Assembly: GCA_028284945.1 (NCBI GenBank)
Contig: JANQQJ010000005.1
Coordinates: forward strand, 62,001 to 126,000
Direction of reading: 5' to 3'
From: Alphaproteobacteria bacterium
GTDB taxonomy: Bacteria > Pseudomonadota > Alphaproteobacteria > SMXS01
Length of the DNA stretch: 64,000 nucleotides
Below, piece after piece: positions 1 to 64,000 of this stretch. The position numbers were made by a program, and so were the translations under genes. Numbering within the stretch: the stretch's first letter is position 1; each line of letters opens with the position of its first letter. The notes beneath the pieces were generated by a model, which was not told the DNA's origin, did no database searches, and worked only from the letters and a program-made list of their open reading frames with translations.

Positions 1-726
1 GACCAGTTCGACCATCGCTGAATAGGGAATGGCCCCTGGTATTACGTCCTCGCCAATGACGAAATTGGGCGTTCCATTGATACCGAGGGCACGGGCCAAT
101 TCGATATTGGCGCCGAGTTTTTCAGCGACGTCGTCCGACTCCATGTCCTTTTTCATGCGCTCGACATCGAGACCAATCTGTCCAGCCACCATAAAGATCG
201 ACTCTTCGGTGATTGCCTGATCAAGTGACATCAGCGCCCAGTGAAACTCGACATATTTTCCCTGCATGCCAGCAGCAATCGCGGCCTGCGACGCCTGAAG
301 CGAGGCGGGCCCTAGTACGGGGTACTCCTTCAACACCAGTCGGACATTCGGGTCCTCGTCGAGCAGTTTCTGCAGGTCGACCACCGCGCCCCGGCAGTAT
401 CCACAGCGGTAATCGAAGAACTCCACGATCGTTACATCGCCATTCGGATTTCCTGCGATGTAGATCGGCTCGGGATTGAACAATGCCTCGCCGTGTTCCT
501 TGATCCCTTTCGCAGCAAGCTCCGCAGCCTCTTCCTGTTGTTTTTCCTCAAGAGCGACGATCATCTCCTGTAGGACTTCCGGATTAGACGTCAGATAGTC
601 GCGAACGATCTCGCCAATCTCTTCTTTCTGGCTGTCACTGAACGCTTCGCTTTGGCCCGCCGGTGCAGCGCCGCACCCAATCAGGGTTATGGCGGCAATT
701 GCCAATGTGGTTTTGCGTAAACTCAA
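1..726 (-). CDS. DsbA-family thiol:disulfide interchange lipoprotein (3' end outside window)
   Basis: Periplasmic thiol-disulfide oxidoreductase of the DsbA/ScsC type; 242 codons are visible and the C-terminus lies beyond base 1. The N-terminus has a short hydrophobic stretch ending in a lipobox-like LIGC (Cys about residue 18), so it is probably a lipoprotein. A helical region (residues 33-75) resembles the N-terminal segment of copper-sensitivity DsbA proteins. The thioredoxin fold follows with active site CGYC at about 108-111 and the cis-proline motif GTPNFVIG near 220. The start is TTG, preceded by AGGAGAACGAGG. This TTG shares bases with the TGA stop of the upstream M48 protease gene (TTGA junction), which suggests translational coupling. 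Being membrane-anchored with a ScsC-like helix, it could act as an isomerase or a general oxidase; the sequence alone does not decide. Confidence 0.85.
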   Translation of the reverse strand, partial: MSLRKTTLAIAAITLIGCGAAPAGQSEAFSDSQKEEIGEIVRDYLTSNPEVLQEMIVALEEKQQEEAAELAAKGIKEHGEALFNPEPIYIAGNPNGDVTIVEFFDYRCGYCRGAVVDLQKLLDEDPNVRLVLKEYPVLGPASLQASQAAIAAGMQGKYVEFHWALMSLDQAITEESIFMVAGQIGLDVERMKKDMESDDVAEKLGANIELARALGINGTPNFVIGEDVIPGAIPYSAMVELV

Positions 727-2168
727 CCTCGTTCTCCTGTTTGTTCGGTCCCGTCGTCAGGCTCTTCGTTTTCTTCACTGTCCGGGTCATCCGGGTCCGG
801 CGGCGGCTTTTTGCCGCGCCGGCGATAGTCGTCTTCGATAGCATTGCGGGCGAGCAGGTAAAGGTCCTGCGCGCGGTACCACTCGGGTGTTTCAGGCGGC
901 AGTTCCATGGTCGCGAACTTGGCCTGGCGCGCGGCCTCGCGGGCCCGTCCCGCAATCGCAAAACGCTCGGCCGATGCCAGTGCCGCGCGGGCCTCGTCTC
1001 CCTGCAAATTGTAGGCCAGCGCCAATTGATGCCAGGCGAACCCGTTATTGGCTTCCATGCGATTGGCCGCGAGCAGGTTCCCAATCGCTTCATCAACGGT
1101 TTCCGGGTCCTCGGTCGACAGGATCGCCTGTGCCAGAGCGACGCGGATGAGAGGTTCATAGGGCGCGATACGAACCGCATTGCGGTAGGGTTCGATCGCG
1201 TCTTCCATCCGGCCGCTTTCGAACAGGATTTGCCCCTTGAGTTCCCAGTAGTAGGGATCACGCGGTGATTCTTCGAGCAGGTGATCCATTTCTTCAAGAG
1301 CCTGCTCAATAAGGGCCTGCCGGTGATAGGCCACCGCCCGTGCATAACGCGCATAGGAGCTTGTGTCCTCGAGCGGGTACTTGCGCAATACTTGTGGCGG
1401 ATAAGTCAGAAAGCCATGCAGCTTGGCCTGGATGCGCTTCAGCATATCGACATATTCCGGCCGGGCAGGGCGCATCCAATATGGCGATTGCTGCGCCGAG
1501 TCCCTGAGCTGCGCGACGCGATCCTGTGTCAGTGGGTGCGACCGGACATAGGGATCTTTGTTAGTGGTGAGCAGGGCTTCCTGATCGCCGAGATACTCGA
1601 AAAAACTGATCAGTCCATGCGCTGACTGGCCCGAGGCCGTCAGGAATTGCAATGCCGCCTGATCGGCCGAGGCCTCTTGCGTGCGGCTATAGGTCAGGAA
1701 TGAGCGGGTCGCGAATTCGCCGCTGCTGCCCAGGATCGCCGCGCCGGCATCACCTGCGCCGGCAGCAATGGCAGCAGCTCCTAGGATCAGACTGATAATG
1801 GAGATCGTCGAGGCGCCCTTCAGGCCATCACGGAACCGGGTGAGGTGGCCAGCAGAGATATGGCCGGTCTCATGCGCCAACACGCCGATGACTTCAAGCG
1901 GATCGGATGCCGCGGTCAGAAGGCCTGTAAAGACAAATATGCGCTGCCCGCTGGCTACGAAAGCGTTCAGGCTGTCATTGTTAACGAGGTGGATTTCGAC
2001 GGCGCCGGGCTCTAGCTCCGCAGCTTCCCAGAGTGGCTCCGACCAGGCGCGGATATAACGCTCGATTTCGGAATCCCGAATGAGCGAGATGCCCTGGGCG
2101 CTGGCGGTCGCACCCGGCGTAACAACGAGCAGAAACGCCCCAAGTAAAAATGGAAGAATCCGCGGCAA
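723..2168 (-). CDS. M48 family periplasmic metalloprotease with TPR repeats (BepA/YfgC-like)
   Basis: Zinc protease of 481 residues. A signal peptide occupies about residues 1-25 (cleavage near ASAQG). The M48 catalytic motif HETGH is at 99-103, with the downstream glutamate ligand in the EASADQAA stretch. A hydrophobic glycine/alanine-rich segment lies between them. The C-terminal half is helical with TPR-like repeats (about 270-430) and ends in an acidic, proline-rich tail. This architecture matches BepA/YfgC proteins, which act on outer-membrane protein assembly in the periplasm; that role is family knowledge and was not tested here. The start is TTG with GAGG about 6 nt upstream. The gene follows rne on the same strand after about 100 bp and is coupled to the DsbA-like gene downstream. 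Confidence 0.88.
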   Translation of the reverse strand: MPRILPFLLGAFLLVVTPGATASAQGISLIRDSEIERYIRAWSEPLWEAAELEPGAVEIHLVNNDSLNAFVASGQRIFVFTGLLTAASDPLEVIGVLAHETGHISAGHLTRFRDGLKGASTISIISLILGAAAIAAGAGDAGAAILGSSGEFATRSFLTYSRTQEASADQAALQFLTASGQSAHGLISFFEYLGDQEALLTTNKDPYVRSHPLTQDRVAQLRDSAQQSPYWMRPARPEYVDMLKRIQAKLHGFLTYPPQVLRKYPLEDTSSYARYARAVAYHRQALIEQALEEMDHLLEESPRDPYYWELKGQILFESGRMEDAIEPYRNAVRIAPYEPLIRVALAQAILSTEDPETVDEAIGNLLAANRMEANNGFAWHQLALAYNLQGDEARAALASAERFAIAGRAREAARQAKFATMELPPETPEWYRAQDLYLLARNAIEDDYRRRGKKPPPDPDDPDSEENEEPDDGTEQTGERG

Positions 2169-2272
2169 TCGATCCTCACGCGCAGGTTAAGCTGAATAAC
2201 TAGGCGCGCCGTCTGTCTGCGTCAACGCGATCCGGGCATCACAAATTGGTGACACCATTGGATTAGGTGGCG

Positions 2273-4630
2273 CTAAGCGCCTTTATTCCACCAGCCCTTG
2301 CGCGGCGGCTGGGGCGGTTCCTCGGGTTCCGGCTCAGTCTCCGCGGCAGCGATCTCAACGGGAACAACGTCTGCCGCGTCCTCATCCTCAGGCTCATCCG
2401 GCGTTTCGGCGATATCGGCAGCGTCAGCACCGTTCCCAGATGGGGTGTCTGTTTTTGCAGTGTCATCCTTGGACTCTTCGGATGCCGCTTCAACGGCCTG
2501 ATCAGCACCATTGCCCGAAGGCGAGTCAGACTCGGTCGGTGCGTCCTCAGATACGGCTTCGGTCTGGCCCTGGTCATTATCCACCGAAGCGGCTTCTGCC
2601 TCAGCGGGCGTTTCAGCAGGAGCATCTGATTGTTCAGCAGGCTGCTCGAATTCCAGAACGCTACCTGTCGATGCCAGAGCCGCATCTACAACAGGTTGCT
2701 CATCAGGAACGGCGGGGGGCTGTTCGGCGCCATTTGCCTCAGGCGCGGCGGATGCCTGTGTCTCGGTCTGGTTCGCCGCCTGATCTGCCTTGCGCCGCCG
2801 GCGCCCGCCCCGGCGTCCGCGGCGGCGTTTGCTCCTGGGTTCGTCACCCTCGCTGTCCTTGCCGCCGTCTTTTGCCGCATCCTTTTGACTGCGGTCCTGT
2901 TTCGCATTCTTGTCGGATTTCTGGTTGCGGTCCTTGTTGGACGATTTTTTGTCGTCCTGTGCAGAACGCTGCTGGCGCGGCTGTTGCGTCGGCTCCTCGA
3001 CCTGACCATCACGGGTAATTTTGTAGTTAGGCCGATGCAGGGCTGCGTCAGCGGTAATTTCAACTGTTACCTCCAGCCTTGTCTCTAACTCACTTAAATC
3101 ACGGCGTTTATTGTTCAGGATGTAAACCGCGACATCGGTTGGCAGCGTAACTGTTATTGTGCTGTTCGGCCCTTTGACTGCCTGATCTTCAATGTCACGC
3201 ATAACCTGAATGGCTGTCGATTCAGTTGACCGAATAGTCCCTGCGCCCTGGCAAACTGGGCATATGTCGGTGCTGGCCTCCAGCATGCCGGGGCGGAGCC
3301 GCTGCCGAGACATTTCCATCAGCCCGAACGGGCTGATCCGTCCAACCTGAAGTCGGGCGCGGTCGCTTTTGAGCGACTCCTTCATCTTCCGTTCGACGCT
3401 GCGGTTGTTCCGCGATTCTTCCATGTCGATAAAGTCGATGACGATCAGGCCAGCCAGGTCACGCAGGCGCAATTGGCGGGCGACTTCCTCAGCCGCTTCC
3501 ATATTGGTGCGGTAGGCGGTGCGCTCCACGTTGCGTTCGCGGGTTGCCTTGCCTGAGTTCACGTCTATCGCAACCAATGCTTCAGTGGGATTAATCACCA
3601 GGTAGCCACCGGATTTCAGCGACACGGTGGTGCTGTACATGGTCTCCAGCTGCCGCTCGACCTGGTAACGCTGAAACAGCGGCGTCTGATCCTTGTACTG
3701 CTTCACCTTCTTGGCGTGGCTGGGGATCAGCATCTTCATCATGTCTTTGGCGGCGCGATAGCCTTCTGCGCCATCGACCAGCACGTCTTCGACATCGCTG
3801 GAATACATGTCTCTGATCGTGCGCTTGATCAGATCGCTTTCTTCGTAGATCAGCGCGGGCGCGATGGATTCGAGCGTTTGTTCGCGAATCGTATCCCAGA
3901 GCCGCATCAGGTAATTGTGGTCCCGCTTGATATCCGCCTTGGTGCGTGTCGCGCCATTGGTCCGGATGATGCAACCCATGCCTTTCGGGACGTTAAGATC
4001 CTTCAAAATGGCCTTCAGGCGCTTGCGATCCTTGGCATCGGAAATCCGGCGGCTGACACCGCCGCCGCGGCTGGTATTGGGCATCAACACACAATAGCGG
4101 CCGGCCAGTGACATGTAGGTGGTAAGTGCTGCGCCCTTATTGCCGCGCTCTTCCTTGACCACCTGAACCAACAGAATCTGCCGGCGCTTGATGACTTCCT
4201 GGATCTTGTAGCGGCGCTGGGGTGCCTTGCGCCGCTTTTCATTGGCATCTTCCAGCGTGTCCTCGGCACCGACTTCCTCGACTTCGGGGCCGTCTTCAGA
4301 TGCCGACGCGGACGCCTCTTCCTCATCGTCGTCATCGCCATGTTCGGCGGCTTCTTCGTCGATCAGCGCCTGACGATCTTCGTGAGGAATCTGGTAATAG
4401 TCGGGATGGATTTCGCTGAACGCCAGGAAACCATGGCGATTGCCGCCATATTCGACAAATGCCGCTTGTAAGGACGGTTCGACCCGCGTTACGCGGGCGA
4501 GATAGATGTTTCCCCGGTGCGAAGACCGGTTGGCGGCTTCGAAATCGAACTCCTCGATTCGGTTGCCGCGAACGACCGCCACCCGGGTCTCTTCCGAGTG
4601 GGCGGCATCGATAAGGATGCGTGTGGACAT
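2273..4630 (-). CDS. rne: Ribonuclease E/G family endoribonuclease
   Basis: RNase E of 785 residues, the central enzyme of mRNA decay and rRNA/tRNA processing and scaffold of the degradosome. The catalytic half is intact: S1-type RNA-binding region from about residue 37, 5'-sensor region, DNase I-like motifs VAIDVNSGKAT and LIVIDFIDM carrying the metal-binding aspartates, and the Zn-link CPVCQGAG. The S1 domain is interrupted by a strongly acidic insertion (about residues 91-135), which alphaproteobacterial RNase E proteins often carry. The C-terminal third is low complexity: a lysine/aspartate-rich stretch, an arginine-rich RNA-binding patch (RSKRRRGRRGGRRRRK), then an acidic tail expected to recruit partners. 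The ATG is preceded by GGAG 11 nt upstream. The 5' leader is long and structured, which fits autoregulation. Confidence 0.97.
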   Translation of the reverse strand: MSTRILIDAAHSEETRVAVVRGNRIEEFDFEAANRSSHRGNIYLARVTRVEPSLQAAFVEYGGNRHGFLAFSEIHPDYYQIPHEDRQALIDEEAAEHGDDDDEEEASASASEDGPEVEEVGAEDTLEDANEKRRKAPQRRYKIQEVIKRRQILLVQVVKEERGNKGAALTTYMSLAGRYCVLMPNTSRGGGVSRRISDAKDRKRLKAILKDLNVPKGMGCIIRTNGATRTKADIKRDHNYLMRLWDTIREQTLESIAPALIYEESDLIKRTIRDMYSSDVEDVLVDGAEGYRAAKDMMKMLIPSHAKKVKQYKDQTPLFQRYQVERQLETMYSTTVSLKSGGYLVINPTEALVAIDVNSGKATRERNVERTAYRTNMEAAEEVARQLRLRDLAGLIVIDFIDMEESRNNRSVERKMKESLKSDRARLQVGRISPFGLMEMSRQRLRPGMLEASTDICPVCQGAGTIRSTESTAIQVMRDIEDQAVKGPNSTITVTLPTDVAVYILNNKRRDLSELETRLEVTVEITADAALHRPNYKITRDGQVEEPTQQPRQQRSAQDDKKSSNKDRNQKSDKNAKQDRSQKDAAKDGGKDSEGDEPRSKRRRGRRGGRRRRKADQAANQTETQASAAPEANGAEQPPAVPDEQPVVDAALASTGSVLEFEQPAEQSDAPAETPAEAEAASVDNDQGQTEAVSEDAPTESDSPSGNGADQAVEAASEESKDDTAKTDTPSGNGADAADIAETPDEPEDEDAADVVPVEIAAAETEPEPEEPPQPPRKGWWNKGA

Positions 4631-5079
4631 AAATTATTGCTCCAGGCCGGACTGCGGCGCGGTTGATAGACGCGTCCTGCAGTGGCGTGAGTGGGGAAGG
4701 CGGGAAATGCCGACGGCGCACCGATCACCGTCCGGGAAGGACAGTTCGGATGTTGAGTGCCGGGAATTTGCCGCGGATTCATCTTAAGAACCTTTTACTT
4801 CGTCTTGCTGCCGGTCCAGTCCGTGGTAACGAGCAGGTCATTTTGTGATCTTGCTTCTGACCATGCTCGTTGGGACTGATCCCGTATCGGTGACGGAGAG
4901 TGACACCGAAAATGGCAAGAGACGGCGAACCATAGCTTGCAGACCGCACTGAAACAAGCACGGGTTTCAATCGCGTCGACGTCAAAGGATCAACAAAAAC
5001 CACCTTTACGCGTTCAGACTCTGGTCATCGGACATCGGGCAGACTACTTTCTCGATAACGTTCATCTTGTAGTTTGGTC
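4631..5079. other. Divergent intergenic region between rne and amiC
   Basis: About 450 bp without a convincing gene; the open frames here lack ribosome binding sites and family features. It must contain the promoters of rne (minus strand) and amiC (plus strand). The notable element is a strong interrupted inverted repeat at 4817-4878, listed separately. I could not assign -35/-10 boxes with confidence. Confidence 0.6.
4817..4878 (-). promoter_or_regulatory. Long hairpin in the probable rne 5' leader
   Basis: Inverted repeat with outer arms CAGTCC / GGACTG (4817-4822 and 4873-4878) and inner arms AACGAGCAGGTCA (4828-4840) and TGACCATGCTCGTT (4858-4871), pairing with one bulged base around a 17-nt loop. 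It lies about 190-250 nt upstream of the rne start codon. In Escherichia coli a leader hairpin of rne mediates autoregulation; a similar role here is inference. No T-run follows, so it is not a standard terminator. Confidence 0.4.
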
Positions 5080-6282
5080 ATGACGCGGCACAACATCTTC
5101 GGGTTCAGCTTCTGGATGCTGCTGTGCGCTATGTGTTCTCTGGGCGCGACGGCCTCGGCAAAGCCTGACGTCACAGGTGTCCGGATTGGTGAGCATCCGC
5201 AATCCACACGGTTTGTCCTGGACCTGACAGAGAACGTCGAGTTCAACGTGTTCAGCCTGCCGGACCCGTACCGCCTGGTCGTCGATCTGCCCGAACTCTC
5301 CTGGAAGATACCGCAGGGGGTCAATGGCAGGGGACTGATCGCAAAATACCGCTTTGGATTGTTTCAGCCCGGAACGTCCAGACTGGTTCTCGATCTGACG
5401 GAGCCAGCTTTGGTGAACAAGTCGTTCGTTTTGCGGCCGCAGGGGCCCTTTGGATATCGGCTGGTCCTTGATCTGCGGTCAACCACGCGAAGCGCGTTCA
5501 TTGAGGCAGCAAAGGGAAGCGGTCCGCGTATAGCACCCGCACCGCAGGCACCGATTGCAGCGACGCCGCCTCGCCGTGCCGACGGTAAGCATGTGGTTGT
5601 TGTCGACGCAGGCCATGGCGGCGTGGACCCCGGCACAATCAGCCGCGATGGCACCTATGAAAAGACAGTAACCTTGCGAGCCGCCCGCTCCCTCAAAAAA
5701 CACCTGGTAGCCACCGGACGTTTCCACGTCGTCCTGACCCGTGACAAAGACATCTTTATCCCGCTGCGCGAACGGGTCGAAATTGGCCGGCGGGCAGGGG
5801 CAGACCTTTTCATTTCCCTGCACGCGGACTCGATCAAGAACCCAGGCATTCGTGGCGCAACCGTCTACACTCTGTCTGAAACCTCGTCCGACAAGGAAGC
5901 CGCGGCGCTGGCACGAAAGGAAAATCAAGCGGACGTGATCGCGGGTGTTGATCTGGAGGGCGAGTCCGCTTTGTTGAAGGAAATCCTGATCGATTTGATG
6001 CAGCGCGAAACCATGAACTACTCCGCAGACTTCGCGAACACGCTGATACCAAAGATGCGCCAGTCGATCCTGATGCGCACCAATTCGCATCGTTTTGCCG
6101 GCTTTCGAGTTCTAAAGGCACCGGACGTTCCGTCTGTTCTGGTTGAGATGGGGTATTTGTCGAATTCACAGGACACCAAGTTTCTAAAATCCGATGCCGG
6201 CCTCCAGAAGATCGCCAGGGCGATTACGGCGGCTGTCGGCGTTTATTTCGATCGCAGGGATGCATTCTTGACGTCGCCTTAG
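5080..6282 (+). CDS. amiC: N-acetylmuramoyl-L-alanine amidase with AMIN domain
   Basis: Periplasmic zinc amidase of 400 residues that cleaves the amide bond between MurNAc and the stem peptide, used in daughter-cell separation. It has a signal peptide (about 1-28), an AMIN domain (about 30-135, with two FVLDLTE / LVLDLTE strand repeats) that targets septal peptidoglycan, a linker rich in Pro/Ala, and an Amidase_3 domain (about 172-395). Catalytic residues are visible: His in DAGHGG, Glu in YEKTVTL, His in SLHADS, and the general-base Glu in VLVEMGYLSN. An in-frame TTG lies two codons upstream (5074); the ATG at 5080 is preferred, though neither has a strong ribosome binding site. It is followed 65 bp downstream by the PBP1A gene, a common alphaproteobacterial pairing. 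Confidence 0.93.
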   Translation: MTRHNIFGFSFWMLLCAMCSLGATASAKPDVTGVRIGEHPQSTRFVLDLTENVEFNVFSLPDPYRLVVDLPELSWKIPQGVNGRGLIAKYRFGLFQPGTSRLVLDLTEPALVNKSFVLRPQGPFGYRLVLDLRSTTRSAFIEAAKGSGPRIAPAPQAPIAATPPRRADGKHVVVVDAGHGGVDPGTISRDGTYEKTVTLRAARSLKKHLVATGRFHVVLTRDKDIFIPLRERVEIGRRAGADLFISLHADSIKNPGIRGATVYTLSETSSDKEAAALARKENQADVIAGVDLEGESALLKEILIDLMQRETMNYSADFANTLIPKMRQSILMRTNSHRFAGFRVLKAPDVPSVLVEMGYLSNSQDTKFLKSDAGLQKIARAITAAVGVYFDRRDAFLTSP

Positions 6283-6347
6283 CCGCGACACATTTTCCCT
6301 TTAGCGGTAGGCTATCAACCAAACTTGGCCCGATTGATCGAATAAAG

Positions 6348-8786
6348 ATGATGAGACTGCTGAAATATGGCGCCATAGCGCTGGTAATCATGCTCGTTGT
6401 AGGCGTGATTGGTGTGTTTGCCGTTCTCTACCGGTTTGGCGCTGCCTTACCCGATGTGAGCCAGCTGCGCGACTATGAACCGCCTGTCACCACCCGTGTC
6501 TATGCGGCCGATGGGCGGCTTTTGACCGAATTCGCCCGTGAGCGGCGGCTGTTCGTGCCGATTGAAGCCGTGCCACAGCCTGTTATCAACGCGTTCCTGG
6601 CCGCAGAAGATAAGAACTTCTATGACCATTCGGGCCTTGATTTTATCGGCATCGCCCGTGCTGCGATCACCAACCTTCAAAACCTCGGCTCCAACCGCCG
6701 GCTGGTCGGGGCGTCAACGATCACCCAGCAAGTGGCTAAGAACTTCTTGCTTTCAAACGAAGTTTCGTATGAACGCAAGATCAAGGAAGCGATTTTGGCA
6801 TTCAGGATCGAGCAGGCGCTTGAGAAAAACCGGATTCTTGAGCTCTATCTGAACGAGATCTATCTCGGCCGTGGTGCATATGGCGTGGCATCTGCAGCTT
6901 TGTCCTATTTCGATAAAAGCCTGCCAGACCTGACTCTGGAAGAAATCGCTTATCTTGCCGCCTTGCCCAAAGCGCCAAACAACTATCACCCGACTCTCAG
7001 AACCGAAGCAGCCATTGACCGGCGGAACTGGGTACTGGGGCGGATGCACGAAGACGGGCATATTGACCGCGATACCCATGACGAAACCCGTGCAAAGGAC
7101 CTGTTGGTCGCCGGCGATGGCGGCGGCAGAGAGTTCTCAGCGGATTTTTTCAATGAGGAGGTCCGCCGCGAACTGGTTGATCTTTATGGCTTCGACGCCC
7201 TCTATGAAGGCGGGCTTGCAGTCCGCTCGACCCTCGATCCGCGGCTACAGGCCATTGCGGAAAAAGCCATGCGTGACGGCCTTGTGTCTTACGACCGCCG
7301 GCATGGCTGGCGCGGTGCGCTGGCTCAGGTCGATCCTGAAAACTGGCTGGAAGAGCTTCGCGCCCAGACCATTTCCCCCGGTCGGCGGGACTGGCGTATT
7401 GCGGCGGTCCTGGATGTTGCCAACGACCATGTCTCCATCGGCTTTAAGGATGAAACGATCGGCCGTATTCCATTCTCTGAAATGCGCTGGGCACGTCCCT
7501 GGCTGGAAGGTCAGACGGTCGGTGCGCGGCCGAACAAACCGTCGGATGTCGTTAGCCGCGGTGACGTCATTGTTGTTGGCCCTATTGAAGCCGATGCGGA
7601 CAGCGACGAAGATAAATCCATCGATGCTGATGGGGTTGCACAATATACGCTGCGGCAAATCCCCAAGGCCGAGGGTGCGCTCGTTGCACTTGACCCGCAT
7701 ACCGGCCGCGTACTGGCACTGGTTGGCGGGTTCGATTACGCGAATTCGCAGTTCAACCGCGCCACCCAGGCAAAGCGTCAGCCGGGCTCGGCTTTCAAAC
7801 CCTTTGTCTATGCGACCGCTTTGGACAATGGTTTCACACCATCGGACCTGATTCTGGACGCGCCCTTTGTGATCGACCAGGGGCCTGGCCTGCCCAAGTG
7901 GAAGCCAGCCAACTATTCGCGCAAATTCTATGGGCCCAGCACGCTGCGGTTGGGTGTTGAAAAGTCGCGGAACCTGATGACCGTGCGACTGGCTCAAAAT
8001 GTCGGCATGGATAAGGTCGCGGACTATGCGGAACGGTTCGGCATCATTAACGATCTGCCGCAAACCCTGGCCATGTCACTCGGCGCGGGCGAAACGACCC
8101 TGCTGGATATCACAACCGCCTACGCCATGTTGGTGAATGGCGGCAAACGGGTGCAGCCCAGCCTGATCGACCGAATTCAAGACAAACGCGGCAAGACTGT
8201 CTGGAAACATGACACTCGGCCCTGTGACGCTTGCAAGAAGTCGATTTGGAGCCTGGGCGATGTGCCGGAACTGCAGGACCTTCGTGAGCAGGTTATCGCG
8301 GCAGGAACCGCCTATCAGGTGGTGTCGTTCCTTGAGGGCGTGGTCCAGCGGGGCACGGGTGTTCGGGTTCGTGCTGTTGGTAAACCGTTAGGCGGCAAGA
8401 CCGGTACCACCAACGATAGTTTCGATACCTGGTTTGTGGGCTTTGCGCCGGACTTGGCCGTTGGTGTGTTCGTTGGATTTGACAATCCATCGTCGCTGGG
8501 CTCAAGAGAGACAGGATCCAGTGTGTCGGCACCGATCTTCCGTGACTTCATGGCCGAAGCGTTGGCCGACCAACCCGCTATCCCGTTCCGGATACCGTCG
8601 GGGATCCGCCTAGTTCGCGTGAACGCCAAAACGGGAATGCCAGCACGGCCGGGTGAGCGCAACGCGATTTTGGAAGCCTTTCAGCCAGGTACGGAACCCA
8701 CGAGCCGACGCGCCGTACTTGACGGTTCGCAGTCGGGTGTGCGATCCGATGCCGCGGACCCGGTTGGCACCGGCGGGCTTTACTAG
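6348..8786 (+). CDS. mrcA: Penicillin-binding protein 1A (bifunctional transglycosylase/transpeptidase)
   Basis: Class A PBP of 812 residues that polymerises and cross-links peptidoglycan at the inner membrane. One N-terminal membrane anchor (about 8-30) precedes the GT51 glycosyltransferase domain with catalytic Glu in AAEDKNFYDH (about residue 87) and the motif GASTITQQVAKN. An OB-like insert links to the transpeptidase domain with SxxK in QPGSAFKPF (about 480), SRN in EKSRNLMT, and KTGT in GGKTGTTND (about 684). A hydrophilic tail follows. Two adjacent ATG codons (6348, 6351) could start translation. The length and all motifs are normal for PBP1A, and it lies between amiC and prfB as in many alphaproteobacteria. 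Confidence 0.95.
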   Translation: MMRLLKYGAIALVIMLVVGVIGVFAVLYRFGAALPDVSQLRDYEPPVTTRVYAADGRLLTEFARERRLFVPIEAVPQPVINAFLAAEDKNFYDHSGLDFIGIARAAITNLQNLGSNRRLVGASTITQQVAKNFLLSNEVSYERKIKEAILAFRIEQALEKNRILELYLNEIYLGRGAYGVASAALSYFDKSLPDLTLEEIAYLAALPKAPNNYHPTLRTEAAIDRRNWVLGRMHEDGHIDRDTHDETRAKDLLVAGDGGGREFSADFFNEEVRRELVDLYGFDALYEGGLAVRSTLDPRLQAIAEKAMRDGLVSYDRRHGWRGALAQVDPENWLEELRAQTISPGRRDWRIAAVLDVANDHVSIGFKDETIGRIPFSEMRWARPWLEGQTVGARPNKPSDVVSRGDVIVVGPIEADADSDEDKSIDADGVAQYTLRQIPKAEGALVALDPHTGRVLALVGGFDYANSQFNRATQAKRQPGSAFKPFVYATALDNGFTPSDLILDAPFVIDQGPGLPKWKPANYSRKFYGPSTLRLGVEKSRNLMTVRLAQNVGMDKVADYAERFGIINDLPQTLAMSLGAGETTLLDITTAYAMLVNGGKRVQPSLIDRIQDKRGKTVWKHDTRPCDACKKSIWSLGDVPELQDLREQVIAAGTAYQVVSFLEGVVQRGTGVRVRAVGKPLGGKTGTTNDSFDTWFVGFAPDLAVGVFVGFDNPSSLGSRETGSSVSAPIFRDFMAEALADQPAIPFRIPSGIRLVRVNAKTGMPARPGERNAILEAFQPGTEPTSRRAVLDGSQSGVRSDAADPVGTGGLY

Positions 8787-8806
8787 TCAACACATCGGAC
8801 AAGACC

Positions 8807-9938
8807 ATGAAAGCGGAAGTGCAGGCGCAGGCAGACTCCATTCAGCAGTCACTGGAACTGCTAAGGAGGTCTCTTTGACTGGGATACCGCCGTTGTCCGT
8901 CTCGATGAGCTTAATGACCGGGTAGAAGACCCCACACTTTGGGATGACCCCGCTGAAGCGCGCCGCATCATGCGCGAACGCACGCGCTTGGATGAATCCG
9001 TGTCCGCGTGCCGCGATATTGAACAGTCCCTTGCTGACAACATTGAGTTGGTCGAACTTGCTGAGGCAGAAGGTGATGAGGAGGTCATCGCAGAAGCGGA
9101 ACACGCCATTGCCGAACTCGCTGCCGAGGCCGAGACCAAACGAGTGGCGGCGCTGCTCTCGGGCGAGGCCGACGGCAATGACACATTTGTTGAAATCCAC
9201 TCTGGCGCCGGCGGCACCGAAAGCCAGGACTGGACCAGCATGCTCGCGCGGATGTACACCCGCTGGGCCGAGCAGCATGGCTATAAGGCCGAAGTCGTTG
9301 AAGAGAGCCCCGGGGAAGAGGCCGGCCTGAAGTCGGCTACGCTTTTGATGAAGGGCGAAAACGCCTATGGCTGGCTGAAGACCGAAAGCGGCGTTCACCG
9401 GCTGGTGCGAATTTCACCCTTCGATTCTAATGCGCGGCGGCATACGAGTTTTGCCAGTGTCGGCGTCTATCCGGTGATCGACGATACGATTGAGGTGGAG
9501 ATCGAGGACAAGGACCTGCGGGTTGATACCTATAGGGCGTCAGGGGCAGGGGGGCAGCACGTCAACACCACCGACAGCGCCGTTCGGATCACCCATATCC
9601 CGACCGGGATTGTCGTGCAGTGCCAGAACGAACGCTCGCAGCACAAGAACCGCGCCACGGCGATGAAAATGCTGAAAAGCCGCCTCTATGAAGCCGAACT
9701 GCGCGCGCGTGAGGAAAAGGCCCAAGCTGAAGCCGCTGCCAAGACGGATATTGGATGGGGCCACCAGATCCGCTCCTACGTGCTGCAGCCCTACCAAATG
9801 GTCAAGGACTTGCGGACCGGTGTCGAAACCTCGCAGCCGCAGGCCGTGCTGGACGGGGGATTGGACGACTTTATTGCGGCTGCGCTCGCCGCCAAGGCTG
9901 ACGGCAAGCTCTCGGAAACCGTAGAAGACTTGGATTAG
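8807..9938 (+). CDS. prfB: Peptide chain release factor 2, made by programmed +1 frameshift
   Basis: RF2 terminates translation at UGA and UAA. The reading frame is split: 23 codons from the ATG at 8807 reach an in-frame TGA (8876-8878), and the remaining 353 codons continue in the +1 frame from 8877 to 9938, giving about 376 residues. The N-terminal part ([20 protein letters not shown]) joins smoothly to the DWDTAVVRL sequence typical of RF2. The peptide anticodon-like motif SPF (in [11 protein letters not shown]) identifies RF2 rather than RF1, and the catalytic GGQ motif is in [12 protein letters not shown]. The stop overlaps the stop of the convergent bactofilin gene. The frameshift is the classic autoregulatory device, so this is a functional gene and not a pseudogene. 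Confidence 0.97.
8864..8879 (+). promoter_or_regulatory. prfB programmed frameshift signal
   Basis: AGGAGG (8864-8869), three bases, then the slippery CTT TGA C (8873-8879). The internal Shine-Dalgarno sits at the same short distance from the slip site as in the Escherichia coli prfB element. When RF2 is scarce the ribosome pauses at UGA and the peptidyl-tRNA on CUU slips +1 onto UUU, so RF2 controls its own synthesis. This mechanism is established knowledge for prfB. Confidence 0.97.
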
Positions 9939-10429
9939 CCGGCTGAGGCGGCTTTCGGTGCTGACGAGCCTGTTCCGCCAGCAGGCGCGGCTGCAGCAGC
10001 AGGTTTCGGCGTCGCGGGCGCAGCTTCACGGGCATTGTCGACGCGGACAAATTTACCCTCGATATGCGCACCCGACTCGATCGAAATGTCTTCATGCCAG
10101 ACATCGCCGGTGACCCGCGCGGACTTCTCAAGGCGCACTTTTTTGGCCCGTATGGTCCCAGAGAGCTGGCCGTGGACGACAACGGTATCAGCGGTAACAC
10201 CGCCCTTGACCGCCGCGCTTTGACCGATAATCAGGGAGCCGCAATTCAGGTCACCTTCGATCTTGCCATCGAACTGGACCTCACCGGTCGTCTGCAGGTT
10301 ACCTTTTAGCTCTACGTCGCCTCCGATGATGGACGGGGCGCCGGACGTGGTTTGTGGAGGTGTACTGGGCACGGGGCTTTCTTCCTTTTCCTTGCTCTGC
10401 TTCGATTCAGAATCAGATTGCCTGAACAT
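9935..10429 (-). CDS. Bactofilin (polymer-forming cytoskeletal protein)
   Basis: Bactofilin of 164 residues that forms nucleotide-independent filaments at the membrane and localises cell-wall enzymes. The N-terminus is hydrophilic and disordered (about 1-32), followed by the right-handed beta-helical bactofilin core (about 33-130) with the repeating pattern G(D/K)(V/L)xxxGxLxxx, then a disordered Ala/Pro-rich tail. It has no membrane segment. The start overlaps the 3' end of the upstream M23 peptidase gene by 17 nt, so the two are almost certainly co-translated. Bactofilin-M23 pairing is known from stalked and budding alphaproteobacteria, where the filament guides the peptidase; the same partnership is inferred here. 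Confidence 0.92.
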
Positions 10430-11669
10430 GTTTTGCAGCCTCGAAGAAGTTAATCGGGTTCAGCGGGGCCCCGTCGAACCTAATTTCGTAGTGTAAATGC
10501 GTTCCGGTACTGCGCCCGGAACTCCCCATGAGCCCAATCTTATCACCAGTCTGGACGACCTGGCCTTCCTTGACAAGAAACTCCCGCAAATGGCCATAGC
10601 GGGTGACAAATCCGTTTCCGTGATCGACTTCAATCAGGCGGCCATAGGGACCGGACCACCCGACGCTGGTAACCGTGCCTGCGGCCCCTGCGCGAACCGG
10701 CGCTTTCCAACCGCCACCCAGGTCAACCCCATGATGCGCTGACCACTTATTGGTGAAGGGGTCTTTCCGACCGCCAAAATGGCTGGAGACGTAGTAGGAA
10801 TCGACGGGTACCAGCAGCGGCATGCTAATGAACAGTTGCTCCAGCGTTTCCAGGCGTTCGACTTTTGCTGACAGAACATTGAGCGCGTCAACGCTGTCAG
10901 ATAACTCGTCGATGGGAACCATCGGTCCGCCCTGATTGGATGTGTCGTTTTGTTGGTCACCAAGGACGTCGGCGACGTCAAGGCCGGTTACTTCCAATGC
11001 GTTTTCAAGTTGGGCGATGGTCTGTTCCACCTGCCTGTGGAACCGGCCGAGCAATTCAAGTTGGATTTCCTCCAGCGCGCCCAGTTCGTCAGCGAGCGGG
11101 TCATGGCCTTCTGGCGCCGTGTCATCAGGCTTGGCTTCAACCGCGTCTGAGGTTGGCTCCAGGGCTTCTGCTGGTGCAGTCTCCAGATCGCTTTCCGGAC
11201 CACCGACAGGAAGGGGGCCTTCGCCTTCAGGCGCGGCAGTTTCCGCCGTCTCCGTCGCGGGCGTAATCTGATCCTCAAGGCTACCGAACATCACGTCCGA
11301 CCGGTCGAGCATCTGGTCGAGAACGGCCTGGCGTTCCTGCAGCGTCTCTGCGCGTTCGATCAGATCGTCCTGAAGCCGGACAAGCTGACTGTGCAGATCT
11401 GACCGAATATCCCGAAGATCGGCAATCTGCTTTTCCTTGTGCTCAATGATCTCATTGCCAAAAATCAGGCTCGCCGAGGCGATACCGACCCAGAGCATGG
11501 CGCCAAACGCAATCGAGATAGACATGAACTGAAAGCGTGGAGATAACGCCACAAAACGCACCGTTCCGCGAGAGCGGAAGTAGACCTGCCGCTCGGGGAA
11601 ATGATGGTCGTAGAACTCAATCAGACGGTCCCGGATTCGCTTCCAGGTCGTTTTGACACGTAACGTCAA
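10413..11669 (-). CDS. M23 family peptidase, membrane-anchored with coiled coil
   Basis: Peptidoglycan DD-endopeptidase-like protein of 418 residues. A cytoplasmic N-terminus (about 1-45) is followed by one transmembrane helix (about 50-72), a coiled coil (about 78-125), a long acidic Pro/Glu-rich linker, a second helical region, and a C-terminal LytM/M23 domain (about 295-405). The zinc motifs are present: His/Asp in HHGVDLGGG and HxH in GTHLHYEIRF, with the preceding His in HFGGRKDP, so the domain is likely active rather than a degenerate activator. The start is TTG with a weak ribosome binding site, so the N-terminus is uncertain. The downstream bactofilin gene overlaps it, and together they point to local control of wall remodelling. 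Confidence 0.88.
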   Translation of the reverse strand: MTLRVKTTWKRIRDRLIEFYDHHFPERQVYFRSRGTVRFVALSPRFQFMSISIAFGAMLWVGIASASLIFGNEIIEHKEKQIADLRDIRSDLHSQLVRLQDDLIERAETLQERQAVLDQMLDRSDVMFGSLEDQITPATETAETAAPEGEGPLPVGGPESDLETAPAEALEPTSDAVEAKPDDTAPEGHDPLADELGALEEIQLELLGRFHRQVEQTIAQLENALEVTGLDVADVLGDQQNDTSNQGGPMVPIDELSDSVDALNVLSAKVERLETLEQLFISMPLLVPVDSYYVSSHFGGRKDPFTNKWSAHHGVDLGGGWKAPVRAGAAGTVTSVGWSGPYGRLIEVDHGNGFVTRYGHLREFLVKEGQVVQTGDKIGLMGSSGRSTGTHLHYEIRFDGAPLNPINFFEAAKHVQAI

Positions 11670-11759
11670 GCTGTAACTCTCAGTCTGTGGGCCGGATTGG
11701 ATGGCGCGTTGGTATCAGAGTTCGTTGCAAGAATCGAGTATTTCTGCGCTTCTGAAGCT

Positions 11760-12563
11760 CTAATTTGCCAATTTTTCGTAATAGTTGGGGGTTAAGCCTG
11801 CCTTAATTCGCGCATCTGCATTGAATGGTGGCTTCAACTGCCCGCGAAAGTAGATCGGAACAAGCCGGCGCCAAGCGTCCAGAGAATCGATGCCGTCGCG
11901 CTGACAAACAAAGTCAAACCAGCGCTTGCCGATAGCGACATGACCAATTTCGTCCCTATAGATCGTCTCCAGAACTTCAGCGCTTCGGGTGTCACCGGCC
12001 GACCGCAAGCGGTTGATCATGGCCGGCGTCACATCGAGGCCACGGGCTTCCAGCACCAGGGGGACAACCGCCAGTCTGCCCGGTAGGTCATCCGCAGTTG
12101 CCTCGGCCGCTTGCCAGAGACCGTCATGGGCAGGCAGATCGCCATAGCTGGCGCCGAGTTCAGTAAGCCTATCCCGAACCATTTCGAAATGTTTGGCTTC
12201 TTCTGCGGCAACCGATACCCAGTCGTCATAGAAAGCGCGAGGCAGTTGTTGGTGTGTAAAGCGCGCGATCAAATCCCAGGCGAGATCGATGGCGTTGAGT
12301 TCGATATGGGCAATGGCGTGCAGCAGCGCGACTTTTGAGCTGGTCTCGCCCGCCGCACGGCGTTTCGGCATGCGATTGGGGGGCAGCAACTCGGGCCGGG
12401 CGGGTCTTGCCGGGCGGTCAGGGACCGTCGCATCGCCAATGGTGGTGAGGTCATTGGCCTGCCATTGGTCAGAGACCGATCGCGACAGCCTTGCCTTTTC
12501 AGACGGGTCGGGCGCTGACAGGACCGCACAGGCGCCGTCCGAGAGACTGTTGAAGTCAGGCAT
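11760..12563 (-). CDS. DUF455 family ferritin-like protein
   Basis: Protein of 267 residues resembling the DUF455 family, a ferritin-like four-helix fold predicted to bind a di-iron centre. Supporting motifs are HAIAHIELNAIDLAWD, EEAKHFEMVRDRL and YRDEIGHVAIGKRWF, which supply the paired Glu and ExxH ligands of a carboxylate-bridged site. The biochemical role of the family is not established to my knowledge. The start chosen is ATG at 12563 (MPDFNSL), which overlaps the stop of the upstream MmgE/PrpD gene by 8 nt; an in-frame upstream start at 12608 would lie deep inside that gene. It is the last gene of the glnE - bcp - MmgE/PrpD operon. Confidence 0.82.
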   Translation of the reverse strand: MPDFNSLSDGACAVLSAPDPSEKARLSRSVSDQWQANDLTTIGDATVPDRPARPARPELLPPNRMPKRRAAGETSSKVALLHAIAHIELNAIDLAWDLIARFTHQQLPRAFYDDWVSVAAEEAKHFEMVRDRLTELGASYGDLPAHDGLWQAAEATADDLPGRLAVVPLVLEARGLDVTPAMINRLRSAGDTRSAEVLETIYRDEIGHVAIGKRWFDFVCQRDGIDSLDAWRRLVPIYFRGQLKPPFNADARIKAGLTPNYYEKLAN

Positions 12564-13860
12564 TGAACAAGGGAAGGGGAAGGTCCGGTAGCCGTCCGCC
12601 CTGGGCAAGCTCTAGGATGGGTTCGATGAGCGCGGACGGCCTCTCGATGCCGCCGTGCTGCATCAGCATGGTCGCCTTGACGATGACTTCATCACGGGAA
12701 AGCGCGGCCTGCGGATCACCTTTTGCAAAGGTCCGCCGGGCCATCGCAGACTCGCCCTCATGAGGCACCACCGTCACCGATGCGCCCCAGGTGTTGGGGT
12801 ATCCTTCCTCGTAGTGGTCGCCAACCGAGAGGTGAACCTTGTCGGTCAGCAATGACAGGGCGCGCCGGCTGGCCTCCGAGAATGATTCAAAATCGACTTG
12901 CGGGAACATTAAAGCCGCTGCGGTGCAGTGCTGCAGGGAGAACTTCGTATCGTACTCGGATTGCGGGTTGGGGCGATCGCAGATCGCCAGGGCAGCGCCA
13001 TAGGTGGCCACCTCGATCCGATCAACCTGGTCCGGGTCGAATGACGCTTGCAGGTCCTGGGCTGCATCGATGGCCGGATGAGTGTGGCGGCAACTGGGCC
13101 AGGGCTTCAGCGATGTCTGATGAACATGCCAGTCGCCCGCGGCGTTTTCCAAAAGGCCTTCCGGTGAGGCATCGGGGCACATGACTTTGTAGAAACCCTT
13201 TGGCCCCTCCAGGATGCTGGCCGAACCGGTAAATCCATGCGACGCCAATTGCGCAGCCATCAGACCGGACTCTGCCGCACGACCGGCATGAAGGTGCTTG
13301 CTCATGGCGCCCGCGTCCAGGAACTCCCACAGGCCCGATGACTGCGTGCCCGCATTACCGAGCGCATTAACGAGTGCTGCGCGTGAGAGCCCCATCACCG
13401 ACCCGACCGCCATGGCCGAGCCAAACGGTCCACATGTCGCGGTGTTGTGCCAATGCTCGTAGTGTTTTGGCCCGACTGTCGCGCCGATCCTGCAAACCGC
13501 TTCGAACCCTTTGATGACGGATGTCAGAAATTCAGGCCCGCCGACCTGATCCTTTGCGGCCTGGCTCCATGCGGCAGGGATCACAACGCAGCCCGGATGG
13601 GTGACCGACGTTCTATGCAGGTCATCCATTTCGAGCGTATGGGCAAACGCGCCCAAGAGAAAAGCCTGCCGTCCCGCATCGCCGCTGGATTGCGCGCTCC
13701 AGGCGCTGATCATCTTCGCCGGCTCTGTCCCGCAGGCGCCGACTGCATTGGCGATCAGGTCCAACACCAACAGCGCCGCGGCATCCAAGTCGGTCTGCGC
13801 CACAGGCTTGTCCTCAATCAGGTCGACAAGTCTAGCGGTGAGGGACGGAGGCGACGTCAT
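12556..13860 (-). CDS. MmgE/PrpD family protein
   Basis: About 434 residues of the MmgE/PrpD superfamily, which includes 2-methylcitrate dehydratase and cis-aconitate decarboxylase. Family features seen are the N-terminal helical domain (LVLDLIANAVGACG), AFLLGAFAHTLEMDDLHRTSVTHPGCVVIPAA, the glycine-rich GAMSKHLHAGRAAESGLMAAQLA segment, and KPWPSCRHTHPAIDAA. No prpB or prpC is adjacent, so methylcitrate-cycle assignment is not supported and the substrate is unknown. An in-frame TTG at 13866 overlaps the bcp stop; the ATG at 13860 is preferred. It lies immediately downstream of bcp and overlaps the DUF455 gene, so it belongs to the glnE operon. Confidence 0.85.
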   Translation of the reverse strand: MTSPPSLTARLVDLIEDKPVAQTDLDAAALLVLDLIANAVGACGTEPAKMISAWSAQSSGDAGRQAFLLGAFAHTLEMDDLHRTSVTHPGCVVIPAAWSQAAKDQVGGPEFLTSVIKGFEAVCRIGATVGPKHYEHWHNTATCGPFGSAMAVGSVMGLSRAALVNALGNAGTQSSGLWEFLDAGAMSKHLHAGRAAESGLMAAQLASHGFTGSASILEGPKGFYKVMCPDASPEGLLENAAGDWHVHQTSLKPWPSCRHTHPAIDAAQDLQASFDPDQVDRIEVATYGAALAICDRPNPQSEYDTKFSLQHCTAAALMFPQVDFESFSEASRRALSLLTDKVHLSVGDHYEEGYPNTWGASVTVVPHEGESAMARRTFAKGDPQAALSRDEVIVKATMLMQHGGIERPSALIEPILELAQGGRLPDLPLPLFNA

Positions 13861-13862
13861 GG

Positions 13863-14333
13863 TCAAAGAGCCTTGGCTGCCTCGAGTACGGCCTCAACGT
13901 GGTCTTTGACCTTCACCTTGCGCCAGATTTCACGGATGACACCCTTCTCATCAATCAGGAAGGTTGAACGTACGATTCCCATATAGGTTTTTCCGTACAT
14001 TTTCTTTTCCTGCCAGACACCATAGGCCTCGGTCACGGCACCCTCTTCATCCGAACCGAGGGCGATACCCAGATCGTGCTTAGCGATGAATTTGTCATGC
14101 TTGGCAACCGTATCTCGTGAAACCCCGACAATGGTGGCCCCAATCGCATCGAATTCAGCCTTGTGTTCGGTAAAGGCGATGGCCTGTTTGGTACAGCCTG
14201 AGGTGTCGTCCTTCGGATAGAAATAGAGAACGATTTTCTGCCCTTTTAGATCCTTGAGAGAGATTGTGCCATCGCCATCGCGCGGCATGGAAAATGCGGG
14301 GGCCTTGTCGCCCGGTTCGAGTTCTTTGGCCAT
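13863..14333 (-). CDS. bcp: Thioredoxin-dependent thiol peroxidase, PrxQ/Bcp type, one cysteine only
   Basis: Peroxiredoxin Q of 156 residues that reduces hydroperoxides in the cytoplasm. The peroxidatic Cys47 is in DDTSGCTKQAIAF and the conserved Arg is in GIVRSTFLIDEKG. In the usual Bcp motif (TPGCTxEAC) a resolving cysteine follows five residues later; here that position is Ile52, and no other cysteine exists in the protein. It should therefore work as a 1-Cys enzyme, resolved by an external thiol. It begins 3 bp after the glnE stop codon, an arrangement seen in other alphaproteobacteria, and is followed directly by the MmgE/PrpD gene. Confidence 0.93.
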   Translation of the reverse strand: MAKELEPGDKAPAFSMPRDGDGTISLKDLKGQKIVLYFYPKDDTSGCTKQAIAFTEHKAEFDAIGATIVGVSRDTVAKHDKFIAKHDLGIALGSDEEGAVTEAYGVWQEKKMYGKTYMGIVRSTFLIDEKGVIREIWRKVKVKDHVEAVLEAAKAL

Positions 14334-14335
14334 GG

Positions 14336-17300
14336 TTACTCCTGTTCAATCTTTAACGCTGACGACGGTTCCGCGATCATCTGATGATAGATGTCGGCAA
14401 CCTTCTTTTCTGTACCCAATAGAGCAGATTCCAGATCAGCGAAACTGTCATAGCCGGCAGACTTGGCAAATGCCGAACGTAGCGCGGGCGAGGTATGACG
14501 TTCCGGATCGAAATCGCCACCCAGGCACTGCCGCGACACGCCGCGCACCGCATCCAGAACCGCGATTGATTGCAGCAGAGAATCAGCCAGAGGTGCTTCC
14601 ATCACCCCGGTTGCCTTCAGGTTATCGATTGCTGTTTCGGTTTTTGAACTGAAAATGTCCGGATGGGCATGGCCGTGCTTGAGTTGCAGATATTGCGCCA
14701 TGAACTCCGCATCCAGCAGGCCGCCGGAAACATGTTTCACGCTCCAGGGACTCTTGGTGCCAAATTCCTCGGCCATTCGGCGGCGCATGTCTGCAACGGT
14801 GTGTAGCAGCGCATCGGGATCGCGTTCTCGCGACAACGCATCGATTATGACGCTGTTGACTTTGGCCTGGACACCGGCAGAGCCAGCGACCGAGCGGGCG
14901 CGGGTTAGCGCCATGTGTTCCCAGGTCCAGGCGTCGCGATCCTGATAGGCAGCAAATGCCTCCACAGAAACAGCGACAGGGCCAGCATTGCCGGAAGGCC
15001 TGAGCCGCATATCCACTTCATAAAGCCGGCCTTCGCCGGTCAAAGAGGACAGGGCGTTGATTAGGCGCTGCGACAGCCGGGCGAAATATTGCGGTGCGGG
15101 TAGGGGACGTACTCCGTCGGATTGCGCCTCGATGGATGGGGCGTCATAGATGAAGATCATATCCAAGTCCGAGGTGAAGGTGGTCTCGAAACCCCCGAAG
15201 GACCCCATGGCGACAACCGCCAAACCGCAGTCCGAAATGCGGCCATGGCGACGGGCAAACTCATCCTCAACGGCGGGGAGCAGCCCTCTGACGATTGTTT
15301 CGGCCAATCTCGTATGGGCTTCTGCCGCGTCTCTCGCATCAATGACCCGTTGAAGGAGCTGGACGCCGATCTGGAACTTGCGTTCATTGGCCCATCGCCG
15401 CGACAGATCCATGACGTCCTGGAAATCACGTGCCTCTGCCAGCGCTTGCGAAAGATCGTCGGTCAGCGCGTTATCATCGGGAAACTCCGCAATGAATTCG
15501 GGACTTAGGACCGCATCAAGCAGCAAGTGATTGCGCCCCAGAAAATCAGCCAGGGCAGGGGCCGTCCCCAGAACATTGGCCAACAGGTCAAGCAAGTTCG
15601 GATTGGCCTGAAACAGCGTGAGGATCTGAACGCCGGACGGTAAATGGCCGAGAAATTCGTTAAACCGCGACAGCGCCCGGTCTGGCTCGGCAGTGCCGCC
15701 AAATGCTTCAAGAATTGTAGGCGTCAGCAATTTCAACAGCGCCCGGGCGCGCTCAGTCCGGAACGCACGGTAACGGCCGGTCTCCCAGGACCGGAACGTC
15801 GTCGCGACACCTTCAGGGTCAGTAAACCCGATCGCCTCGATATCGTCGTAAAGCGCTGATGCGTCACTTTCGCTGACATAAAGGCGTTCCCAGCGCTTTT
15901 CCGGTTCGGTCCCGGCCGAGTGCGTATCTTCGAACAAGTCATCATAAAGTTCACGAACCCGCGTCAGATGCCGCAACAGATCGGTTTCAAACCGGGTCGA
16001 GTCGGCATAACCCATAAACGTTGCGATCGCGCGCACGCCGTCGTCGCTTTCCGGCATGGTCTGGGTCTGTTCGTCATGCACCATCTGCAAGCGGTGTTCC
16101 AGGGTGCGCAGAAAACGATAGGCGGCGGCCAGGTCGTCCGCCTCTTGTTGCTCTATCGAACCGTTCGCGGCCAGAACGGACAGGCAGTCCATGGTACAGG
16201 GGGTCTGCAGTTCGGTGTCCCGCCCGCCGCTGATAAGCTGCTGTGCCTGAACGAAAAATTCGATCTCCCGGATTCCGCCAGCCCCCAGTTTTACATTGTG
16301 GCCGGCGACAGCGATGTCGCCATGCTGGTGATGCGCGTGGATCCGGTCCTTCATCCCGTAGATGTCTTCCAGAGCGGCATAGTCCAGGTGGCGGCGCCAA
16401 ACAAACCCCTGAATTCGATCCAGAAAGTCACGACCGGCATCGAGATCACCAGCGATCGGGCGCGCCTTGATCATGGCTGCGCGTTCCCAGTTGAGCCCCA
16501 TGCTTTGGTAGTAGATTTCCGCTGCATCGACGGAAAGCGCGACCGCCGTTGCACCGGCATCAGGGCGCAGCCGCAGGTCCGTACGGAAGACATAGCCGTG
16601 TTCGGTGCGCTCCTGCAGAACCTTGACCAGATCACGGGTGATCCGGATGAAACAGTCCTGCACGTCACGCCGTCCCCGGTAGTCAGCGACTTCTGGGTCA
16701 AAAAGGGCGATTAGATCGATATCGCTGGAATAGTTGAGTTCACAAGCACCGAGTTTACCCATCGCGAGCAGGAAATATCCGGCATTTCGAGCAACCTCTG
16801 GTGTTGCTGGTGACCCTTCCGGCACCGTCCAGGCCAGGTCACCTTTGATCATCCTGGCACGCACCAAATGCGCAACCGCGTAATCTATGGCGACAGCGGC
16901 AAAGCGGCTTAACGCGTCGGTGACCTGTTCGAGCGTCCAGCTTCCTGTCAGATCGGCAAGGGCGGTCAGCAGTGCGACACGTCTTTTGGCGATCCGCAGG
17001 TCGCGCATAAGTTCGGACTGGGTTTCCAGCTTCGGCAGTTCCTCTGCCAAGGTCGCCAGCAGGTCGTCAAAATACAGGTCGGGACCCACCCGCAGCATTT
17101 GCTGCAATAGATCCGGTTCCTTGAACAGACTGACGCATAAAAACGGACTGTTGCCGAAGACACAGAGCAACAGCTCCTTAACCCCTGGTTCTTGTTGAAG
17201 TTCACTCAACCCGCTGACTTCGGGCACAATCTCATCAGCCCATTCAGCAAGTTTTGAGGCGGCGGCATTTTCGTCAAATGGCCGAGGAATCTTGTCCGGA

Positions 17301-17362
17301 TCGAGCTGCATCGCTAAGTCTTGCATAAGACGACGCCCAAATTGGTCAACGCGCGACGACAC
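14336..17362 (-). CDS. glnE: Bifunctional glutamine synthetase adenylyltransferase/adenylyl-removing enzyme
   Basis: GlnE of 1008 residues that adenylylates and deadenylylates glutamine synthetase in response to nitrogen status. Both nucleotidyltransferase domains are present, each followed by a helical region: the first with LGACELNYSSDIDLIALFD near residue 210, the second with GGFETTFTSDLDMIFIYD near residue 720. Each keeps the DxD metal motif, so both activities should be retained. The start is GTG at 17362; only 88 bp separate it from the divergent AsmA-like gene. It is the first gene of a four-gene minus-strand operon with bcp, MmgE/PrpD and DUF455. Confidence 0.95.
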   Translation of the reverse strand: MSSRVDQFGRRLMQDLAMQLDPDKIPRPFDENAAASKLAEWADEIVPEVSGLSELQQEPGVKELLLCVFGNSPFLCVSLFKEPDLLQQMLRVGPDLYFDDLLATLAEELPKLETQSELMRDLRIAKRRVALLTALADLTGSWTLEQVTDALSRFAAVAIDYAVAHLVRARMIKGDLAWTVPEGSPATPEVARNAGYFLLAMGKLGACELNYSSDIDLIALFDPEVADYRGRRDVQDCFIRITRDLVKVLQERTEHGYVFRTDLRLRPDAGATAVALSVDAAEIYYQSMGLNWERAAMIKARPIAGDLDAGRDFLDRIQGFVWRRHLDYAALEDIYGMKDRIHAHHQHGDIAVAGHNVKLGAGGIREIEFFVQAQQLISGGRDTELQTPCTMDCLSVLAANGSIEQQEADDLAAAYRFLRTLEHRLQMVHDEQTQTMPESDDGVRAIATFMGYADSTRFETDLLRHLTRVRELYDDLFEDTHSAGTEPEKRWERLYVSESDASALYDDIEAIGFTDPEGVATTFRSWETGRYRAFRTERARALLKLLTPTILEAFGGTAEPDRALSRFNEFLGHLPSGVQILTLFQANPNLLDLLANVLGTAPALADFLGRNHLLLDAVLSPEFIAEFPDDNALTDDLSQALAEARDFQDVMDLSRRWANERKFQIGVQLLQRVIDARDAAEAHTRLAETIVRGLLPAVEDEFARRHGRISDCGLAVVAMGSFGGFETTFTSDLDMIFIYDAPSIEAQSDGVRPLPAPQYFARLSQRLINALSSLTGEGRLYEVDMRLRPSGNAGPVAVSVEAFAAYQDRDAWTWEHMALTRARSVAGSAGVQAKVNSVIIDALSRERDPDALLHTVADMRRRMAEEFGTKSPWSVKHVSGGLLDAEFMAQYLQLKHGHAHPDIFSSKTETAIDNLKATGVMEAPLADSLLQSIAVLDAVRGVSRQCLGGDFDPERHTSPALRSAFAKSAGYDSFADLESALLGTEKKVADIYHQMIAEPSSALKIEQE

Positions 17363-17450
17363 TGATATGTCATCCGGCTTCGGTCAAGGCGGTGCTAGAC
17401 AGCCATGAAACGGCAACATAGACCTGACGGAGCCTCCCCTGAGACGATTT

Positions 17451-20400
17451 TTGGCGTTGCTGGCATCGACCATCGTTTTCGTTGTCCTCGCCGGTGTTGG
17501 CCGGCTGATGATGGGACCGGTTCCGGTGAGCTTTGTCCAGCCGACGTTGGAAAGGGAACTCAATCGTCAGTTGCCGGGATATGAGATTGAGTTCGACCGA
17601 ACGGTGATCGACTGGCGTGGCTGGCGCCGTGGCTTGGATATTCTGGCGACTAACGTCGTTTTAAAGGATGCGCGCGGGCTGACAGTGGTCGAACTTCCGG
17701 AGCTGGCTGTTGGCCTGAAGGCGACAGCACTGGTCAGAGGACAGGTGTCACCACACCGCATAGACCTTTTTGCACCCGTGATCAGTCTATCGCGGCGCGC
17801 GGATGGTACGTTCGGTTTTAAGCGGGATGATACAACTTCAAATGCGTCAACCGTTAGGACTGAGGAACTGTTGGCGATCCTATTGTCTCCACAGGACGAG
17901 ACCGCGGCTGGGCTTAATCAGCTCATTATTGAAGATGCGACGATAGTCGTGGGCGATCTGGCGCAACGGCAGGACTGGCAGATCGACAACGCAACCTTGG
18001 ACATCCGGCGGACCGCCGATGGGCTTCGCGCCACATTGGATGGAACGCTGACGGCAGGTGACCAGGTGGTTGGATTGGCCCTCGCAGCTGACTACAGCCG
18101 GTTTACCGAACGGGTGGCGCTGGGGGTCGATGTCGTCAATGCCACACCGTCAATCCTGGCCCGGCCGGTCGGGCCCCTGGAGCAGCTGAAGGGTTGGAAC
18201 GTCCCGGTTACAGGTTCGTTGTTGCTCAATGCGGATTTGACGGGCCGTGTGGACCGTATTTCATTCGATCTGGCTGCTGCCAAAGGCGAGCTGGAGCTGG
18301 ACCTATGGCCGTCGCCTCAGGTCCTTGATGGCGCGACCGTGAAAGCGGTTCTGGATCGCAATAGCGGCCGTCTGGATGTAACAGAAGCAGAGCTGCTCCT
18401 CGGCGGCGGATCGATTTCCGGCGCCGCTGTGTTTGCTGCAACCAATGCCGGGATCATGATTGAGGCAGAGGCTGACGTCGACAGGTTGCCGTTTCGTAGG
18501 CTGGCGGCAATCTGGCCGCCCGATCTGAAAACCAATGCGCGCCGATGGTTTGCCACCAACGTGACCGCCGGCCGCATCATGGGCGGCAAAGTCGATCTGA
18601 CGATCGTTCCCGATACCGACGGCGGCGGCACAACGGAAGACTTTCGATTTACCTTTGGGTTCCAGGGAATGGAACTTCACTACATTCGCCCGATGCCGCC
18701 GCTCAGCGCGGCGTCCGGAACGGCGGTGCTAACCCCTGGCGCCTTTGAAGTGCGGGTGGAGGATGGCCAGATTGTCGATGCCGATACGGACCTCTCGATC
18801 GATGTGACATCAGTTTACGCATTTATGAGCCCGCTTGACTTGCCCGTCACCCATACCGCGGACGTCACCCTGACGTTCAGCGCGGGCGCCAAAGATATCG
18901 TTACCCTGATCGACTACGAGCCCCTGGGATATGCGACAGATTATGGCATCAGCCGGGACAGCCTTGATGGTGACGCGCGCGTGCAGGGCCGGTTTGAGTT
19001 TCCGCTGGTTGATGACCTTGATATTGACGATGTCGCATTCCGGGTTGCGGGGAAAATTGAGCGCCTGGACCTTGTTGATGCCCCTGACTATGTGCGCCAG
19101 GTTCCGGGCAATGTCTCGATGGTCGTGGTACGCGACGAATTGCGAGCGAAGGGACAGCTCTATCTCTGGGACAATCCCATTGATGTGACGTGGACAGAAA
19201 ACTTCCGCGCGCTGGATGGATTGCCGACTCGCTACCATGCGTCCGGGGTTTTGCCCGCAGCGCGGCTTTACGACCTTGGCCTGCCAGAGGGTGTTGAAAT
19301 CTCTACGCCGCTGCCGTTTGACGTTCATCTGACAGGTGACGGCACCGATATCGCGACCGGCGAAGCGATGCTGGACCTGACCGAGATGGCCATTGAACTG
19401 CCGGCTATTGGATGGGGCAAGGATGCCCAGGCACCGGGGTCGATTTCTTTCGGCCTGTCGACTCAAAATGGATGGCTACGGCCTGATAATGTCGTTGCAA
19501 GCGCACCGGGCCTCTCCGTTCGTGGACGACTGCTTTTCGATGAAGATGGCGCCGCGCTGGGCGCTGAATTTTCGCCCTTTACCGTCGGCGAAACCAATCT
19601 GGATATGGCAGCCTATTTCACTGAAGCTGACATACTCGATCTTCGGCTAACCGGTCCGCAGCTTGACCTGCGGCCTTTCCTGGATGACGACGAAGAAGAA
19701 GACGTTGACGAAGAAGAAGGAACCTTTGACGCGGTCATTACGGTCGGAGTCGCCTCTGCGCTGGGCGCATCTGGCCTGGTCATCAATGATGTCGGCGGGC
19801 TTATCAGGCTGGAGGACAGCGCCTTTGAAGAAGCTCAACTGTCAGGCTCTTTCCCGTCAGGCGAGACTTTATTCATCGACTATCACCCGATTGGAAACCA
19901 CCGCTCCTTGTCAGTCCAGACAGACAATGCCGGCGGCCTTGTCCGCGCCCTTGATCTGTTCGACGGTGCTGTTGGCGGCGGGCTCTCGCTGGAGGCGACG
20001 GTGGATGGGCCAGAGGATAACCGCCGCACCACCGGTACTCTTGACGTGCGGAAGTTCAAAATCACCGGCGCACCGGGGCTCGCCAGGCTATTGACCCTTG
20101 GCTCACTGACCGGAATTGTCGATACGCTGTCGGGTGAGGGGCTGTCATTCGACCGCCTTGAATCCGGCTTTGTCCATCAAGACGGAACACTCACCATCAA
20201 CAAGACCCAGGCGGTGGGTTCCCAATTGGGCATCCGGTTCGATGGACGGGCGTTTGATGACCTGCAGAAGCTGGATATCAGAGGCACCCTGGCGCCGGCC
20301 TATACCCTTAATACCGCGCTAAACTATGTTCCGCTGGTGGGCTCCATCTTGTCGGGCGGCAGTGGCGAGGGGTTGTTTGCCATGCGTTTTTCGGTCTCGG

Positions 20401-20570
20401 GCGACATGGATGATCCCGACGTATCGGTAAACCCGCTATCCGCGCTTACGCCCGGCATCTTGCGCGGCGTGTTTGACGTATTTGATCCGCCCAGCCGTGG
20501 CCCGGAACAAGCAGAGCCCGTATCGGCGCCTGCCGATACGGGCTCCCCGTCGGAATCAATGACCGAATAG
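17451..20570 (+). CDS. AsmA/YhdP-like large envelope-spanning protein (DUF3971 / AsmA C-terminal)
   Basis: About 1039 residues with an N-terminal membrane anchor (about 1-22) and a very long beta-rich periplasmic region. The C-terminal part (from about 860: TGAPGLARLLTLGSLTGI, then VGSQLGIRFDGRAFDDLQKLDIRG, YTLNTALNYVPLVGSILSG) is the typical YhdP/AsmA-like ending. Members of this superfamily form hydrophobic grooves that carry phospholipid between inner and outer membranes; a lipid-transport role is inferred. An acidic run (DDDEEEDVDEEEG) sits near residue 745. The first usable start in this frame is TTG at 17451; an ATG at 17405 is in another frame, so the exact N-terminus is uncertain. It is transcribed divergently from glnE. 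Confidence 0.85.
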   Translation: MALLASTIVFVVLAGVGRLMMGPVPVSFVQPTLERELNRQLPGYEIEFDRTVIDWRGWRRGLDILATNVVLKDARGLTVVELPELAVGLKATALVRGQVSPHRIDLFAPVISLSRRADGTFGFKRDDTTSNASTVRTEELLAILLSPQDETAAGLNQLIIEDATIVVGDLAQRQDWQIDNATLDIRRTADGLRATLDGTLTAGDQVVGLALAADYSRFTERVALGVDVVNATPSILARPVGPLEQLKGWNVPVTGSLLLNADLTGRVDRISFDLAAAKGELELDLWPSPQVLDGATVKAVLDRNSGRLDVTEAELLLGGGSISGAAVFAATNAGIMIEAEADVDRLPFRRLAAIWPPDLKTNARRWFATNVTAGRIMGGKVDLTIVPDTDGGGTTEDFRFTFGFQGMELHYIRPMPPLSAASGTAVLTPGAFEVRVEDGQIVDADTDLSIDVTSVYAFMSPLDLPVTHTADVTLTFSAGAKDIVTLIDYEPLGYATDYGISRDSLDGDARVQGRFEFPLVDDLDIDDVAFRVAGKIERLDLVDAPDYVRQVPGNVSMVVVRDELRAKGQLYLWDNPIDVTWTENFRALDGLPTRYHASGVLPAARLYDLGLPEGVEISTPLPFDVHLTGDGTDIATGEAMLDLTEMAIELPAIGWGKDAQAPGSISFGLSTQNGWLRPDNVVASAPGLSVRGRLLFDEDGAALGAEFSPFTVGETNLDMAAYFTEADILDLRLTGPQLDLRPFLDDDEEEDVDEEEGTFDAVITVGVASALGASGLVINDVGGLIRLEDSAFEEAQLSGSFPSGETLFIDYHPIGNHRSLSVQTDNAGGLVRALDLFDGAVGGGLSLEATVDGPEDNRRTTGTLDVRKFKITGAPGLARLLTLGSLTGIVDTLSGEGLSFDRLESGFVHQDGTLTINKTQAVGSQLGIRFDGRAFDDLQKLDIRGTLAPAYTLNTALNYVPLVGSILSGGSGEGLFAMRFSVSGDMDDPDVSVNPLSALTPGILRGVFDVFDPPSRGPEQAEPVSAPADTGSPSESMTE
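20516..20543 (+). other. Perfect 12-bp hairpin inside the 3' end of the AsmA-like gene
   Basis: GCCCGTATCGGC and GCCGATACGGGC pair perfectly around a 4-nt loop (GCCT), within the last 20 codons of the gene. No T-run follows, so it is not a textbook intrinsic terminator. It could still slow transcription towards the convergent gene whose stop is at 20577, or protect the 3' end of the mRNA. Confidence 0.5.
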
Positions 20571-20576
20571 GACGGT

Positions 20577-21005
20577 TTAGGACGCGTCCTCAGCGGCTGC
20601 TTCTGCAGCCTCTTCGGCTTCCTCGTCATATTCAACAATGCTGTCGATGATGCAGGGCCGGAAATTGCTCTGCGACAACACACTGCCGCTGGTCAAAATC
20701 GGCACTTCGATGACATCGACTTCACACAGCTTGGCAAGGCCACCAGCGTCATGACGCCAAGTCTTGTTGATCTTCAGGCCGGGGCAGCGCTGCGCCAGCG
20801 TCATTTTGTAATCCGGACCGCCGCGCATCTCCAGAATGATGGTCTGATTGTCGACCACCTTGCTGTTGCGAATTCGCGATACATCAACGCACTGCACTAA
20901 GGGGCCACTGGCCTCTTCCGTGTCGCCCTGGGCAACCGCGGCGGGGACGTAAGACGACATGGCCAAGCCACCGGCGACCAATCCTGTCATGAGCAACTTA
21001 TTCAT
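20577..21005 (-). CDS. Small exported protein, DUF6491-like
   Basis: A 142-residue protein with a clear signal peptide (about 1-25, cleavage near AVAQG). The mature part carries CVDVSRIRNSKVVDNQTIIL, a glycine motif (EMRGGPDYKMTL), and four cysteines (CVDV, RCPGL, LCEVD, RPCII) that could form two disulfides. This pattern resembles small exported alphaproteobacterial proteins grouped as DUF6491; no function is known to me. The tail is acidic and alanine-rich. It lies 31 bp downstream of tyrS on the same strand but has its own ribosome binding site (GGAG 10 nt before the ATG) and is convergent with the AsmA-like gene. Confidence 0.72.
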   Translation of the reverse strand: MNKLLMTGLVAGGLAMSSYVPAAVAQGDTEEASGPLVQCVDVSRIRNSKVVDNQTIILEMRGGPDYKMTLAQRCPGLKINKTWRHDAGGLAKLCEVDVIEVPILTSGSVLSQSNFRPCIIDSIVEYDEEAEEAAEAAAEDAS

Positions 21006-21036
21006 TTTTATTCTCCATTCACTTCGCTAGGCATCC

Positions 21037-22293
21037 CTAGACTGGCTTTACGATAGCATGACGCTTTTTGCCCGCTGACAGCTTGATCATGCCGTCGCTG
21101 CCGAGCTCTTTCAGCGTTACCACTGTACTTTCGTCCGCTACTTTCTTGTCATTAACGCGGGCACCGCCGCCTTTGATCAGCCGCCTTGCCTCACCGTTTG
21201 AGGCGGATAAGCCCGCCTGCTTTAAGAGATTGACAAGGGGAATGCCGTTTTCAAGCTCTGCGCGCGGAATTTCATTGGTCGGCAACTCGTCGCCCAATTG
21301 CCCTTGTTCAAAGGTTTTGCGGGCGGTTTCCTCTGCGGCGAGCGCTGCTTCATCACCATGCGCCATCCGGGTCGCTTCGGTGGCGAGCCGGATCTTGGCA
21401 TCGTTGATCGCCTGGCCTTCCAATGCGCCCAAGCGGGCAATCTCGTCCATCGGGACATCGGTGAATAACTTCAAGAAGCGGACAACGTCGCCATCTTCGG
21501 TATTGCGCCAGAATTGCCAGTAATCATAGGGGGATAGCTGGTCTTCATTCAGCCAGACCGCACCTTGCGCTGTTTTGCCCATCTTGATGCCTGAAGACGT
21601 GGTGATCAGCGGCGTGGTCAGGCCGAACAGTTCCGACTGCTCCATCCGCCGGCCCAGTTCGACACCATTGACGATATTGCCCCATTGGTCGGACCCGCCG
21701 ACCTGCAGTGTGCAGCCATATTGGCGAAGCAATTCGACAAAGTCATAGCCTTGCAGGATCATGTAGTTGAATTCGAGAAAACTGAGCGGCTGTTCGCGGT
21801 CGAGCCTCAATTTAACGCTTTCGAAGCTGAGCATCCGGTTGACGGAGAAATGCTGACCGATATCACGCAGCACATCCAGGTACCCCAGTTTCGACCACCA
21901 GTCGTCATTGTCGACCATAACGGCGTCGGTCGGTCCATCTCCGAACGTGATGAACTTCTCGAAACAGCGGCGAATGCTCGCCTTGTTGGCGTCAATGGTG
22001 GCCTGATCCATCATCTTGCGCGCTTCGTCGCGGAAGCTGGGATCACCGATTTTTGTTGTTGCGCCGCCCAGCAGGACGATCGGTTTGTGACCTGCCTGTT
22101 GCAGCCGCCGCAGCATCATGATCTGGACCAGATTACCGACATGCAGGCTGGGGGCGGTGAAATCAAAACCGCCATAGCCAACAACAGGTGTATCGCCATT
22201 TAGCGCGTCGTCCAACGCGTCCAGATTGGTGCATTGGTGAAAATAGTCCCGCTCGATGATGATGCGCAGGAAATCTGATCTCGGCTCGCTCAT
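21037..22293 (-). CDS. tyrS: Tyrosyl-tRNA synthetase
   Basis: Class I aminoacyl-tRNA synthetase of 418 residues that charges tRNA-Tyr. The HIGH motif appears as SLHVGN (about residue 52), the KMSKS-type loop as [12 protein letters not shown] (about 240), and the C-terminal S4-like RNA-binding domain covers about 350-410 ([20 protein letters not shown]). The open frame extends upstream to 22557, but that part overlaps the divergent anmK gene and lacks family similarity; the start is ATG at 22293 (MSEPRSDF). tyrS divergent from anmK is a common alphaproteobacterial arrangement. Confidence 0.96.
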
Positions 22294-22350
22294 TTCTGGC
22301 CTTGCTGTGCTAGGGTATCCTCGAAGGCGCGGGTGGTAGCATATCAGCAT

Positions 22351-23487
22351 ATGAGCACAAAGACGGAACTCAGGGCAGTCGGACTGATGAGCGGGACCTC
22401 GCTCGACGGGATTGACGCGGCCATTATCGAAAGCGACGGTCAAACGATCCACTCGCTCGGCCCCAGCCACTACGAAGCCTACGATGACAATCTTAGGGCC
22501 CGGTTGCGCGACCTGCTGGATAAAGCAGCGGCGACAGGGCGTGAAAGCGTTGGTCATGCGGATACGAATTCACTGGAGCGTGACTATACGCTGGCACAGG
22601 CGAAGGCCGTTGACCGCTTGCTGGCCGCTAATGGTCTGACGACATCGGACATCGATCTCGTTGGGTTTCACGGCCAGACCATCCTGCACCGCCCGCAAGA
22701 CCGCTGGACATGGCAGATGGGTGATGGCGCCATGCTGGCGGATTACCTGGGCTTGCCGGTGATCAATGACTTCCGCGGTGCCGATGTGCGTGCCGGTGGG
22801 GAAGGGGCGCCTTTTGCGCCGCTTTATCATCGCGCGCTCTTGAACTCAGACGCCTACGGAACGCCGCAGAGGCCTGTTGCTGTGCTCAATATCGGCGGTG
22901 TTGGCAATGTGACCTGGTTTGGAGAAGGAGACGAGATTCTGGCCTTCGATACCGGCCCGGGCAACGCGCTGATGGACGACTGGATTAGGCGTCACACAGG
23001 CGACGCATTCGATAAAGATGGTGCGCTCGCGGCAACGGGGGCGGTCCATCAGGACAGAATCGACGGCGCACTGGATAATCCCTATTTTGATCGATTGCCG
23101 CCGAAGTCCCTCGACCGGCTGGACTTCAGCGGCAGATTTGCCGAGGGGCTCAACCTGGCAGACGGGCTGGCGACGCTCGGCCGCTTTACGGTCGACTCGA
23201 TTGCCGCCAGCCGAGGCCACATGACGACCATGCCCAAAGCCTGGTATGTCTGCGGCGGGGGACGAAAAAATTCTTTTCTGATAAGAGAACTAGAGCGTGT
23301 TCTTGAGGTTCCGGTTGAACCGGTTGAGCGCCTGGGTTGGCGTGGCGACTCGCTAGAGGCTGAAGCCTTCGGCTTCCTTGCCATACGGTCGCTAAAGGGC
23401 CTGCCGCTTAGCGTACCGAAAACAACAGGCGTACCCCAGCCGATGACGGGTGGCCAGCTGCACCGCCCTGAGCGCGTGCCTGCCTAG
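22351..23487 (+). CDS. anmK: Anhydro-N-acetylmuramic acid kinase
   Basis: Kinase of 378 residues that opens and phosphorylates 1,6-anhydro-MurNAc to MurNAc-6-phosphate during peptidoglycan recycling. The signature [15 protein letters not shown] lies at the N-terminus; further family motifs are [29 protein letters not shown]-like (read here as [19 protein letters not shown]) and [25 protein letters not shown], and the C-terminal VCGGGRKN. The chosen start is ATG at 22351; an in-frame GTG at 22333 is possible. It is divergent from tyrS and ends 4 bp into the convergent rnd stop region. Confidence 0.95.
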
Positions 23488-24632
23488 GTTTTCCGCACGA
23501 CGACGTTTCCATTTTTCATGGATAGCGCCAGTTTGCCATGTTTGAGCGCTAGGGCGTCATTACCGAAAATTTCCCGGCGCCAGCCCCTTGTGATGCCGAC
23601 GTCGGCGTTATCGTCAGCCGCCAACGCTTCCAGATCCGCGACATTGGCGACCAGCTTCTGGGCGACATTTTCGTCTTCGCAACGCATCTTGAGCAGCACC
23701 TTGAGAAGATCGACAGTTGGCCCGATGCCACGCGGCAGTTTTGGCGACGCCTTTGATTTCGGAAGTTTTTCATCCGGGATCGCCTTTGCCCGATCGATTG
23801 CGGCCAGGATCTTCTCTCCCTGTGCTCCTTTGGCAAGCCCGTCGGAAACACCCCTGATTCGGGCCAGGTCTTTTTGATTCTTTGGCGGGTGGGCGGCAAT
23901 TTCCATCAACGCATCGTCCCTGATCACCCGGCTGCGGGGAATATCGACCTCCTGTGCGCGCCGTTCACGCCACGCTGCCAATGCCTGGACGATGGCGAGA
24001 AAGCGTCGATTATGGCTTCTTGTTTTCAACCGTTGCCAGACCGTTTCCGGGTCAATCGCATAAGTCGACGTAGCGGTGAGTACCGCCATTTCCTCGTCGA
24101 GCCAGGACGCCCGTCCATTTTCATCGAGCATCTTTTTCAGCGACCGATAGATGTCACGCAGATGGGTGACATCACCGATGGCGTAGTCGAGTTGTTTGTT
24201 GCTTAACGGGCGGCGTGACCAGTCAGCAAAGCGTGATGCCTTGTCGACCTGTGAATCGGTGAAGTGCCTGACAAGCTTGTCATATCCGACCGATTCACCG
24301 AATCCGCAGACCATGGCTGCGAGTTGTGTATCGAACAACGGCGTGGGCAGGGTGCCCAGATCGTGGTGGAAAATTTCCATATCCTGCCGCGCCGAATGCA
24401 GCACTTTGACGACGCTTTTTTCGTCGAGCAGCGCGGCGAAGGGATCAAGTGATATTCCTTTGGCCAGGGGGTCGACTATCCATGCGTCATCGGGGCCGCC
24501 AATCTGGATCAGGCAAAGCTTCGGCCAATAGGTATCCGTGCGCAGGAATTCCGTGTCGACCGTAACGAATTCGGCAGTCTTGAGGCTTTTACAAACAGCC
24601 GCCAGCTCATCGGTTTTTTCAATCACATTCAT
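23484..24632 (-). CDS. rnd: Ribonuclease D
   Basis: 3'-5' exoribonuclease of 382 residues that trims tRNA 3' ends. The DEDDy exonuclease domain occupies about 1-175: Exo I in VTVDTEFLRTDTYW, Exo II in VLHSARQDMEIF, Exo III in LDYAIGDVTHLRDIY. An HRDC domain follows (about 205-290, REVDIPRSRVIRDDALMEIA-type sequence), with a second helical HRDC-like part at the end. The open frame extends to 24734, but the start is ATG at 24632 (MNVIEKTDE); the upstream part lies in the promoter region shared with aspS. Its stop overlaps the anmK stop by 4 bp. Confidence 0.94.
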   Translation of the reverse strand: MNVIEKTDELAAVCKSLKTAEFVTVDTEFLRTDTYWPKLCLIQIGGPDDAWIVDPLAKGISLDPFAALLDEKSVVKVLHSARQDMEIFHHDLGTLPTPLFDTQLAAMVCGFGESVGYDKLVRHFTDSQVDKASRFADWSRRPLSNKQLDYAIGDVTHLRDIYRSLKKMLDENGRASWLDEEMAVLTATSTYAIDPETVWQRLKTRSHNRRFLAIVQALAAWRERRAQEVDIPRSRVIRDDALMEIAAHPPKNQKDLARIRGVSDGLAKGAQGEKILAAIDRAKAIPDEKLPKSKASPKLPRGIGPTVDLLKVLLKMRCEDENVAQKLVANVADLEALAADDNADVGITRGWRREIFGNDALALKHGKLALSMKNGNVVVRKT

Positions 24633-24733
24633 GCAGCGACCTATACAACCTATCGGCGCCCGCGTCATCGGGTTGACAAAACGCGGCGAAGTGTGCGCTT
24701 TACCCCGCGCCCGCACTGAAGGAATAAACAGCA

Positions 24734-26518
24734 ATGCACGCCTATCGTACTCATACCTGCAACGACCTGCGCGAAGACCATGTTGGCGAGCGCGTCCGCC
24801 TTTCCGGCTGGGTGCACCGCAAACGCGATCACGGCAATTTGCTGTTCATCGATTTGCGCGATCACTATGGGTTGACCCAATGCGTGATCGAGATCGATGG
24901 CCCCGGCTTTGACAAGGTGGAGCATATCCGCGCGGAAAGCGTGGTGACGATCGAAGGCCCGGTGGTCAAACGGACCGATGATACGATCAACCCCGACCTC
25001 CCGACCGGTCATGTCGAAGTGCGGATCGAAGAGTTCACCATTCAGTCTGCCGCACAGGAACTGCCCATGCCGGTATTTGGGGAACAGGAGTATCCGGAAG
25101 AGATTCGGCTGAAGTACCGCTTCCTCGATCTGCGCCGGGAACGGATTCACAAAAACATCGTCTTGCGGTCGAAAATCATCTCGAGCATTCGCCGCCGCAT
25201 GGTCGATCAAGGGTTTCTGGAGTACCAGACACCCATTCTGACCGCGAGTTCACCCGAGGGCGCCCGGGACTTTCTGGTGCCGAGCCGTCTGCATCCGGGC
25301 AACTTCTATGCCCTGCCGCAGGCGCCGCAACAGTTCAAACAGCTGCTGATGGTCGCCGGTTTTGACCGGTATTTCCAGATCGCACCGTGTTTCCGCGACG
25401 AGGACGCCCGCGCTGACCGGTCTCCGGGTGAGTTCTATCAACTCGACATGGAAATGTCGTTTGTCACCCAGGATGACGTCTTCGCGGCTATTGAACCGGT
25501 CCTGCACGGCGTCTTCGAAGAGTTCTCCGATTGGGACGTCACACCCGCGCCGTTCCCGCGGATTCCCTATCATGAAGCCAAGTTGAAATACGGCACAGAC
25601 AAACCGGATCTCCGCAATCCGCTGGAAATCGTCGATGTGACGGAAGTCTTCCGGGGTTCAAACTTCGGCATTTTCGCAAAAGCCATTGAAGCGGGGTCGG
25701 TCGTTCGCGCTATCCCAGCGCCCAACACTGGCGACAAGGCGCGCAGCTTCTTCGATAAAATGAACGACTGGGCGCGCGAACAGGGCGCGCCGGGCATGGG
25801 CTATATTATTCTCGCTGATGGTGGTGGCAAAGGTCCCATCGCAAACAACCTTGGCGACGAACGCATTCAGCAACTAAAGGACCTTATGGGCGTCGGCGAC
25901 GGGGACGGCGTGTTCTTTGCCTGCGACAAGGAACATGGTGCCGCTGACCTAGCCGGCAAGGCCCGGACCAAGGTTGGTCAGGACCTCGACCTGATTGAGC
26001 CCGGCGTCTTCAAGTTCTGCTGGATCGTCGACTTCCCGATGTACGAACTCGACGAGAAAACCGGCAATTTGCAGTTCTCACACAATCCGTTCTCGATGCC
26101 GCAGGGTGGGCTCGACGCATTGCAGAACCAGGATCCGCTGGAGATCATCAGCTATCAGTATGACATTGTCTGCAACGGCGTTGAGCTGTCATCCGGCGCC
26201 ATTCGGGCCCACGATCCGGATATTATGGCCGCCGCCTTTGAGAAGGTCGGCTATGACCGGGCGCGCGTGGAAGAAGAATTCTCCGGCATGATGAATGCCT
26301 TTAAATATGGCGCGCCACCGCATGGCGGCATCGCCCCGGGCATCGACCGGATCGTTATGCTGATCGCGGACGAGCCAAACTTGCGCGAAGTGATCCTGTT
26401 CCCGATGAACCAGGTTGCCGAAGACCTGATGATGGGCGCTCCGGCACCTGCGATGAAGGAACATCTGCGCGAGTTGCATCTACGTGTGATTGAACCGGTG
26501 GAACCGCACAAGCACTAG
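24734..26518 (+). CDS. aspS: Aspartyl-tRNA synthetase, probably non-discriminating (Asp/Asn)
   Basis: Class IIb synthetase of 594 residues with N-terminal OB-fold anticodon-binding domain (about 1-110), catalytic core with motif 2 ([17 protein letters not shown], about 215) and motif 3 ([13 protein letters not shown], about 535), and the bacterial GAD insertion domain between them. The OB-fold has His33 in [11 protein letters not shown]. In Pseudomonas aeruginosa a histidine at this site marks a non-discriminating enzyme, while discriminating enzymes have Leu; this suggests it also makes Asp-tRNA-Asn for transamidation by GatCAB. The ribosome binding site is GAAGGA about 9 nt before the ATG. 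It is divergent from rnd. Confidence 0.96.
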
Positions 26519-26537
26519 GCCTCCCAGATAAGCCCCG

Positions 26538-26758
26538 TTCGTCTCGATTTTCACCTCCCTATGAAAGGTCCGATGGACCGGGCAGTTGTCGGCGGCCTCT
26601 ATCAGTTTTGATTGCTGTTGGCTTTTTAGATCGCCCTCAATGGTGATCACGCGAGCGAAACGGTCGATCTTCCCGTGCTGGATTTCGCAGCCTTAACAGT
26701 CATTAGTATGAATTTGTTCACCACTTTTGACGGACGATTGCTGCCTTGCGGATCGCAT
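26538..26758 (-). pseudogene. Decayed OsmC-domain copy, related to the intact OsmC fusion at 27436
   Basis: Conceptual translation on the minus strand reads EQIHTNDC*GCEIQHGK and then continues for about 50 residues to KIET. It aligns with the end of the intact hydrolase-OsmC protein (EKIHAKDCEDCETREGK to SIKT); by hand 34 of the last 50 positions are identical. A TAA at 26693-26695 replaces the GAA codon of the intact gene, and the preceding part from ATG 26758 is shortened by a small deletion (MRSARQQ against MRMYADHKGL). The hydrolase domain and most of the OsmC domain are missing. This is therefore a relic, most likely of a duplicated OsmC gene, lying in the 364-bp gap between aspS and the next gene. 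Confidence 0.8.
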
Positions 26759-26882
26759 ATTTATTACTCCCCAGGTAATGGGGACGGCCAACCCTCAATG
26801 TTAGCGTTTGCGCGCAATCCCGGATGAACTGACGAGGTCCCATTGGGCTTCCCGGCAGAGACAATCAGAAGAGGAGGGCGTA

Positions 26883-27413
26883 ATGGACTATCGTGCGCTA
26901 ACGATCATCGGCATCACAGCTTGTATCTTGCTCGCACCGGCAGCTCAGGCGGCAAGTTGCACCGAAAGCGGTAACATCCGGCAGGAAGACGGCCGGCAAG
27001 GCCTGACTGTTAAGGTCGACGACACTGATCCGGTGAGAGACTGGAAAGTGACGCGGGTTGTCTACAAGGCGGGCGCTAATGACGATGAACCGCAGATCGA
27101 CGATGCCGCGAAAGCGCTCGATGAGTCGTTCCAGACCGTTTTTAACGAGAAAAACCTCTCCTACAAAACAGAGGGTTGGCGATCAAATGCTGTGCGTGTC
27201 GCATTAAAAGGCGTGGAGCCGGGGAAGGGGTCGAACCAGATTTGGTGTGACCTCAGTGTAGATGCCAAAAGGGATTCCATGAAATCCGAGAAGTTCCGCG
27301 CAAGGGCACGAACCGTTGATTGCGCTGATATGCCGGAAATAACATGTAAGAGAGAGTACAAGAAGAACGACCGGCGCTTTGAGTATCATATTACGATCGG
27401 CCCGGAGAAATAG
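26883..27413 (+). CDS. Exported protein of unknown family
   Basis: A 176-residue protein with a clear signal peptide (MDYRALTIIGITACILLAPA, cleavage after AQA near residue 24). Four cysteines remain in the mature part (SCTES, IWCDL, VDCAD, ITCKR). The rest is mixed, charged and beta-rich, with no motif I recognise and no membrane segment. An earlier in-frame start exists at 26808, but GAGGAGGG at 26871-26878 clearly selects the ATG at 26883. It is convergent with the hydrolase-OsmC gene (23 bp between stops) and lies between that gene and the decayed OsmC copy. No function can be assigned. Confidence 0.75.
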   Translation: MDYRALTIIGITACILLAPAAQAASCTESGNIRQEDGRQGLTVKVDDTDPVRDWKVTRVVYKAGANDDEPQIDDAAKALDESFQTVFNEKNLSYKTEGWRSNAVRVALKGVEPGKGSNQIWCDLSVDAKRDSMKSEKFRARARTVDCADMPEITCKREYKKNDRRFEYHITIGPEK

Positions 27414-27435
27414 GCGTCAAACATCAGACCAATAC

Positions 27436-28656
27436 CTACCGCGCCGATGTCTTGATGGACACTTCAGCGTGAAGTGTCCGGTGAACCGGACATTTGTCGG
27501 CGATCTCCATTAGCTTCGATCGCTGTTCGTCTGTCAGGTCTCCCTCAATGGTGATCACGCGCTCAAAACGGTCGACCTTACCCTCGCGGGTTTCGCAATC
27601 TTCGCAGTCCTTGGCGTGAATTTTCTCGTGGCTAACGTCGGCAGACAGCCGCTCCACGGACAGGCCCTTGTGGTCTGCATACATACGCATGGTCATGGTC
27701 GTGCAGGCTGCCAGCGCGGCTGAGAGCAAATCGTAGGGTGTGGGACCTGTATCGGTTCCGCCATAGCTGACCGGCTCGTCGGCGCGGAGCAGATGCCCGT
27801 CCGCCCAAATGCCAGTCGCAAACTTTCCGTCGCCTGCCTCGGCAGCCCGGGTTACCCCGGCGGGCGGTTTTGAAACGAGGTTCTTTTCCGTCTCGCCAAT
27901 ATAGCGTGACGCCCATGCGGCCAGCACGTCAGCAACATAGTCAGCATCTGCTTTGCGTGAAAGCAGGTGGTCGGCGTCATCCAGGCTGACGAAACTCTTT
28001 GGGTGTTTAGCCGCGGCAAAAATCTCTCCGGCATTTTCGATACCGACGATTTGATCACGGGGTGCGTGAAACACGGCCAATGCCTTCCTCAGATTGCCGA
28101 TATAGGTGGACGGCTCATGGTTTTTGATGTCCTCCAGGAAACCCGCACCAATTTCAAATGGCCGGCCGCCAATATTCACTTCGGCCTTACCCTTTTTCGC
28201 TATTTCGTCTGCCGCATCGGCCACCAGATGTTCCACATGCGCCGGGTCTGCAGGCGCACCAATGGTCGCAACCGCTTTGGCTTCAGGCACATCAAGTGCT
28301 GCGCGGAGAACCGCCGCCCCCCCCAAACTGTGGCCAATCAAGATGGCAGGCGGCTGGTGCTCTTCACGCAGGAAACTAGCCGCAGCGATTAAGTCTTCAA
28401 CATTGGACGTAAAGTGCGTATTCGCAAAATCACCTTCTGAGGCGCCAAGACCGGTAAAGTCGAATCGCAGCACAGCAATACCGCGGTCAGCGAGTCCGCG
28501 AGCGATACGGCCTGCTGCATAAATATCTTTGGTGCAGGTGAAACAATGCGCAAATAGCGCATAAGCACGGACAGGGCCTTTTGGACTGTCGAGGCGTGCG
28601 GCGAGCATCTGGCCGTCCGCGCCCGGGAACATTGTTTTCTCGCTGGTGATCGCCAT
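27436..28656 (-). CDS. Bifunctional alpha/beta hydrolase - OsmC family protein
   Basis: Fusion of 406 residues. The N-terminal part (about 1-255) is an alpha/beta hydrolase with nucleophile elbow GHSLGGA (Ser about 104) and the catalytic Asp/His near DQIVGI and DDADHLL. The C-terminal part (about 265-406) is an OsmC/Ohr-type domain with one cysteine in ACTTMTMRMYADHKG and the other in CPVHRTLHAEV, the peroxidatic pair of this family. OsmC proteins reduce organic hydroperoxides; the hydrolase substrate is unknown. The start is ATG at 28656 with AGGAA nearby; the open frame upstream lies over the divergent AMACR gene and is ignored. Fusions of this type occur widely in Proteobacteria. Confidence 0.9.
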   Translation of the reverse strand: MAITSEKTMFPGADGQMLAARLDSPKGPVRAYALFAHCFTCTKDIYAAGRIARGLADRGIAVLRFDFTGLGASEGDFANTHFTSNVEDLIAAASFLREEHQPPAILIGHSLGGAAVLRAALDVPEAKAVATIGAPADPAHVEHLVADAADEIAKKGKAEVNIGGRPFEIGAGFLEDIKNHEPSTYIGNLRKALAVFHAPRDQIVGIENAGEIFAAAKHPKSFVSLDDADHLLSRKADADYVADVLAAWASRYIGETEKNLVSKPPAGVTRAAEAGDGKFATGIWADGHLLRADEPVSYGGTDTGPTPYDLLSAALAACTTMTMRMYADHKGLSVERLSADVSHEKIHAKDCEDCETREGKVDRFERVITIEGDLTDEQRSKLMEIADKCPVHRTLHAEVSIKTSAR

Positions 28657-28737
28657 GGACGAATTCCTGTTGGTTTCGGGGAAGCCGGTTTCTATGGTAA
28701 CGCCACACCTACAAACACGCTTACAGGGGAGACAGAT

Positions 28738-29889
28738 ATGGGACCGCTCAAAGGGGTCAAGGTAGTCGAAATCGCAGGCATCGGGCCGGGCCCGTTCTGC
28801 GCCATGATGCTGGCGGATATGGGCGCCGATGTCATCCGAATTGACCGGCGTGATCCGTCGGGCCGTCCTGGGACGACCGCTGGCGGCAATGCGCGGTTTG
28901 ATGCGCTCAATCGCGGGCGGCGGTCTGTTGCGCTCGACCTGAAAAAACCGGAAGCGGTCGAGACGGTTCTCAAGCTGTGCGAATCTGCCGACGTATTGAC
29001 GGAAGGCTTCCGTCCAGGCGTGATGGAACGACTGGGTATGGGGCCCGATGTCGTCTTGGGCCGCAATCCCAAGATCGTCTATGGGCGGATGACCGGCTGG
29101 GGTCAGGAAGGACCCTATGCGCCGGTCGCCGGTCATGACATCAACTACATTGCTCTATCAGGCGTGCTGCATGCGCTGGGCCGGGAAGGGGACAAGCCGG
29201 TTCCGCCGATGAATCTGGTCGGCGACTTCGGCGGCGGCGGCATGGTGCTGGCCTATGGCATCGCCTGTGCCCTGTTCGAAGCCCAACGGTCCGGCCAGGG
29301 TCAAGTGATTGATGCCGCCATGGTTGATGGCGCGGCATTGCTGATGGCACCGATCTACGGGCTGCAGGCTATGGGCCGGTGGAACGGCGACGAGCGTGGC
29401 GTGAACCTGCTCGATACCGGTGCGCATTTCTACGAGGTCTACGAGACCAGCGACGGCAAATACATTTCCGTAGGGTCCATTGAGCCGCAGTTCTATGCGA
29501 TCCTACTGGAGAAATCCGGCGTTGACGCCGCTGAGTTTGCGGACCAGCACAACAAGGACAAATGGCGGGGTTACAAGGACACACTCACTGAAATCTTCAA
29601 GCAGAAGACGCGCGACGAATGGTGCGAGATCATGGAATATACCGACATCTGCTTCGCGCCGGTGCTGTCCATGAATGAGGCGCATGCACATCCGCACAAT
29701 GAAGAGCGCGGCACATTCATCGAGGTTGGCGGATTCAAGCAGCCGGGACCGGCGCCACGCTTCTCGCGCACCAAGCCGGAAGTCGCGCGTCCCTCACCGA
29801 CGCCAGGTGAGCATAATCAGAACGCACTGTCGTCCTGGGGGTTCAGCGATGAGGAGATCGCGGCACTGGAGGCAGCAGAGGCGATTTAG
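28738..29889 (+). CDS. CaiB/BaiF family enzyme, alpha-methylacyl-CoA racemase-like
   Basis: Class III CoA-transferase fold protein of 383 residues. The N-terminus (LKGVKVVEIAGIGPGPFCAMMLADMGADVIRIDR) is diagnostic for the alpha-methylacyl-CoA racemase branch. The racemase catalytic pair is present: His in VAGHDINYIALSG and Asp in NLVGDFGGGGM. AMACR enzymes epimerise 2-methyl-branched acyl-CoA esters in the breakdown of branched fatty acids or sterol side chains. It is divergent from the hydrolase-OsmC gene across 81 bp. GGGGAGA about 8 nt before the ATG gives a good ribosome binding site. Confidence 0.92.
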   Translation: MGPLKGVKVVEIAGIGPGPFCAMMLADMGADVIRIDRRDPSGRPGTTAGGNARFDALNRGRRSVALDLKKPEAVETVLKLCESADVLTEGFRPGVMERLGMGPDVVLGRNPKIVYGRMTGWGQEGPYAPVAGHDINYIALSGVLHALGREGDKPVPPMNLVGDFGGGGMVLAYGIACALFEAQRSGQGQVIDAAMVDGAALLMAPIYGLQAMGRWNGDERGVNLLDTGAHFYEVYETSDGKYISVGSIEPQFYAILLEKSGVDAAEFADQHNKDKWRGYKDTLTEIFKQKTRDEWCEIMEYTDICFAPVLSMNEAHAHPHNEERGTFIEVGGFKQPGPAPRFSRTKPEVARPSPTPGEHNQNALSSWGFSDEEIAALEAAEAI

Positions 29890-30486
29890 CTACTGCCTGA
29901 TTTCGCGCTCGACGGTAACGGTTGTCCCACTCTGGCCGGGGAAGTCTTCGAACAAGGCCTCGATCATGTAGGGCAGGGCGCCATCAAAATTGCGCGCCGG
30001 CCCGATGCTGCGGGCGCGGCCTTCGAAGACGCGCTCGCCTGTATCGACCCGGTCGATTTCAAGCGTAACCAGGCGGCTGGCTGTTCCACCTCGTGAGTCA
30101 CCCACCGGAAAACTGGTGCCGAACCCTACGCCGACACCGCCACCACGATAACCGCCGCTGCCACCACTGACGCCAATGCTGACGCTGCTGCTTGGCTCGT
30201 CAAAGTCGCCGATGGGCGACTGCCCGTAATCCAGATGCGCGATATAGACCGGTGGTTCGCCGCCCGCCGGGCTGAAGCCTTGCCGCGTCAGTTGAGTCAT
30301 CAGCAGGGCGGATGCCTGTTCGAATTCAATGCTGCCCTGTTTGCGCTGATCGGGCGAAACAATGGCAATCGCTGCGCCTTGCGGCGCCTCCAGCTTATGA
30401 AACCGGGTCACGTCGGATTTGATGGATACCGCGCAACCGGCCAGCGCGAACGCCAGTAATAGGGCCCCAAGCCGAAATCTATTCAT
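29890..30486 (-). CDS. DUF4136-like lipoprotein
   Basis: Lipoprotein of 198 residues with lipobox LAGC (Cys about 18) after a hydrophobic signal. The body matches the DUF4136 pattern: SDVTRFHKL near the start, a central region with a glycine/serine-rich low-complexity stretch (about 105-135: SIGVSGGSGGYRGGGVGVG), and a C-terminal VTLEIDRVDTGERVFEGRA followed by a helical end. Function unknown; members are envelope lipoproteins. The stop abuts the AMACR stop. It lies downstream of the YejA-like gene, 46 bp away on the same strand, and may be co-transcribed. Confidence 0.8.
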   Translation of the reverse strand: MNRFRLGALLLAFALAGCAVSIKSDVTRFHKLEAPQGAAIAIVSPDQRKQGSIEFEQASALLMTQLTRQGFSPAGGEPPVYIAHLDYGQSPIGDFDEPSSSVSIGVSGGSGGYRGGGVGVGFGTSFPVGDSRGGTASRLVTLEIDRVDTGERVFEGRARSIGPARNFDGALPYMIEALFEDFPGQSGTTVTVEREIRQ

Positions 30487-30532
30487 GGACTGGCCTCCTT
30501 GTCTTGAATGTATGTGGGGTCGAGCAGCGTTG

Positions 30533-32308
30533 CTAGGGCTGGCTTGCCCACCAGCTATCGAGGCTATAGCCCATGGTGGGAGTCACCTCGGGGCGCGATA
30601 GCCGGTTCCAATAGGCGACCCGGTCGATATCAAGGTGGTAAAGCGGAATGACATAGGCGCCGGATCTGAGGGTACGGTCCAACAGGCGCGTCGCCCCGAT
30701 TAACTCCTCACGCGTGCGTGCAGCCGGAATCTGCGCCACCAGCCGGTCAATCAACGGGTCTTTCACGCCCATATAGTTCCGGGTGCCGGGCCTGTCAGCC
30801 GAGTCGGAATGCCAATAAAACGCCTGTTCGTTGCCGGGTGACAGGGATTGACCCCAGAAATAAGCGATCATGTCAAAATCGTAATCGATCAACCGCTCTT
30901 GATATTGTGCCTCGTCGACCAGGCGCACGGTCGCCTTAATACCAAGGGTTTCCAGGTCGCGGGCAAATTGCGCGACGGCACGCTGCGGCCCGGATGCTGT
31001 GATCAGAATTTCAAAGGCAAGAGGCCGATTCCGAGCATCAATCAGATGCTTTCCGTCAATGTGATATCCGGCATCGCGGAGCATCTGTTGCGCATGCCTG
31101 CGGTTTTCCCGGTCGTAGCCGTCTCCCTGCGACGCCGGTAACGGGTCGAGCACTGATTGAGAAACCGGGTGATCACCTGACTCCAGTGTTTCGAGCATGG
31201 CCTGCTCGTGTTTCGAAACACGAGTTGGCGCTTCTAGATCAGCATTGTCGAAGAAACTCTGGGTGCGTGTATAGGCGCCAAAGAACAGCTTTTCGTTCAG
31301 CCATTCGAAGTCAAAGGCGTGAATGAGTGCCTGGCGGACGCGGATATCCGAAAAAACGTCGCGCCTTGTATTCATGACCAATCCCAACATGCCTGAAGGC
31401 CGGCCATGAGGCAGTTCAGCAAGCACCACATCGGGATCCCGTTTGGTGTAGCCGGTTGCCCACCGCTGTGGGCTGGGCTCGGCGCGAAAATCGACCTGAC
31501 CGGCGCGGAACGCCTCAAAGGCAAGCGATTGGTCGCGGTAATAGTCGTAACGGATCATATCGAAGTTAAAGCGCCCGCGATTGACCGGCAGGTCCTTGCC
31601 CCAATGATCCGGATCACGGCGATAGGTGATGCTGCGGCCCGGATCGACTGTTTCGATCACGTAGGGCCCTGACCCCGGAATGGGTTCAAGGCTGACCTGA
31701 TCGAATGTCCGGCCGTCAAAATGGTGCTTCGGCAGAACTGGCATCAGGCCCAGAATCAGCGGGAGTTCCCGGTCGCCGCCGGATCGAAAGGAGAATCGAA
31801 CACCCCGTTCCCCAACACGTTCGATCTCTACCACCTGGCTGTAATAGGCGTGGTGATTGGGCCGACCGTGGTCGCGGAGGGTCTCAAGCGAAAACACCAC
31901 ATCATCGATAGTGACCGGTTTTCCGTCCTGAAAACGCGCTGCCGGGTTGAGGTGAAATTCGATCCATGACCGGTCATCAGCCACGCTGATCTTCTCAGCC
32001 AGTCGGGCATAGAGCGTAAACGGCTCGTCCCGGCTGCGTGCCAACAGCGTCTCGAAGACCAGATTTCGGCCCGCTGCCGGTATGCCGCGGATGATGAATG
32101 GATTGAGACTGTCGAATGACCCGATCTCGGCAAAGGTGATGGCACCGCCCTTGGGGGCTTCTGCGTTGACGTAATCAAAGTGATCAAACTCAGCGCCATA
32201 TTTCGGATCGCCATGCATGGCGATGGCGTGGTTGCTTTGGTCGGCCATTGCCGTTGGCGTGGCGGCCGCCAAGCAGAAACCGAGCGCGATGATCCGATTT
32301 AGCATCAC
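30533..32308 (-). CDS. YejA-like periplasmic substrate-binding protein (family 5)
   Basis: Extracellular solute-binding protein of 591 residues. After a signal peptide (about 1-22) the mature protein begins HAIAMHGDPKYGAEFDHFDYVN, then EAPKGGAITFAEIGSFDSLNPFI, the typical N-terminus of YejA. Further family features are RDEPFTLYARLAEKI and RFQDGKPVTIDDVVFSLETL. YejABEF imports peptides and microcin C-like compounds. No YejB, YejE or YejF gene is adjacent, so it must use a transporter encoded elsewhere or serve in sensing. Neighbours are a GT2 gene upstream (45 bp) and a DUF4136 lipoprotein downstream, all on the same strand. Confidence 0.9.
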   Translation of the reverse strand: MMLNRIIALGFCLAAATPTAMADQSNHAIAMHGDPKYGAEFDHFDYVNAEAPKGGAITFAEIGSFDSLNPFIIRGIPAAGRNLVFETLLARSRDEPFTLYARLAEKISVADDRSWIEFHLNPAARFQDGKPVTIDDVVFSLETLRDHGRPNHHAYYSQVVEIERVGERGVRFSFRSGGDRELPLILGLMPVLPKHHFDGRTFDQVSLEPIPGSGPYVIETVDPGRSITYRRDPDHWGKDLPVNRGRFNFDMIRYDYYRDQSLAFEAFRAGQVDFRAEPSPQRWATGYTKRDPDVVLAELPHGRPSGMLGLVMNTRRDVFSDIRVRQALIHAFDFEWLNEKLFFGAYTRTQSFFDNADLEAPTRVSKHEQAMLETLESGDHPVSQSVLDPLPASQGDGYDRENRRHAQQMLRDAGYHIDGKHLIDARNRPLAFEILITASGPQRAVAQFARDLETLGIKATVRLVDEAQYQERLIDYDFDMIAYFWGQSLSPGNEQAFYWHSDSADRPGTRNYMGVKDPLIDRLVAQIPAARTREELIGATRLLDRTLRSGAYVIPLYHLDIDRVAYWNRLSRPEVTPTMGYSLDSWWASQP

Positions 32309-32353
32309 CAGAATATGGCGGCGCTCGACGGTGCCCGCAATCGTGTCATTCTG

Positions 32354-33325
32354 TTAGCGACCTGCCATCCGCTTAAGCCCCAGGCGAACGACCGCAGCGC
32401 AGGCGGAAAGGGAGGGGCGCAGAAGCGACGCCTCCCGTGCATAAAAGTATGCCTCCCGTATACGGCCTGCGTCTTCAAGGTCGGCCGCTAGTTTCTGCAG
32501 CGCGAAAGCCTTGTGGGTTCTGCCATGGTCGCGAAGCGCTGCATGTCTGGAAAAACAGATCGCCTTGTCGAGGACACGAAGCTGATAGAGGCGTTTGTCG
32601 ATATCACCAAGAAGGGTGGACATACTGGTCCCTGCGGCCGGGTCGGGAATATTGTGCCGTGAGACGAAGTCGGGTGCATAAAGCATGGTGTCTGCAGCAT
32701 CGACAGCCCGCAGATAGAAGTCGCGGTCGCACTCATAGCGCAGGGTCTCGTCAAACCCTTTAATAGCAACAAAATGGTCCTTACGGATCAGTGTATTGTT
32801 CACATGGGCAAAACCGGTCGCCTTGAGCAGGTCACCAACGGTAACGGAAAATGCATGTCCATCTAAAAGCCGATTTTCATCCGCCAGGTGGCGTTCCAGG
32901 CCATCCAGCCAGATTTCCTCATTTTTTTGAATGTCGCCGGTAAACGCCCGCTGGCAGGTGAAGTAAAGGTCCGGAATTGAGGGCTGGCTCTGGATTGTTT
33001 GTGAGGCTCTGAGCAGATGCTGATCGTCTGTCCACTCATCGTCATCGTCCAAAAAACCCAGAACGTCGCCAGATGCCAGCCCGGCCCCGAAATTGAGGAC
33101 ATAACTCTGGCCATGACCGTTCAGGGCTTTGGGCAGATGGTGAATTTTCGATCCGCCCAGTCTATCTGCCTCGATCTCGTTATAGGCCGGAATGTGAACT
33201 GGATCGGAGCCGTCATTAACGACAATGACCTCAAGCTCAACGCCCTGTTGCGCAAGGACCGAGTTCAGCGCGACCCGAAACTCATCAGGCCGGTTGCGTG
33301 TCGCCAAAATGATGGAGAACTTCAT
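32354..33325 (-). CDS. Family 2 glycosyltransferase
   Basis: GT-A fold glycosyltransferase of 323 residues. It starts MKFSIILATRNRPDEFRVAL and carries VIVVNDGSD (nucleotide-sugar binding) and the metal-binding cluster GFLDDDDEWTDD near residue 97. The C-terminal region is helical and has no membrane segment. The acceptor and sugar are unknown; a role in surface polysaccharide or protein glycosylation is possible. It is preceded by an intrinsic terminator belonging to the upstream small ORF, so it has its own promoter in the short gap, and is followed 45 bp later by the YejA-like gene. Confidence 0.88.
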   Translation of the reverse strand: MKFSIILATRNRPDEFRVALNSVLAQQGVELEVIVVNDGSDPVHIPAYNEIEADRLGGSKIHHLPKALNGHGQSYVLNFGAGLASGDVLGFLDDDDEWTDDQHLLRASQTIQSQPSIPDLYFTCQRAFTGDIQKNEEIWLDGLERHLADENRLLDGHAFSVTVGDLLKATGFAHVNNTLIRKDHFVAIKGFDETLRYECDRDFYLRAVDAADTMLYAPDFVSRHNIPDPAAGTSMSTLLGDIDKRLYQLRVLDKAICFSRHAALRDHGRTHKAFALQKLAADLEDAGRIREAYFYAREASLLRPSLSACAAVVRLGLKRMAGR

Positions 33326-33388
33326 GACAAGGTCGCCGTAACCAGTTTGGCCTCACTCTAGCAGCGGAGCCTCTGATCGCGCACCGGC

Positions 33389-33416
33389 AAAAAAAGGGCG
33401 CCCCGCAGGGCGCCCT
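33389..33416 (-). terminator. Intrinsic terminator (minus strand)
   Basis: A perfect 9-bp G+C-rich stem (AGGGCGCCC / GGGCGCCCT, loop CGCA or its complement) followed on the minus strand by a run of seven T. It lies about 28 bp after the stop of the candidate 24-residue ORF at 33444-33518 and before the GT2 gene, so it would end a very short transcript. Confidence 0.85.
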
Positions 33417-33443
33417 AGTCAAAAGGATTGGAGGGTATCGAAA

Positions 33444-33518
33444 TCAAGTGGACAGCAGCCACAAAACCGAGCCGATGATGCCTGCCGCCGACACGAATGC
33501 GAGCACATAAGCAGACAC
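33444..33518 (-). CDS. Candidate 24-residue single-span membrane peptide
   Basis: A short ORF begins with GTG and encodes a peptide that starts with SAYVLAFVSAAGIIGSVLW and ends LLST: one uninterrupted hydrophobic helix. AGGGAG lies 6 nt before the GTG, and a strong terminator follows the stop by about 28 bp, so ribosome binding site, ORF and terminator form a compact unit. No family is recognised. Such peptides are often membrane-acting regulators or components of larger complexes, but nothing here shows a partner. The alternative is that the transcript is a small RNA and the ORF is chance. Confidence 0.5.
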   Translation of the reverse strand: MSAYVLAFVSAAGIIGSVLWLLST

Positions 33519-33637
33519 GAAAAACTCCCTTCATCAGGCGCCGTACTGGCGATTTCGAGGGTTGCAGGTTGCCCCAAGGAATGGGCAAAATTAAGGCAGG
33601 ACCAAGACTTATTCGGGTCACGGGGAAAGAACCGACG

Positions 33638-33910
33638 ATGAAAGACATACCGGAAAACGTTCGCGCCTATCAGAAAACCCAGCTTTACACGGCCAAAACG
33701 ACGCCGGGAATGATGAAGAACGATCACCGGACCCGGGGTGGCGTATGGGGCAAGATCATCGTCCGGTCAGGCGAAGTGGGTTATGAAATTCCCGAAGATG
33801 AAGAAAGCCACACTTTGACCCCCGATAACCCGGGTGTCATCGAACCGCTGAAGTTTCATCGCATCGACCCAAAGCCTGGCGCCAAATTCTATCTGGAGCT
33901 TTACCGCTAA
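33638..33910 (+). CDS. DUF1971 family protein
   Basis: A 90-residue protein with the pattern of DUF1971, a small cupin-like domain otherwise found fused to TehB-type tellurite-resistance methyltransferases: PENVRAYQKTQLYTAKTTPG, then RGGVWGKIIVRSGEVGYEI, HTLTPDNPGVIEP and the C-terminal FYLELYR. It is probably a beta-barrel that binds a small ligand; the function is not established. The open frame extends upstream to 33497, but that part lies over the small-ORF region and has no similarity; the start chosen is ATG at 33638. The stop codon is directly followed by the ATG of the next gene. Confidence 0.8.
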   Translation: MKDIPENVRAYQKTQLYTAKTTPGMMKNDHRTRGGVWGKIIVRSGEVGYEIPEDEESHTLTPDNPGVIEPLKFHRIDPKPGAKFYLELYR

Positions 33911-34162
33911 ATGGACGACATGGCGGCGTCGTTTCTGACGACTTTCCTGACCTATTTTGTTGGACCGCCGGTTCTGGTCGGCCTGATCGGGGCCTACTTG
34001 ATGACAGCAAGCCGGTTTAGGGGCGCCGTGGTCGGTGGGGCCATTGGCATGGTGCTGGGCTATGCCGCGTTTCAGGTCGTCGTCATCAACAATCTGGAGC
34101 CACCGCCGGAGGTCGCCGAGACTCAACCGGAAGACCCGGCAATGGTTCCAATTTCAGACTAG
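33911..34162 (+). CDS. Small two-helix membrane protein of unknown function
   Basis: An 83-residue protein with two probable membrane helices (about 8-29, FLTTFLTYFVGPPVLVGLIG; about 38-58, AVVGGAIGMVLGYAAFQVVV) and a hydrophilic, proline-rich acidic tail. Its ATG follows the stop of the DUF1971 gene with no gap, so they are translated from one message. I do not recognise a family. Its stop codon forms part of the first dyad of the downstream double hairpin. Confidence 0.7.
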   Translation: MDDMAASFLTTFLTYFVGPPVLVGLIGAYLMTASRFRGAVVGGAIGMVLGYAAFQVVVINNLEPPPEVAETQPEDPAMVPISD

Positions 34163-34221
34163 AGCAAAACCAGCTTAGTTGGAATCGCTGAGATCCAACT
34201 AAGTTGGTAAATTTGCTCTAG
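34159..34221. repeat. Long interrupted palindrome after the membrane-protein gene
   Basis: Outer arms CTAGAGCAAA (34159-34168) and TTTGCTCTAG (34212-34221) are perfect; inner arms CCAGCTTAGTTGGA (34170-34183) and TCCAACTAAGTTGG (34194-34207) differ at one position. The left outer arm includes the TAG stop of the upstream gene. Together they form a stem of about 25 bp. It probably ends or stabilises transcripts from the plus strand; no T-run is present. Confidence 0.65.
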
Positions 34222-34233
34222 AAACCAATAGAT

Positions 34234-34296
34234 TAGATCATCTTTATCTGTTGAGCTGGAGCGCCGTCCGCTTCCAACTCAACAGATGATGATCTA
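34234..34296. repeat. Second long interrupted palindrome, at the end of the autotransporter gene
   Basis: Arms read TAGATCATC...TCTGTTGAG...CTGGA (34234-34260) and TCCAACTCAACAGATGATGATCTA (34273-34296). The right arm contains the stop codon of the minus-strand autotransporter gene. It mirrors the neighbouring palindrome in design but not in sequence. The pair probably separates convergent transcription. Confidence 0.6.
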
Positions 34297-37200
34297 GAAC
34301 CTGAGCTTGGCGCCACCTGTGATGGCGTGGTCCTGGTAGTCGCCGCCGATTTCGCCGGAATAGTCGAAATAGAGCTGCAGCATGGAGCCAATCATCGCCG
34401 TAATGCCTGCACCAAACAGCGCTGTCGTTTTGCGGGGCACCTCGCCGAACACCGTGAAGTCACTACCAAGGACGCCGTCGAACCGGCCCGAGATCGCCCG
34501 TAGATCATCCTCGAACTCGTGCCCAACACCGACGCTGGCATAAGGTGTGAACCAGCCACCGTTGCCTGAACGGATTGTCTTCGCAATCCGGATCACACCT
34601 TCCAGACGCACCGAGTCGAAGCTGGTCTCATCGATGCTCAGATTGACCGGAGCTGCGCCGGTTTCTGTGAAACCGTCCTGTTCCACCCTGGCATAGGTCA
34701 GGCCCACAGTCGGCGTCACCTGGAAGCCGTCGCCCAGATTGAACTGATAGCCGCCCCGGCCACCGACGTAGCTCAGGTCGCCATTATAGTCGGCGAGCGC
34801 CGACAGATTGACTGTGCCGAAGGTGATGTCACGCGTGCTTTCAATATCCATGCCGCCGACACCACCGGACAGCTCAACAAACCACTCCGGCCCGAAGATG
34901 CTGGCATAGCCGGCAACCTGCCAGCTATCCACATCGCCTTCACCGGCACGTCCGGCAAAGTCCACATCAGTGCTACCAAAGCCGCCGGTGATGCCGATCA
35001 GGATGTTGTTATCGATCAGATAGTCGACGCCGCCATAGCCGGAAACCGTGTCAAATTCATATTCGATGAAGCCGTTATTGCTGTCGACCTCGACAAAGTC
35101 GAAGGTCCCGGCCAGCCAGAAGGAGGCCCGATCGTCGTCGGCGCTGGCGCCGGTCACCGAATTGTCGGTCACATTAATCGCGATGGCATTGTTGTCTCGG
35201 CGGCCGCCGCGTACCTCGTAAGAGCGCAGGCTGGCCTGATGCATCATGGTGCGCGAGATATTGATGCCGACCTCGTCAAAGGCATTGAACCATTCCCCGT
35301 GCAGGTCATCCAGCCCGCCCGGAATGTCGCCCGATGTGCCCAATTGCGCGGCCAGCGCGTGCAGCGGATCGGTGTTCAGGCCGTATTGGGTAACGCCATC
35401 AATGGCCCCCGCAGTTGCGGCCTGATTGACGGTCTGCGCACTGGGTTCAAAGTCCGGGATCGAGGTAATCCGCACCCGGTCGGCCAGATATTCGATGCTG
35501 CCCTTGAAGAGCTGCACCCGGTTGGTCTCGTCCACGTCCACCGTGGCCGGCTTGTCTTCCCGCACAGTTACACCACCATCGTTTGGGCCCCCGTCAAAGG
35601 CGATAGTGTCGAAGGTGCTGTTCACGCCGCCTTCGGCAACCAGCACGTCATAGACCCGGGCCTGGCCGGTATAATCAGCCGTGGCGATCCGCTTGCCATC
35701 GGCATCCAGATCAGGCGTGCCGTCCTGGTCGGCATCAAGGAACTCGGGATCGAGGATCACATCGATAGTGCCACCCAGCACCGCTGTACCATCGCCGGTG
35801 GGCACGGCTTCAACGTCAATACTGTCGGTAACGCCGTCGGGGGTGCCGTCTGGCCCGGTTGTGTCATTGGGAACGCCCAGATCGGTCGTGGCGACACCGG
35901 CCGCGGTGACATTGAGCAGGTCATGACCGCCCGTGTCATTGAGGTCGACCTCGAAACGGCCACCATTATTAGTAATGACCGTGACATCGTTGATGATGGA
36001 GGTTTGCACGCTGTCAAAGACGACACGGCCGATCACATTTAATGTGCCGATCGAGGTGCCCGGTGCGATCACACCTTGCGCGCCGGTGGGTGCCAAAGGA
36101 TCGGCTTCAGCGCCGGAGACGAACAAGCCGCCCAGCACAGAAGGATCGGTGACCACCGTGCCATGACCGCCCAGCCTGGCGCCGGGGAGGACATCAACGG
36201 TCGGTGACACCAGCGTTGCGCCGGTATTTGGACCCAGAACCGGATCCGTCTCCGGATCGTCGTCATCGTCAACCAAAATGAGACCGCCAATATTAAGCGT
36301 GCCACCTTGAATGGTTGTGCCGACCACCCGGTCAAAGACCTGGACCGTCGCATCGGCAATACCGTCGCCATCATTATCGACGTCGACGGGCCGGGTCATC
36401 AGCACACCGTCCACCGTGATCGTGCCGTTGAGGTCGAAGGTGCCGCTGTCGACCTTGTCGAGCAATTCAGCACCAGCAAGAGCACCATCGAAGACACCTT
36501 CGCCGTCGCCGCTCAAGATGAATTGGTCAGTATCTGTATCACCTTCATCCTCCCCCAGATCGATGGCACCGTCCTGGACAGAGCCAGTCTCAAGGTCATA
36601 GGTATCACTGCCCGCGCCGAGGAGAACGTCACCGGTGATCAGCCCTTCCATCCGGTTGGTCACAGATTGGCCGCCCGCAGCCCCCTGGATCGCAACCGGG
36701 GCCATGCCGCCGCCGGTGATGGTGCCACCTGCATTATCGATAAGGATGTCATTCCCCGAGGCATTGATGGCCGCCGCGCTCAAAGACGCAATCGTACCAG
36801 TGTTGTTGACCGTGTTCATGTCGCCAGTAATGTCGACGCCATGGCTGTTGGCCCCACCGGCAGTGCCCCCGGTAATGGTGCCCGAATTGTTCAGCACATT
36901 GCCGTCGCCGGTGATATCGACGCCGTCATCACCGGCAGTGATCGTCAGGTCGGACGTGTTGGTGATGGTGTTGTCGAAGCTATGCGCGACGATGCCATCA
37001 TCCATGGCAATGATGGTGCCGTTATTGGTCACTGTGTTCCCGCCATCGAGGATGAAGAAGTCGCCCTCTCCTTCGATATCGATACCGACGACAATGCCGT
37101 CATCGTCGGATTCGATCAGCCCGTCATTGACGATGGTGTTCCGTGCGACGCCGAAGACACCGTTACCAGCCGCGTTGATCGTGCCGTCTGCGGCGTTGGT

Positions 37201-40200
37201 GGCGGTATTGAAGGATTCAAGCGCGATACCGTCCCGCGCTACATCGATCATGCCATGATTGGTGATGGTATTGGCTTGACCTGCCGCATTGATCCCGTCG
37301 AGGCCGACAATACCAGTCTCTGTGCCGGTGGTATCCACTACACCGCCAGCATCGTTCACCACCGTGTTGTTATTGTCGTCGAGCGAGATCCCATGGCCGT
37401 CGCCGGACTGAATGGTCCCGCCGGTATTGTTGATCGTGTTGCTTGCGCCCGTAACATCGACGCCATGGCCAGTGCCATCACCCTGATCGCCGCCGGTCAA
37501 GGTGCCCGAGTTGTTGAGCACATTGCCTTCGCCGGTGATGTCGACCGCGTCATTGCCTGCGGTGATCGTCAGGTCGGACGTGTTGTTGATCGTATTGTCG
37601 AAGCTGTGTGCGACGATACCGTCGTCCATAGCAATGATGGTGCCGTTATTGGTCACCGTGTTGCCGCCATCGAGGATGAAGAACAGGCCTTCGCCCTCCA
37701 CATCAATACCGACGACAATGCCGTCGTCATCGGATTCGATCAGGCCGTTGTTGACGATGCTGTTCTGTGCGATGCCAAAGATGCCGATATCGGTGGCTGT
37801 AATCTCAGCCCCTGCCGCGTTGGTAATGCTGTTAAAGCCATCGACTGAGATGCCCGTCTGAGCATCAATCGTGCCTTCATTGACGATGCCGGCGCGGCCA
37901 TCCTCGTCGAGGTCCATATTGTTGTTGAACCCGGCCAGAATGCCCACACCATCAGCCGTAATCGCACCGGTGTTGGTGATGTCATTGTTGTCGCCAGCGT
38001 CGATGCCGTCGCCACCTGCGATGATTGTCTCTGTTGAGCTGTTCTTTATGACGTTACCGGAGCCGATATTGATGCCGTCTCCCGCGACATCGATGGTGCC
38101 CTGATTGTCCACGGTGCCGTTGTCACCCAGGTTCAGGCCGTTACCATCCGGATTGTTGACGATGGCGTCGGGCTCAACAAACGTATCAAGCGCATCGTCT
38201 TCAACATTCGTGAAACCGTCCGGGTCGGTGCCGGTGCACAACACGTCAGAGCCGGTCTGAATGCAGCCTTCCAGGAACAGCACACCGATCTGAACGCTGT
38301 TCGGATTGATGATGATCTCAAAATTACCGATCTCATTGACATTATTGACCGTGTCGAACGCGCCTACCACGCCGTTAGCGGCGGTGATGATGGTAAAGAC
38401 ATCGCCGGTTTCGATGTTCTGGTCGACCAGGATGATGTCGAGCGTCCCGTCCAGAACAACCTCACCGCCGACGGCCAGCAAGTCGTTGGTCCCCGTTGGA
38501 CCGAATTCAATCTCCAGCACACCGTCTTGCGACTGCGTGAAGTCATCATTCACCGTCAGCATGCCGATTGACATGCCCGGCGTGACAGTACCGTTGTTCA
38601 CCACACTGCCATCGACTGTCCCCGTGCCGTTCAGCGCGCCGCCACCAGCGATCGTCAATCCGCCCGATGTCACCAACGTACTTTCTGCTGCAAGGGTCAG
38701 CGCACTGGTGCCGTCAATCGCAGACGTCCCGACGTCACTGCCGGTACCTGTTCCGGTTATAGCGGCGCCGTCCTGCACCGACAGGCTCTCGAAATTGATC
38801 GCTTCATCAAGCTCGAAGGTGCCCGTCCCTTGAAGAATAAGAGCGTCGGCGCCGCCGCCACCGTCGATTACGCTGTTGACCGTGCCGGTGGTGACATCGG
38901 TTCTGAACGTATCGGCACCGCCCGCCAGCAGCACATCTCCATTGATGGTGCCAGCATTAAAGACCACCTCATCACCACCGCCGCCGGCAATCGCCGTCGC
39001 AACACCTTCGATGACACCGCCCGCATTGTTGTTGACTGTGTTCGGCCCGAAACCGAGCAACGCGACGCCGACCCCACCCGTGCTGATCAGGTCACCGCTA
39101 TTGTTTATGGTGTTGTCAGTACCAAAAGACTCAATGGCATTGCTTGCGGCACCGCCGGTTGCATTAACCTCGCCGCCGGCGTTGTTGTTGATGGTCGAAT
39201 TGTTGAACAGATCGAAGCCATCATCGGCGACATTGAGCGTGCCGTTGTTATTGAGGGTCGACCCTGCACCGGAGTTCACAAAGAACCCGTCACCGTCAGA
39301 GTTGACCGTGCCATTGTTCGTGGCCGTGACCCCATCGTTGATCACAAAGCCCGCCACACCAAACAGCGCACCGCCGACATTAATCTCGCCATCATTGGTG
39401 GCGGTGCCGCCGCCAGCCTCGTTGAGACTGTTGACGATGATGCCCCTGGACTGAGTCGTGATTGTCGCATCCGCATGGTTGGTGACCGTCGACCCGGAAC
39501 CCGTGCTGATGCCGATATCGCGGGACATGATGGATCCAAAATTGTCCACCATATTGTCCGCGCCGGTTCTGATGCCTGCGTCAGAGGCAAAGTCCTCAGA
39601 ACTTGTCAACGTGACCGTGTCGATGGCGCCGCGGTTGGTAATGGTGTTACCGGTACCAGCCGTCAGGCTTGTCGCGATCCCGGCATCGAATGCCGTGATT
39701 GTGGCACCTGCCTCATTCGTGACCGTGTTATCGCTGCCAACGCCAATACCCGTGCCCTGCTGAGTGGCCGCCGTGCCGAGGATGGAGTTCCGGTCGCCGT
39801 CATTGGGCGCATTGGCCAGGCTGTTGCGGGCGAAAATCTCGCCCCGATTGGTGATGATGTTGTTGCTGGCGGCAAAGATACCGTCGACCTGTGAATCCAC
39901 CGTACCTTCATTGGTGATACCGAAGTTCCCGTCACCGTCCAGGTCCACATTGTTGTTCGACCGGGCATAAATGCCAAAGTCGAGTGCATCGATCCCCCCG
40001 GTATTGAGCACATCATTGCCGTCGCCCAGCGCCATGCCGTCGTCGCCTGCGTTAATGGTCTCGACGCTGGTGTTTTGGACGATGTTGTTGTTGCCTGCCC
40101 GGATGCCGTCGCCATCGACATCAATCGTTCCGGAATTGATGATTCCCTGGCTGGCAAAAGTGGCGTCCTGATTATAGCCGGACCCTGCGATGATGCCGTC

Positions 40201-43200
40201 GCCTTCGCCCATGATGGTTCCGGAACTCAGGATTTCGCTTTCGTCGCCAGCTTGGATACCCGCAGTTGTTGCGGAAATAGACCCCTTGTTGTCGATCAAA
40301 CCCTGGTCGGCCGTCAGGATGCCAACATCGCCAGCGGAGATACTTGAATCGCCGGACGTCCTGATGATGCTGAATGTGCCAGTAACCTCGATGCCGTCAT
40401 CGCCGGCATCGATAAGTCCGAAGTTCTGAATGACCGTTGCATTGCCCCCGGCACGGATCCCGTCTTCGGTCGCTGTGATGTCACCCGCAAAGCCACCGAA
40501 GAAATCCTGACCGTTGGTGATGTCGGCAAGTTCTCCGGCAATGATACCACTGCCGTCGCGGGCAATGATTGTGCCGCTGTTTGTAACGCCCTGGGTGAAA
40601 TCATCATTGTCCAGGTTGGAAAAGACGCCGTCCCCGACGACGATCCCATTTTTGGCAGCGTCAATGTCGCCGCGGTTTAAGACTTCGCCGGCACCATCGT
40701 TCTCGACCCCGTTATTGCCAGCGACAATTGTTGCACCCTCATGGTTGATGACAAGGCTGTCAAAGCCGGCCGTGATCCCGTTGTTACCGGCGGCGATAGA
40801 GCCCTTGTTGATGAAACCAAAGTCGCCGTCCTGGTCAACGTCGGCGACGACCACACCGCCGACCATTGTGCCGTTGCTGAAGTCGCCGCCGTTGATGCCG
40901 TCCAGTCCGGCCTCAATTGTTCCCGTATTCTCTGCTTCACTATTATCCCCGACCAGAATGCCATGACCATCTGCGATGATGGTCTGCGGAGAGGTGTTAT
41001 TTACCGCGTTTTCGTCACCGGTTTCGACACCGTTTCCGGCCGCGTTGATCGTGCCGTCAACCTGGGTGACATTGCCGTCGCCCAGTGTCAGGCCATTGCC
41101 TTCCGGGTTGAGAACCTGCGCGTCGGACAGGACAAGCACGTCAAGGCCTGTATCGACCGTATTGACGAACCCATCACCATCGATGCCTTCGCACAACACG
41201 TCGAGGCCCGTCTGCACGCAAGCGCCGAGCGCGAGGAAGACGATCTCCACCTCCATCTCGTTACCGGTCGTGTTGATCTGAACATCAAGGCCCGCAGGGG
41301 TGCCAACCGTATCGAAGGTGTTATCCAATATCCCGCCATCTGCGATAAGGAAGGTAAAGCTGTCGCCGACCGCGACATCTGTGTCGAACAGAATGATATC
41401 CAGGGTGCCGTCAAGGTCAGCCGTGCCGCTGATATCGATCAGGTCGTTGGAGCCGGTCGGGCCGATTTCCACCATAAGCACGCCGTCCGTGCCTTGTGAA
41501 AAATTACCATCGATCATCAAGGTGCCGATCGATTCGCCAGGCGAGACCATACCCTCGCTGATCAAATCGCTTTCGAGGGTGCCGTTGCCGTCAAGAGTGC
41601 CACCGGCAGAGATCGTCGTACCGCCCGATGCGGTAAGCGTGCTTCCGGCAGCCAGCGTTAGTGCACTTGTCTCGTCGATCGCCAAGCTGCCGATATCAGC
41701 GCTTGTCCCAGTCGCCGTGACGGCGCCGCCGCCAAGAACCGAAACGCCTTCAAAGTTAATGTATTCGGTGCCGATGTCTGTCAGGTCAAAGCTGCCGCTG
41801 CCGGTCAGGCCCAGATCGTCGATATCGTCACCGCCATCGACCACACTGTTCACGACCCCCATGCCAACATCGGTTGTGAAACTGTCGTTGCCCGCGCCCA
41901 ATAGAACGTCGCCATTGATCGTTCCGGCGTTCATCACGGTGTCAGACATTATCCCGCCCTCAATCGCCGTACCGCTGCGGCCTGTAATCGTACCGTGATT
42001 TTCGATCGAGAAACTGGAGGTCCCGAATGCAGAGGCCAGCACGGCCCGCTCCGCGCCCCTGACAAGGCCGCCTGCCTGGTTATTGAGCTCAAGATGGGTA
42101 CCGCCGCTGAGGCCAAATGCGTTCCGGCCTGTCGTGCCTGTACCATCGGGCGCATTGACGCCGCTTTCGATAGTGCCGCTGTTCTCAACCGAGAAGGTTC
42201 TTCCCTCATCGAGCGAAATAAAGATAGCGGAGGCGGGGGCTGATTCCGAATTCGAGATATCAACATCGACGAGGATATCGCCGGAATTGTCGAGCGTACC
42301 TATATGGGGATCGCCATCGTCCAGGAAGCTATCATTGATCCGCAAGGACTCACTGCCGGTCAGGATCATGCCCTGATTGTCGATCATGGTATTGGCATCG
42401 ACTTCGATGCCATCGCCATTGTTGTCGATCTGGGCGATGGTGCCGGTATTCACGATCACACTGTCGCCGCGAATATCAATGATGTTTGAGCCATTGCCGT
42501 TGATCAATCCGTGATTGGTCACGGTCCCGGCGCCATTGATATCGATGGATTCATCGTCGGCGGTGATCACGCCGGTCGCTTCGTTGGTGACGGTTCCGTC
42601 ACCGGAAAAGGCGATGGCGTCGAAACTGTCGAACCGGGTGCCCTCAGGCTGGGTCGCGATGATCGTCCCGGAGTTGGTCACCTGGCCTGATGCCGCGCTG
42701 ATGCCATTGCCTTCGGTCGAGGTGATCATGCCATGATTGATAACCATTGCGTTCTCGCCCAAACGGACCGCGTCGCCGACATCCTCGACATCCATGCTGT
42801 CATTGCCGGCTTGGATGGTGCCCGTCGCCTCGTTGGTCAGGGTGACATTGTCGCCATCCAGAACACCAAACGTCGCGCCGGTGACCGAGCCGGAATTGTT
42901 GATCGTAAACGGACCGACGCCTACAAGACGGATGCCGCTGCCGTCCTCGCTGGTGACGCTTCCGGCATTGTTGATCTGAACATTGTTTCCGCCGCTCGCG
43001 ATGGCAGATGCGTTCGCAAGGCCGCTCACAATGATAGTGCCGCCTTCATTATTATGGACGACGGCATCGGTCCCGACTTGAATACCACCCTCTATAGCTG
43101 TGATCAGACCATTGTTGGTCACGGTCACACCTTCACCATCAAAGTCGCTGATGCCTGAGTTTGAAGCATCAATGGTACCGTTGTTGATGGCGGCCGCGCC

Positions 43201-46035
43201 GCCAGACAAGCCAATGCCCGTCCCGATCAAACCGTCGACGACAATCGAACCATCGTTCGTGACGGATCCTGTTCCGTCTGGTCCGCCGTCGACAAAGACA
43301 CCAAAGGAGTCTGCATTGATGATGCCCGTGGCCGTGTTGACGACCTGGCCGCCAAAGCTTGCATCAATGCCGATGCCATCCGAGCTGATGGTACCAGAAT
43401 TGTCGATCTCGGCACCAACCCCCGCCTCGATGCCTTTCCCGACATTGTTGATCGTGCCCTGATTATCAATCATGGCACCATCACCAAGCTCAAGCCCGAT
43501 AGCCGCTGGATTAACCACCAGCGCGTCGCTTTCGACCAGAACGCTCAGGCCCGTATCGACGGTGTTCGAGAAACCATTGTTATCAATGCCTTCGCACAGC
43601 ACACTTAGTCCAGTCTGCTCGCAGCCGTCCAAAATGAGTGAAATGATTTCGATGTCGATCTGATTGGCGCCGACATTGATGGACACATCAAGGCCATTCG
43701 GTGTCGTGACCGACGCAAAGTCACCGTCCAGCACGCCGCCATCGGCGATCAGGAAGGTGAATGTGTCGCCGGGATTAACAAAGGGGTCGAACAGGATGAT
43801 GTCGAGCGTGCCATCCACGTCGGCCGTGCCGGAAATATCGATCAGGTCATTGGACCCGGTCGGTCCAATCTCAATCTGCAATACGCCGTCTGGTCCCTGG
43901 GTGAAATTCCCATCGACCATCAGGGTGCCAATGGAATTGCCGGGGGCCACCGCCCCGCCTGTCTGGTCAAGATCACCGACGGTGCCGGTGCCGCCCAGTG
44001 TACCGCCGGTTACGTTGGTATTGCCGGTTGAGAAATCACCATTGACCACGGCAGTGCCACTGACCACGTCGAGATCCAGGGTGCCTATGTTGGTTTGGCT
44101 CTCCTCAAGCGTGAAGGTGCCGGTGCCATTAACCTCAATGGTCTGAACACCGCGATATTGAATGCTCTCATCGTTCTGAGTGGATACTTGTGAAACATCG
44201 AAGGTGAAGCCCTGGTCGCCGCCGAGCCGCAAAGTCTGCGCGTTAATTACCGCACCGTTGATCGTGCTGCCGTTGCGGATCTCAACCACGTCATTGCCGA
44301 AACCCATATCGATAGCGATGCCACCTGTCCCGGTGATCGTCCCCGCATTGATAAGAACCTGATCGTCAAAACCACCGAAGGTGTCGGCAAAGACTCCCAT
44401 AAATCCCGTGATCTCACCGCCCGATTGATTGAAGAAACCGCCATCGATCGGTCCATTCAGCTCTACTCCAGCGCCATCGGTGTCACCGTCGCCATCAGTA
44501 TTGCCAGTAATGGTGCCGGCGTTAACGGCCTGGCCGCCTATTACATCACCAAGATCCAGACCGGTATCGCCAGAAATCTGAGCACCGGCCTCATTGGCAA
44601 AATTACCTGTAATTCGAAGAATGCCCAGGCCATCACCGCGGCCACTGTCGTCCGAATCACCCGTAATCGTGCCACGATTGATGACATCGCCATTGATGAA
44701 GGCGAAAAGATTTGCGCCCGAATCCGGCGCCGAGATGGTGCCCGTCGCTTCATTCACGAAGTCGCCATTGAGTGTGCCCGTCCCGATGGTGCCGATGCCG
44801 TCCTGGGTTGAGCTGGTGCTTTCGATACTGCCGGAATTGACGAAACCGCCCGAGATCTCCTGAAAGGTCACAGCCTGGCTGGAATCCATGATGCTGCCGG
44901 TGTTAGTAAAGCCATTGCCGATCACATCAATCGTCACATCGCCATCAAGAGTGCCGTGGTTGGCAAAACTGCCATCGAGCTGATTGATGTCAAACGCGCG
45001 GGCCCCCGCAGCAATCGACCCCTGGTTTTCGACGTCACCCAGAACCGTATCAATGCCGACACCGTCGAAGTCCGCGTCGATAGTGCCGGTTGCCGTGTTG
45101 AGGAAGTTTCCGCCAAGTTCTTCTAGATCCACCCCCGTACCAAAGGTCGCAATGGCGTTGGGATTAGCGATAATATCGCCAGCATTGGTGAAATTGCCAT
45201 CAATGCGCAGCAGCGAGATGCCGTTGTTACCGCCGCTGATCGTTGCACCTTCCTGATTCATGAAATTGCCGATGACAGTACCGTGATCGACAAAGCCAGA
45301 GGTGCCGCCACCCTGCGTAAACTGACTCAGCGTATCGCTGATGCCATCGCCGAGGCCGTCATTGTTGGTATCGCCGATGATATCGCCACTATTGATGAAA
45401 TCACCGCCAACACCGACGGAAATATCGCCCGGGAACTCCGTGGAGATTTGTATCGCGTTATTGCCGCCTGAAATGGACCCGGTATTGATGAAGTCGCCGG
45501 TGATCACGATCTCGGACCCATTGGATGTCTTGCCTACCCAGACACCGGTGATGCCGCCGGAAATCATGCCGTTGACGATCAGGTCTCCATCGACGGCGCC
45601 CGCAAGACGCAGAGCATTGCTGATTTCGCCGGTGTCTTGGATGGTCCCGTTGATCAGAACATCGCCGAGGACACTGCCGTCAGGTAGGGTGCCCTCAGGC
45701 AACGGAGGAACAGGAAATACCGGATCGCCTATCTGGATAACGCCGCCAACATTGCCTCTATCGGGATCGTCCTGATCATTGACCAAAACATCTGCATTGA
45801 TCGTCAGGCTTTGAATGGTGTCATCGGTCACGAAACCGTCGGGATCGTCGACCACATCAGGGGATTCGCCGCAGACTATGTTTGCAGGCGACGCTGCGTC
45901 AGCAGCGCATTGCGCCAATGCTTCTTCGCCGGCAAACACCGCCGCGGCCCAGATGGCGGCGGTCAGAAGAACTGCCCCTGTATTGGCCTTGCGATCTACG
46001 CGCGGAAATGACGTCGTGATAAACCCTTGAGGCAT
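34294..46035 (-). CDS. Giant autotransporter adhesin with four serial beta-helix passenger modules
   Basis: About 3,913 residues: long signal peptide (about 1-40, cleavage near ALA|Q), a huge passenger, and a C-terminal autotransporter beta-barrel (about 3,600-3,913, final residues GAKLRF with terminal aromatic Phe). The passenger is built of parallel beta-helix turns of the type NNGTI / NTGTI / VNHG spaced about 18-25 residues. Four modules are visible, opening at Cys43, Cys805, Cys1606 and Cys2591; modules 2-4 start with (C)xQTGxDVLC-GxDxDGF. Modules 1-3 close with SIGTLxVxGxFxQ...PTGSNDLIDISGTADxDGTLDIILFD. The start at 46035 is chosen because AGGGAGGGGG precedes it; an in-frame ATG at 46053 is six codons further upstream. 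A surface adhesin or biofilm role is inferred. Confidence 0.93.
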   Translation of the reverse strand: MPQGFITTSFPRVDRKANTGAVLLTAAIWAAAVFAGEEALAQCAADAASPANIVCGESPDVVDDPDGFVTDDTIQSLTINADVLVNDQDDPDRGNVGGVIQIGDPVFPVPPLPEGTLPDGSVLGDVLINGTIQDTGEISNALRLAGAVDGDLIVNGMISGGITGVWVGKTSNGSEIVITGDFINTGSISGGNNAIQISTEFPGDISVGVGGDFINSGDIIGDTNNDGLGDGISDTLSQFTQGGGTSGFVDHGTVIGNFMNQEGATISGGNNGISLLRIDGNFTNAGDIIANPNAIATFGTGVDLEELGGNFLNTATGTIDADFDGVGIDTVLGDVENQGSIAAGARAFDINQLDGSFANHGTLDGDVTIDVIGNGFTNTGSIMDSSQAVTFQEISGGFVNSGSIESTSSTQDGIGTIGTGTLNGDFVNEATGTISAPDSGANLFAFINGDVINRGTITGDSDDSGRGDGLGILRITGNFANEAGAQISGDTGLDLGDVIGGQAVNAGTITGNTDGDGDTDGAGVELNGPIDGGFFNQSGGEITGFMGVFADTFGGFDDQVLINAGTITGTGGIAIDMGFGNDVVEIRNGSTINGAVINAQTLRLGGDQGFTFDVSQVSTQNDESIQYRGVQTIEVNGTGTFTLEESQTNIGTLDLDVVSGTAVVNGDFSTGNTNVTGGTLGGTGTVGDLDQTGGAVAPGNSIGTLMVDGNFTQGPDGVLQIEIGPTGSNDLIDISGTADVDGTLDIILFDPFVNPGDTFTFLIADGGVLDGDFASVTTPNGLDVSINVGANQIDIEIISLILDGCEQTGLSVLCEGIDNNGFSNTVDTGLSVLVESDALVVNPAAIGLELGDGAMIDNQGTINNVGKGIEAGVGAEIDNSGTISSDGIGIDASFGGQVVNTATGIINADSFGVFVDGGPDGTGSVTNDGSIVVDGLIGTGIGLSGGAAAINNGTIDASNSGISDFDGEGVTVTNNGLITAIEGGIQVGTDAVVHNNEGGTIIVSGLANASAIASGGNNVQINNAGSVTSEDGSGIRLVGVGPFTINNSGSVTGATFGVLDGDNVTLTNEATGTIQAGNDSMDVEDVGDAVRLGENAMVINHGMITSTEGNGISAASGQVTNSGTIIATQPEGTRFDSFDAIAFSGDGTVTNEATGVITADDESIDINGAGTVTNHGLINGNGSNIIDIRGDSVIVNTGTIAQIDNNGDGIEVDANTMIDNQGMILTGSESLRINDSFLDDGDPHIGTLDNSGDILVDVDISNSESAPASAIFISLDEGRTFSVENSGTIESGVNAPDGTGTTGRNAFGLSGGTHLELNNQAGGLVRGAERAVLASAFGTSSFSIENHGTITGRSGTAIEGGIMSDTVMNAGTINGDVLLGAGNDSFTTDVGMGVVNSVVDGGDDIDDLGLTGSGSFDLTDIGTEYINFEGVSVLGGGAVTATGTSADIGSLAIDETSALTLAAGSTLTASGGTTISAGGTLDGNGTLESDLISEGMVSPGESIGTLMIDGNFSQGTDGVLMVEIGPTGSNDLIDISGTADLDGTLDIILFDTDVAVGDSFTFLIADGGILDNTFDTVGTPAGLDVQINTTGNEMEVEIVFLALGACVQTGLDVLCEGIDGDGFVNTVDTGLDVLVLSDAQVLNPEGNGLTLGDGNVTQVDGTINAAGNGVETGDENAVNNTSPQTIIADGHGILVGDNSEAENTGTIEAGLDGINGGDFSNGTMVGGVVVADVDQDGDFGFINKGSIAAGNNGITAGFDSLVINHEGATIVAGNNGVENDGAGEVLNRGDIDAAKNGIVVGDGVFSNLDNDDFTQGVTNSGTIIARDGSGIIAGELADITNGQDFFGGFAGDITATEDGIRAGGNATVIQNFGLIDAGDDGIEVTGTFSIIRTSGDSSISAGDVGILTADQGLIDNKGSISATTAGIQAGDESEILSSGTIMGEGDGIIAGSGYNQDATFASQGIINSGTIDVDGDGIRAGNNNIVQNTSVETINAGDDGMALGDGNDVLNTGGIDALDFGIYARSNNNVDLDGDGNFGITNEGTVDSQVDGIFAASNNIITNRGEIFARNSLANAPNDGDRNSILGTAATQQGTGIGVGSDNTVTNEAGATITAFDAGIATSLTAGTGNTITNRGAIDTVTLTSSEDFASDAGIRTGADNMVDNFGSIMSRDIGISTGSGSTVTNHADATITTQSRGIIVNSLNEAGGGTATNDGEINVGGALFGVAGFVINDGVTATNNGTVNSDGDGFFVNSGAGSTLNNNGTLNVADDGFDLFNNSTINNNAGGEVNATGGAASNAIESFGTDNTINNSGDLISTGGVGVALLGFGPNTVNNNAGGVIEGVATAIAGGGGDEVVFNAGTINGDVLLAGGADTFRTDVTTGTVNSVIDGGGGADALILQGTGTFELDEAINFESLSVQDGAAITGTGTGSDVGTSAIDGTSALTLAAESTLVTSGGLTIAGGGALNGTGTVDGSVVNNGTVTPGMSIGMLTVNDDFTQSQDGVLEIEFGPTGTNDLLAVGGEVVLDGTLDIILVDQNIETGDVFTIITAANGVVGAFDTVNNVNEIGNFEIIINPNSVQIGVLFLEGCIQTGSDVLCTGTDPDGFTNVEDDALDTFVEPDAIVNNPDGNGLNLGDNGTVDNQGTIDVAGDGINIGSGNVIKNSSTETIIAGGDGIDAGDNNDITNTGAITADGVGILAGFNNNMDLDEDGRAGIVNEGTIDAQTGISVDGFNSITNAAGAEITATDIGIFGIAQNSIVNNGLIESDDDGIVVGIDVEGEGLFFILDGGNTVTNNGTIIAMDDGIVAHSFDNTINNTSDLTITAGNDAVDITGEGNVLNNSGTLTGGDQGDGTGHGVDVTGASNTINNTGGTIQSGDGHGISLDDNNNTVVNDAGGVVDTTGTETGIVGLDGINAAGQANTITNHGMIDVARDGIALESFNTATNAADGTINAAGNGVFGVARNTIVNDGLIESDDDGIVVGIDIEGEGDFFILDGGNTVTNNGTIIAMDDGIVAHSFDNTITNTSDLTITAGDDGVDITGDGNVLNNSGTITGGTAGGANSHGVDITGDMNTVNNTGTIASLSAAAINASGNDILIDNAGGTITGGGMAPVAIQGAAGGQSVTNRMEGLITGDVLLGAGSDTYDLETGSVQDGAIDLGEDEGDTDTDQFILSGDGEGVFDGALAGAELLDKVDSGTFDLNGTITVDGVLMTRPVDVDNDGDGIADATVQVFDRVVGTTIQGGTLNIGGLILVDDDDDPETDPVLGPNTGATLVSPTVDVLPGARLGGHGTVVTDPSVLGGLFVSGAEADPLAPTGAQGVIAPGTSIGTLNVIGRVVFDSVQTSIINDVTVITNNGGRFEVDLNDTGGHDLLNVTAAGVATTDLGVPNDTTGPDGTPDGVTDSIDVEAVPTGDGTAVLGGTIDVILDPEFLDADQDGTPDLDADGKRIATADYTGQARVYDVLVAEGGVNSTFDTIAFDGGPNDGGVTVREDKPATVDVDETNRVQLFKGSIEYLADRVRITSIPDFEPSAQTVNQAATAGAIDGVTQYGLNTDPLHALAAQLGTSGDIPGGLDDLHGEWFNAFDEVGINISRTMMHQASLRSYEVRGGRRDNNAIAINVTDNSVTGASADDDRASFWLAGTFDFVEVDSNNGFIEYEFDTVSGYGGVDYLIDNNILIGITGGFGSTDVDFAGRAGEGDVDSWQVAGYASIFGPEWFVELSGGVGGMDIESTRDITFGTVNLSALADYNGDLSYVGGRGGYQFNLGDGFQVTPTVGLTYARVEQDGFTETGAAPVNLSIDETSFDSVRLEGVIRIAKTIRSGNGGWFTPYASVGVGHEFEDDLRAISGRFDGVLGSDFTVFGEVPRKTTALFGAGITAMIGSMLQLYFDYSGEIGGDYQDHAITGGAKLRF
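36879..37790 (-). repeat. Segmental duplication inside autotransporter module 4
   Basis: Two segments (about 37494-37790 and 36879-37171) encode nearly the same approximately 100 residues: LIESDDDGIVVGIDxEGE, FFILDGGNTVTNNGTIIAMD, DGIVAHSFDNTI and NTSDLTITAG. The period is about 620 bp. Differences are mostly synonymous or conservative, so the copies have diverged while kept functional. Confidence 0.8.
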
Positions 46036-46037
46036 GG

Positions 46038-46047
46038 CCCCCTCCCT
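46038..46047 (-). promoter_or_regulatory. Strong ribosome binding site of the autotransporter gene
   Basis: AGGGAGGGGG on the minus strand, two bases before the ATG at 46035 with its core at ordinary spacing. It lies after the alternative ATG at 46053, so it decides for the downstream start (MPQGFITT). Confidence 0.75.
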
Positions 46048-46238
46048 GATCATCTTTCGGAGCAGTTCGGCCCCGTCAAACTATGCAGCGGCACTGAATC
46101 GAGTCGCCGGCGCGATCACCTCTGATAGAGCACCTACAATACGCGTGCCCCATGCCCCTCACGCCTTCATGACCGGCATCTAATGGTGCCGCTTTAAGCG
46201 TTAGTATGACCCACAAGCGGGCGGAAAAAACAGAAAAA

Positions 46239-46253
46239 CTGTCAAAATGGCAG
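46239..46253. promoter_or_regulatory. Candidate operator palindrome
   Basis: CTGTCA-AAA-TGGCAG, a dyad with one mismatch, flanked by A/T-rich runs. On the minus strand it contains TTGACA, a good match to a -35 hexamer, although I see no clear -10 at 16-18 bp. Binding by the adjacent TetR protein is inference. Confidence 0.35.
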
Positions 46254-46330
46254 AGTTTTTTCTTTTTGAAAAAAAATGTTTCAGGCTGACAGCTTTTCCG
46301 AACCAAGCCTATCGCCAGCTTATTGCCCGC

Positions 46331-46370
46331 TAGGCCTGAACATTTTTCCTTATTGAAAAACACAGGCCTA
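46331..46370. promoter_or_regulatory. Dyad TAGGCCTG...CAGGCCTA upstream of the TetR gene
   Basis: Perfect 8-bp arms (46331-46338 and 46363-46370) with an inner TTTTTC / GAAAAA pairing around CTTATT. It forms a 40-nt imperfect hairpin. It could be a regulator-binding site, or an RNA hairpin in the leader of either gene. Confidence 0.4.
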
Positions 46371-46419
46371 AAAGGTCGTTCAGGAGGTACCAACAAGATC
46401 TGCCTGTAGGGCCGATGCG

Positions 46420-46447
46420 TTGTTTCAACGTCCGTTTGCGCTATAAG
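46420..46447 (+). promoter_or_regulatory. Possible promoter of the TetR gene
   Basis: TTGTTT (46420-46425), 16 bp, TATAAG (46442-46447). This is a partial sigma-70 match placed about 40 bp before the TTG start codon. Weak evidence by itself. Confidence 0.3.
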
Positions 46448-46486
46448 ACTTTCTGAGAGAACTAAGAAACGGGATCCGGCCCGAAA

Positions 46487-47098
46487 TTGGTTAAAAAGAT
46501 CGCCGAGATACGCAGGCCTGAAATCATCCAGGCCCTTTATCGCGCCATTCAGGGCGAAGGAATCAGCCTGCCCGGCAACGATCAGATCGCCAAACATGGC
46601 GATATGTCGCGCCAGCTGATCCGGCATTACTTCACAGATCCCGAGGACATGGCTGTCGCGCTATGCGATTTCCTCGCCGACACATACCGCGACTGTTTGA
46701 TGAAAGGCATTATCGCCGCCGACGATAGCCGCCGGCTTAGCGTGTTTCTGGATTTCTACTTCAATTTTCTGGACGGGCTGCCCAAGCCCGCCGACGACGC
46801 AGTCTATGACGCGCTGTTCGCGCTGGCCGGCTCCAGCGAGCGTGTGCGCGAGAACCTTCATGACCAGTACACATTGCTGCAAATGACTCTGGCGCATGAA
46901 ATCCAGATTAGCTATCCGGACTTGCCGCAGAATGGCTGTCGCGAGCTGGGCTATCTGGTCGTGACCAACATGTATGGCCACTGGAAGATGGTCGCGACCC
47001 TGGGGTTCAGTACGGACTATAACCGGGTCGCGCGGCAAGCCCTGGACCGGCTGATCGAGTCCTATGTGGCCAATTATGACGATCCTGATGCAATTTAG
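46487..47098 (+). CDS. TetR-type transcriptional regulator
   Basis: A 203-residue protein whose N-terminus is a TetR helix-turn-helix (about 8-55: IIQALYRAIQGEGISLPG, NDQIAKHGDMSRQLIRHYF, TDPEDMAVAL), with a helical C-terminal ligand or dimerisation part. The start is TTG at 46487; the frame opens at 46466 and no ATG or GTG is available before the HTH. Divergent from the giant autotransporter gene, so it is the obvious candidate regulator of that gene. The ligand is unknown. Confidence 0.82.
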   Translation: MVKKIAEIRRPEIIQALYRAIQGEGISLPGNDQIAKHGDMSRQLIRHYFTDPEDMAVALCDFLADTYRDCLMKGIIAADDSRRLSVFLDFYFNFLDGLPKPADDAVYDALFALAGSSERVRENLHDQYTLLQMTLAHEIQISYPDLPQNGCRELGYLVVTNMYGHWKMVATLGFSTDYNRVARQALDRLIESYVANYDDPDAI

Positions 47099-47166
47099 TT
47101 TTCAATCCGGCCAGAACACCCGGTTATGCGGGGGCAAACAACCGCTATAGACCATTCGAAAGAGTG

Positions 47167-47187
47167 TGCTATTAATAATGGATCGCA
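47167..47187. promoter_or_regulatory. Possible Fur-like box before the iron transporter operon
   Basis: TGCTATTAATAATGGATCGCA: an imperfect 21-bp palindrome (7 of 10 arm positions match) with a central ATAAT, 32 bp before the start of the ferric-binding protein gene. It resembles the symmetry of Fur-type sites. The position fits iron repression, but the match is by eye only. Confidence 0.35.
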
Positions 47188-47218
47188 ATAAAAGCTCCCT
47201 GAAAGAGACCGGTCCATC

Positions 47219-48268
47219 ATGAAGACGATCCGCGCCCTTTGTTTAGGGCTTGTTCCGTTCGGCCTGGCCGCCTGCGACACGGCGGAGAACGAGACAAACC
47301 AACCCGCCGCCGATGCAGGCTTCATCAATGTCTATTCCGCACGTCATTATGACGAAGATGATTTGCTCTATGACAAGTTCGAAGCCGAAACGGGTATCGA
47401 AGTCCGGCGGATCGAGGCATCCGGCGATCTGCTCATTGAACGGGTGCGCGCCGAAGGCGAGGTCAGCCCCGCCGATGTGATCATCACCGTTGACGCCGGT
47501 AGGTTGTGGCGTGCTGAACAGGCGGACCTGTTTCAGCCGCTCGAGTCCGATGCCGTCAATGACGCGATTCCCGCGCGGCTGCGTGATCCCGAAGGCCGTT
47601 GGGTTGGTATCGCAAAACGCGCGCGGGTGATCGTGCATGCGCCGGATCGGGTCGACGCGGCCGATATCGACACCTATCAAGACCTCGCAGACCCGGCACT
47701 GGCCGGACGGCTGTGCGTACGCTCAAGCGGCAATATCTATAATCTGTCCCTGCTGGCAGGATTGATTGAACGTTGGGGTGCTGAACAAGCGGAGATCTGG
47801 GCCGCAGGCGTCGCCGCCAACTTTGCCCGTCCCCCGCAAGGCGGCGACACAGACCAGATTCGCGCCGTTGCTGCAGGCGTTTGCGATGTCGCCCTGGTCA
47901 ATCACTACTACTGGGTCCGCCTCGCCACCTCCGATAAGCAGGAGGACCAGGATGTCGCAGCCGCCACCACGATCATCTGGCCCGATCAAGAGGGCGATGG
48001 CACCCATGTGAACGTGTCGGGCATCGGTGTTGCAGCCAATGCCCCGAACGCTGAAAACGCCAGGCGCTTTATTGAGTTCTTGGTCGCGCCGGCACAGCAA
48101 ACCCTGCTAGCAAGGGCCAATAATGAATTCCCCGCGTCCGGTGCACCGACAGACAACCCGGTGCTCGATGGCATCGGCCGGCCCCAGGAAGAGGTAATCA
48201 ACGTTCGTGTCTACGGTGAGCGACAGGCTGAAGCAGCCGCCATCTTCGACCGCGTCGGCTGGCCTTAA
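47219..48268 (+). CDS. Ferric iron ABC transporter substrate-binding lipoprotein (FbpA/FutA type)
   Basis: Iron(III)-binding protein of 349 residues. Signal with lipobox LAAC (Cys about 19), so membrane-anchored. The mature sequence begins INVYSARHYDEDDLLYDKFE, typical of FbpA/FutA, and includes RLCVRSSGNIYNLSLLAGLI and DVALVNHYYWVRL, the tyrosine-containing motif that binds Fe(III). First gene of an operon with a permease (62-nt overlap) and an ATPase. A Fur-like dyad lies upstream. Iron as the substrate is inferred from family and motif. Confidence 0.92.
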   Translation: MKTIRALCLGLVPFGLAACDTAENETNQPAADAGFINVYSARHYDEDDLLYDKFEAETGIEVRRIEASGDLLIERVRAEGEVSPADVIITVDAGRLWRAEQADLFQPLESDAVNDAIPARLRDPEGRWVGIAKRARVIVHAPDRVDAADIDTYQDLADPALAGRLCVRSSGNIYNLSLLAGLIERWGAEQAEIWAAGVAANFARPPQGGDTDQIRAVAAGVCDVALVNHYYWVRLATSDKQEDQDVAAATTIIWPDQEGDGTHVNVSGIGVAANAPNAENARRFIEFLVAPAQQTLLARANNEFPASGAPTDNPVLDGIGRPQEEVINVRVYGERQAEAAAIFDRVGWP

Positions 48269-49850
48269 GCTTCCCCCCCTTTCTGTATGGGTCGCGCTGA
48301 TCGGCCTGGCGCCGCTGGCTGCACTCCTGCTGAACGGCCTGATGGGCAGCGATGGGGGTGAGACCGCGCGGCTGGCCCAGACACGATTGGGCGCAATGAC
48401 GTGGGCATCGCTGTGGCTTGCTGCAGGAACAGCCATTGGCGTAGCCGTGCTCGGGACAGGCCTGGCCTGGCTGGTCGCGGCGCATCAGTTCCTCGGCCGC
48501 GGCTTTTTCGACTGGGCACTCATGCTGCCTTTGGCCGTGCCCGGCTATGTGCTGGCCTATGCCTATCTCGACCTGACCACCGCCGCCGGTCCGCTGCAAT
48601 CCAACCTTAGAGACCTGACCGGCTGGCAGGTCGGCACCTATCCATTCCCGGAAATCCAGGGGCTCAGTGGCGCGATCATTATCTTCAGCCTGTGCCTATA
48701 TCCGTACGTCTACGCGCTGACGCGTGCGACTTTTGCCATCCAGGGCGCTTCGGTTCTGGAAGCCGCCCGCACATTGGGCCACTCCCACCTGCGCGCCTTT
48801 TGGCATGTCGCCCTGCCTCTGGCGCGACCGGCCCTGATCGCGGGCTGCACCCTGGCCGTGCTGGAAGCGCTAGCGGATTATGGTGCGGTCATTCACCTGG
48901 GCGTGCCGACATTTACCGTCGGCATTATGCGGGCATGGTCCGCCGCAGGCGAACCCGTCGCCGCGGCGCGGCTGGCGATCCTGCTGGTCATTGTGTGTTT
49001 AGCGTTATTGGCAATCGAACGTGCCGCACGGGGGCGAGGCGCCCGTTATGTCGAAAACCGCACTTCGCGAACCATGACCCGCAGATCGCTTTCCAGATGG
49101 CAGGCAGGGCTGGCAACGGCGATATGTCTGCTGGTCCTGGGCCTTGCTCTGGTAATCCCCGGCATTCACCTGGCGGGTCTCGCCATGGATGCCGGACCGG
49201 CACGGGGGCTGGGGCAGGCGACGTTGAGAACGCTGTTGCTGGCGGGCGGCGCATCTATTCTGCTGTGCCTTGTTGGCTTTGGTATTGCTTCAGCGGCGCG
49301 TCGAGGTGACAGCACAGCCAGCCACACTCGGTCGCTGCTACCGGCCGGCTATGCCACGCCGGGTGCGGCCGCAGCACTCGGTGTGCTGGCACTGGCCGGC
49401 GCCGTCCAACCTGCATTGGGGACCAGCGCGGTGACGTTGTTCGCCGGTCCGGTCTTATTGCTGCTGGCCTATCAGACCCGGTTCGCTGCAGCGGCGTTTG
49501 GACCGATCTCGACAGCGCTGGAGCGGGCACCCCGGTCTCTCGACGACAGCGCCCGGTTGCTGGGTTGCGCGGAGCGTCAGCTGAAACGCCGAGTCCATTG
49601 GCCCACAGCGCGGATTGGTATCGGCACAGCAGCCCTGCTTGTCTTTGTTGAGATCGCCAAGGAGCTTCCCGCAACGATTATTCTGCGGCCGTTTGACTTC
49701 GATACGCTCGCCGTTCTGGCCCATGCCTATGCCTCGGAAGAACGGCTGGCCCAGGCCGCAAGCCCCGCCCTTGCACTTGTATTGATCTGCGCCCCCGCCA
49801 TGGCCCTGGCCGCATGGGCCACCCGCAATCAACGGTCTGGCGACCGATGA
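48207..49850 (+). CDS. Ferric iron ABC transporter permease (FbpB type)
   Basis: Membrane protein of about 547 residues with roughly twelve helices and two fused permease domains, as in FbpB. The EAA loops are visible: EAARTLGHSHLRAFWHVALPLARP in the first half, and SARLLGCAERQLKRRVHWPTARIG with EIAKELPATIILRPFDFDTLA in the second. The most upstream start is GTG at 48207, inside the preceding gene; another GTG is at 48216. No start codon exists between the previous stop and the first helix, so a real overlap of 53-62 nt is needed. The stop overlaps the ATPase ATG (ATGA). Confidence 0.9.
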   Translation: MSTVSDRLKQPPSSTASAGLKLPPLSVWVALIGLAPLAALLLNGLMGSDGGETARLAQTRLGAMTWASLWLAAGTAIGVAVLGTGLAWLVAAHQFLGRGFFDWALMLPLAVPGYVLAYAYLDLTTAAGPLQSNLRDLTGWQVGTYPFPEIQGLSGAIIIFSLCLYPYVYALTRATFAIQGASVLEAARTLGHSHLRAFWHVALPLARPALIAGCTLAVLEALADYGAVIHLGVPTFTVGIMRAWSAAGEPVAAARLAILLVIVCLALLAIERAARGRGARYVENRTSRTMTRRSLSRWQAGLATAICLLVLGLALVIPGIHLAGLAMDAGPARGLGQATLRTLLLAGGASILLCLVGFGIASAARRGDSTASHTRSLLPAGYATPGAAAALGVLALAGAVQPALGTSAVTLFAGPVLLLLAYQTRFAAAAFGPISTALERAPRSLDDSARLLGCAERQLKRRVHWPTARIGIGTAALLVFVEIAKELPATIILRPFDFDTLAVLAHAYASEERLAQAASPALALVLICAPAMALAAWATRNQRSGDR

Positions 49851-50872
49851 GCATCGTACTGGAAGCCCGGGACGTAGTGCGCGCCTATGGCGACCGGCCC
49901 GTGCTGAAAGCGACGTCGCTGGCGCTGGAGGAGGGTACAGTCACGGCGTTATTGGGGCCGTCGGGCAGCGGCAAGTCGACGCTATTGCGGGTCTTGGCGG
50001 GATTGGACGATCTCGAAGCAGGCACCGTCCTGTCCCAAGGGCAGGTGCTGAGCAGCCCGGGTAATGTCACACCACCGGAGAAGCGAAATCTGGGCATGGT
50101 GTTTCAGGATTTCGCTCTCTTCCCACATTTGTCGGCGCTTGAGAATATCGCCTTCGGCCTCTCCCATCTGCCGCGGACCAAGCAGCAGGAAAAAGCCAAG
50201 GCTTTGCTGGAAATGTCGGGCTTGTCGAACCGCGCGGACGCGCACCCGTTCGAACTCTCGGGGGGAGAACAACAGCGTATCGCCATCGCCAGGGCACTGG
50301 CGCGTGAACCCGCAGCAGTCTTGCTGGACGAACCCTTTTCAAACCTCGACTCTAGCCTGCGGCGCACCACCCGCGACCACGCTATGGGGCTTTTACATGC
50401 ATCAGGCGCCGCTGTCCTGCTGGTCACCCACGATGTGGAAGAAGCCCTGTCGCTGGCCGATACGCTGGCGCTGATGAGCGACGGACAGATCATCCAGACA
50501 GGGACGCCAGAGAGCGTCTATATGCACCCCACCTCTGCCCGTGCAGCCCAACTGACCGGCGACATCAACGTCTGGCGCGGACATGTCCTGAACGGCCAGG
50601 TTGAAACCCCTTTCGGCAAAATTGCTACCGACCAGAATGATGGAGACCTGGCTGAGGTACTGGTCCGCCCTGAGGCCATATCGATCACCGCGCCGGGGAA
50701 TATCAAGATCCTCGACCGGCGGACACGAGGCGCAACCGTTGAAGTTACTGTCGAGGCCGATGCTGTCCGTTGGCGCGCCCGTGCAGGTCACCTCAACACA
50801 GCACAACAGGGCGATCTGGTCTCAGTGTCGCTTGACCCAAGTCTGATCAGCATCGTTCCGGCTCAATCTTGA
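49847..50872 (+). CDS. Ferric iron ABC transporter ATP-binding protein (FbpC type)
   Basis: ATPase of 341 residues. Walker A GPSGSGKST, Q-loop in MVFQDFALFPHLSALEN, signature LSGGEQQRIAIARAL, Walker B AVLLDEPFSNLD and the switch His in VTHDVEEAL. A TOBE-like C-terminal domain (about 235-341) follows. The ATG at 49847 overlaps the permease stop (ATGA), so the two are translationally coupled; an in-frame upstream start at 49814 is inside the permease gene. It energises uptake through the FbpB-type permease. Confidence 0.93.
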   Translation: MSIVLEARDVVRAYGDRPVLKATSLALEEGTVTALLGPSGSGKSTLLRVLAGLDDLEAGTVLSQGQVLSSPGNVTPPEKRNLGMVFQDFALFPHLSALENIAFGLSHLPRTKQQEKAKALLEMSGLSNRADAHPFELSGGEQQRIAIARALAREPAAVLLDEPFSNLDSSLRRTTRDHAMGLLHASGAAVLLVTHDVEEALSLADTLALMSDGQIIQTGTPESVYMHPTSARAAQLTGDINVWRGHVLNGQVETPFGKIATDQNDGDLAEVLVRPEAISITAPGNIKILDRRTRGATVEVTVEADAVRWRARAGHLNTAQQGDLVSVSLDPSLISIVPAQS

Positions 50873-50962
50873 CGTCCCGACCTGCCACCAATTGAGGCTG
50901 TGACAGGCGCGCTTCAACCGCATAGAATGGCCCCGATTTATCAGAAGTCAGGGGATTAGATC

Positions 50963-52306
50963 ATGAACGTTGAATCGCAAAAAGGCTTGAAGCCGGGCGA
51001 GGCGCGCGCACCGGGACCGAGCACCAAGGATATTATCCTGCAGGACACCAACAAGGCGCCCGACGCCCTGGTTACAGAAAACTTCACCTATAATGCGCGC
51101 GAAGACATCGCTTATGAGCGCTATTACGATCCAGCATTCTTCCAGAAGGAAGTCGAGCAGCTTTGGTCAAAAGTTTGGCAATGGGCCTGCCGGCTGGAAC
51201 ACATCCCCGAGGTCGGCGACAACTATGTCTATGACGTGGGCCCCTATTCGATCCTGATCGTGCGTCACGGCGAAGGGCCGGAAGACATCAAGGCCTACCA
51301 CAATTCCTGCCTGCATCGTGGCACCCAACTGAAGCCGAGCGACAGTCAGAGCCACTCAGCGAAACTGCGCTGCCCGTTCCACGGTTGGGAATGGAATCTG
51401 GACGGCACAGTGAGTGAGATCCCCTGCCGCTGGGATTTTCCAAAAGTCACCGACGAAGAGTTCAAGCTGCCTGAGGTCAAGGTTGGCTTCTGGGGCGGCT
51501 TTGTGTTCATCAATATGGACCCGGATTCGATCTCGCTGGAAGAACATCTGGAAGTGCTGCCTGACCACTTCAGCCAGTTTTTCCCACTTGACCGCCGCTA
51601 TATCGAAGTGCATCTGCGGCGCGAACTGCCGTGCAACTGGAAGGCTGCCGCAGAGGCCTTCATTGAGGCCTATCATGTGCGCGAAACCCACAACGGGGCC
51701 GACCCGGTCGGCAATGGCTGCACCAACGCGCAATATGATGTGTTCGGCGACAATGTGACGCGCTTTGTTCACACCATCGGTTATCCGTCGCCCAACTGGC
51801 CGAACGAAACCGCTGAAGACATCGCCAATTCCATGGAAGAACGGATCAAGGCCGCGCAGGCCAACCGCGAAACCTTGGGCGAGAAATATGACCTTGACCT
51901 GAGTGGCTACAGCGACAGCGAAATGCTCGATTCAATTGAATATTTCTGCTTCCCCAACATGTTTCTGTTTCCGGGGATTACGCTGCCGATGATCTACCGG
52001 TTCCGGCCCAACGGCATGGACCCCGACAGCAGCCTGTTCGATCTGCTGTTCCTGCGGCCGCTGAAGGAGGGTGAAGAGCATCCCGAACCCCCCGAAGTCG
52101 TCCGGCTGGGCCCGGAGGAGGTCTATGCCACGGTTCCCAACATGGATCCGGGTCTCGCCATCGTCTATGAGCAGGACACCAGCAATCTGGAAGCGCAACA
52201 GCGCGGCTTCAAAGCTGGCGCCAAACGAGTGCAGACCCTGGCGAATTATCAGGAATCCCGGGTCCGGCAGGTCCACATCACGCTGGACAAATACGTCAAA
52301 GACTAA
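50963..52306 (+). CDS. Rieske-type aromatic ring-hydroxylating oxygenase, alpha subunit
   Basis: Oxygenase of 447 residues. The Rieske [2Fe-2S] domain has the ligands CLHRG and CPFHGWEW (about 116 and 135, CxH-x16-17-CxxH). The catalytic domain carries the mononuclear-iron motif EAYHVRETH (two histidines) and a conserved acidic residue further on. No beta subunit, ferredoxin or reductase gene is adjacent, so electron donors must be elsewhere. The ring-hydroxylating family includes oxygenases for aromatics, quaternary amines and sterols; the substrate here is unknown. Genes for an RND efflux system follow 28 bp later on the same strand, and iron uptake genes lie just upstream. Confidence 0.9.
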   Translation: MNVESQKGLKPGEARAPGPSTKDIILQDTNKAPDALVTENFTYNAREDIAYERYYDPAFFQKEVEQLWSKVWQWACRLEHIPEVGDNYVYDVGPYSILIVRHGEGPEDIKAYHNSCLHRGTQLKPSDSQSHSAKLRCPFHGWEWNLDGTVSEIPCRWDFPKVTDEEFKLPEVKVGFWGGFVFINMDPDSISLEEHLEVLPDHFSQFFPLDRRYIEVHLRRELPCNWKAAAEAFIEAYHVRETHNGADPVGNGCTNAQYDVFGDNVTRFVHTIGYPSPNWPNETAEDIANSMEERIKAAQANRETLGEKYDLDLSGYSDSEMLDSIEYFCFPNMFLFPGITLPMIYRFRPNGMDPDSSLFDLLFLRPLKEGEEHPEPPEVVRLGPEEVYATVPNMDPGLAIVYEQDTSNLEAQQRGFKAGAKRVQTLANYQESRVRQVHITLDKYVKD

Positions 52307-52334
52307 GCCGGCAATGTCAGCAAAAGGGGTCTGT

Positions 52335-53426
52335 ATGAATACCGCGCAATCGATCAGGGCTGCGGCTCTCATGCTTGTGGTTGCCCTCGCCGCCTGTAGC
52401 GAGGCACCGGCAGAGGTCGAAGAACGGGTCCGTGCGATCAAACCCTATTTCGTGACAGACCCGGCCGGCGGCGATGTCAGGCGCTATTCCGGCACGATCT
52501 CGTCTGCCAAGACATCTGCACTGAGCTTCGCCATCGCCGGCACGGTGGCCACGGTTGAAGTGAACGGCGGCGACACCGTCACCAAAGGCCAGTTGCTGGC
52601 CACGCTCGATCCGGAACCGATGCAACTCAATTTGAACGGGGCGCGGTCCGAATTGGCCGCAGCCCAAGCAGAGCACGAAGCCAAGAAAGTCGATCTTGAC
52701 CGCCAGCAGCAATTGTTCGAACGCGGCTGGGTCGCCAAGGCCGCACTCGATCAAGCGACTGCGGCTTTTGAAGCCGCGGCAGGTCAACTCAACCTGGCGC
52801 GGTCCCGGCTGGGACTGGCAGAACGCGACCTGGAGAAAACCAGACTGCGCGCACCGTTTGACGGCGTCATCGCGCTCCGCGAGATTGAACCCTTTGTCGA
52901 GGTAAAAGTTGGCGACACGGTCCTGCAACTCGACTCCGACGGCGCGTTCGAAGTTGAATTGTCGATCCCCGACACTATTGTCGGAAGGCTGGCCGTGGGG
53001 TCTCCAGTCTCGATAAGCTCGACTACGATTGCGGGCTGCGGCTGCACCGGCCGGATCACCGAGATCGGGTCGATGTCGACGGCCGCCAATGCAGTCCCGG
53101 TCAAAGCGGCGATCCTGCAGGCTCCGCCCGGATTGCTGTCGGGCATGGCGGTAGAGGCCAGCCTCGCCCTATCAGGCAATGCGGAGTCGCGCGGCTATAT
53201 GGTGCCATTGGTGGCCATCGCCCCCGGTGACGGCACGGTACAGGGATTTGTCTTCAAATATGATCAAGCCGAGGGAATCGTCCGCCAGACGCCGATCAGC
53301 GGCGATGGCCCAGTCAGCGGCAACATGCTGGCGGTCAGTTCGGGCGTTCAAGCCGGCGATGTTCTGGCCGCTGCCGGAGTCGGCTTCTTGCGAGATGGCC
53401 AGCGTGTCAAGCTGATGGGCGAATAG
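52335..53426 (+). CDS. RND efflux periplasmic adaptor (membrane fusion protein)
   Basis: Adaptor of 363 residues. A lipobox LAAC (Cys about 20) follows a hydrophobic signal, so it is a membrane-anchored lipoprotein as usual for this family. The lipoyl/barrel-sandwich halves (ISSAKTSALSFAIAGTVATV and TRLRAPFDGVIALREI-like, read as TRLRAPFDGVIAL) enclose a coiled-coil hairpin (about 85-165: LNLNGARSELAAAQAEHEAK), with a beta-barrel domain after. The open frame extends into the Rieske gene; the start is ATG at 52335 with AGGGG upstream. It links the RND pump to an outer-membrane channel; no channel gene is present. The pump gene follows after 3 bp. Confidence 0.9.
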   Translation: MNTAQSIRAAALMLVVALAACSEAPAEVEERVRAIKPYFVTDPAGGDVRRYSGTISSAKTSALSFAIAGTVATVEVNGGDTVTKGQLLATLDPEPMQLNLNGARSELAAAQAEHEAKKVDLDRQQQLFERGWVAKAALDQATAAFEAAAGQLNLARSRLGLAERDLEKTRLRAPFDGVIALREIEPFVEVKVGDTVLQLDSDGAFEVELSIPDTIVGRLAVGSPVSISSTTIAGCGCTGRITEIGSMSTAANAVPVKAAILQAPPGLLSGMAVEASLALSGNAESRGYMVPLVAIAPGDGTVQGFVFKYDQAEGIVRQTPISGDGPVSGNMLAVSSGVQAGDVLAAAGVGFLRDGQRVKLMGE

Positions 53427-53429
53427 CCC

Positions 53430-56400
53430 ATGAACATTACCCGCCTGGCGCTGGACAATTCGCGCATCACGCTGATCGGTATTGCGATCATCGCGATCCT
53501 TGGCGCCGTGACGTTTGCGTCCTATCCCAGCGCTGAGGACCCGACTATCACCATCCGGAATGCCACGGTCACCGCATCTTATCCCGGCATGTCGCCGGAG
53601 CGGGTTGAAGAGCTGATCACCAAGCCGATGGAAGCGGCGATGCGTGAGATCGCTGCGGTGGATGATATCAAGTCGACCTCGAAAACTGGGTCGAGCCGGG
53701 TAGAACTTGTTATTCGCGACAGCGTGTCGGATCTGGACCCGGTTTTTCAGGATATCCGAAACAAGGCAGACGACCTACGCGCGCAACTGCCCGAGGGAAC
53801 CCAGGGGCCCACGGTCTATGACGAAGAGGGTCTGACCGCCGTTGCAACGATCGCCCTGTGGGCCGATGGGTTCTCAATGGCCGAAATGCGCGACGTGGCA
53901 CGCGATGCCAGGGACCGGCTTTACACACTTGACGGTGTCCGCAAGATCGACATCAAAGGCGTTCAGGAAGAACGCATCTATCTTGAAATGGAGCCCGGCA
54001 AACTGACGCAGCTGGGAGTGCCCCTGCAGGACGTTTTCGGCGCATTGGCGCAGCAGAACATCATTGAACCGGGCGGACAAATCGTCGCCGGCGGTCGTGC
54101 GATCCTGCTGGAACCGACGGGGAACCTGGAGTCTCTCGAAGACATCAAATCCGTTGTCTTTAAGGTTCCCGATACGGACAGGGTCCTGCGTCTGGACGAG
54201 GTGGTTACCATCCGCCGCGACGTCGTCGACCCGCCCGTCGAACCGGCATTCTTCAATAATCGACCGGCCGTGATTCTCGCCGTGTCGACTGTCGAAGGCA
54301 CCAACAATGTCGCCTTCGGCGACGCGCTGACGGCGATGCTGGACGACATCGAGCAAGGCTTGCCAATCGGCTATGTGCTGGAATATGCGACCTTTCAGCC
54401 GGAGCTGATCGAAGCCGCCGTACAGGGGGCGATTTCCAACGTTTATCAGACCCTGGCCATCGTGCTGGTCGTCGTCATGCTGTTTCTGGGTCTGCGCACC
54501 GGCCTGATTGTGGGCTCGTTTGTGCCACTCACCATGTTGTTGGGCATCATCGTGATGAGCATACTGGGTGTCGAACTGCAGCGCATGTCCATTGCCGCGA
54601 CCATCATCGCGCTGGGACTGCTGGTCGATAACGGTATCGTCGTTGCTGAAGATATCCGGGTTCGATTATCGCGCGGCGTCGACCGGCGGCAAGCCGCCAT
54701 TGAAGCAGGGGAATCGCTTGCCATTCCGCTGTTGACGTCCTCTTTGACGACCATATTCGCCTTTCTGCCCATGCTGCTAACCGAAGGCGGTGCGGGCGAA
54801 TATGTGCGGTCGCTGGCCCAGGTTGTCGCCATCCTGCTGTTGGGGTCATGGTTCCTGTCGATGACCGTGACCCCGGTGATGTGCGTCTGGTTCATGAAGG
54901 TGCCTGAGGGCGAAACCAGGACAGAAAAGCCGGCCTATGACAGCGCCATGTATGCCATCTACCGCAACATTCTCGAGCTTTTCTTGCGCTTTCGCGTCAT
55001 GGCGATCGGGGTGCTGATCGTGCTTCTCGTTCTTTCGACGCAGCTCATGGGACTGCTGAAAGTCGAGTTCTTTCCACTCGGGGACCGCAACCAGTTCCTG
55101 GTCTATCTGGACATGGAAGCCGGTACCGACCTTCGTGAGACGGAGCGGACCCTGCGCCAATTCACCGCATGGCTGTCCGATAAGGAAGAGAACCCGGAAA
55201 TCTCGAGCAATATTGCCTATGTCGGCTATGGCGGCCCGCGCTTCTTTCTGGCGCTCTCACCGGTCGACCCGGACCCACATAGGGCCTTTGTGGTGGTCAA
55301 CACCAAGAGTTTCGACGATGTCGACCCGGTCATCAAACGGGTCAACGCCTTTCTGGATTCCAGCCTGCCAGCCGCCCGTGCAGACGCCAAGAAGATGTGG
55401 TTCGGGGCCACAGAACCGGGCGTCGTGCAGATCCGGCTGATCGGTCAGGACTCCAATATTCTGGCCGACAAGGCCGATCAGATCATGCAGGCCATGCATG
55501 CGGTCCCTGGCACCCTTGGCATCAAGCAGGACTGGGAAAACAAGATTCTCAAACTGATCATCGATGTCGACCAGACCCGGGCACGACGGGCGGGCATGAC
55601 GTCGAGCGACGTCGCCAACTCCTTGCAGGCGGTCTATGCCGGAATGGAGCTCAGTGACTACCGGGAGGGCGACAAGCAAATCCCGATCGTGATACGCGGC
55701 GATGACAGCCTTCGGTTCGCCCTATCGGGCCTACAGCGCATTCAGGTCTATTCGACGATGACGGGCGAAAGCGTGAACCTTGGACAAGTCGCCACACCCC
55801 GCGGCCAGTGGCTGTTCGGTCGCATTCTGCGCGAAGATCAGGAACGCACCCTGACCGTTGAAGCCCGGCATTCAACCCTGTCGGCATCCGACCTTTTCGC
55901 CGAGTTGCAGCCGACCGTCGACGCACTGGACCTGCCCACCGGATATCGCTGGGAAGTTGGCGGCGAGCTAGAAGATCAGAGCGAAGCCAATAGCAACCTG
56001 TTTGGCCTACTACCGCTGGCATTGGCGGGCATCATCGTGCTGCTGGTGGGCCAATTCAATTCGTTCCGCAAGGGCGGCATTGTGATTGCGACGATCCCCC
56101 TGATCCTGATTGGCGGCGCCATCGGCTTGGTGATCATGAATGCGCCCTATGGCTTTATGGTGCTGCTCGGCTTCTTCAGCCTGGCCGGCATTGTGATCAA
56201 TAACGGCATTGTACTGCTCGACCGCATCCAGATTGAGACCGACGCGGGCCGCGAACCGCTGGACGCCGTCGTTACCGCCTGCCTGGCGCGATTGCGCCCC
56301 ATTCTGATGACGACACTGACCACCGTATTGGGATTAATCCCGCTCATTCTGTTCGGTGGCGCCCTGTTCTATGGCATGGCCAGCGTCATCGCCTTTGGCC

Positions 56401-56510
56401 TGGTCGTTGCAACAGTGCTGACGCTGGGCTTCGTACCCGCGCTTTACACGTTGGTGTTCAAGATCGAGACACAGGAAGCCCACGACGCCGTGCAGCACGC
56501 GCCCGCTTAG
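53430..56510 (+). CDS. RND efflux transporter, inner-membrane permease
   Basis: Proton-driven pump of 1026 residues with the AcrB-like plan: TM1, large periplasmic loop, TM2-6, second large loop, TM7-12. Family motifs are LGLLVDNGIVVAEDI in TM4, the IPLLTSSLTTIFAFLPM stretch and FFSLAGIVINNGIVLLDR near TM10. AcrB has an Asp-Asp pair in TM4; here the second position is Asn (VDN), as in one branch of the family. It forms a two-gene unit with the adaptor and probably shares a transcript with the Rieske oxygenase gene. The exported substrate is unknown. Confidence 0.93.
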   Translation: MNITRLALDNSRITLIGIAIIAILGAVTFASYPSAEDPTITIRNATVTASYPGMSPERVEELITKPMEAAMREIAAVDDIKSTSKTGSSRVELVIRDSVSDLDPVFQDIRNKADDLRAQLPEGTQGPTVYDEEGLTAVATIALWADGFSMAEMRDVARDARDRLYTLDGVRKIDIKGVQEERIYLEMEPGKLTQLGVPLQDVFGALAQQNIIEPGGQIVAGGRAILLEPTGNLESLEDIKSVVFKVPDTDRVLRLDEVVTIRRDVVDPPVEPAFFNNRPAVILAVSTVEGTNNVAFGDALTAMLDDIEQGLPIGYVLEYATFQPELIEAAVQGAISNVYQTLAIVLVVVMLFLGLRTGLIVGSFVPLTMLLGIIVMSILGVELQRMSIAATIIALGLLVDNGIVVAEDIRVRLSRGVDRRQAAIEAGESLAIPLLTSSLTTIFAFLPMLLTEGGAGEYVRSLAQVVAILLLGSWFLSMTVTPVMCVWFMKVPEGETRTEKPAYDSAMYAIYRNILELFLRFRVMAIGVLIVLLVLSTQLMGLLKVEFFPLGDRNQFLVYLDMEAGTDLRETERTLRQFTAWLSDKEENPEISSNIAYVGYGGPRFFLALSPVDPDPHRAFVVVNTKSFDDVDPVIKRVNAFLDSSLPAARADAKKMWFGATEPGVVQIRLIGQDSNILADKADQIMQAMHAVPGTLGIKQDWENKILKLIIDVDQTRARRAGMTSSDVANSLQAVYAGMELSDYREGDKQIPIVIRGDDSLRFALSGLQRIQVYSTMTGESVNLGQVATPRGQWLFGRILREDQERTLTVEARHSTLSASDLFAELQPTVDALDLPTGYRWEVGGELEDQSEANSNLFGLLPLALAGIIVLLVGQFNSFRKGGIVIATIPLILIGGAIGLVIMNAPYGFMVLLGFFSLAGIVINNGIVLLDRIQIETDAGREPLDAVVTACLARLRPILMTTLTTVLGLIPLILFGGALFYGMASVIAFGLVVATVLTLGFVPALYTLVFKIETQEAHDAVQHAPA

Positions 56511-56522
56511 TCTTGGTCTTAC

Positions 56523-57419
56523 CTACTCTCCGCTCAACACCTTGAGCGATGCGTCAGGGTCTTTGGTGAAAGAGGCAAGATGCACACGGTAGAGCGCGGC
56601 CAATCGGCCGGTAATCAGGCCCGGCATTCCGTTACCGACCGTCTGCCCATCAATCTCAACCACGGGGACCGGCCCACCGGAGGTACTGGTCAAAAAGGCT
56701 TCCTTAGCCGCCCTGGCTTCATCGACGGTAAAGGCGCGTTCCTCGACTATCAGACCGTCCGTCCTGGCCAGTTCCTCGGCAATAGCCCTTGTGATGCCGG
56801 GCAAAATTGCGCGCGACAGGGGCCGTGTGACCAGAGTTTCACCATCCGTCACGATCCAGGCCGTGGTCGAACTGCCCTCTGTGACAAACCCATCTTCATC
56901 AACCATCCAGGCTTCAAAAGCGCCTTCGTCGCGGGCGGTCTGCTTGGCCAGCACATTGGGCAGCAATGACGTCGACTTGATGTCAGGCCGGGCCCAGCGT
57001 TCATCCGGCATGGTGGCAACTGCGACACCGTCGCGCATTTTTTGCGCCAGGGCAGCATAGCTATAGGGCCTACAGGTCATCACGACACTGGCGTGCACCT
57101 TGTCTGGAAAGGCATGGTCGCGCTTGGCGACCCCGCGGCCGATCTGCAGATAGAGCAATCCCCATTTGATCCGGTTACGCGCAATCGTCTGCCGCATGGC
57201 GACGCCCAGAGCCGTCGCCCCCGGCGCATTATCGATCCGCACTTGGCGCAGTGAATAGGCCAGCCTGTCCATATGCGCATCGAAATCGGCAAGCTGACCA
57301 TCGACAACCGCAATCACTTCATAGACCGCATCGGCAAACTGCATGCCTCGTTCCTCGATATGGACCCCGGCGTCAGCCAGCGGCAAATAGCGTCCGTTTA
57401 CATAGGCAATCCGGGACAT
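56523..57419 (-). CDS. D-amino acid aminotransferase (PLP fold type IV)
   Basis: PLP-dependent transaminase of 298 residues resembling D-alanine aminotransferase. The N-terminus (YVNGRYLPLADAGVHIEERGMQFADAVYEV) is typical, the PLP lysine is in DIKSTSLLPNVLAKQ (about 150), and the phosphate-binding loop is near EGSSTTAWIV and GITRAI. It makes or consumes D-amino acids, for example D-Ala/D-Glu for the wall; a branched-chain-type activity is possible too. The start is ATG at 57419, one base after the nadB stop; the upstream extension of the frame lies over nadB. Third gene of the ABC - nadB - transaminase operon. Confidence 0.88.
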   Translation of the reverse strand: MSRIAYVNGRYLPLADAGVHIEERGMQFADAVYEVIAVVDGQLADFDAHMDRLAYSLRQVRIDNAPGATALGVAMRQTIARNRIKWGLLYLQIGRGVAKRDHAFPDKVHASVVMTCRPYSYAALAQKMRDGVAVATMPDERWARPDIKSTSLLPNVLAKQTARDEGAFEAWMVDEDGFVTEGSSTTAWIVTDGETLVTRPLSRAILPGITRAIAEELARTDGLIVEERAFTVDEARAAKEAFLTSTSGGPVPVVEIDGQTVGNGMPGLITGRLAALYRVHLASFTKDPDASLKVLSGE

Positions 57420-57420
57420 C

Positions 57421-59001
57421 TTATTCCGGGACCAATACGGTGTTTTTGGCCTCAGCCGCCATGTCTGGATAATCCAGCGTATAGTGCAGTCCGCGGCTTT
57501 CCTTGCGCTCCAGTGCCGACCGGACAATCAGGTCAGACACGGTCACCAGATTCCGCAATTCCAGCAGGTCGGGCGTGACACGGAAATTACCATAATATTC
57601 CTGAATCTCGTCCTGCAGCAGGTCGACCCGATGCTGCGCCCGGGCAAGGCGCTTGTCGGTCCGGACAATACCGACATAATTCCACATGGTGCGGCGCAAT
57701 TCGTCCCAGTTATGGGACACGACAACTTCTTCATCGGAATCGGTGACTTTGGATTCATCCCAATCCCGCAATGCTGGTGGCGGTGGCAAGTCATCAAGCT
57801 TCGTCAGAATGTCCTCCGCCGCGCTGGTCGCAAACACGATACATTCCAATAGCGAGTTGGACGCCATCCGGTTGGCCCCGTGCAGACCCGTCGCCGAGGA
57901 TTCCCCGATACAATACAAGCTCTCAACATCGGTATGCCCTGACTTATCGGTCACAACACCGCCGCAGGTGTAGTGGGCCGCAGGCACCACGGGGATAGCC
58001 TCTTCGGTAATGTCGATTCCATACTTCTTGCAGCGTTTGCGGATATTGGGGAAATGCTTCTTGATGAACTTGTCTTTCTTGTGGCTGATATCGAGAAAGA
58101 CGCAATCCACACCCAGCCGCTTTATTTCATAGTCGATGGCACGCGCGACCACATCACGCGGGGCTAGTTCACCGCGCTCATCAAACCGCTGCATAAACCG
58201 TTCGCCATCGGGCAACAGAAGTTGACCACCCTCGCCGCGCACGGCTTCGGTAATCAGATATGTGCGGGCCTCGGGATGGTAGAGGCATGTCGGGTGGAAT
58301 TGATTGAATTCCAGATCGGCAACCCGGCACCCGGCGCGCCAGGCCATGGCGATCCCATCACCGGTCGATCCGTCGGGGTTGGAAGAATAGAGATAAACAC
58401 GGCTCGCGCCGCCGGTCGCCAGAACAGTGGCCTTTGCGGCGAAGACTTCGACCTTGGCTGCGTTGATGTCATAGATGTAAGCGCCCAGGCAGGGGCCTTC
58501 GCCGGAATTGTCGGCGCCGCGGATCAGATCGACCGCCATATGGCTTTCTAGCACCGTGATGTTCGGATGCGCCCGCACCTGTTCATCCAATGTGCGCTTG
58601 AGCGCCTTACCGGTTGCATCCTTAGCGTGGATCACCCGGCGGTGACTGTGCCCGCCCTCGCGCGTCAAATGGTAGGGGCCATCCTTCTTCGTATCGAATG
58701 GCATGCCCTGATCGATCAGCCACTGAATGGCTTCCGGCCCTTTTTCAACCGTGTACCGCACGACATCCGGATCACACAGCCCGTCGCCGGCAATCAGCGT
58801 ATCCTCGACATGGGAATCAAAAGAGTCCGTGGCGCTGAGTACCGCAGCGATACCACCTTGCGCCCAGGCCGTACTGCCCGAATCGATAGTGGCTTTGGAA
58901 ATGACCCCGACCGTGGCCTTCTCCGCCACCCGCAGAGCCAGGGTCAGACCGGCAGCGCCACTGCCGATGATCAGCACATCAAATACGCGATCGTTGGCCA
59001 T
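57421..59001 (-). CDS. nadB: L-aspartate oxidase
   Basis: Flavoprotein of 526 residues that oxidises L-aspartate to iminoaspartate, the first step of de novo NAD synthesis. FAD binding at [18 protein letters not shown], the substrate and catalytic motifs in [26 protein letters not shown] and TEAVRGEGG, and the C-terminal helical domain with [21 protein letters not shown] are all present. nadA and nadC are not in this window. It starts two bases after the ABC ATPase stop and ends one base before the D-amino-acid transaminase start, so all three are co-transcribed. Confidence 0.95.
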
Positions 59002-59003
59002 GC

Positions 59004-59963
59004 CTAATTCTTCGACGTCAGCTGCATAAAGATGTCTTCCAGATCGGCTTCGCGTGTCGACAGGTCGAGAACAGTAAACCCGGCATCGTGCACAGCGGTA
59101 AGAACCTCGTCAAAGCTGTGGGCCGACGCAGAATATCGAATGGTCATCCCCGTCTCGCCGTGCAATTCCACGGGCAACCCTGCAATCTTTCGCGGCGTGT
59201 CACCGACCGGCTTATCGACCTGCAATACAAGTTCCTTCTCATCGATCCGGTTGAGCAGCTTCGGGGTCGACTCATTGGCTACCACTTCGCCTTGATGAAT
59301 GATCGCAATGTGATCACAGAGAGCCTCGGCCTCTTCAAGATAGTGTGTCGTCAAAACGACGGTCACGCCACTTTCATTCAGTTTGCGCACATAGTCCCAA
59401 AGCTGCTGCCGCAAATCGATATCAACCCCGGCGGTCGGTTCGTCGAGGATGATGACCGGCGGGCTGTGGACCATGGCCTTGGCGACCAGCAGACGCCGCT
59501 TCATGCCGCCAGATAATGTCCGCGAATAGGCGTCTGCTTTATCAGCCAATGCCATGGCTTCGAGAATCTCGACCGTCCGGCGTTCGCGCTTTGGCACACC
59601 ATAAAGACCGGCTTGAAGTTCCATCGCCTCGCGCGCGGTAAAAAACGCATCGATATTGAGCTCCTGCGGCACCACGCCGATGCTGGCGCGCGCATTGCGC
59701 GGATTGCTGTCAATGTCGAAACCCCAGACACAGGCCGTGCCCGCTGTCTTGTTCACTAATCCGGCCAGGATGTTGATAAAGGTCGACTTGCCCGCGCCGT
59801 TGGGACCCAGCAGCCCGAAAAACGACCCCCTGGGAATCGCAAGATCGATCCCTTTCAGCGCCTCATGCGGCGGCAAGCCCCGCCCGCCATGATAGATTTT
59901 GCGCAGCCCGCGCACTTCGATCGCGAAGTCAGGATTGATGGTCTCTCGGTCTTGATCCGGCAT
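59004..59963 (-). CDS. ABC transporter ATP-binding protein (DrrA/YadG-like)
   Basis: ATPase of 319 residues of the ABC-2 exporter class. Walker [11 protein letters not shown]-loop [13 protein letters not shown], signature [15 protein letters not shown], Walker [13 protein letters not shown], switch His in LTTHYLEEA; a C-terminal domain of about 90 residues follows. The preferred start is ATG at 59963 (MPDQDRET); an in-frame TTG at 59996 could lengthen it by 11 residues. No permease gene is nearby, so the membrane partner must be encoded elsewhere. It heads an operon with nadB and a transaminase. Confidence 0.88.
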
Positions 59964-60084
59964 AGGCGCCACAAACTGTTGATCGACGGACCGCAATCCG
60001 TATCATCCGCGCGCACAAACCACAACGACCGCGCCCGTGCGCCGCTGCTCACGAGGTGTGCTTAGTCTGGGACCCGAATCCGCC

Positions 60085-60255
60085 ATGCTCACCGAACCGC
60101 CTGAAACCATCGAGACTGACCAGATCGAGCTCTCCTGCGATGGCGGTGAGGGCGCGCTGGGCCATCCGCGTGTATTTCTCCACATGGATGAAAATGGCCA
60201 GGTGGAATGCCCCTATTGCGGCCGTCTGTTCATCTTGCGGCAAAAGGAAAACTAA
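60085..60255 (+). CDS. Zinc-finger domain protein (zf-CHCC, NDUFS6-like)
   Basis: A 56-residue protein with the CHCC zinc-ligand set: Cys in LSCDGG, His in LGHPRVFLHM, and the pair in VECPYCGRLF. The same domain occurs in the mitochondrial complex I accessory subunit NDUFS6, and small stand-alone versions are typical of alphaproteobacteria. The start is ATG at 60085; an upstream in-frame GTG-type extension (60037) lacks similarity. It is divergent from the ABC ATPase gene and sits directly before a palindromic repeat element. Confidence 0.85.
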   Translation: MLTEPPETIETDQIELSCDGGEGALGHPRVFLHMDENGQVECPYCGRLFILRQKEN

Positions 60256-60263
60256 CTGGATTC

Positions 60264-60384
60264 GTTCATCCTTCGAGACGGGGCCGTTGGCCCCTCCTCA
60301 GGACGAACGGCATGAAAAAACGACACCCAATCCGTTCGTGCTGAGGAGCGCTGAGCACAGCGAAGCGTGTCTCGAAGCATGAAC
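60264..60384. repeat. Long palindromic repeat, copy 1 (downstream of GIY-YIG gene)
   Basis: 121 bp bounded by GTTCATCCTTCGAGAC and GTCTCGAAGCATGAAC (one mismatch). Nested inside are CTCCTCAGGACGAACGG and CCGTTCGTGCTGAGGAG (one mismatch), a side hairpin GGGGCC-GTT-GGCCCC on the left, and CGCT-GAGCAC-AGCG on the right. The whole folds as a cross-shaped structure. Its left part, from TTCATCCTTCGAGAC to the ATCCGTTC centre, recurs almost identically at 60701, with only three base changes in the first 75 or so. Confidence 0.9.
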
Positions 60385-60396
60385 GGCTACGGCCTC

Positions 60397-60696
60397 TTAG
60401 TAAATGCTATGCCGTTTCGCGAGCCGCGAAACCTCAGCCCAATCCCCGTCAATCAGAGCCAGCTTCTTTTTCCTGCTCCAGCCTTTGATCTGCCGCTCTG
60501 CAGCCAAAGCTTCGAGCCGGGTTGGAAACTCCTCAGCAAAAACCAGTTCAACAGGTCGCTTGTCCTTAGTGTATCCCGGAATCAGGCCAGATTGATGTTC
60601 GCCAACCCGGCGCTCAAGGTCATCTGTGTGGCCCGTGTAAAACGAGCCGTCACGGCATTTCAGCATATAGACCCAGAACGACATCAGATTGATCAT
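60397..60696 (-). CDS. GIY-YIG domain nuclease, small stand-alone form
   Basis: A 99-residue GIY-YIG protein of the YhbQ/UvrC-N-like type. The GIY-YIG motif reads WVYMLKCRDGSFYTGHTDDLERRVGEH (catalytic Tyr/Arg in YTG and ERRVGEH), and the metal-binding Glu is in AEEFPTRLEALAAERQIKGW. The chosen ATG at 60696 has AAGGA 8 nt upstream; this ribosome binding site is part of the repeat that follows at 60701. An ATG at 60684 is the alternative. Two copies of the same long palindrome lie 12 bp after its stop and 4 bp before its start, so the gene and repeats form a cassette of about 545 bp. The cellular role is unknown. Confidence 0.88.
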   Translation of the reverse strand: MINLMSFWVYMLKCRDGSFYTGHTDDLERRVGEHQSGLIPGYTKDKRPVELVFAEEFPTRLEALAAERQIKGWSRKKKLALIDGDWAEVSRLAKRHSIY

Positions 60697-60700
60697 ACCA

Positions 60701-60808
60701 TTCATCCTTCGAGACGGGGCCGTTGGCCCCTCCTCAGGACGAACGGTATGAAAAAACGTCACCCAATCCGTTCATGCTGAAGCGCGAAGCGCGTCTCCAA
60801 GTAAGAAC
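60701..60808. repeat. Long palindromic repeat, copy 2 (upstream of GIY-YIG gene)
   Basis: The first about 75 bp repeat copy 1 almost exactly (direct orientation): TTCATCCTTCGAGAC, GGGGCCGTTGGCCCC, CTCCTCAGGACGAACGG, central ATGAAAAAACG. The right arm is shorter and degenerate (GCGCGAAGCGC hairpin, then GTCTCCAAGTAAGAAC in place of GTCTCGAAGCATGAAC). Read on the minus strand, its end supplies the GAAGGA ribosome binding site of the GIY-YIG gene. Confidence 0.88.
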
Positions 60809-60859
60809 CGCGCATATTCCAGACTAGCCATCTGCAACACCTGTGGCATGATGCGCCGC

Positions 60860-63634
60860 ATGAGTGAACGGGATCATATCTTTCTGGTCGATGGCTCCGG
60901 ATACATCTTCCGGGCCTATCACGCACTACCGCCCTTAACACGCGCCGACGGTACGCCTGTTGGGGCGGTCTATGGCTTCTGCAATATGCTTTACAAGCTG
61001 TTGGCCGATGCCAGCGACTTCGAAAAGCCGACTCATCTGGCCGTTATATTCGATGCGGGACGGTTCACCTTCCGCAACGACATCTACCCGGACTACAAAG
61101 CCAATCGCGATGATCCGCCGGAAGATCTGGTGCCGCAATTTTCGGTCATTCGCGATGCCGTACGGGCGTTTAACGTTCCGGCCATCGAACTGGAAGGCTT
61201 TGAGGCCGATGACGTTATCGCGACCTATGCCCAACAGGCCAAGGCCCGTGGCGCGACCGTCACCATCGTGTCTTCCGACAAGGACCTGATGCAGCTGGTC
61301 AATGACGATGTCACCATGCTCGACACGATGAAAAACCGCCGGCTGGGTATCCCCGAAGTGCACGAAAAATTCGGTGTTGGCCCGGAAAAAGTGGTCGATG
61401 TGCAGGCGCTGGCTGGCGACTCGGTTGACAATGTGCCCGGCGTACCGGGCATTGGCGTAAAAACAGCCGCCACATTAATCAACGAGTATGGTGATCTGGA
61501 TACGCTGCTCGATAGCGCCGAAGAAATCAAACAACCGAAGCGGCGCCAGAACCTGATCGAGTTTGCCGAGCAGGCACGCATCAGCCGCGACCTGGTCAGG
61601 CTGCGCGACGATGTCCCGATGCCCGAGACGCTGGACGAACTTGAGGTGCAGGAGCTGGATGTCGAGAAGCTGTTGGCCTTTGTCCAGGAAAATGGTTTCC
61701 GCGGCCTGCACACCAAGCTGACAGCCATTCACGGTGGTGGCGAGACAGCTGAGGCTGCCCCTGCCGCTGAGGCGCCGGCCATCAGCGACACGGAATATGA
61801 GACCGTCACAACAATGGCAGCTCTCGAAGACTGGATTGCCAGTGCCCACGCGCTTGGGTCAATCACCATCGATACAGAAACCACCTCGCTGGACGCGATG
61901 CAGGCGGAGCTTGTGGGGATTGCGCTGGCGCTCGAGCCAGGCAACGCCTGCTATATCCCCTTGGCGCATACCGGCTCCGGCGGTGACGGCGCATTGGACC
62001 TTGAAGGCGATGTTCCCGAGCAGCTGGACCGGGACGAAGTGATCGCCGCGCTGAAACCGATGCTGGAGGACCCCGGTGTCCTTAAAATCGGTCAAAACCT
62101 GAAATACGATCTGCTGATCCTGCGGCGCAATGGCATCGAGATGGCGCCTATCGACGACACCATGCTGCTGTCCTATGCCCTGGAAGGCGGCATGCACGGC
62201 CACGGCATGGACGAGCTTTCCGATATTCACCTGGGCCACAAACCGATCCCGTTCAAAGAAGTGGCCGGCAGCGGCAAGAGCGCGATTACCTTCGACCGGG
62301 TGCCCGTCGACAAGGCAACCCAATATGCAGCAGAGGATGCAGATGTTACGGCCCGCCTACATGCCATCCTGAAGCCGCAACTGGTCACAGGCCAGGTCGC
62401 CACGGTCTATGAAACGCTGGAGCGGCCGCTGGCCCAGGTGCTTGTCGATATGGAGGCCAACGGCATCAAGGTGGACCGCGACAGGCTGTCGATGCTGTCG
62501 AGCGACTTTTCACAAAGCATGGCCCGGCTGGAAGCCGAGATCTACGAGCTTGCCGGGCATTCGTTCAATATCGGTTCCCCGAAACAGCTGGGCGAGGTGC
62601 TGTTCGACGAAATGGGAATCGAAAGCACCCGAAAGGGCAAATCCGGCGCGCGCTCAACCAGTGCCGAGATTCTCGAAGACCTCGCCGCACAAGGCCACGA
62701 CCTGCCCGCCCGTGTGCTCGAATGGCGTCAGGTGTCAAAACTGAAAAGCACTTACACCGATACGCTGCCGCAGAGCATCAACCCGGAAACGGGCCGGGTC
62801 CATACGTCCTTTGCCATGGCCGCGACGCCTACAGGCCGGCTGGCCTCAACCGACCCCAATCTGCAGAACATTCCGATCCGCACCGCCGAGGGCCGCAAGA
62901 TCCGGCAGGCCTTCGTCCCCGAAGAGGGCAACGTACTGATGTCGGCGGATTACAGCCAGATCGAGCTGCGGGTATTGGCGCATATGGCTGATATCGATGC
63001 GCTGAAACAGGCATTCGCCGACGGCATGGATATTCATGCCATGACCGCCTCAGAGGTCTTCGGCATTCCAATTGACGGGATGGCGCCGGAGGATCGCCGC
63101 AAGGCCAAGGCGATCAATTTCGGGATCATTTATGGCATTTCGGCCTTCGGTCTGGCGCGCAATCTGGGCATTGAGCGCAAAGACGCCAAGGATTATATCG
63201 ACCGCTACTTCGAGCGCTTCCCGGGCATCCGCACCTATATGAACGACACCATCGCGTCAGCCCATGAGCAGGGCTATGTGGAGACCCTGTTCGGGCGCAA
63301 GATCCATATCCGCTCCATCCAGGACAAGAACCCAGCCAAGCGCGGCTTTGGTGAACGTGCCGCGATCAATGCGCCGATCCAAGGGTCGGCAGCCGACATT
63401 GTCCGCCGCGCCATGATTCGCATGCCTGCGGCGCTGGGGAAGGAAAAGTTGAGCGCGCGGATGCTGCTGCAAGTGCATGACGAACTGGTGTTCGAGGTGC
63501 CGGAGGCCGAGGTTGAAGCGACCTCCGATCTGGTGACCAAGGTTATGGAGGGCGCTGCCCTGCCCGCCGTCTCCTTCGACATACCACTTACGGTCGGCAT
63601 CGGAACCGGCACCAACTGGGATGAAGCGCACTAG
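60860..63634 (+). CDS. polA: DNA polymerase I
   Basis: About 924 residues with three intact domains: 5'-3' exonuclease (about 1-290: HIFLVDGSGYIFRAYHALPP, EADDVIATYA, SSDKDLMQLV, GDSVDNVPGVPGIG), DEDD 3'-5' proofreading exonuclease (TIDTETTSLDAMQ, KIGQNLKYDLLIL, YAAEDADVTARLH), and family A polymerase (YSQIELRVLAHMA, KAINFGIIYGISAFGLA, LLQVHDELVFEVP). All metal-binding residues of the proofreading site appear to be kept. Three in-frame ATG codons (60848, 60851, 60860) are possible starts; MSERDHIF at 60860 matches the usual family N-terminus best. Confidence 0.96.
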   Translation: MSERDHIFLVDGSGYIFRAYHALPPLTRADGTPVGAVYGFCNMLYKLLADASDFEKPTHLAVIFDAGRFTFRNDIYPDYKANRDDPPEDLVPQFSVIRDAVRAFNVPAIELEGFEADDVIATYAQQAKARGATVTIVSSDKDLMQLVNDDVTMLDTMKNRRLGIPEVHEKFGVGPEKVVDVQALAGDSVDNVPGVPGIGVKTAATLINEYGDLDTLLDSAEEIKQPKRRQNLIEFAEQARISRDLVRLRDDVPMPETLDELEVQELDVEKLLAFVQENGFRGLHTKLTAIHGGGETAEAAPAAEAPAISDTEYETVTTMAALEDWIASAHALGSITIDTETTSLDAMQAELVGIALALEPGNACYIPLAHTGSGGDGALDLEGDVPEQLDRDEVIAALKPMLEDPGVLKIGQNLKYDLLILRRNGIEMAPIDDTMLLSYALEGGMHGHGMDELSDIHLGHKPIPFKEVAGSGKSAITFDRVPVDKATQYAAEDADVTARLHAILKPQLVTGQVATVYETLERPLAQVLVDMEANGIKVDRDRLSMLSSDFSQSMARLEAEIYELAGHSFNIGSPKQLGEVLFDEMGIESTRKGKSGARSTSAEILEDLAAQGHDLPARVLEWRQVSKLKSTYTDTLPQSINPETGRVHTSFAMAATPTGRLASTDPNLQNIPIRTAEGRKIRQAFVPEEGNVLMSADYSQIELRVLAHMADIDALKQAFADGMDIHAMTASEVFGIPIDGMAPEDRRKAKAINFGIIYGISAFGLARNLGIERKDAKDYIDRYFERFPGIRTYMNDTIASAHEQGYVETLFGRKIHIRSIQDKNPAKRGFGERAAINAPIQGSAADIVRRAMIRMPAALGKEKLSARMLLQVHDELVFEVPEAEVEATSDLVTKVMEGAALPAVSFDIPLTVGIGTGTNWDEAH

Positions 63635-63670
63635 GCGCATTAAGCACAGATCAAATTTGGGGGCATTCAC

Positions 63671-64000
63671 ATGACCGGATTGAGCGGCCGGGTTGACGGC
63701 AAAATCGCGTTGGTGACCGGTGCCGCGGGCGGGCTTGGAGCAGCCATTGCACAGCGCCTGGCCGATGAGGGCGCCAAGGTGGCCCTGACCGACCTGGACT
63801 TTGACGCGGCGGCGGAAGTCGCGCGCCAGATCGGGCAATCCGCAATTGCCTTTGAACATGACGTCACCGACGAGAAACGCTGGCAGGACGTGCTAACCGC
63901 GACCGCCGAACATTTCGGCGGTCTGCATATTCTCGTCAACAATGCCGGGATCGGCGCCACGGGGACCGTGGAACAGACTGATTTCGACGAGTGGAAAAGA
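63671..64000 (+). CDS. Short-chain dehydrogenase/reductase (3' end outside window)
   Basis: SDR family oxidoreductase; 110 codons are visible and the rest is beyond base 64000. The NAD(P)-binding motif TGAAGGLG (TGxxxGxG) is near residue 17, Asp in LTDLD suggests NAD(H) preference, and LVNNAGIGATG is the NNAG motif. The active-site YxxxK lies beyond the edge. Substrate unknown. It begins 36 bp after polA on the same strand. Confidence 0.88.
   Translation, partial: MTGLSGRVDGKIALVTGAAGGLGAAIAQRLADEGAKVALTDLDFDAAAEVARQIGQSAIAFEHDVTDEKRWQDVLTATAEHFGGLHILVNNAGIGATGTVEQTDFDEWKR

What the first reader, a model, noticed from the sequence alone, without database searches (positions are those of the whole stretch)
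34294..46035. Giant autotransporter made of four serial passenger modules before one barrel
A single 11.7-kb gene takes up 18% of the window. Modules 1-3 each end with the same motif block (SIGTL...PTGSNDLIDISGTADxDGTLDIIL) that normally closes an autotransporter passenger next to its barrel, yet only the last module is followed by a barrel. The protein looks like a passenger multiplied by tandem duplication, a way to lengthen a surface fibre without changing secretion.
Basis: partly seen in the sequence, partly recalled or inferred. Interest (0 to 1): 0.62.

Follow-up and report, generated by a model that had tools for sequence, protein, structure and literature searches.

The report
Giant autotransporter with four capped modules
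One bacterial gene encodes a very large surface protein made of four separately capped rod segments in a row but only one membrane pore to export them; serial repetition of this kind is already known, and what is unusual here is that each segment begins with its own cysteine pair and ends with its own folding-starter block.

Summary
Window 34294-46053 (-) is one unbroken 3919-codon frame: signal peptide, four passenger modules, one PF03797 barrel. Assembly error is unlikely: the longest exact repeat is 26 bp and the gene lies mid-contig. A relative in another genus has a two-module version. 'Passenger multiplied by tandem duplication' is only partly supported: the junctions are paralogous, but the module bodies are not simple copies. 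Serial autochaperones before one barrel are common (17 of 80 relatives sampled, up to seven), and passenger replication is published (BigE). The cysteine-pair re-start is rare: this gene, the two-module relative and one Sphingomonas protein. Verdict: real, a modest variant of a known kind.

The parts
34294..46053 (-). whole gene, 3919 aa (alternative start Met7 at 46035)
   Evidence: unbroken frame, mid-contig in a 166-kb contig
45910..46053 (-). signal peptide, aa 1-48, extended type (inferred from the sequence: hydrophobic stretch, then ALAQ before Cys49)
   Evidence: sequence inspection; no predictor was available
43630..45909 (-). module 1 (aa 49-808): Cys pair 49/61, distinct beta-repeat body, autochaperone 1
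41227..43629 (-). module 2 (aa 809-1609): Cys pair 811/820, beta-helix body, autochaperone 2
38272..41226 (-). module 3 (aa 1610-2594): Cys pair 1612/1621, beta-helix body, autochaperone 3
35554..38271 (-). module 4 (aa 2595-3500): Cys pair 2597/2606, beta-repeat body, ends in the interrupted autochaperone 4
43645..44010 (-). autochaperone block 1 (aa 682-803)
   Evidence: profile 125 bits
41242..41607 (-). autochaperone block 2 (aa 1483-1604)
   Evidence: profile 115 bits; AF2 pLDDT 90-98 and match to the IcsA autochaperone 3ml3, Z 11.0, 127 residues at 2.5 A
38281..38646 (-). autochaperone block 3 (aa 2470-2591)
   Evidence: profile 115 bits
35455..36183 (-). autochaperone block 4, barrel-side, interrupted by Asp/Gly-rich inserts (about aa 3291-3533)
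   Evidence: profile recognises it in collinear pieces; model residues 6-345 match Ssp 419-640, Z 17.6
45871..45909 (-). N-cap Cys pair of module 1 (C49, C61)
43594..43623 (-). re-start Cys pair of module 2 (C811, C820)
41191..41220 (-). re-start Cys pair of module 3 (C1612, C1621), in the low-confidence linker of the model
38236..38265 (-). re-start Cys pair of module 4 (C2597, C2606)
37421..37789 (-). first copy of a more recent duplication inside module 4 (82% DNA identity)
36797..37165 (-). second copy of the same duplication, 624 bp on
35185..35430 (-). helical linker before and through the barrel (aa 3542-3623)
   Evidence: AF2 helices at model 353-434
34297..35127 (-). 12-stranded translocator barrel PF03797, ends in Phe3919 (aa 3643-3919)
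   Evidence: model matches EstA Z 35.0, NalP Z 32.0, EspP Z 29.7

Best explanation
This is a classical (type Va) autotransporter whose passenger is a row of four passenger units served by one barrel. Each unit has a short Cys-pair start, a beta-helix body and a C-terminal autochaperone cap. Shown by computation: one frame, four Cys-pair starts, three internal autochaperones plus one interrupted terminal one, one 12-stranded barrel, autochaperone fold at the modelled junction, and a predicted break there between consecutive beta-helices. Inferred: after Sec export the barrel inserts and the passenger is threaded out from its C-terminal end. Module 4 folds from its barrel-side autochaperone. Because each unit ends at a capped start, stacking cannot simply continue into the next unit, so the next autochaperone to emerge starts folding again, and so on outwards. 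The exposed product would be a jointed chain of four beta-helical rods, most likely an adhesin or cell-surface structure. Inferred history: the junction block (autochaperone plus next start) was duplicated within the gene long ago and is conserved as protein, while the bodies diverge or are exchanged, so module number can change (two in the relative, four here).
For: Single frame and barrel. Junction blocks paralogous, 45-58% identity over 260 aa. Exactly eight cysteines, as one pair at each module start, matching the Cys pair just after the signal peptide here and in several related autotransporters. AF2 of junction 2: pLDDT 90-98 over the autochaperone, about 41 over the Cys-pair linker, then a second beta-helix; pTM 0.63. 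Structural matches split at the linker: residues 1-231 to passenger C-termini (Ssp Z 20.9, IcsA 17.6, Ag43 15.6, EspP 14.6, IcsA autochaperone 11.0), residues 230-421 to other beta-helix proteins. Terminal model: 12-stranded barrel, Z 35 to EstA, and an autochaperone-like region matching Ssp. Two-module relative (G008, 1880 aa): 50.6% identity over 996 columns to module 4 plus barrel, and its single junction groups with J3 (support 0.90). Separate two-unit case in Sphingomonas sp. LaA6.9. Literature: the autochaperone promotes folding of the whole passenger and folding is proposed to run C to N (PMC8151025, PMC5895577); short Cys loops should not interfere with secretion (PMC8151025).
Against: The linker's low confidence may reflect the shallow alignment there (four rows cover it), not real flexibility. 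Only one of the three internal junctions was modelled. No expression, secretion or folding data. A 3,400-residue passenger might be processed after export. Bodies of different modules are not clearly copies of each other. The G008 gene is not in a syntenic position, so orthology rests on sequence alone.
Confidence: 0.7

Rival explanations
1. One continuous long fibre: the internal autochaperone blocks are ordinary rungs and simply lengthen one beta-helix.
For: The modules are beta-repeat sequence throughout and the internal blocks sit in line.
Against: The predicted junction has a confidence gap exactly at the Cys-pair linker, and the two sides match different structures. [quoted passage not shown] A mature-N-terminus-like start follows each block.
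Confidence: 0.17
2. Fusion or passenger capture: units came from different autotransporter genes joined through recombination at conserved cap blocks (loss of barrels), rather than by tandem duplication of one passenger.
For: Module 1's body differs from the others; module 3 and 4 bodies are as close to a passenger of another genome's autotransporter as to each other.
Against: J1 and J2 are sister sequences and all junctions group in one small clade with the two-module relative's junction, so at least part of the series arose by internal duplication. No barrel remnants lie between modules. The two histories can be combined.
Confidence: 0.3
3. Assembly artefact joining separate genes.
For: The genome is in 44 contigs, so presumably short reads.
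Against: The longest exact repeat in the gene is 26 bp; the gene lies inside a 166-kb contig; internal modules have no signal peptide or barrel; an independent genome has the same junction type inside its own contig.
Confidence: 0.02

Closest known systems
BigE (10,429 aa, autotransporter with beta-proteobacterial relatives; Celik et al. 2012, PMC3419190)
   Same: Passenger segment replicated (eight-fold) before a single barrel.
   Different: Its repeated segment is about 309 aa (220-528), with additional 69-aa repeats; a Cys-pair start per unit and an autochaperone per unit are not described in the passages read. Its sequence was not compared here.
Serial-autochaperone autotransporters with a W-rich re-start (e.g. 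L109 Sphingomonas kyeonggiensis, three blocks; also L044 Paraburkholderia sejongensis, seven blocks, with another re-start)
   Same: Several autochaperone blocks, one terminal barrel.
   Different: Most internal blocks are followed by a 'FWDG...GTW...TNWT' motif, not by a Cys pair, and they cluster apart from terminal blocks (6 label changes on the tree against 33 in shuffles).
G008 1880-aa protein (L145:12819-18458 -), related genus
   Same: Same Cys-pair start, same junction (grouping with J3), same pre-barrel region and barrel.
   Different: Two modules instead of four; different locus.
Sphingomonas sp. LaA6.9 1673-aa protein (L054:1120-6138 +)
   Same: Two passenger units, each with a Cys-pair start and an autochaperone, then one barrel.
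   Different: Only 27% identical at the junction; its barrel linker is a Thr-Pro repeat.
IcsA, EspP, Ag43, Ssp
   Same: Autochaperone fold at the passenger C-terminus; classical barrel.
   Different: One autochaperone each, next to the barrel (established knowledge; PMC5767081).

Membership tests
Type Va classical autotransporter | C-terminal 12-stranded PF03797 barrel | tested here: met
   (187 bits, full profile); AF2 model matches EstA Z 35.0, NalP Z 32.0
Type Va classical autotransporter | beta-helical passenger N-terminal to the barrel | tested here: met
   junction 2 model and its structural matches; most of the module bodies were not modelled
Type Va classical autotransporter | helix through the barrel | tested here: met
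   helices at model residues 353-434 before the first barrel strand
Type Va classical autotransporter | Sec signal peptide | tested here: inconclusive
   typical sequence ending in ALAQ before Cys49; no predictor was run
Type Va classical autotransporter | secretion of the passenger by its own barrel | not testable with these tools
   needs expression
Autochaperone domain | fold and sequence of the conserved passenger C-terminal region | tested here: met
   internal block 2: 3ml3 Z 11.0 over 127 residues; same sequence family as the barrel-adjacent blocks of relatives
Autochaperone domain | needed for folding of the passenger | not testable with these tools
   needs deletion mutants
Replicated-passenger autotransporter (BigE-like) | passenger segment replicated before one barrel | tested here: met
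   three paralogous junctions, four starts, one barrel; the bodies are not clear copies
Replicated-passenger autotransporter (BigE-like) | sequence relationship to BigE itself | not tested
   BigE sequence not fetched
EprS serine protease (NF051851) | whole-protein score over the curated cut-off | tested here: not met
   88 bits against a cut-off of 1700; only the cap and barrel stretches match

The most novel reading that the evidence does not exclude
Each internal autochaperone is an active relay: it restarts folding of the next beta-helix outside the cell after the previous one has been closed by its Cys-pair cap. One barrel could then export a chain of independent, jointed rods whose number is set by recombination at the conserved cap blocks.
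Probability: 0.4. Interest if true: 0.55.

Novelty: new variant of a known kind. Interest (0 to 1): 0.33.

Why it matters
Autochaperones are studied next to the barrel, as the single nucleus for C-to-N folding. Natural proteins with several of them in series, with and without a new N-cap in between, offer a direct test of whether one nucleus is enough for a very long passenger or whether folding must be restarted. The two-module and four-module pair of relatives gives natural length variants. Otherwise this is one more very large autotransporter.

Tried and rejected
Whole-protein Pfam scan found no barrel or passenger family; the barrel appears only when the C-terminus is scanned alone, presumably because of composition filters, so a missing Pfam hit here means little. 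BLASTP of the whole protein against itself printed nothing useful; windowed comparison worked. Looked for conserved gene order around the G008 relative: none. Considered a second gene directly upstream (46076-46627 -): no Pfam match and it spans an AT-rich intergenic stretch, so probably spurious. No sigma-70-like promoter site found. Searched 385 genomes of the class and 398 of the phylum with the junction alignment: no other convincing full-length autochaperone-plus-Cys-start junction; three loci whose matches ran past the block (G653, G546, G129) gave no frame with more than one block. This profile is biased to close relatives, so more distant cases may be missed. The plasmid search gave only partial or weak matches, and the two fetched regions were not analysed further. 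The 21% rate of serial autochaperones comes from loci picked by similarity to this protein's blocks, so it is not a general rate.

Full report
Observation. The window holds one unbroken frame, 34294-46053 on the minus strand, 3919 aa. It ends in a single PF03797 barrel at aa 3645-3899. Windowed self-comparison shows three long-range repeats centred on aa 650-900, 1450-1700 and 2437-2690, with E-values down to 1e-42 under composition correction. The longest exact repeat in the gene is 26 bp, and the gene is well inside a 166-kb contig, which makes a short-read assembly error very unlikely.

What the junction is. The first part of the junction is an autochaperone block. A profile built from it finds the barrel-adjacent block of other autotransporters. 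An AlphaFold2 model of junction 2 (aa 1380-1800, 59 rows) has pLDDT 90-98 over the block. It aligns with the C-terminal passenger ends of Ssp (Z 20.9, 199 residues, 3.0 A), IcsA (Z 17.6), Ag43 (Z 15.6) and EspP (Z 14.6), and with the IcsA autochaperone itself (3ml3, Z 11.0, 127 residues, 2.5 A). The second part is a fresh start, 'C-x-Q-T-G-x-x-V-L-C-x-G-x-D-x-[DN]-G-F', with a Cys pair. The protein has exactly eight cysteines in 3919 residues, in four pairs, one at each module start: 49/61, 811/820, 1612/1621 and 2597/2606. The first pair directly follows the apparent signal peptide, and several related alphaproteobacterial autotransporters show a comparable 'C...TVTC[ST]G' start there. Each unit therefore looks like a complete passenger from mature N-terminus to autochaperone.

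The fourth unit. The profile still recognises it in collinear pieces, and a model of aa 3190-3919 places an autochaperone-like region (matching Ssp 419-640, Z 17.6), helices, and a 12-stranded barrel (EstA Z 35.0, NalP Z 32.0) in order.

Is it tandem duplication? In a tree of 143 autochaperone blocks, J1 and J2 are sisters (0.95), J3 pairs with the single junction of a relative (0.90), and these four fall in one small clade with the block of another autotransporter family of this genome and its relatives (0.86). So internal duplication happened at least once. Between J1 and J2 amino acids are 72% identical but third codon positions only 47%, so it is old and the protein sequence is held by selection. 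The bodies tell a different story. Module 1's body has no specific partner. Module 3 and 4 bodies match an autotransporter of related genome G002 as well as or better than each other. Conserved caps with diverging or exchanged bodies describe this better than a multiplied passenger. Within module 4 there is one more recent 369-bp duplication at 82% DNA identity.

Relatives. No other genome of the same genus was listed. In the same family, G008 carries a 1880-aa protein with two modules, whose second module and barrel are 50.6% identical to module 4 and barrel of the window protein over 996 columns. The neighbourhoods differ. A wider sample of 80 autotransporters with this block shows 17 with more than one block, up to seven. 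Of 24 internal blocks, only one (Sphingomonas sp. LaA6.9) is followed by a Cys pair and 17 have a W-rich motif. Searches of 385 genomes of the class and 398 of the phylum found no further convincing full junction. The sample was chosen by similarity, so rates are not general.

Mechanism. Established: type Va passengers are threaded C-terminus first; the autochaperone promotes folding, and folding is proposed to run C to N and help drive export (PMC5895577; PMC8151025). Cysteines in such passengers are few and close together, compatible with export (PMC8151025). Inferred here: because each unit has its own start and its own autochaperone, folding must begin anew at each unit as it emerges, giving a jointed chain of four rods. 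The model supports a break at the junction, with pLDDT about 41 over the Cys-pair linker and different structural partners on the two sides, but shallow alignment coverage of the linker could also cause this.

Known or new. Replication of a passenger segment before one barrel was reported for BigE (10,429 aa, eight-fold; PMC3419190). The autochaperone survey by Rojas-Lopez et al. (PMC5767081) showed no mention of several copies per protein in the passages searched. The present protein is a variant of a known kind, distinguished by complete capped units. It is not EprS, whose NCBIfam cut-off it misses by far.

Noticed in passing
L009:496-3288 (+) (own genome, contig C37); L144:536-3328 (-) in relative G003: Animal haem peroxidase domain (PF03098, E 1e-129) fused to an autotransporter barrel (PF03797): a possible surface-displayed peroxidase, conserved in another genus of the family.
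   Followed up: partly
L006 (own genome, contig C31), 5652-aa frame; L008 (contig C32), 4287-aa frame: Two further giant autotransporters in the same genome. The first has very many 'GDDN'-like repeats and Asp-rich inserts before the barrel, and proteins with a similar C-terminus (3527-4061 aa) occur in G002, G004 and G007.
   Followed up: partly
window 36797-37165 and 37421-37789 (-): 369-bp duplication (82% identical, 624 bp apart) inside module 4, more recent than the junction duplications.
   Followed up: partly
window 35455-36183 (-): Barrel-side autochaperone interrupted by Asp/Gly-rich 'GPDGTPDG' and 'DADQDGTPDLDADG' inserts that look like calcium-binding loops; longer ones occur before the barrel of the 5652-aa protein.
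   Followed up: no
G400:C17, around 75386-75916: Open frame of 13,412 aa with an autochaperone block in a genome of the same phylum, longer than BigE if real.
   Followed up: no
L044:2-8578 (+): Paraburkholderia sejongensis frame with seven autochaperone blocks at about 366-aa spacing, cut by the locus end.
   Followed up: no
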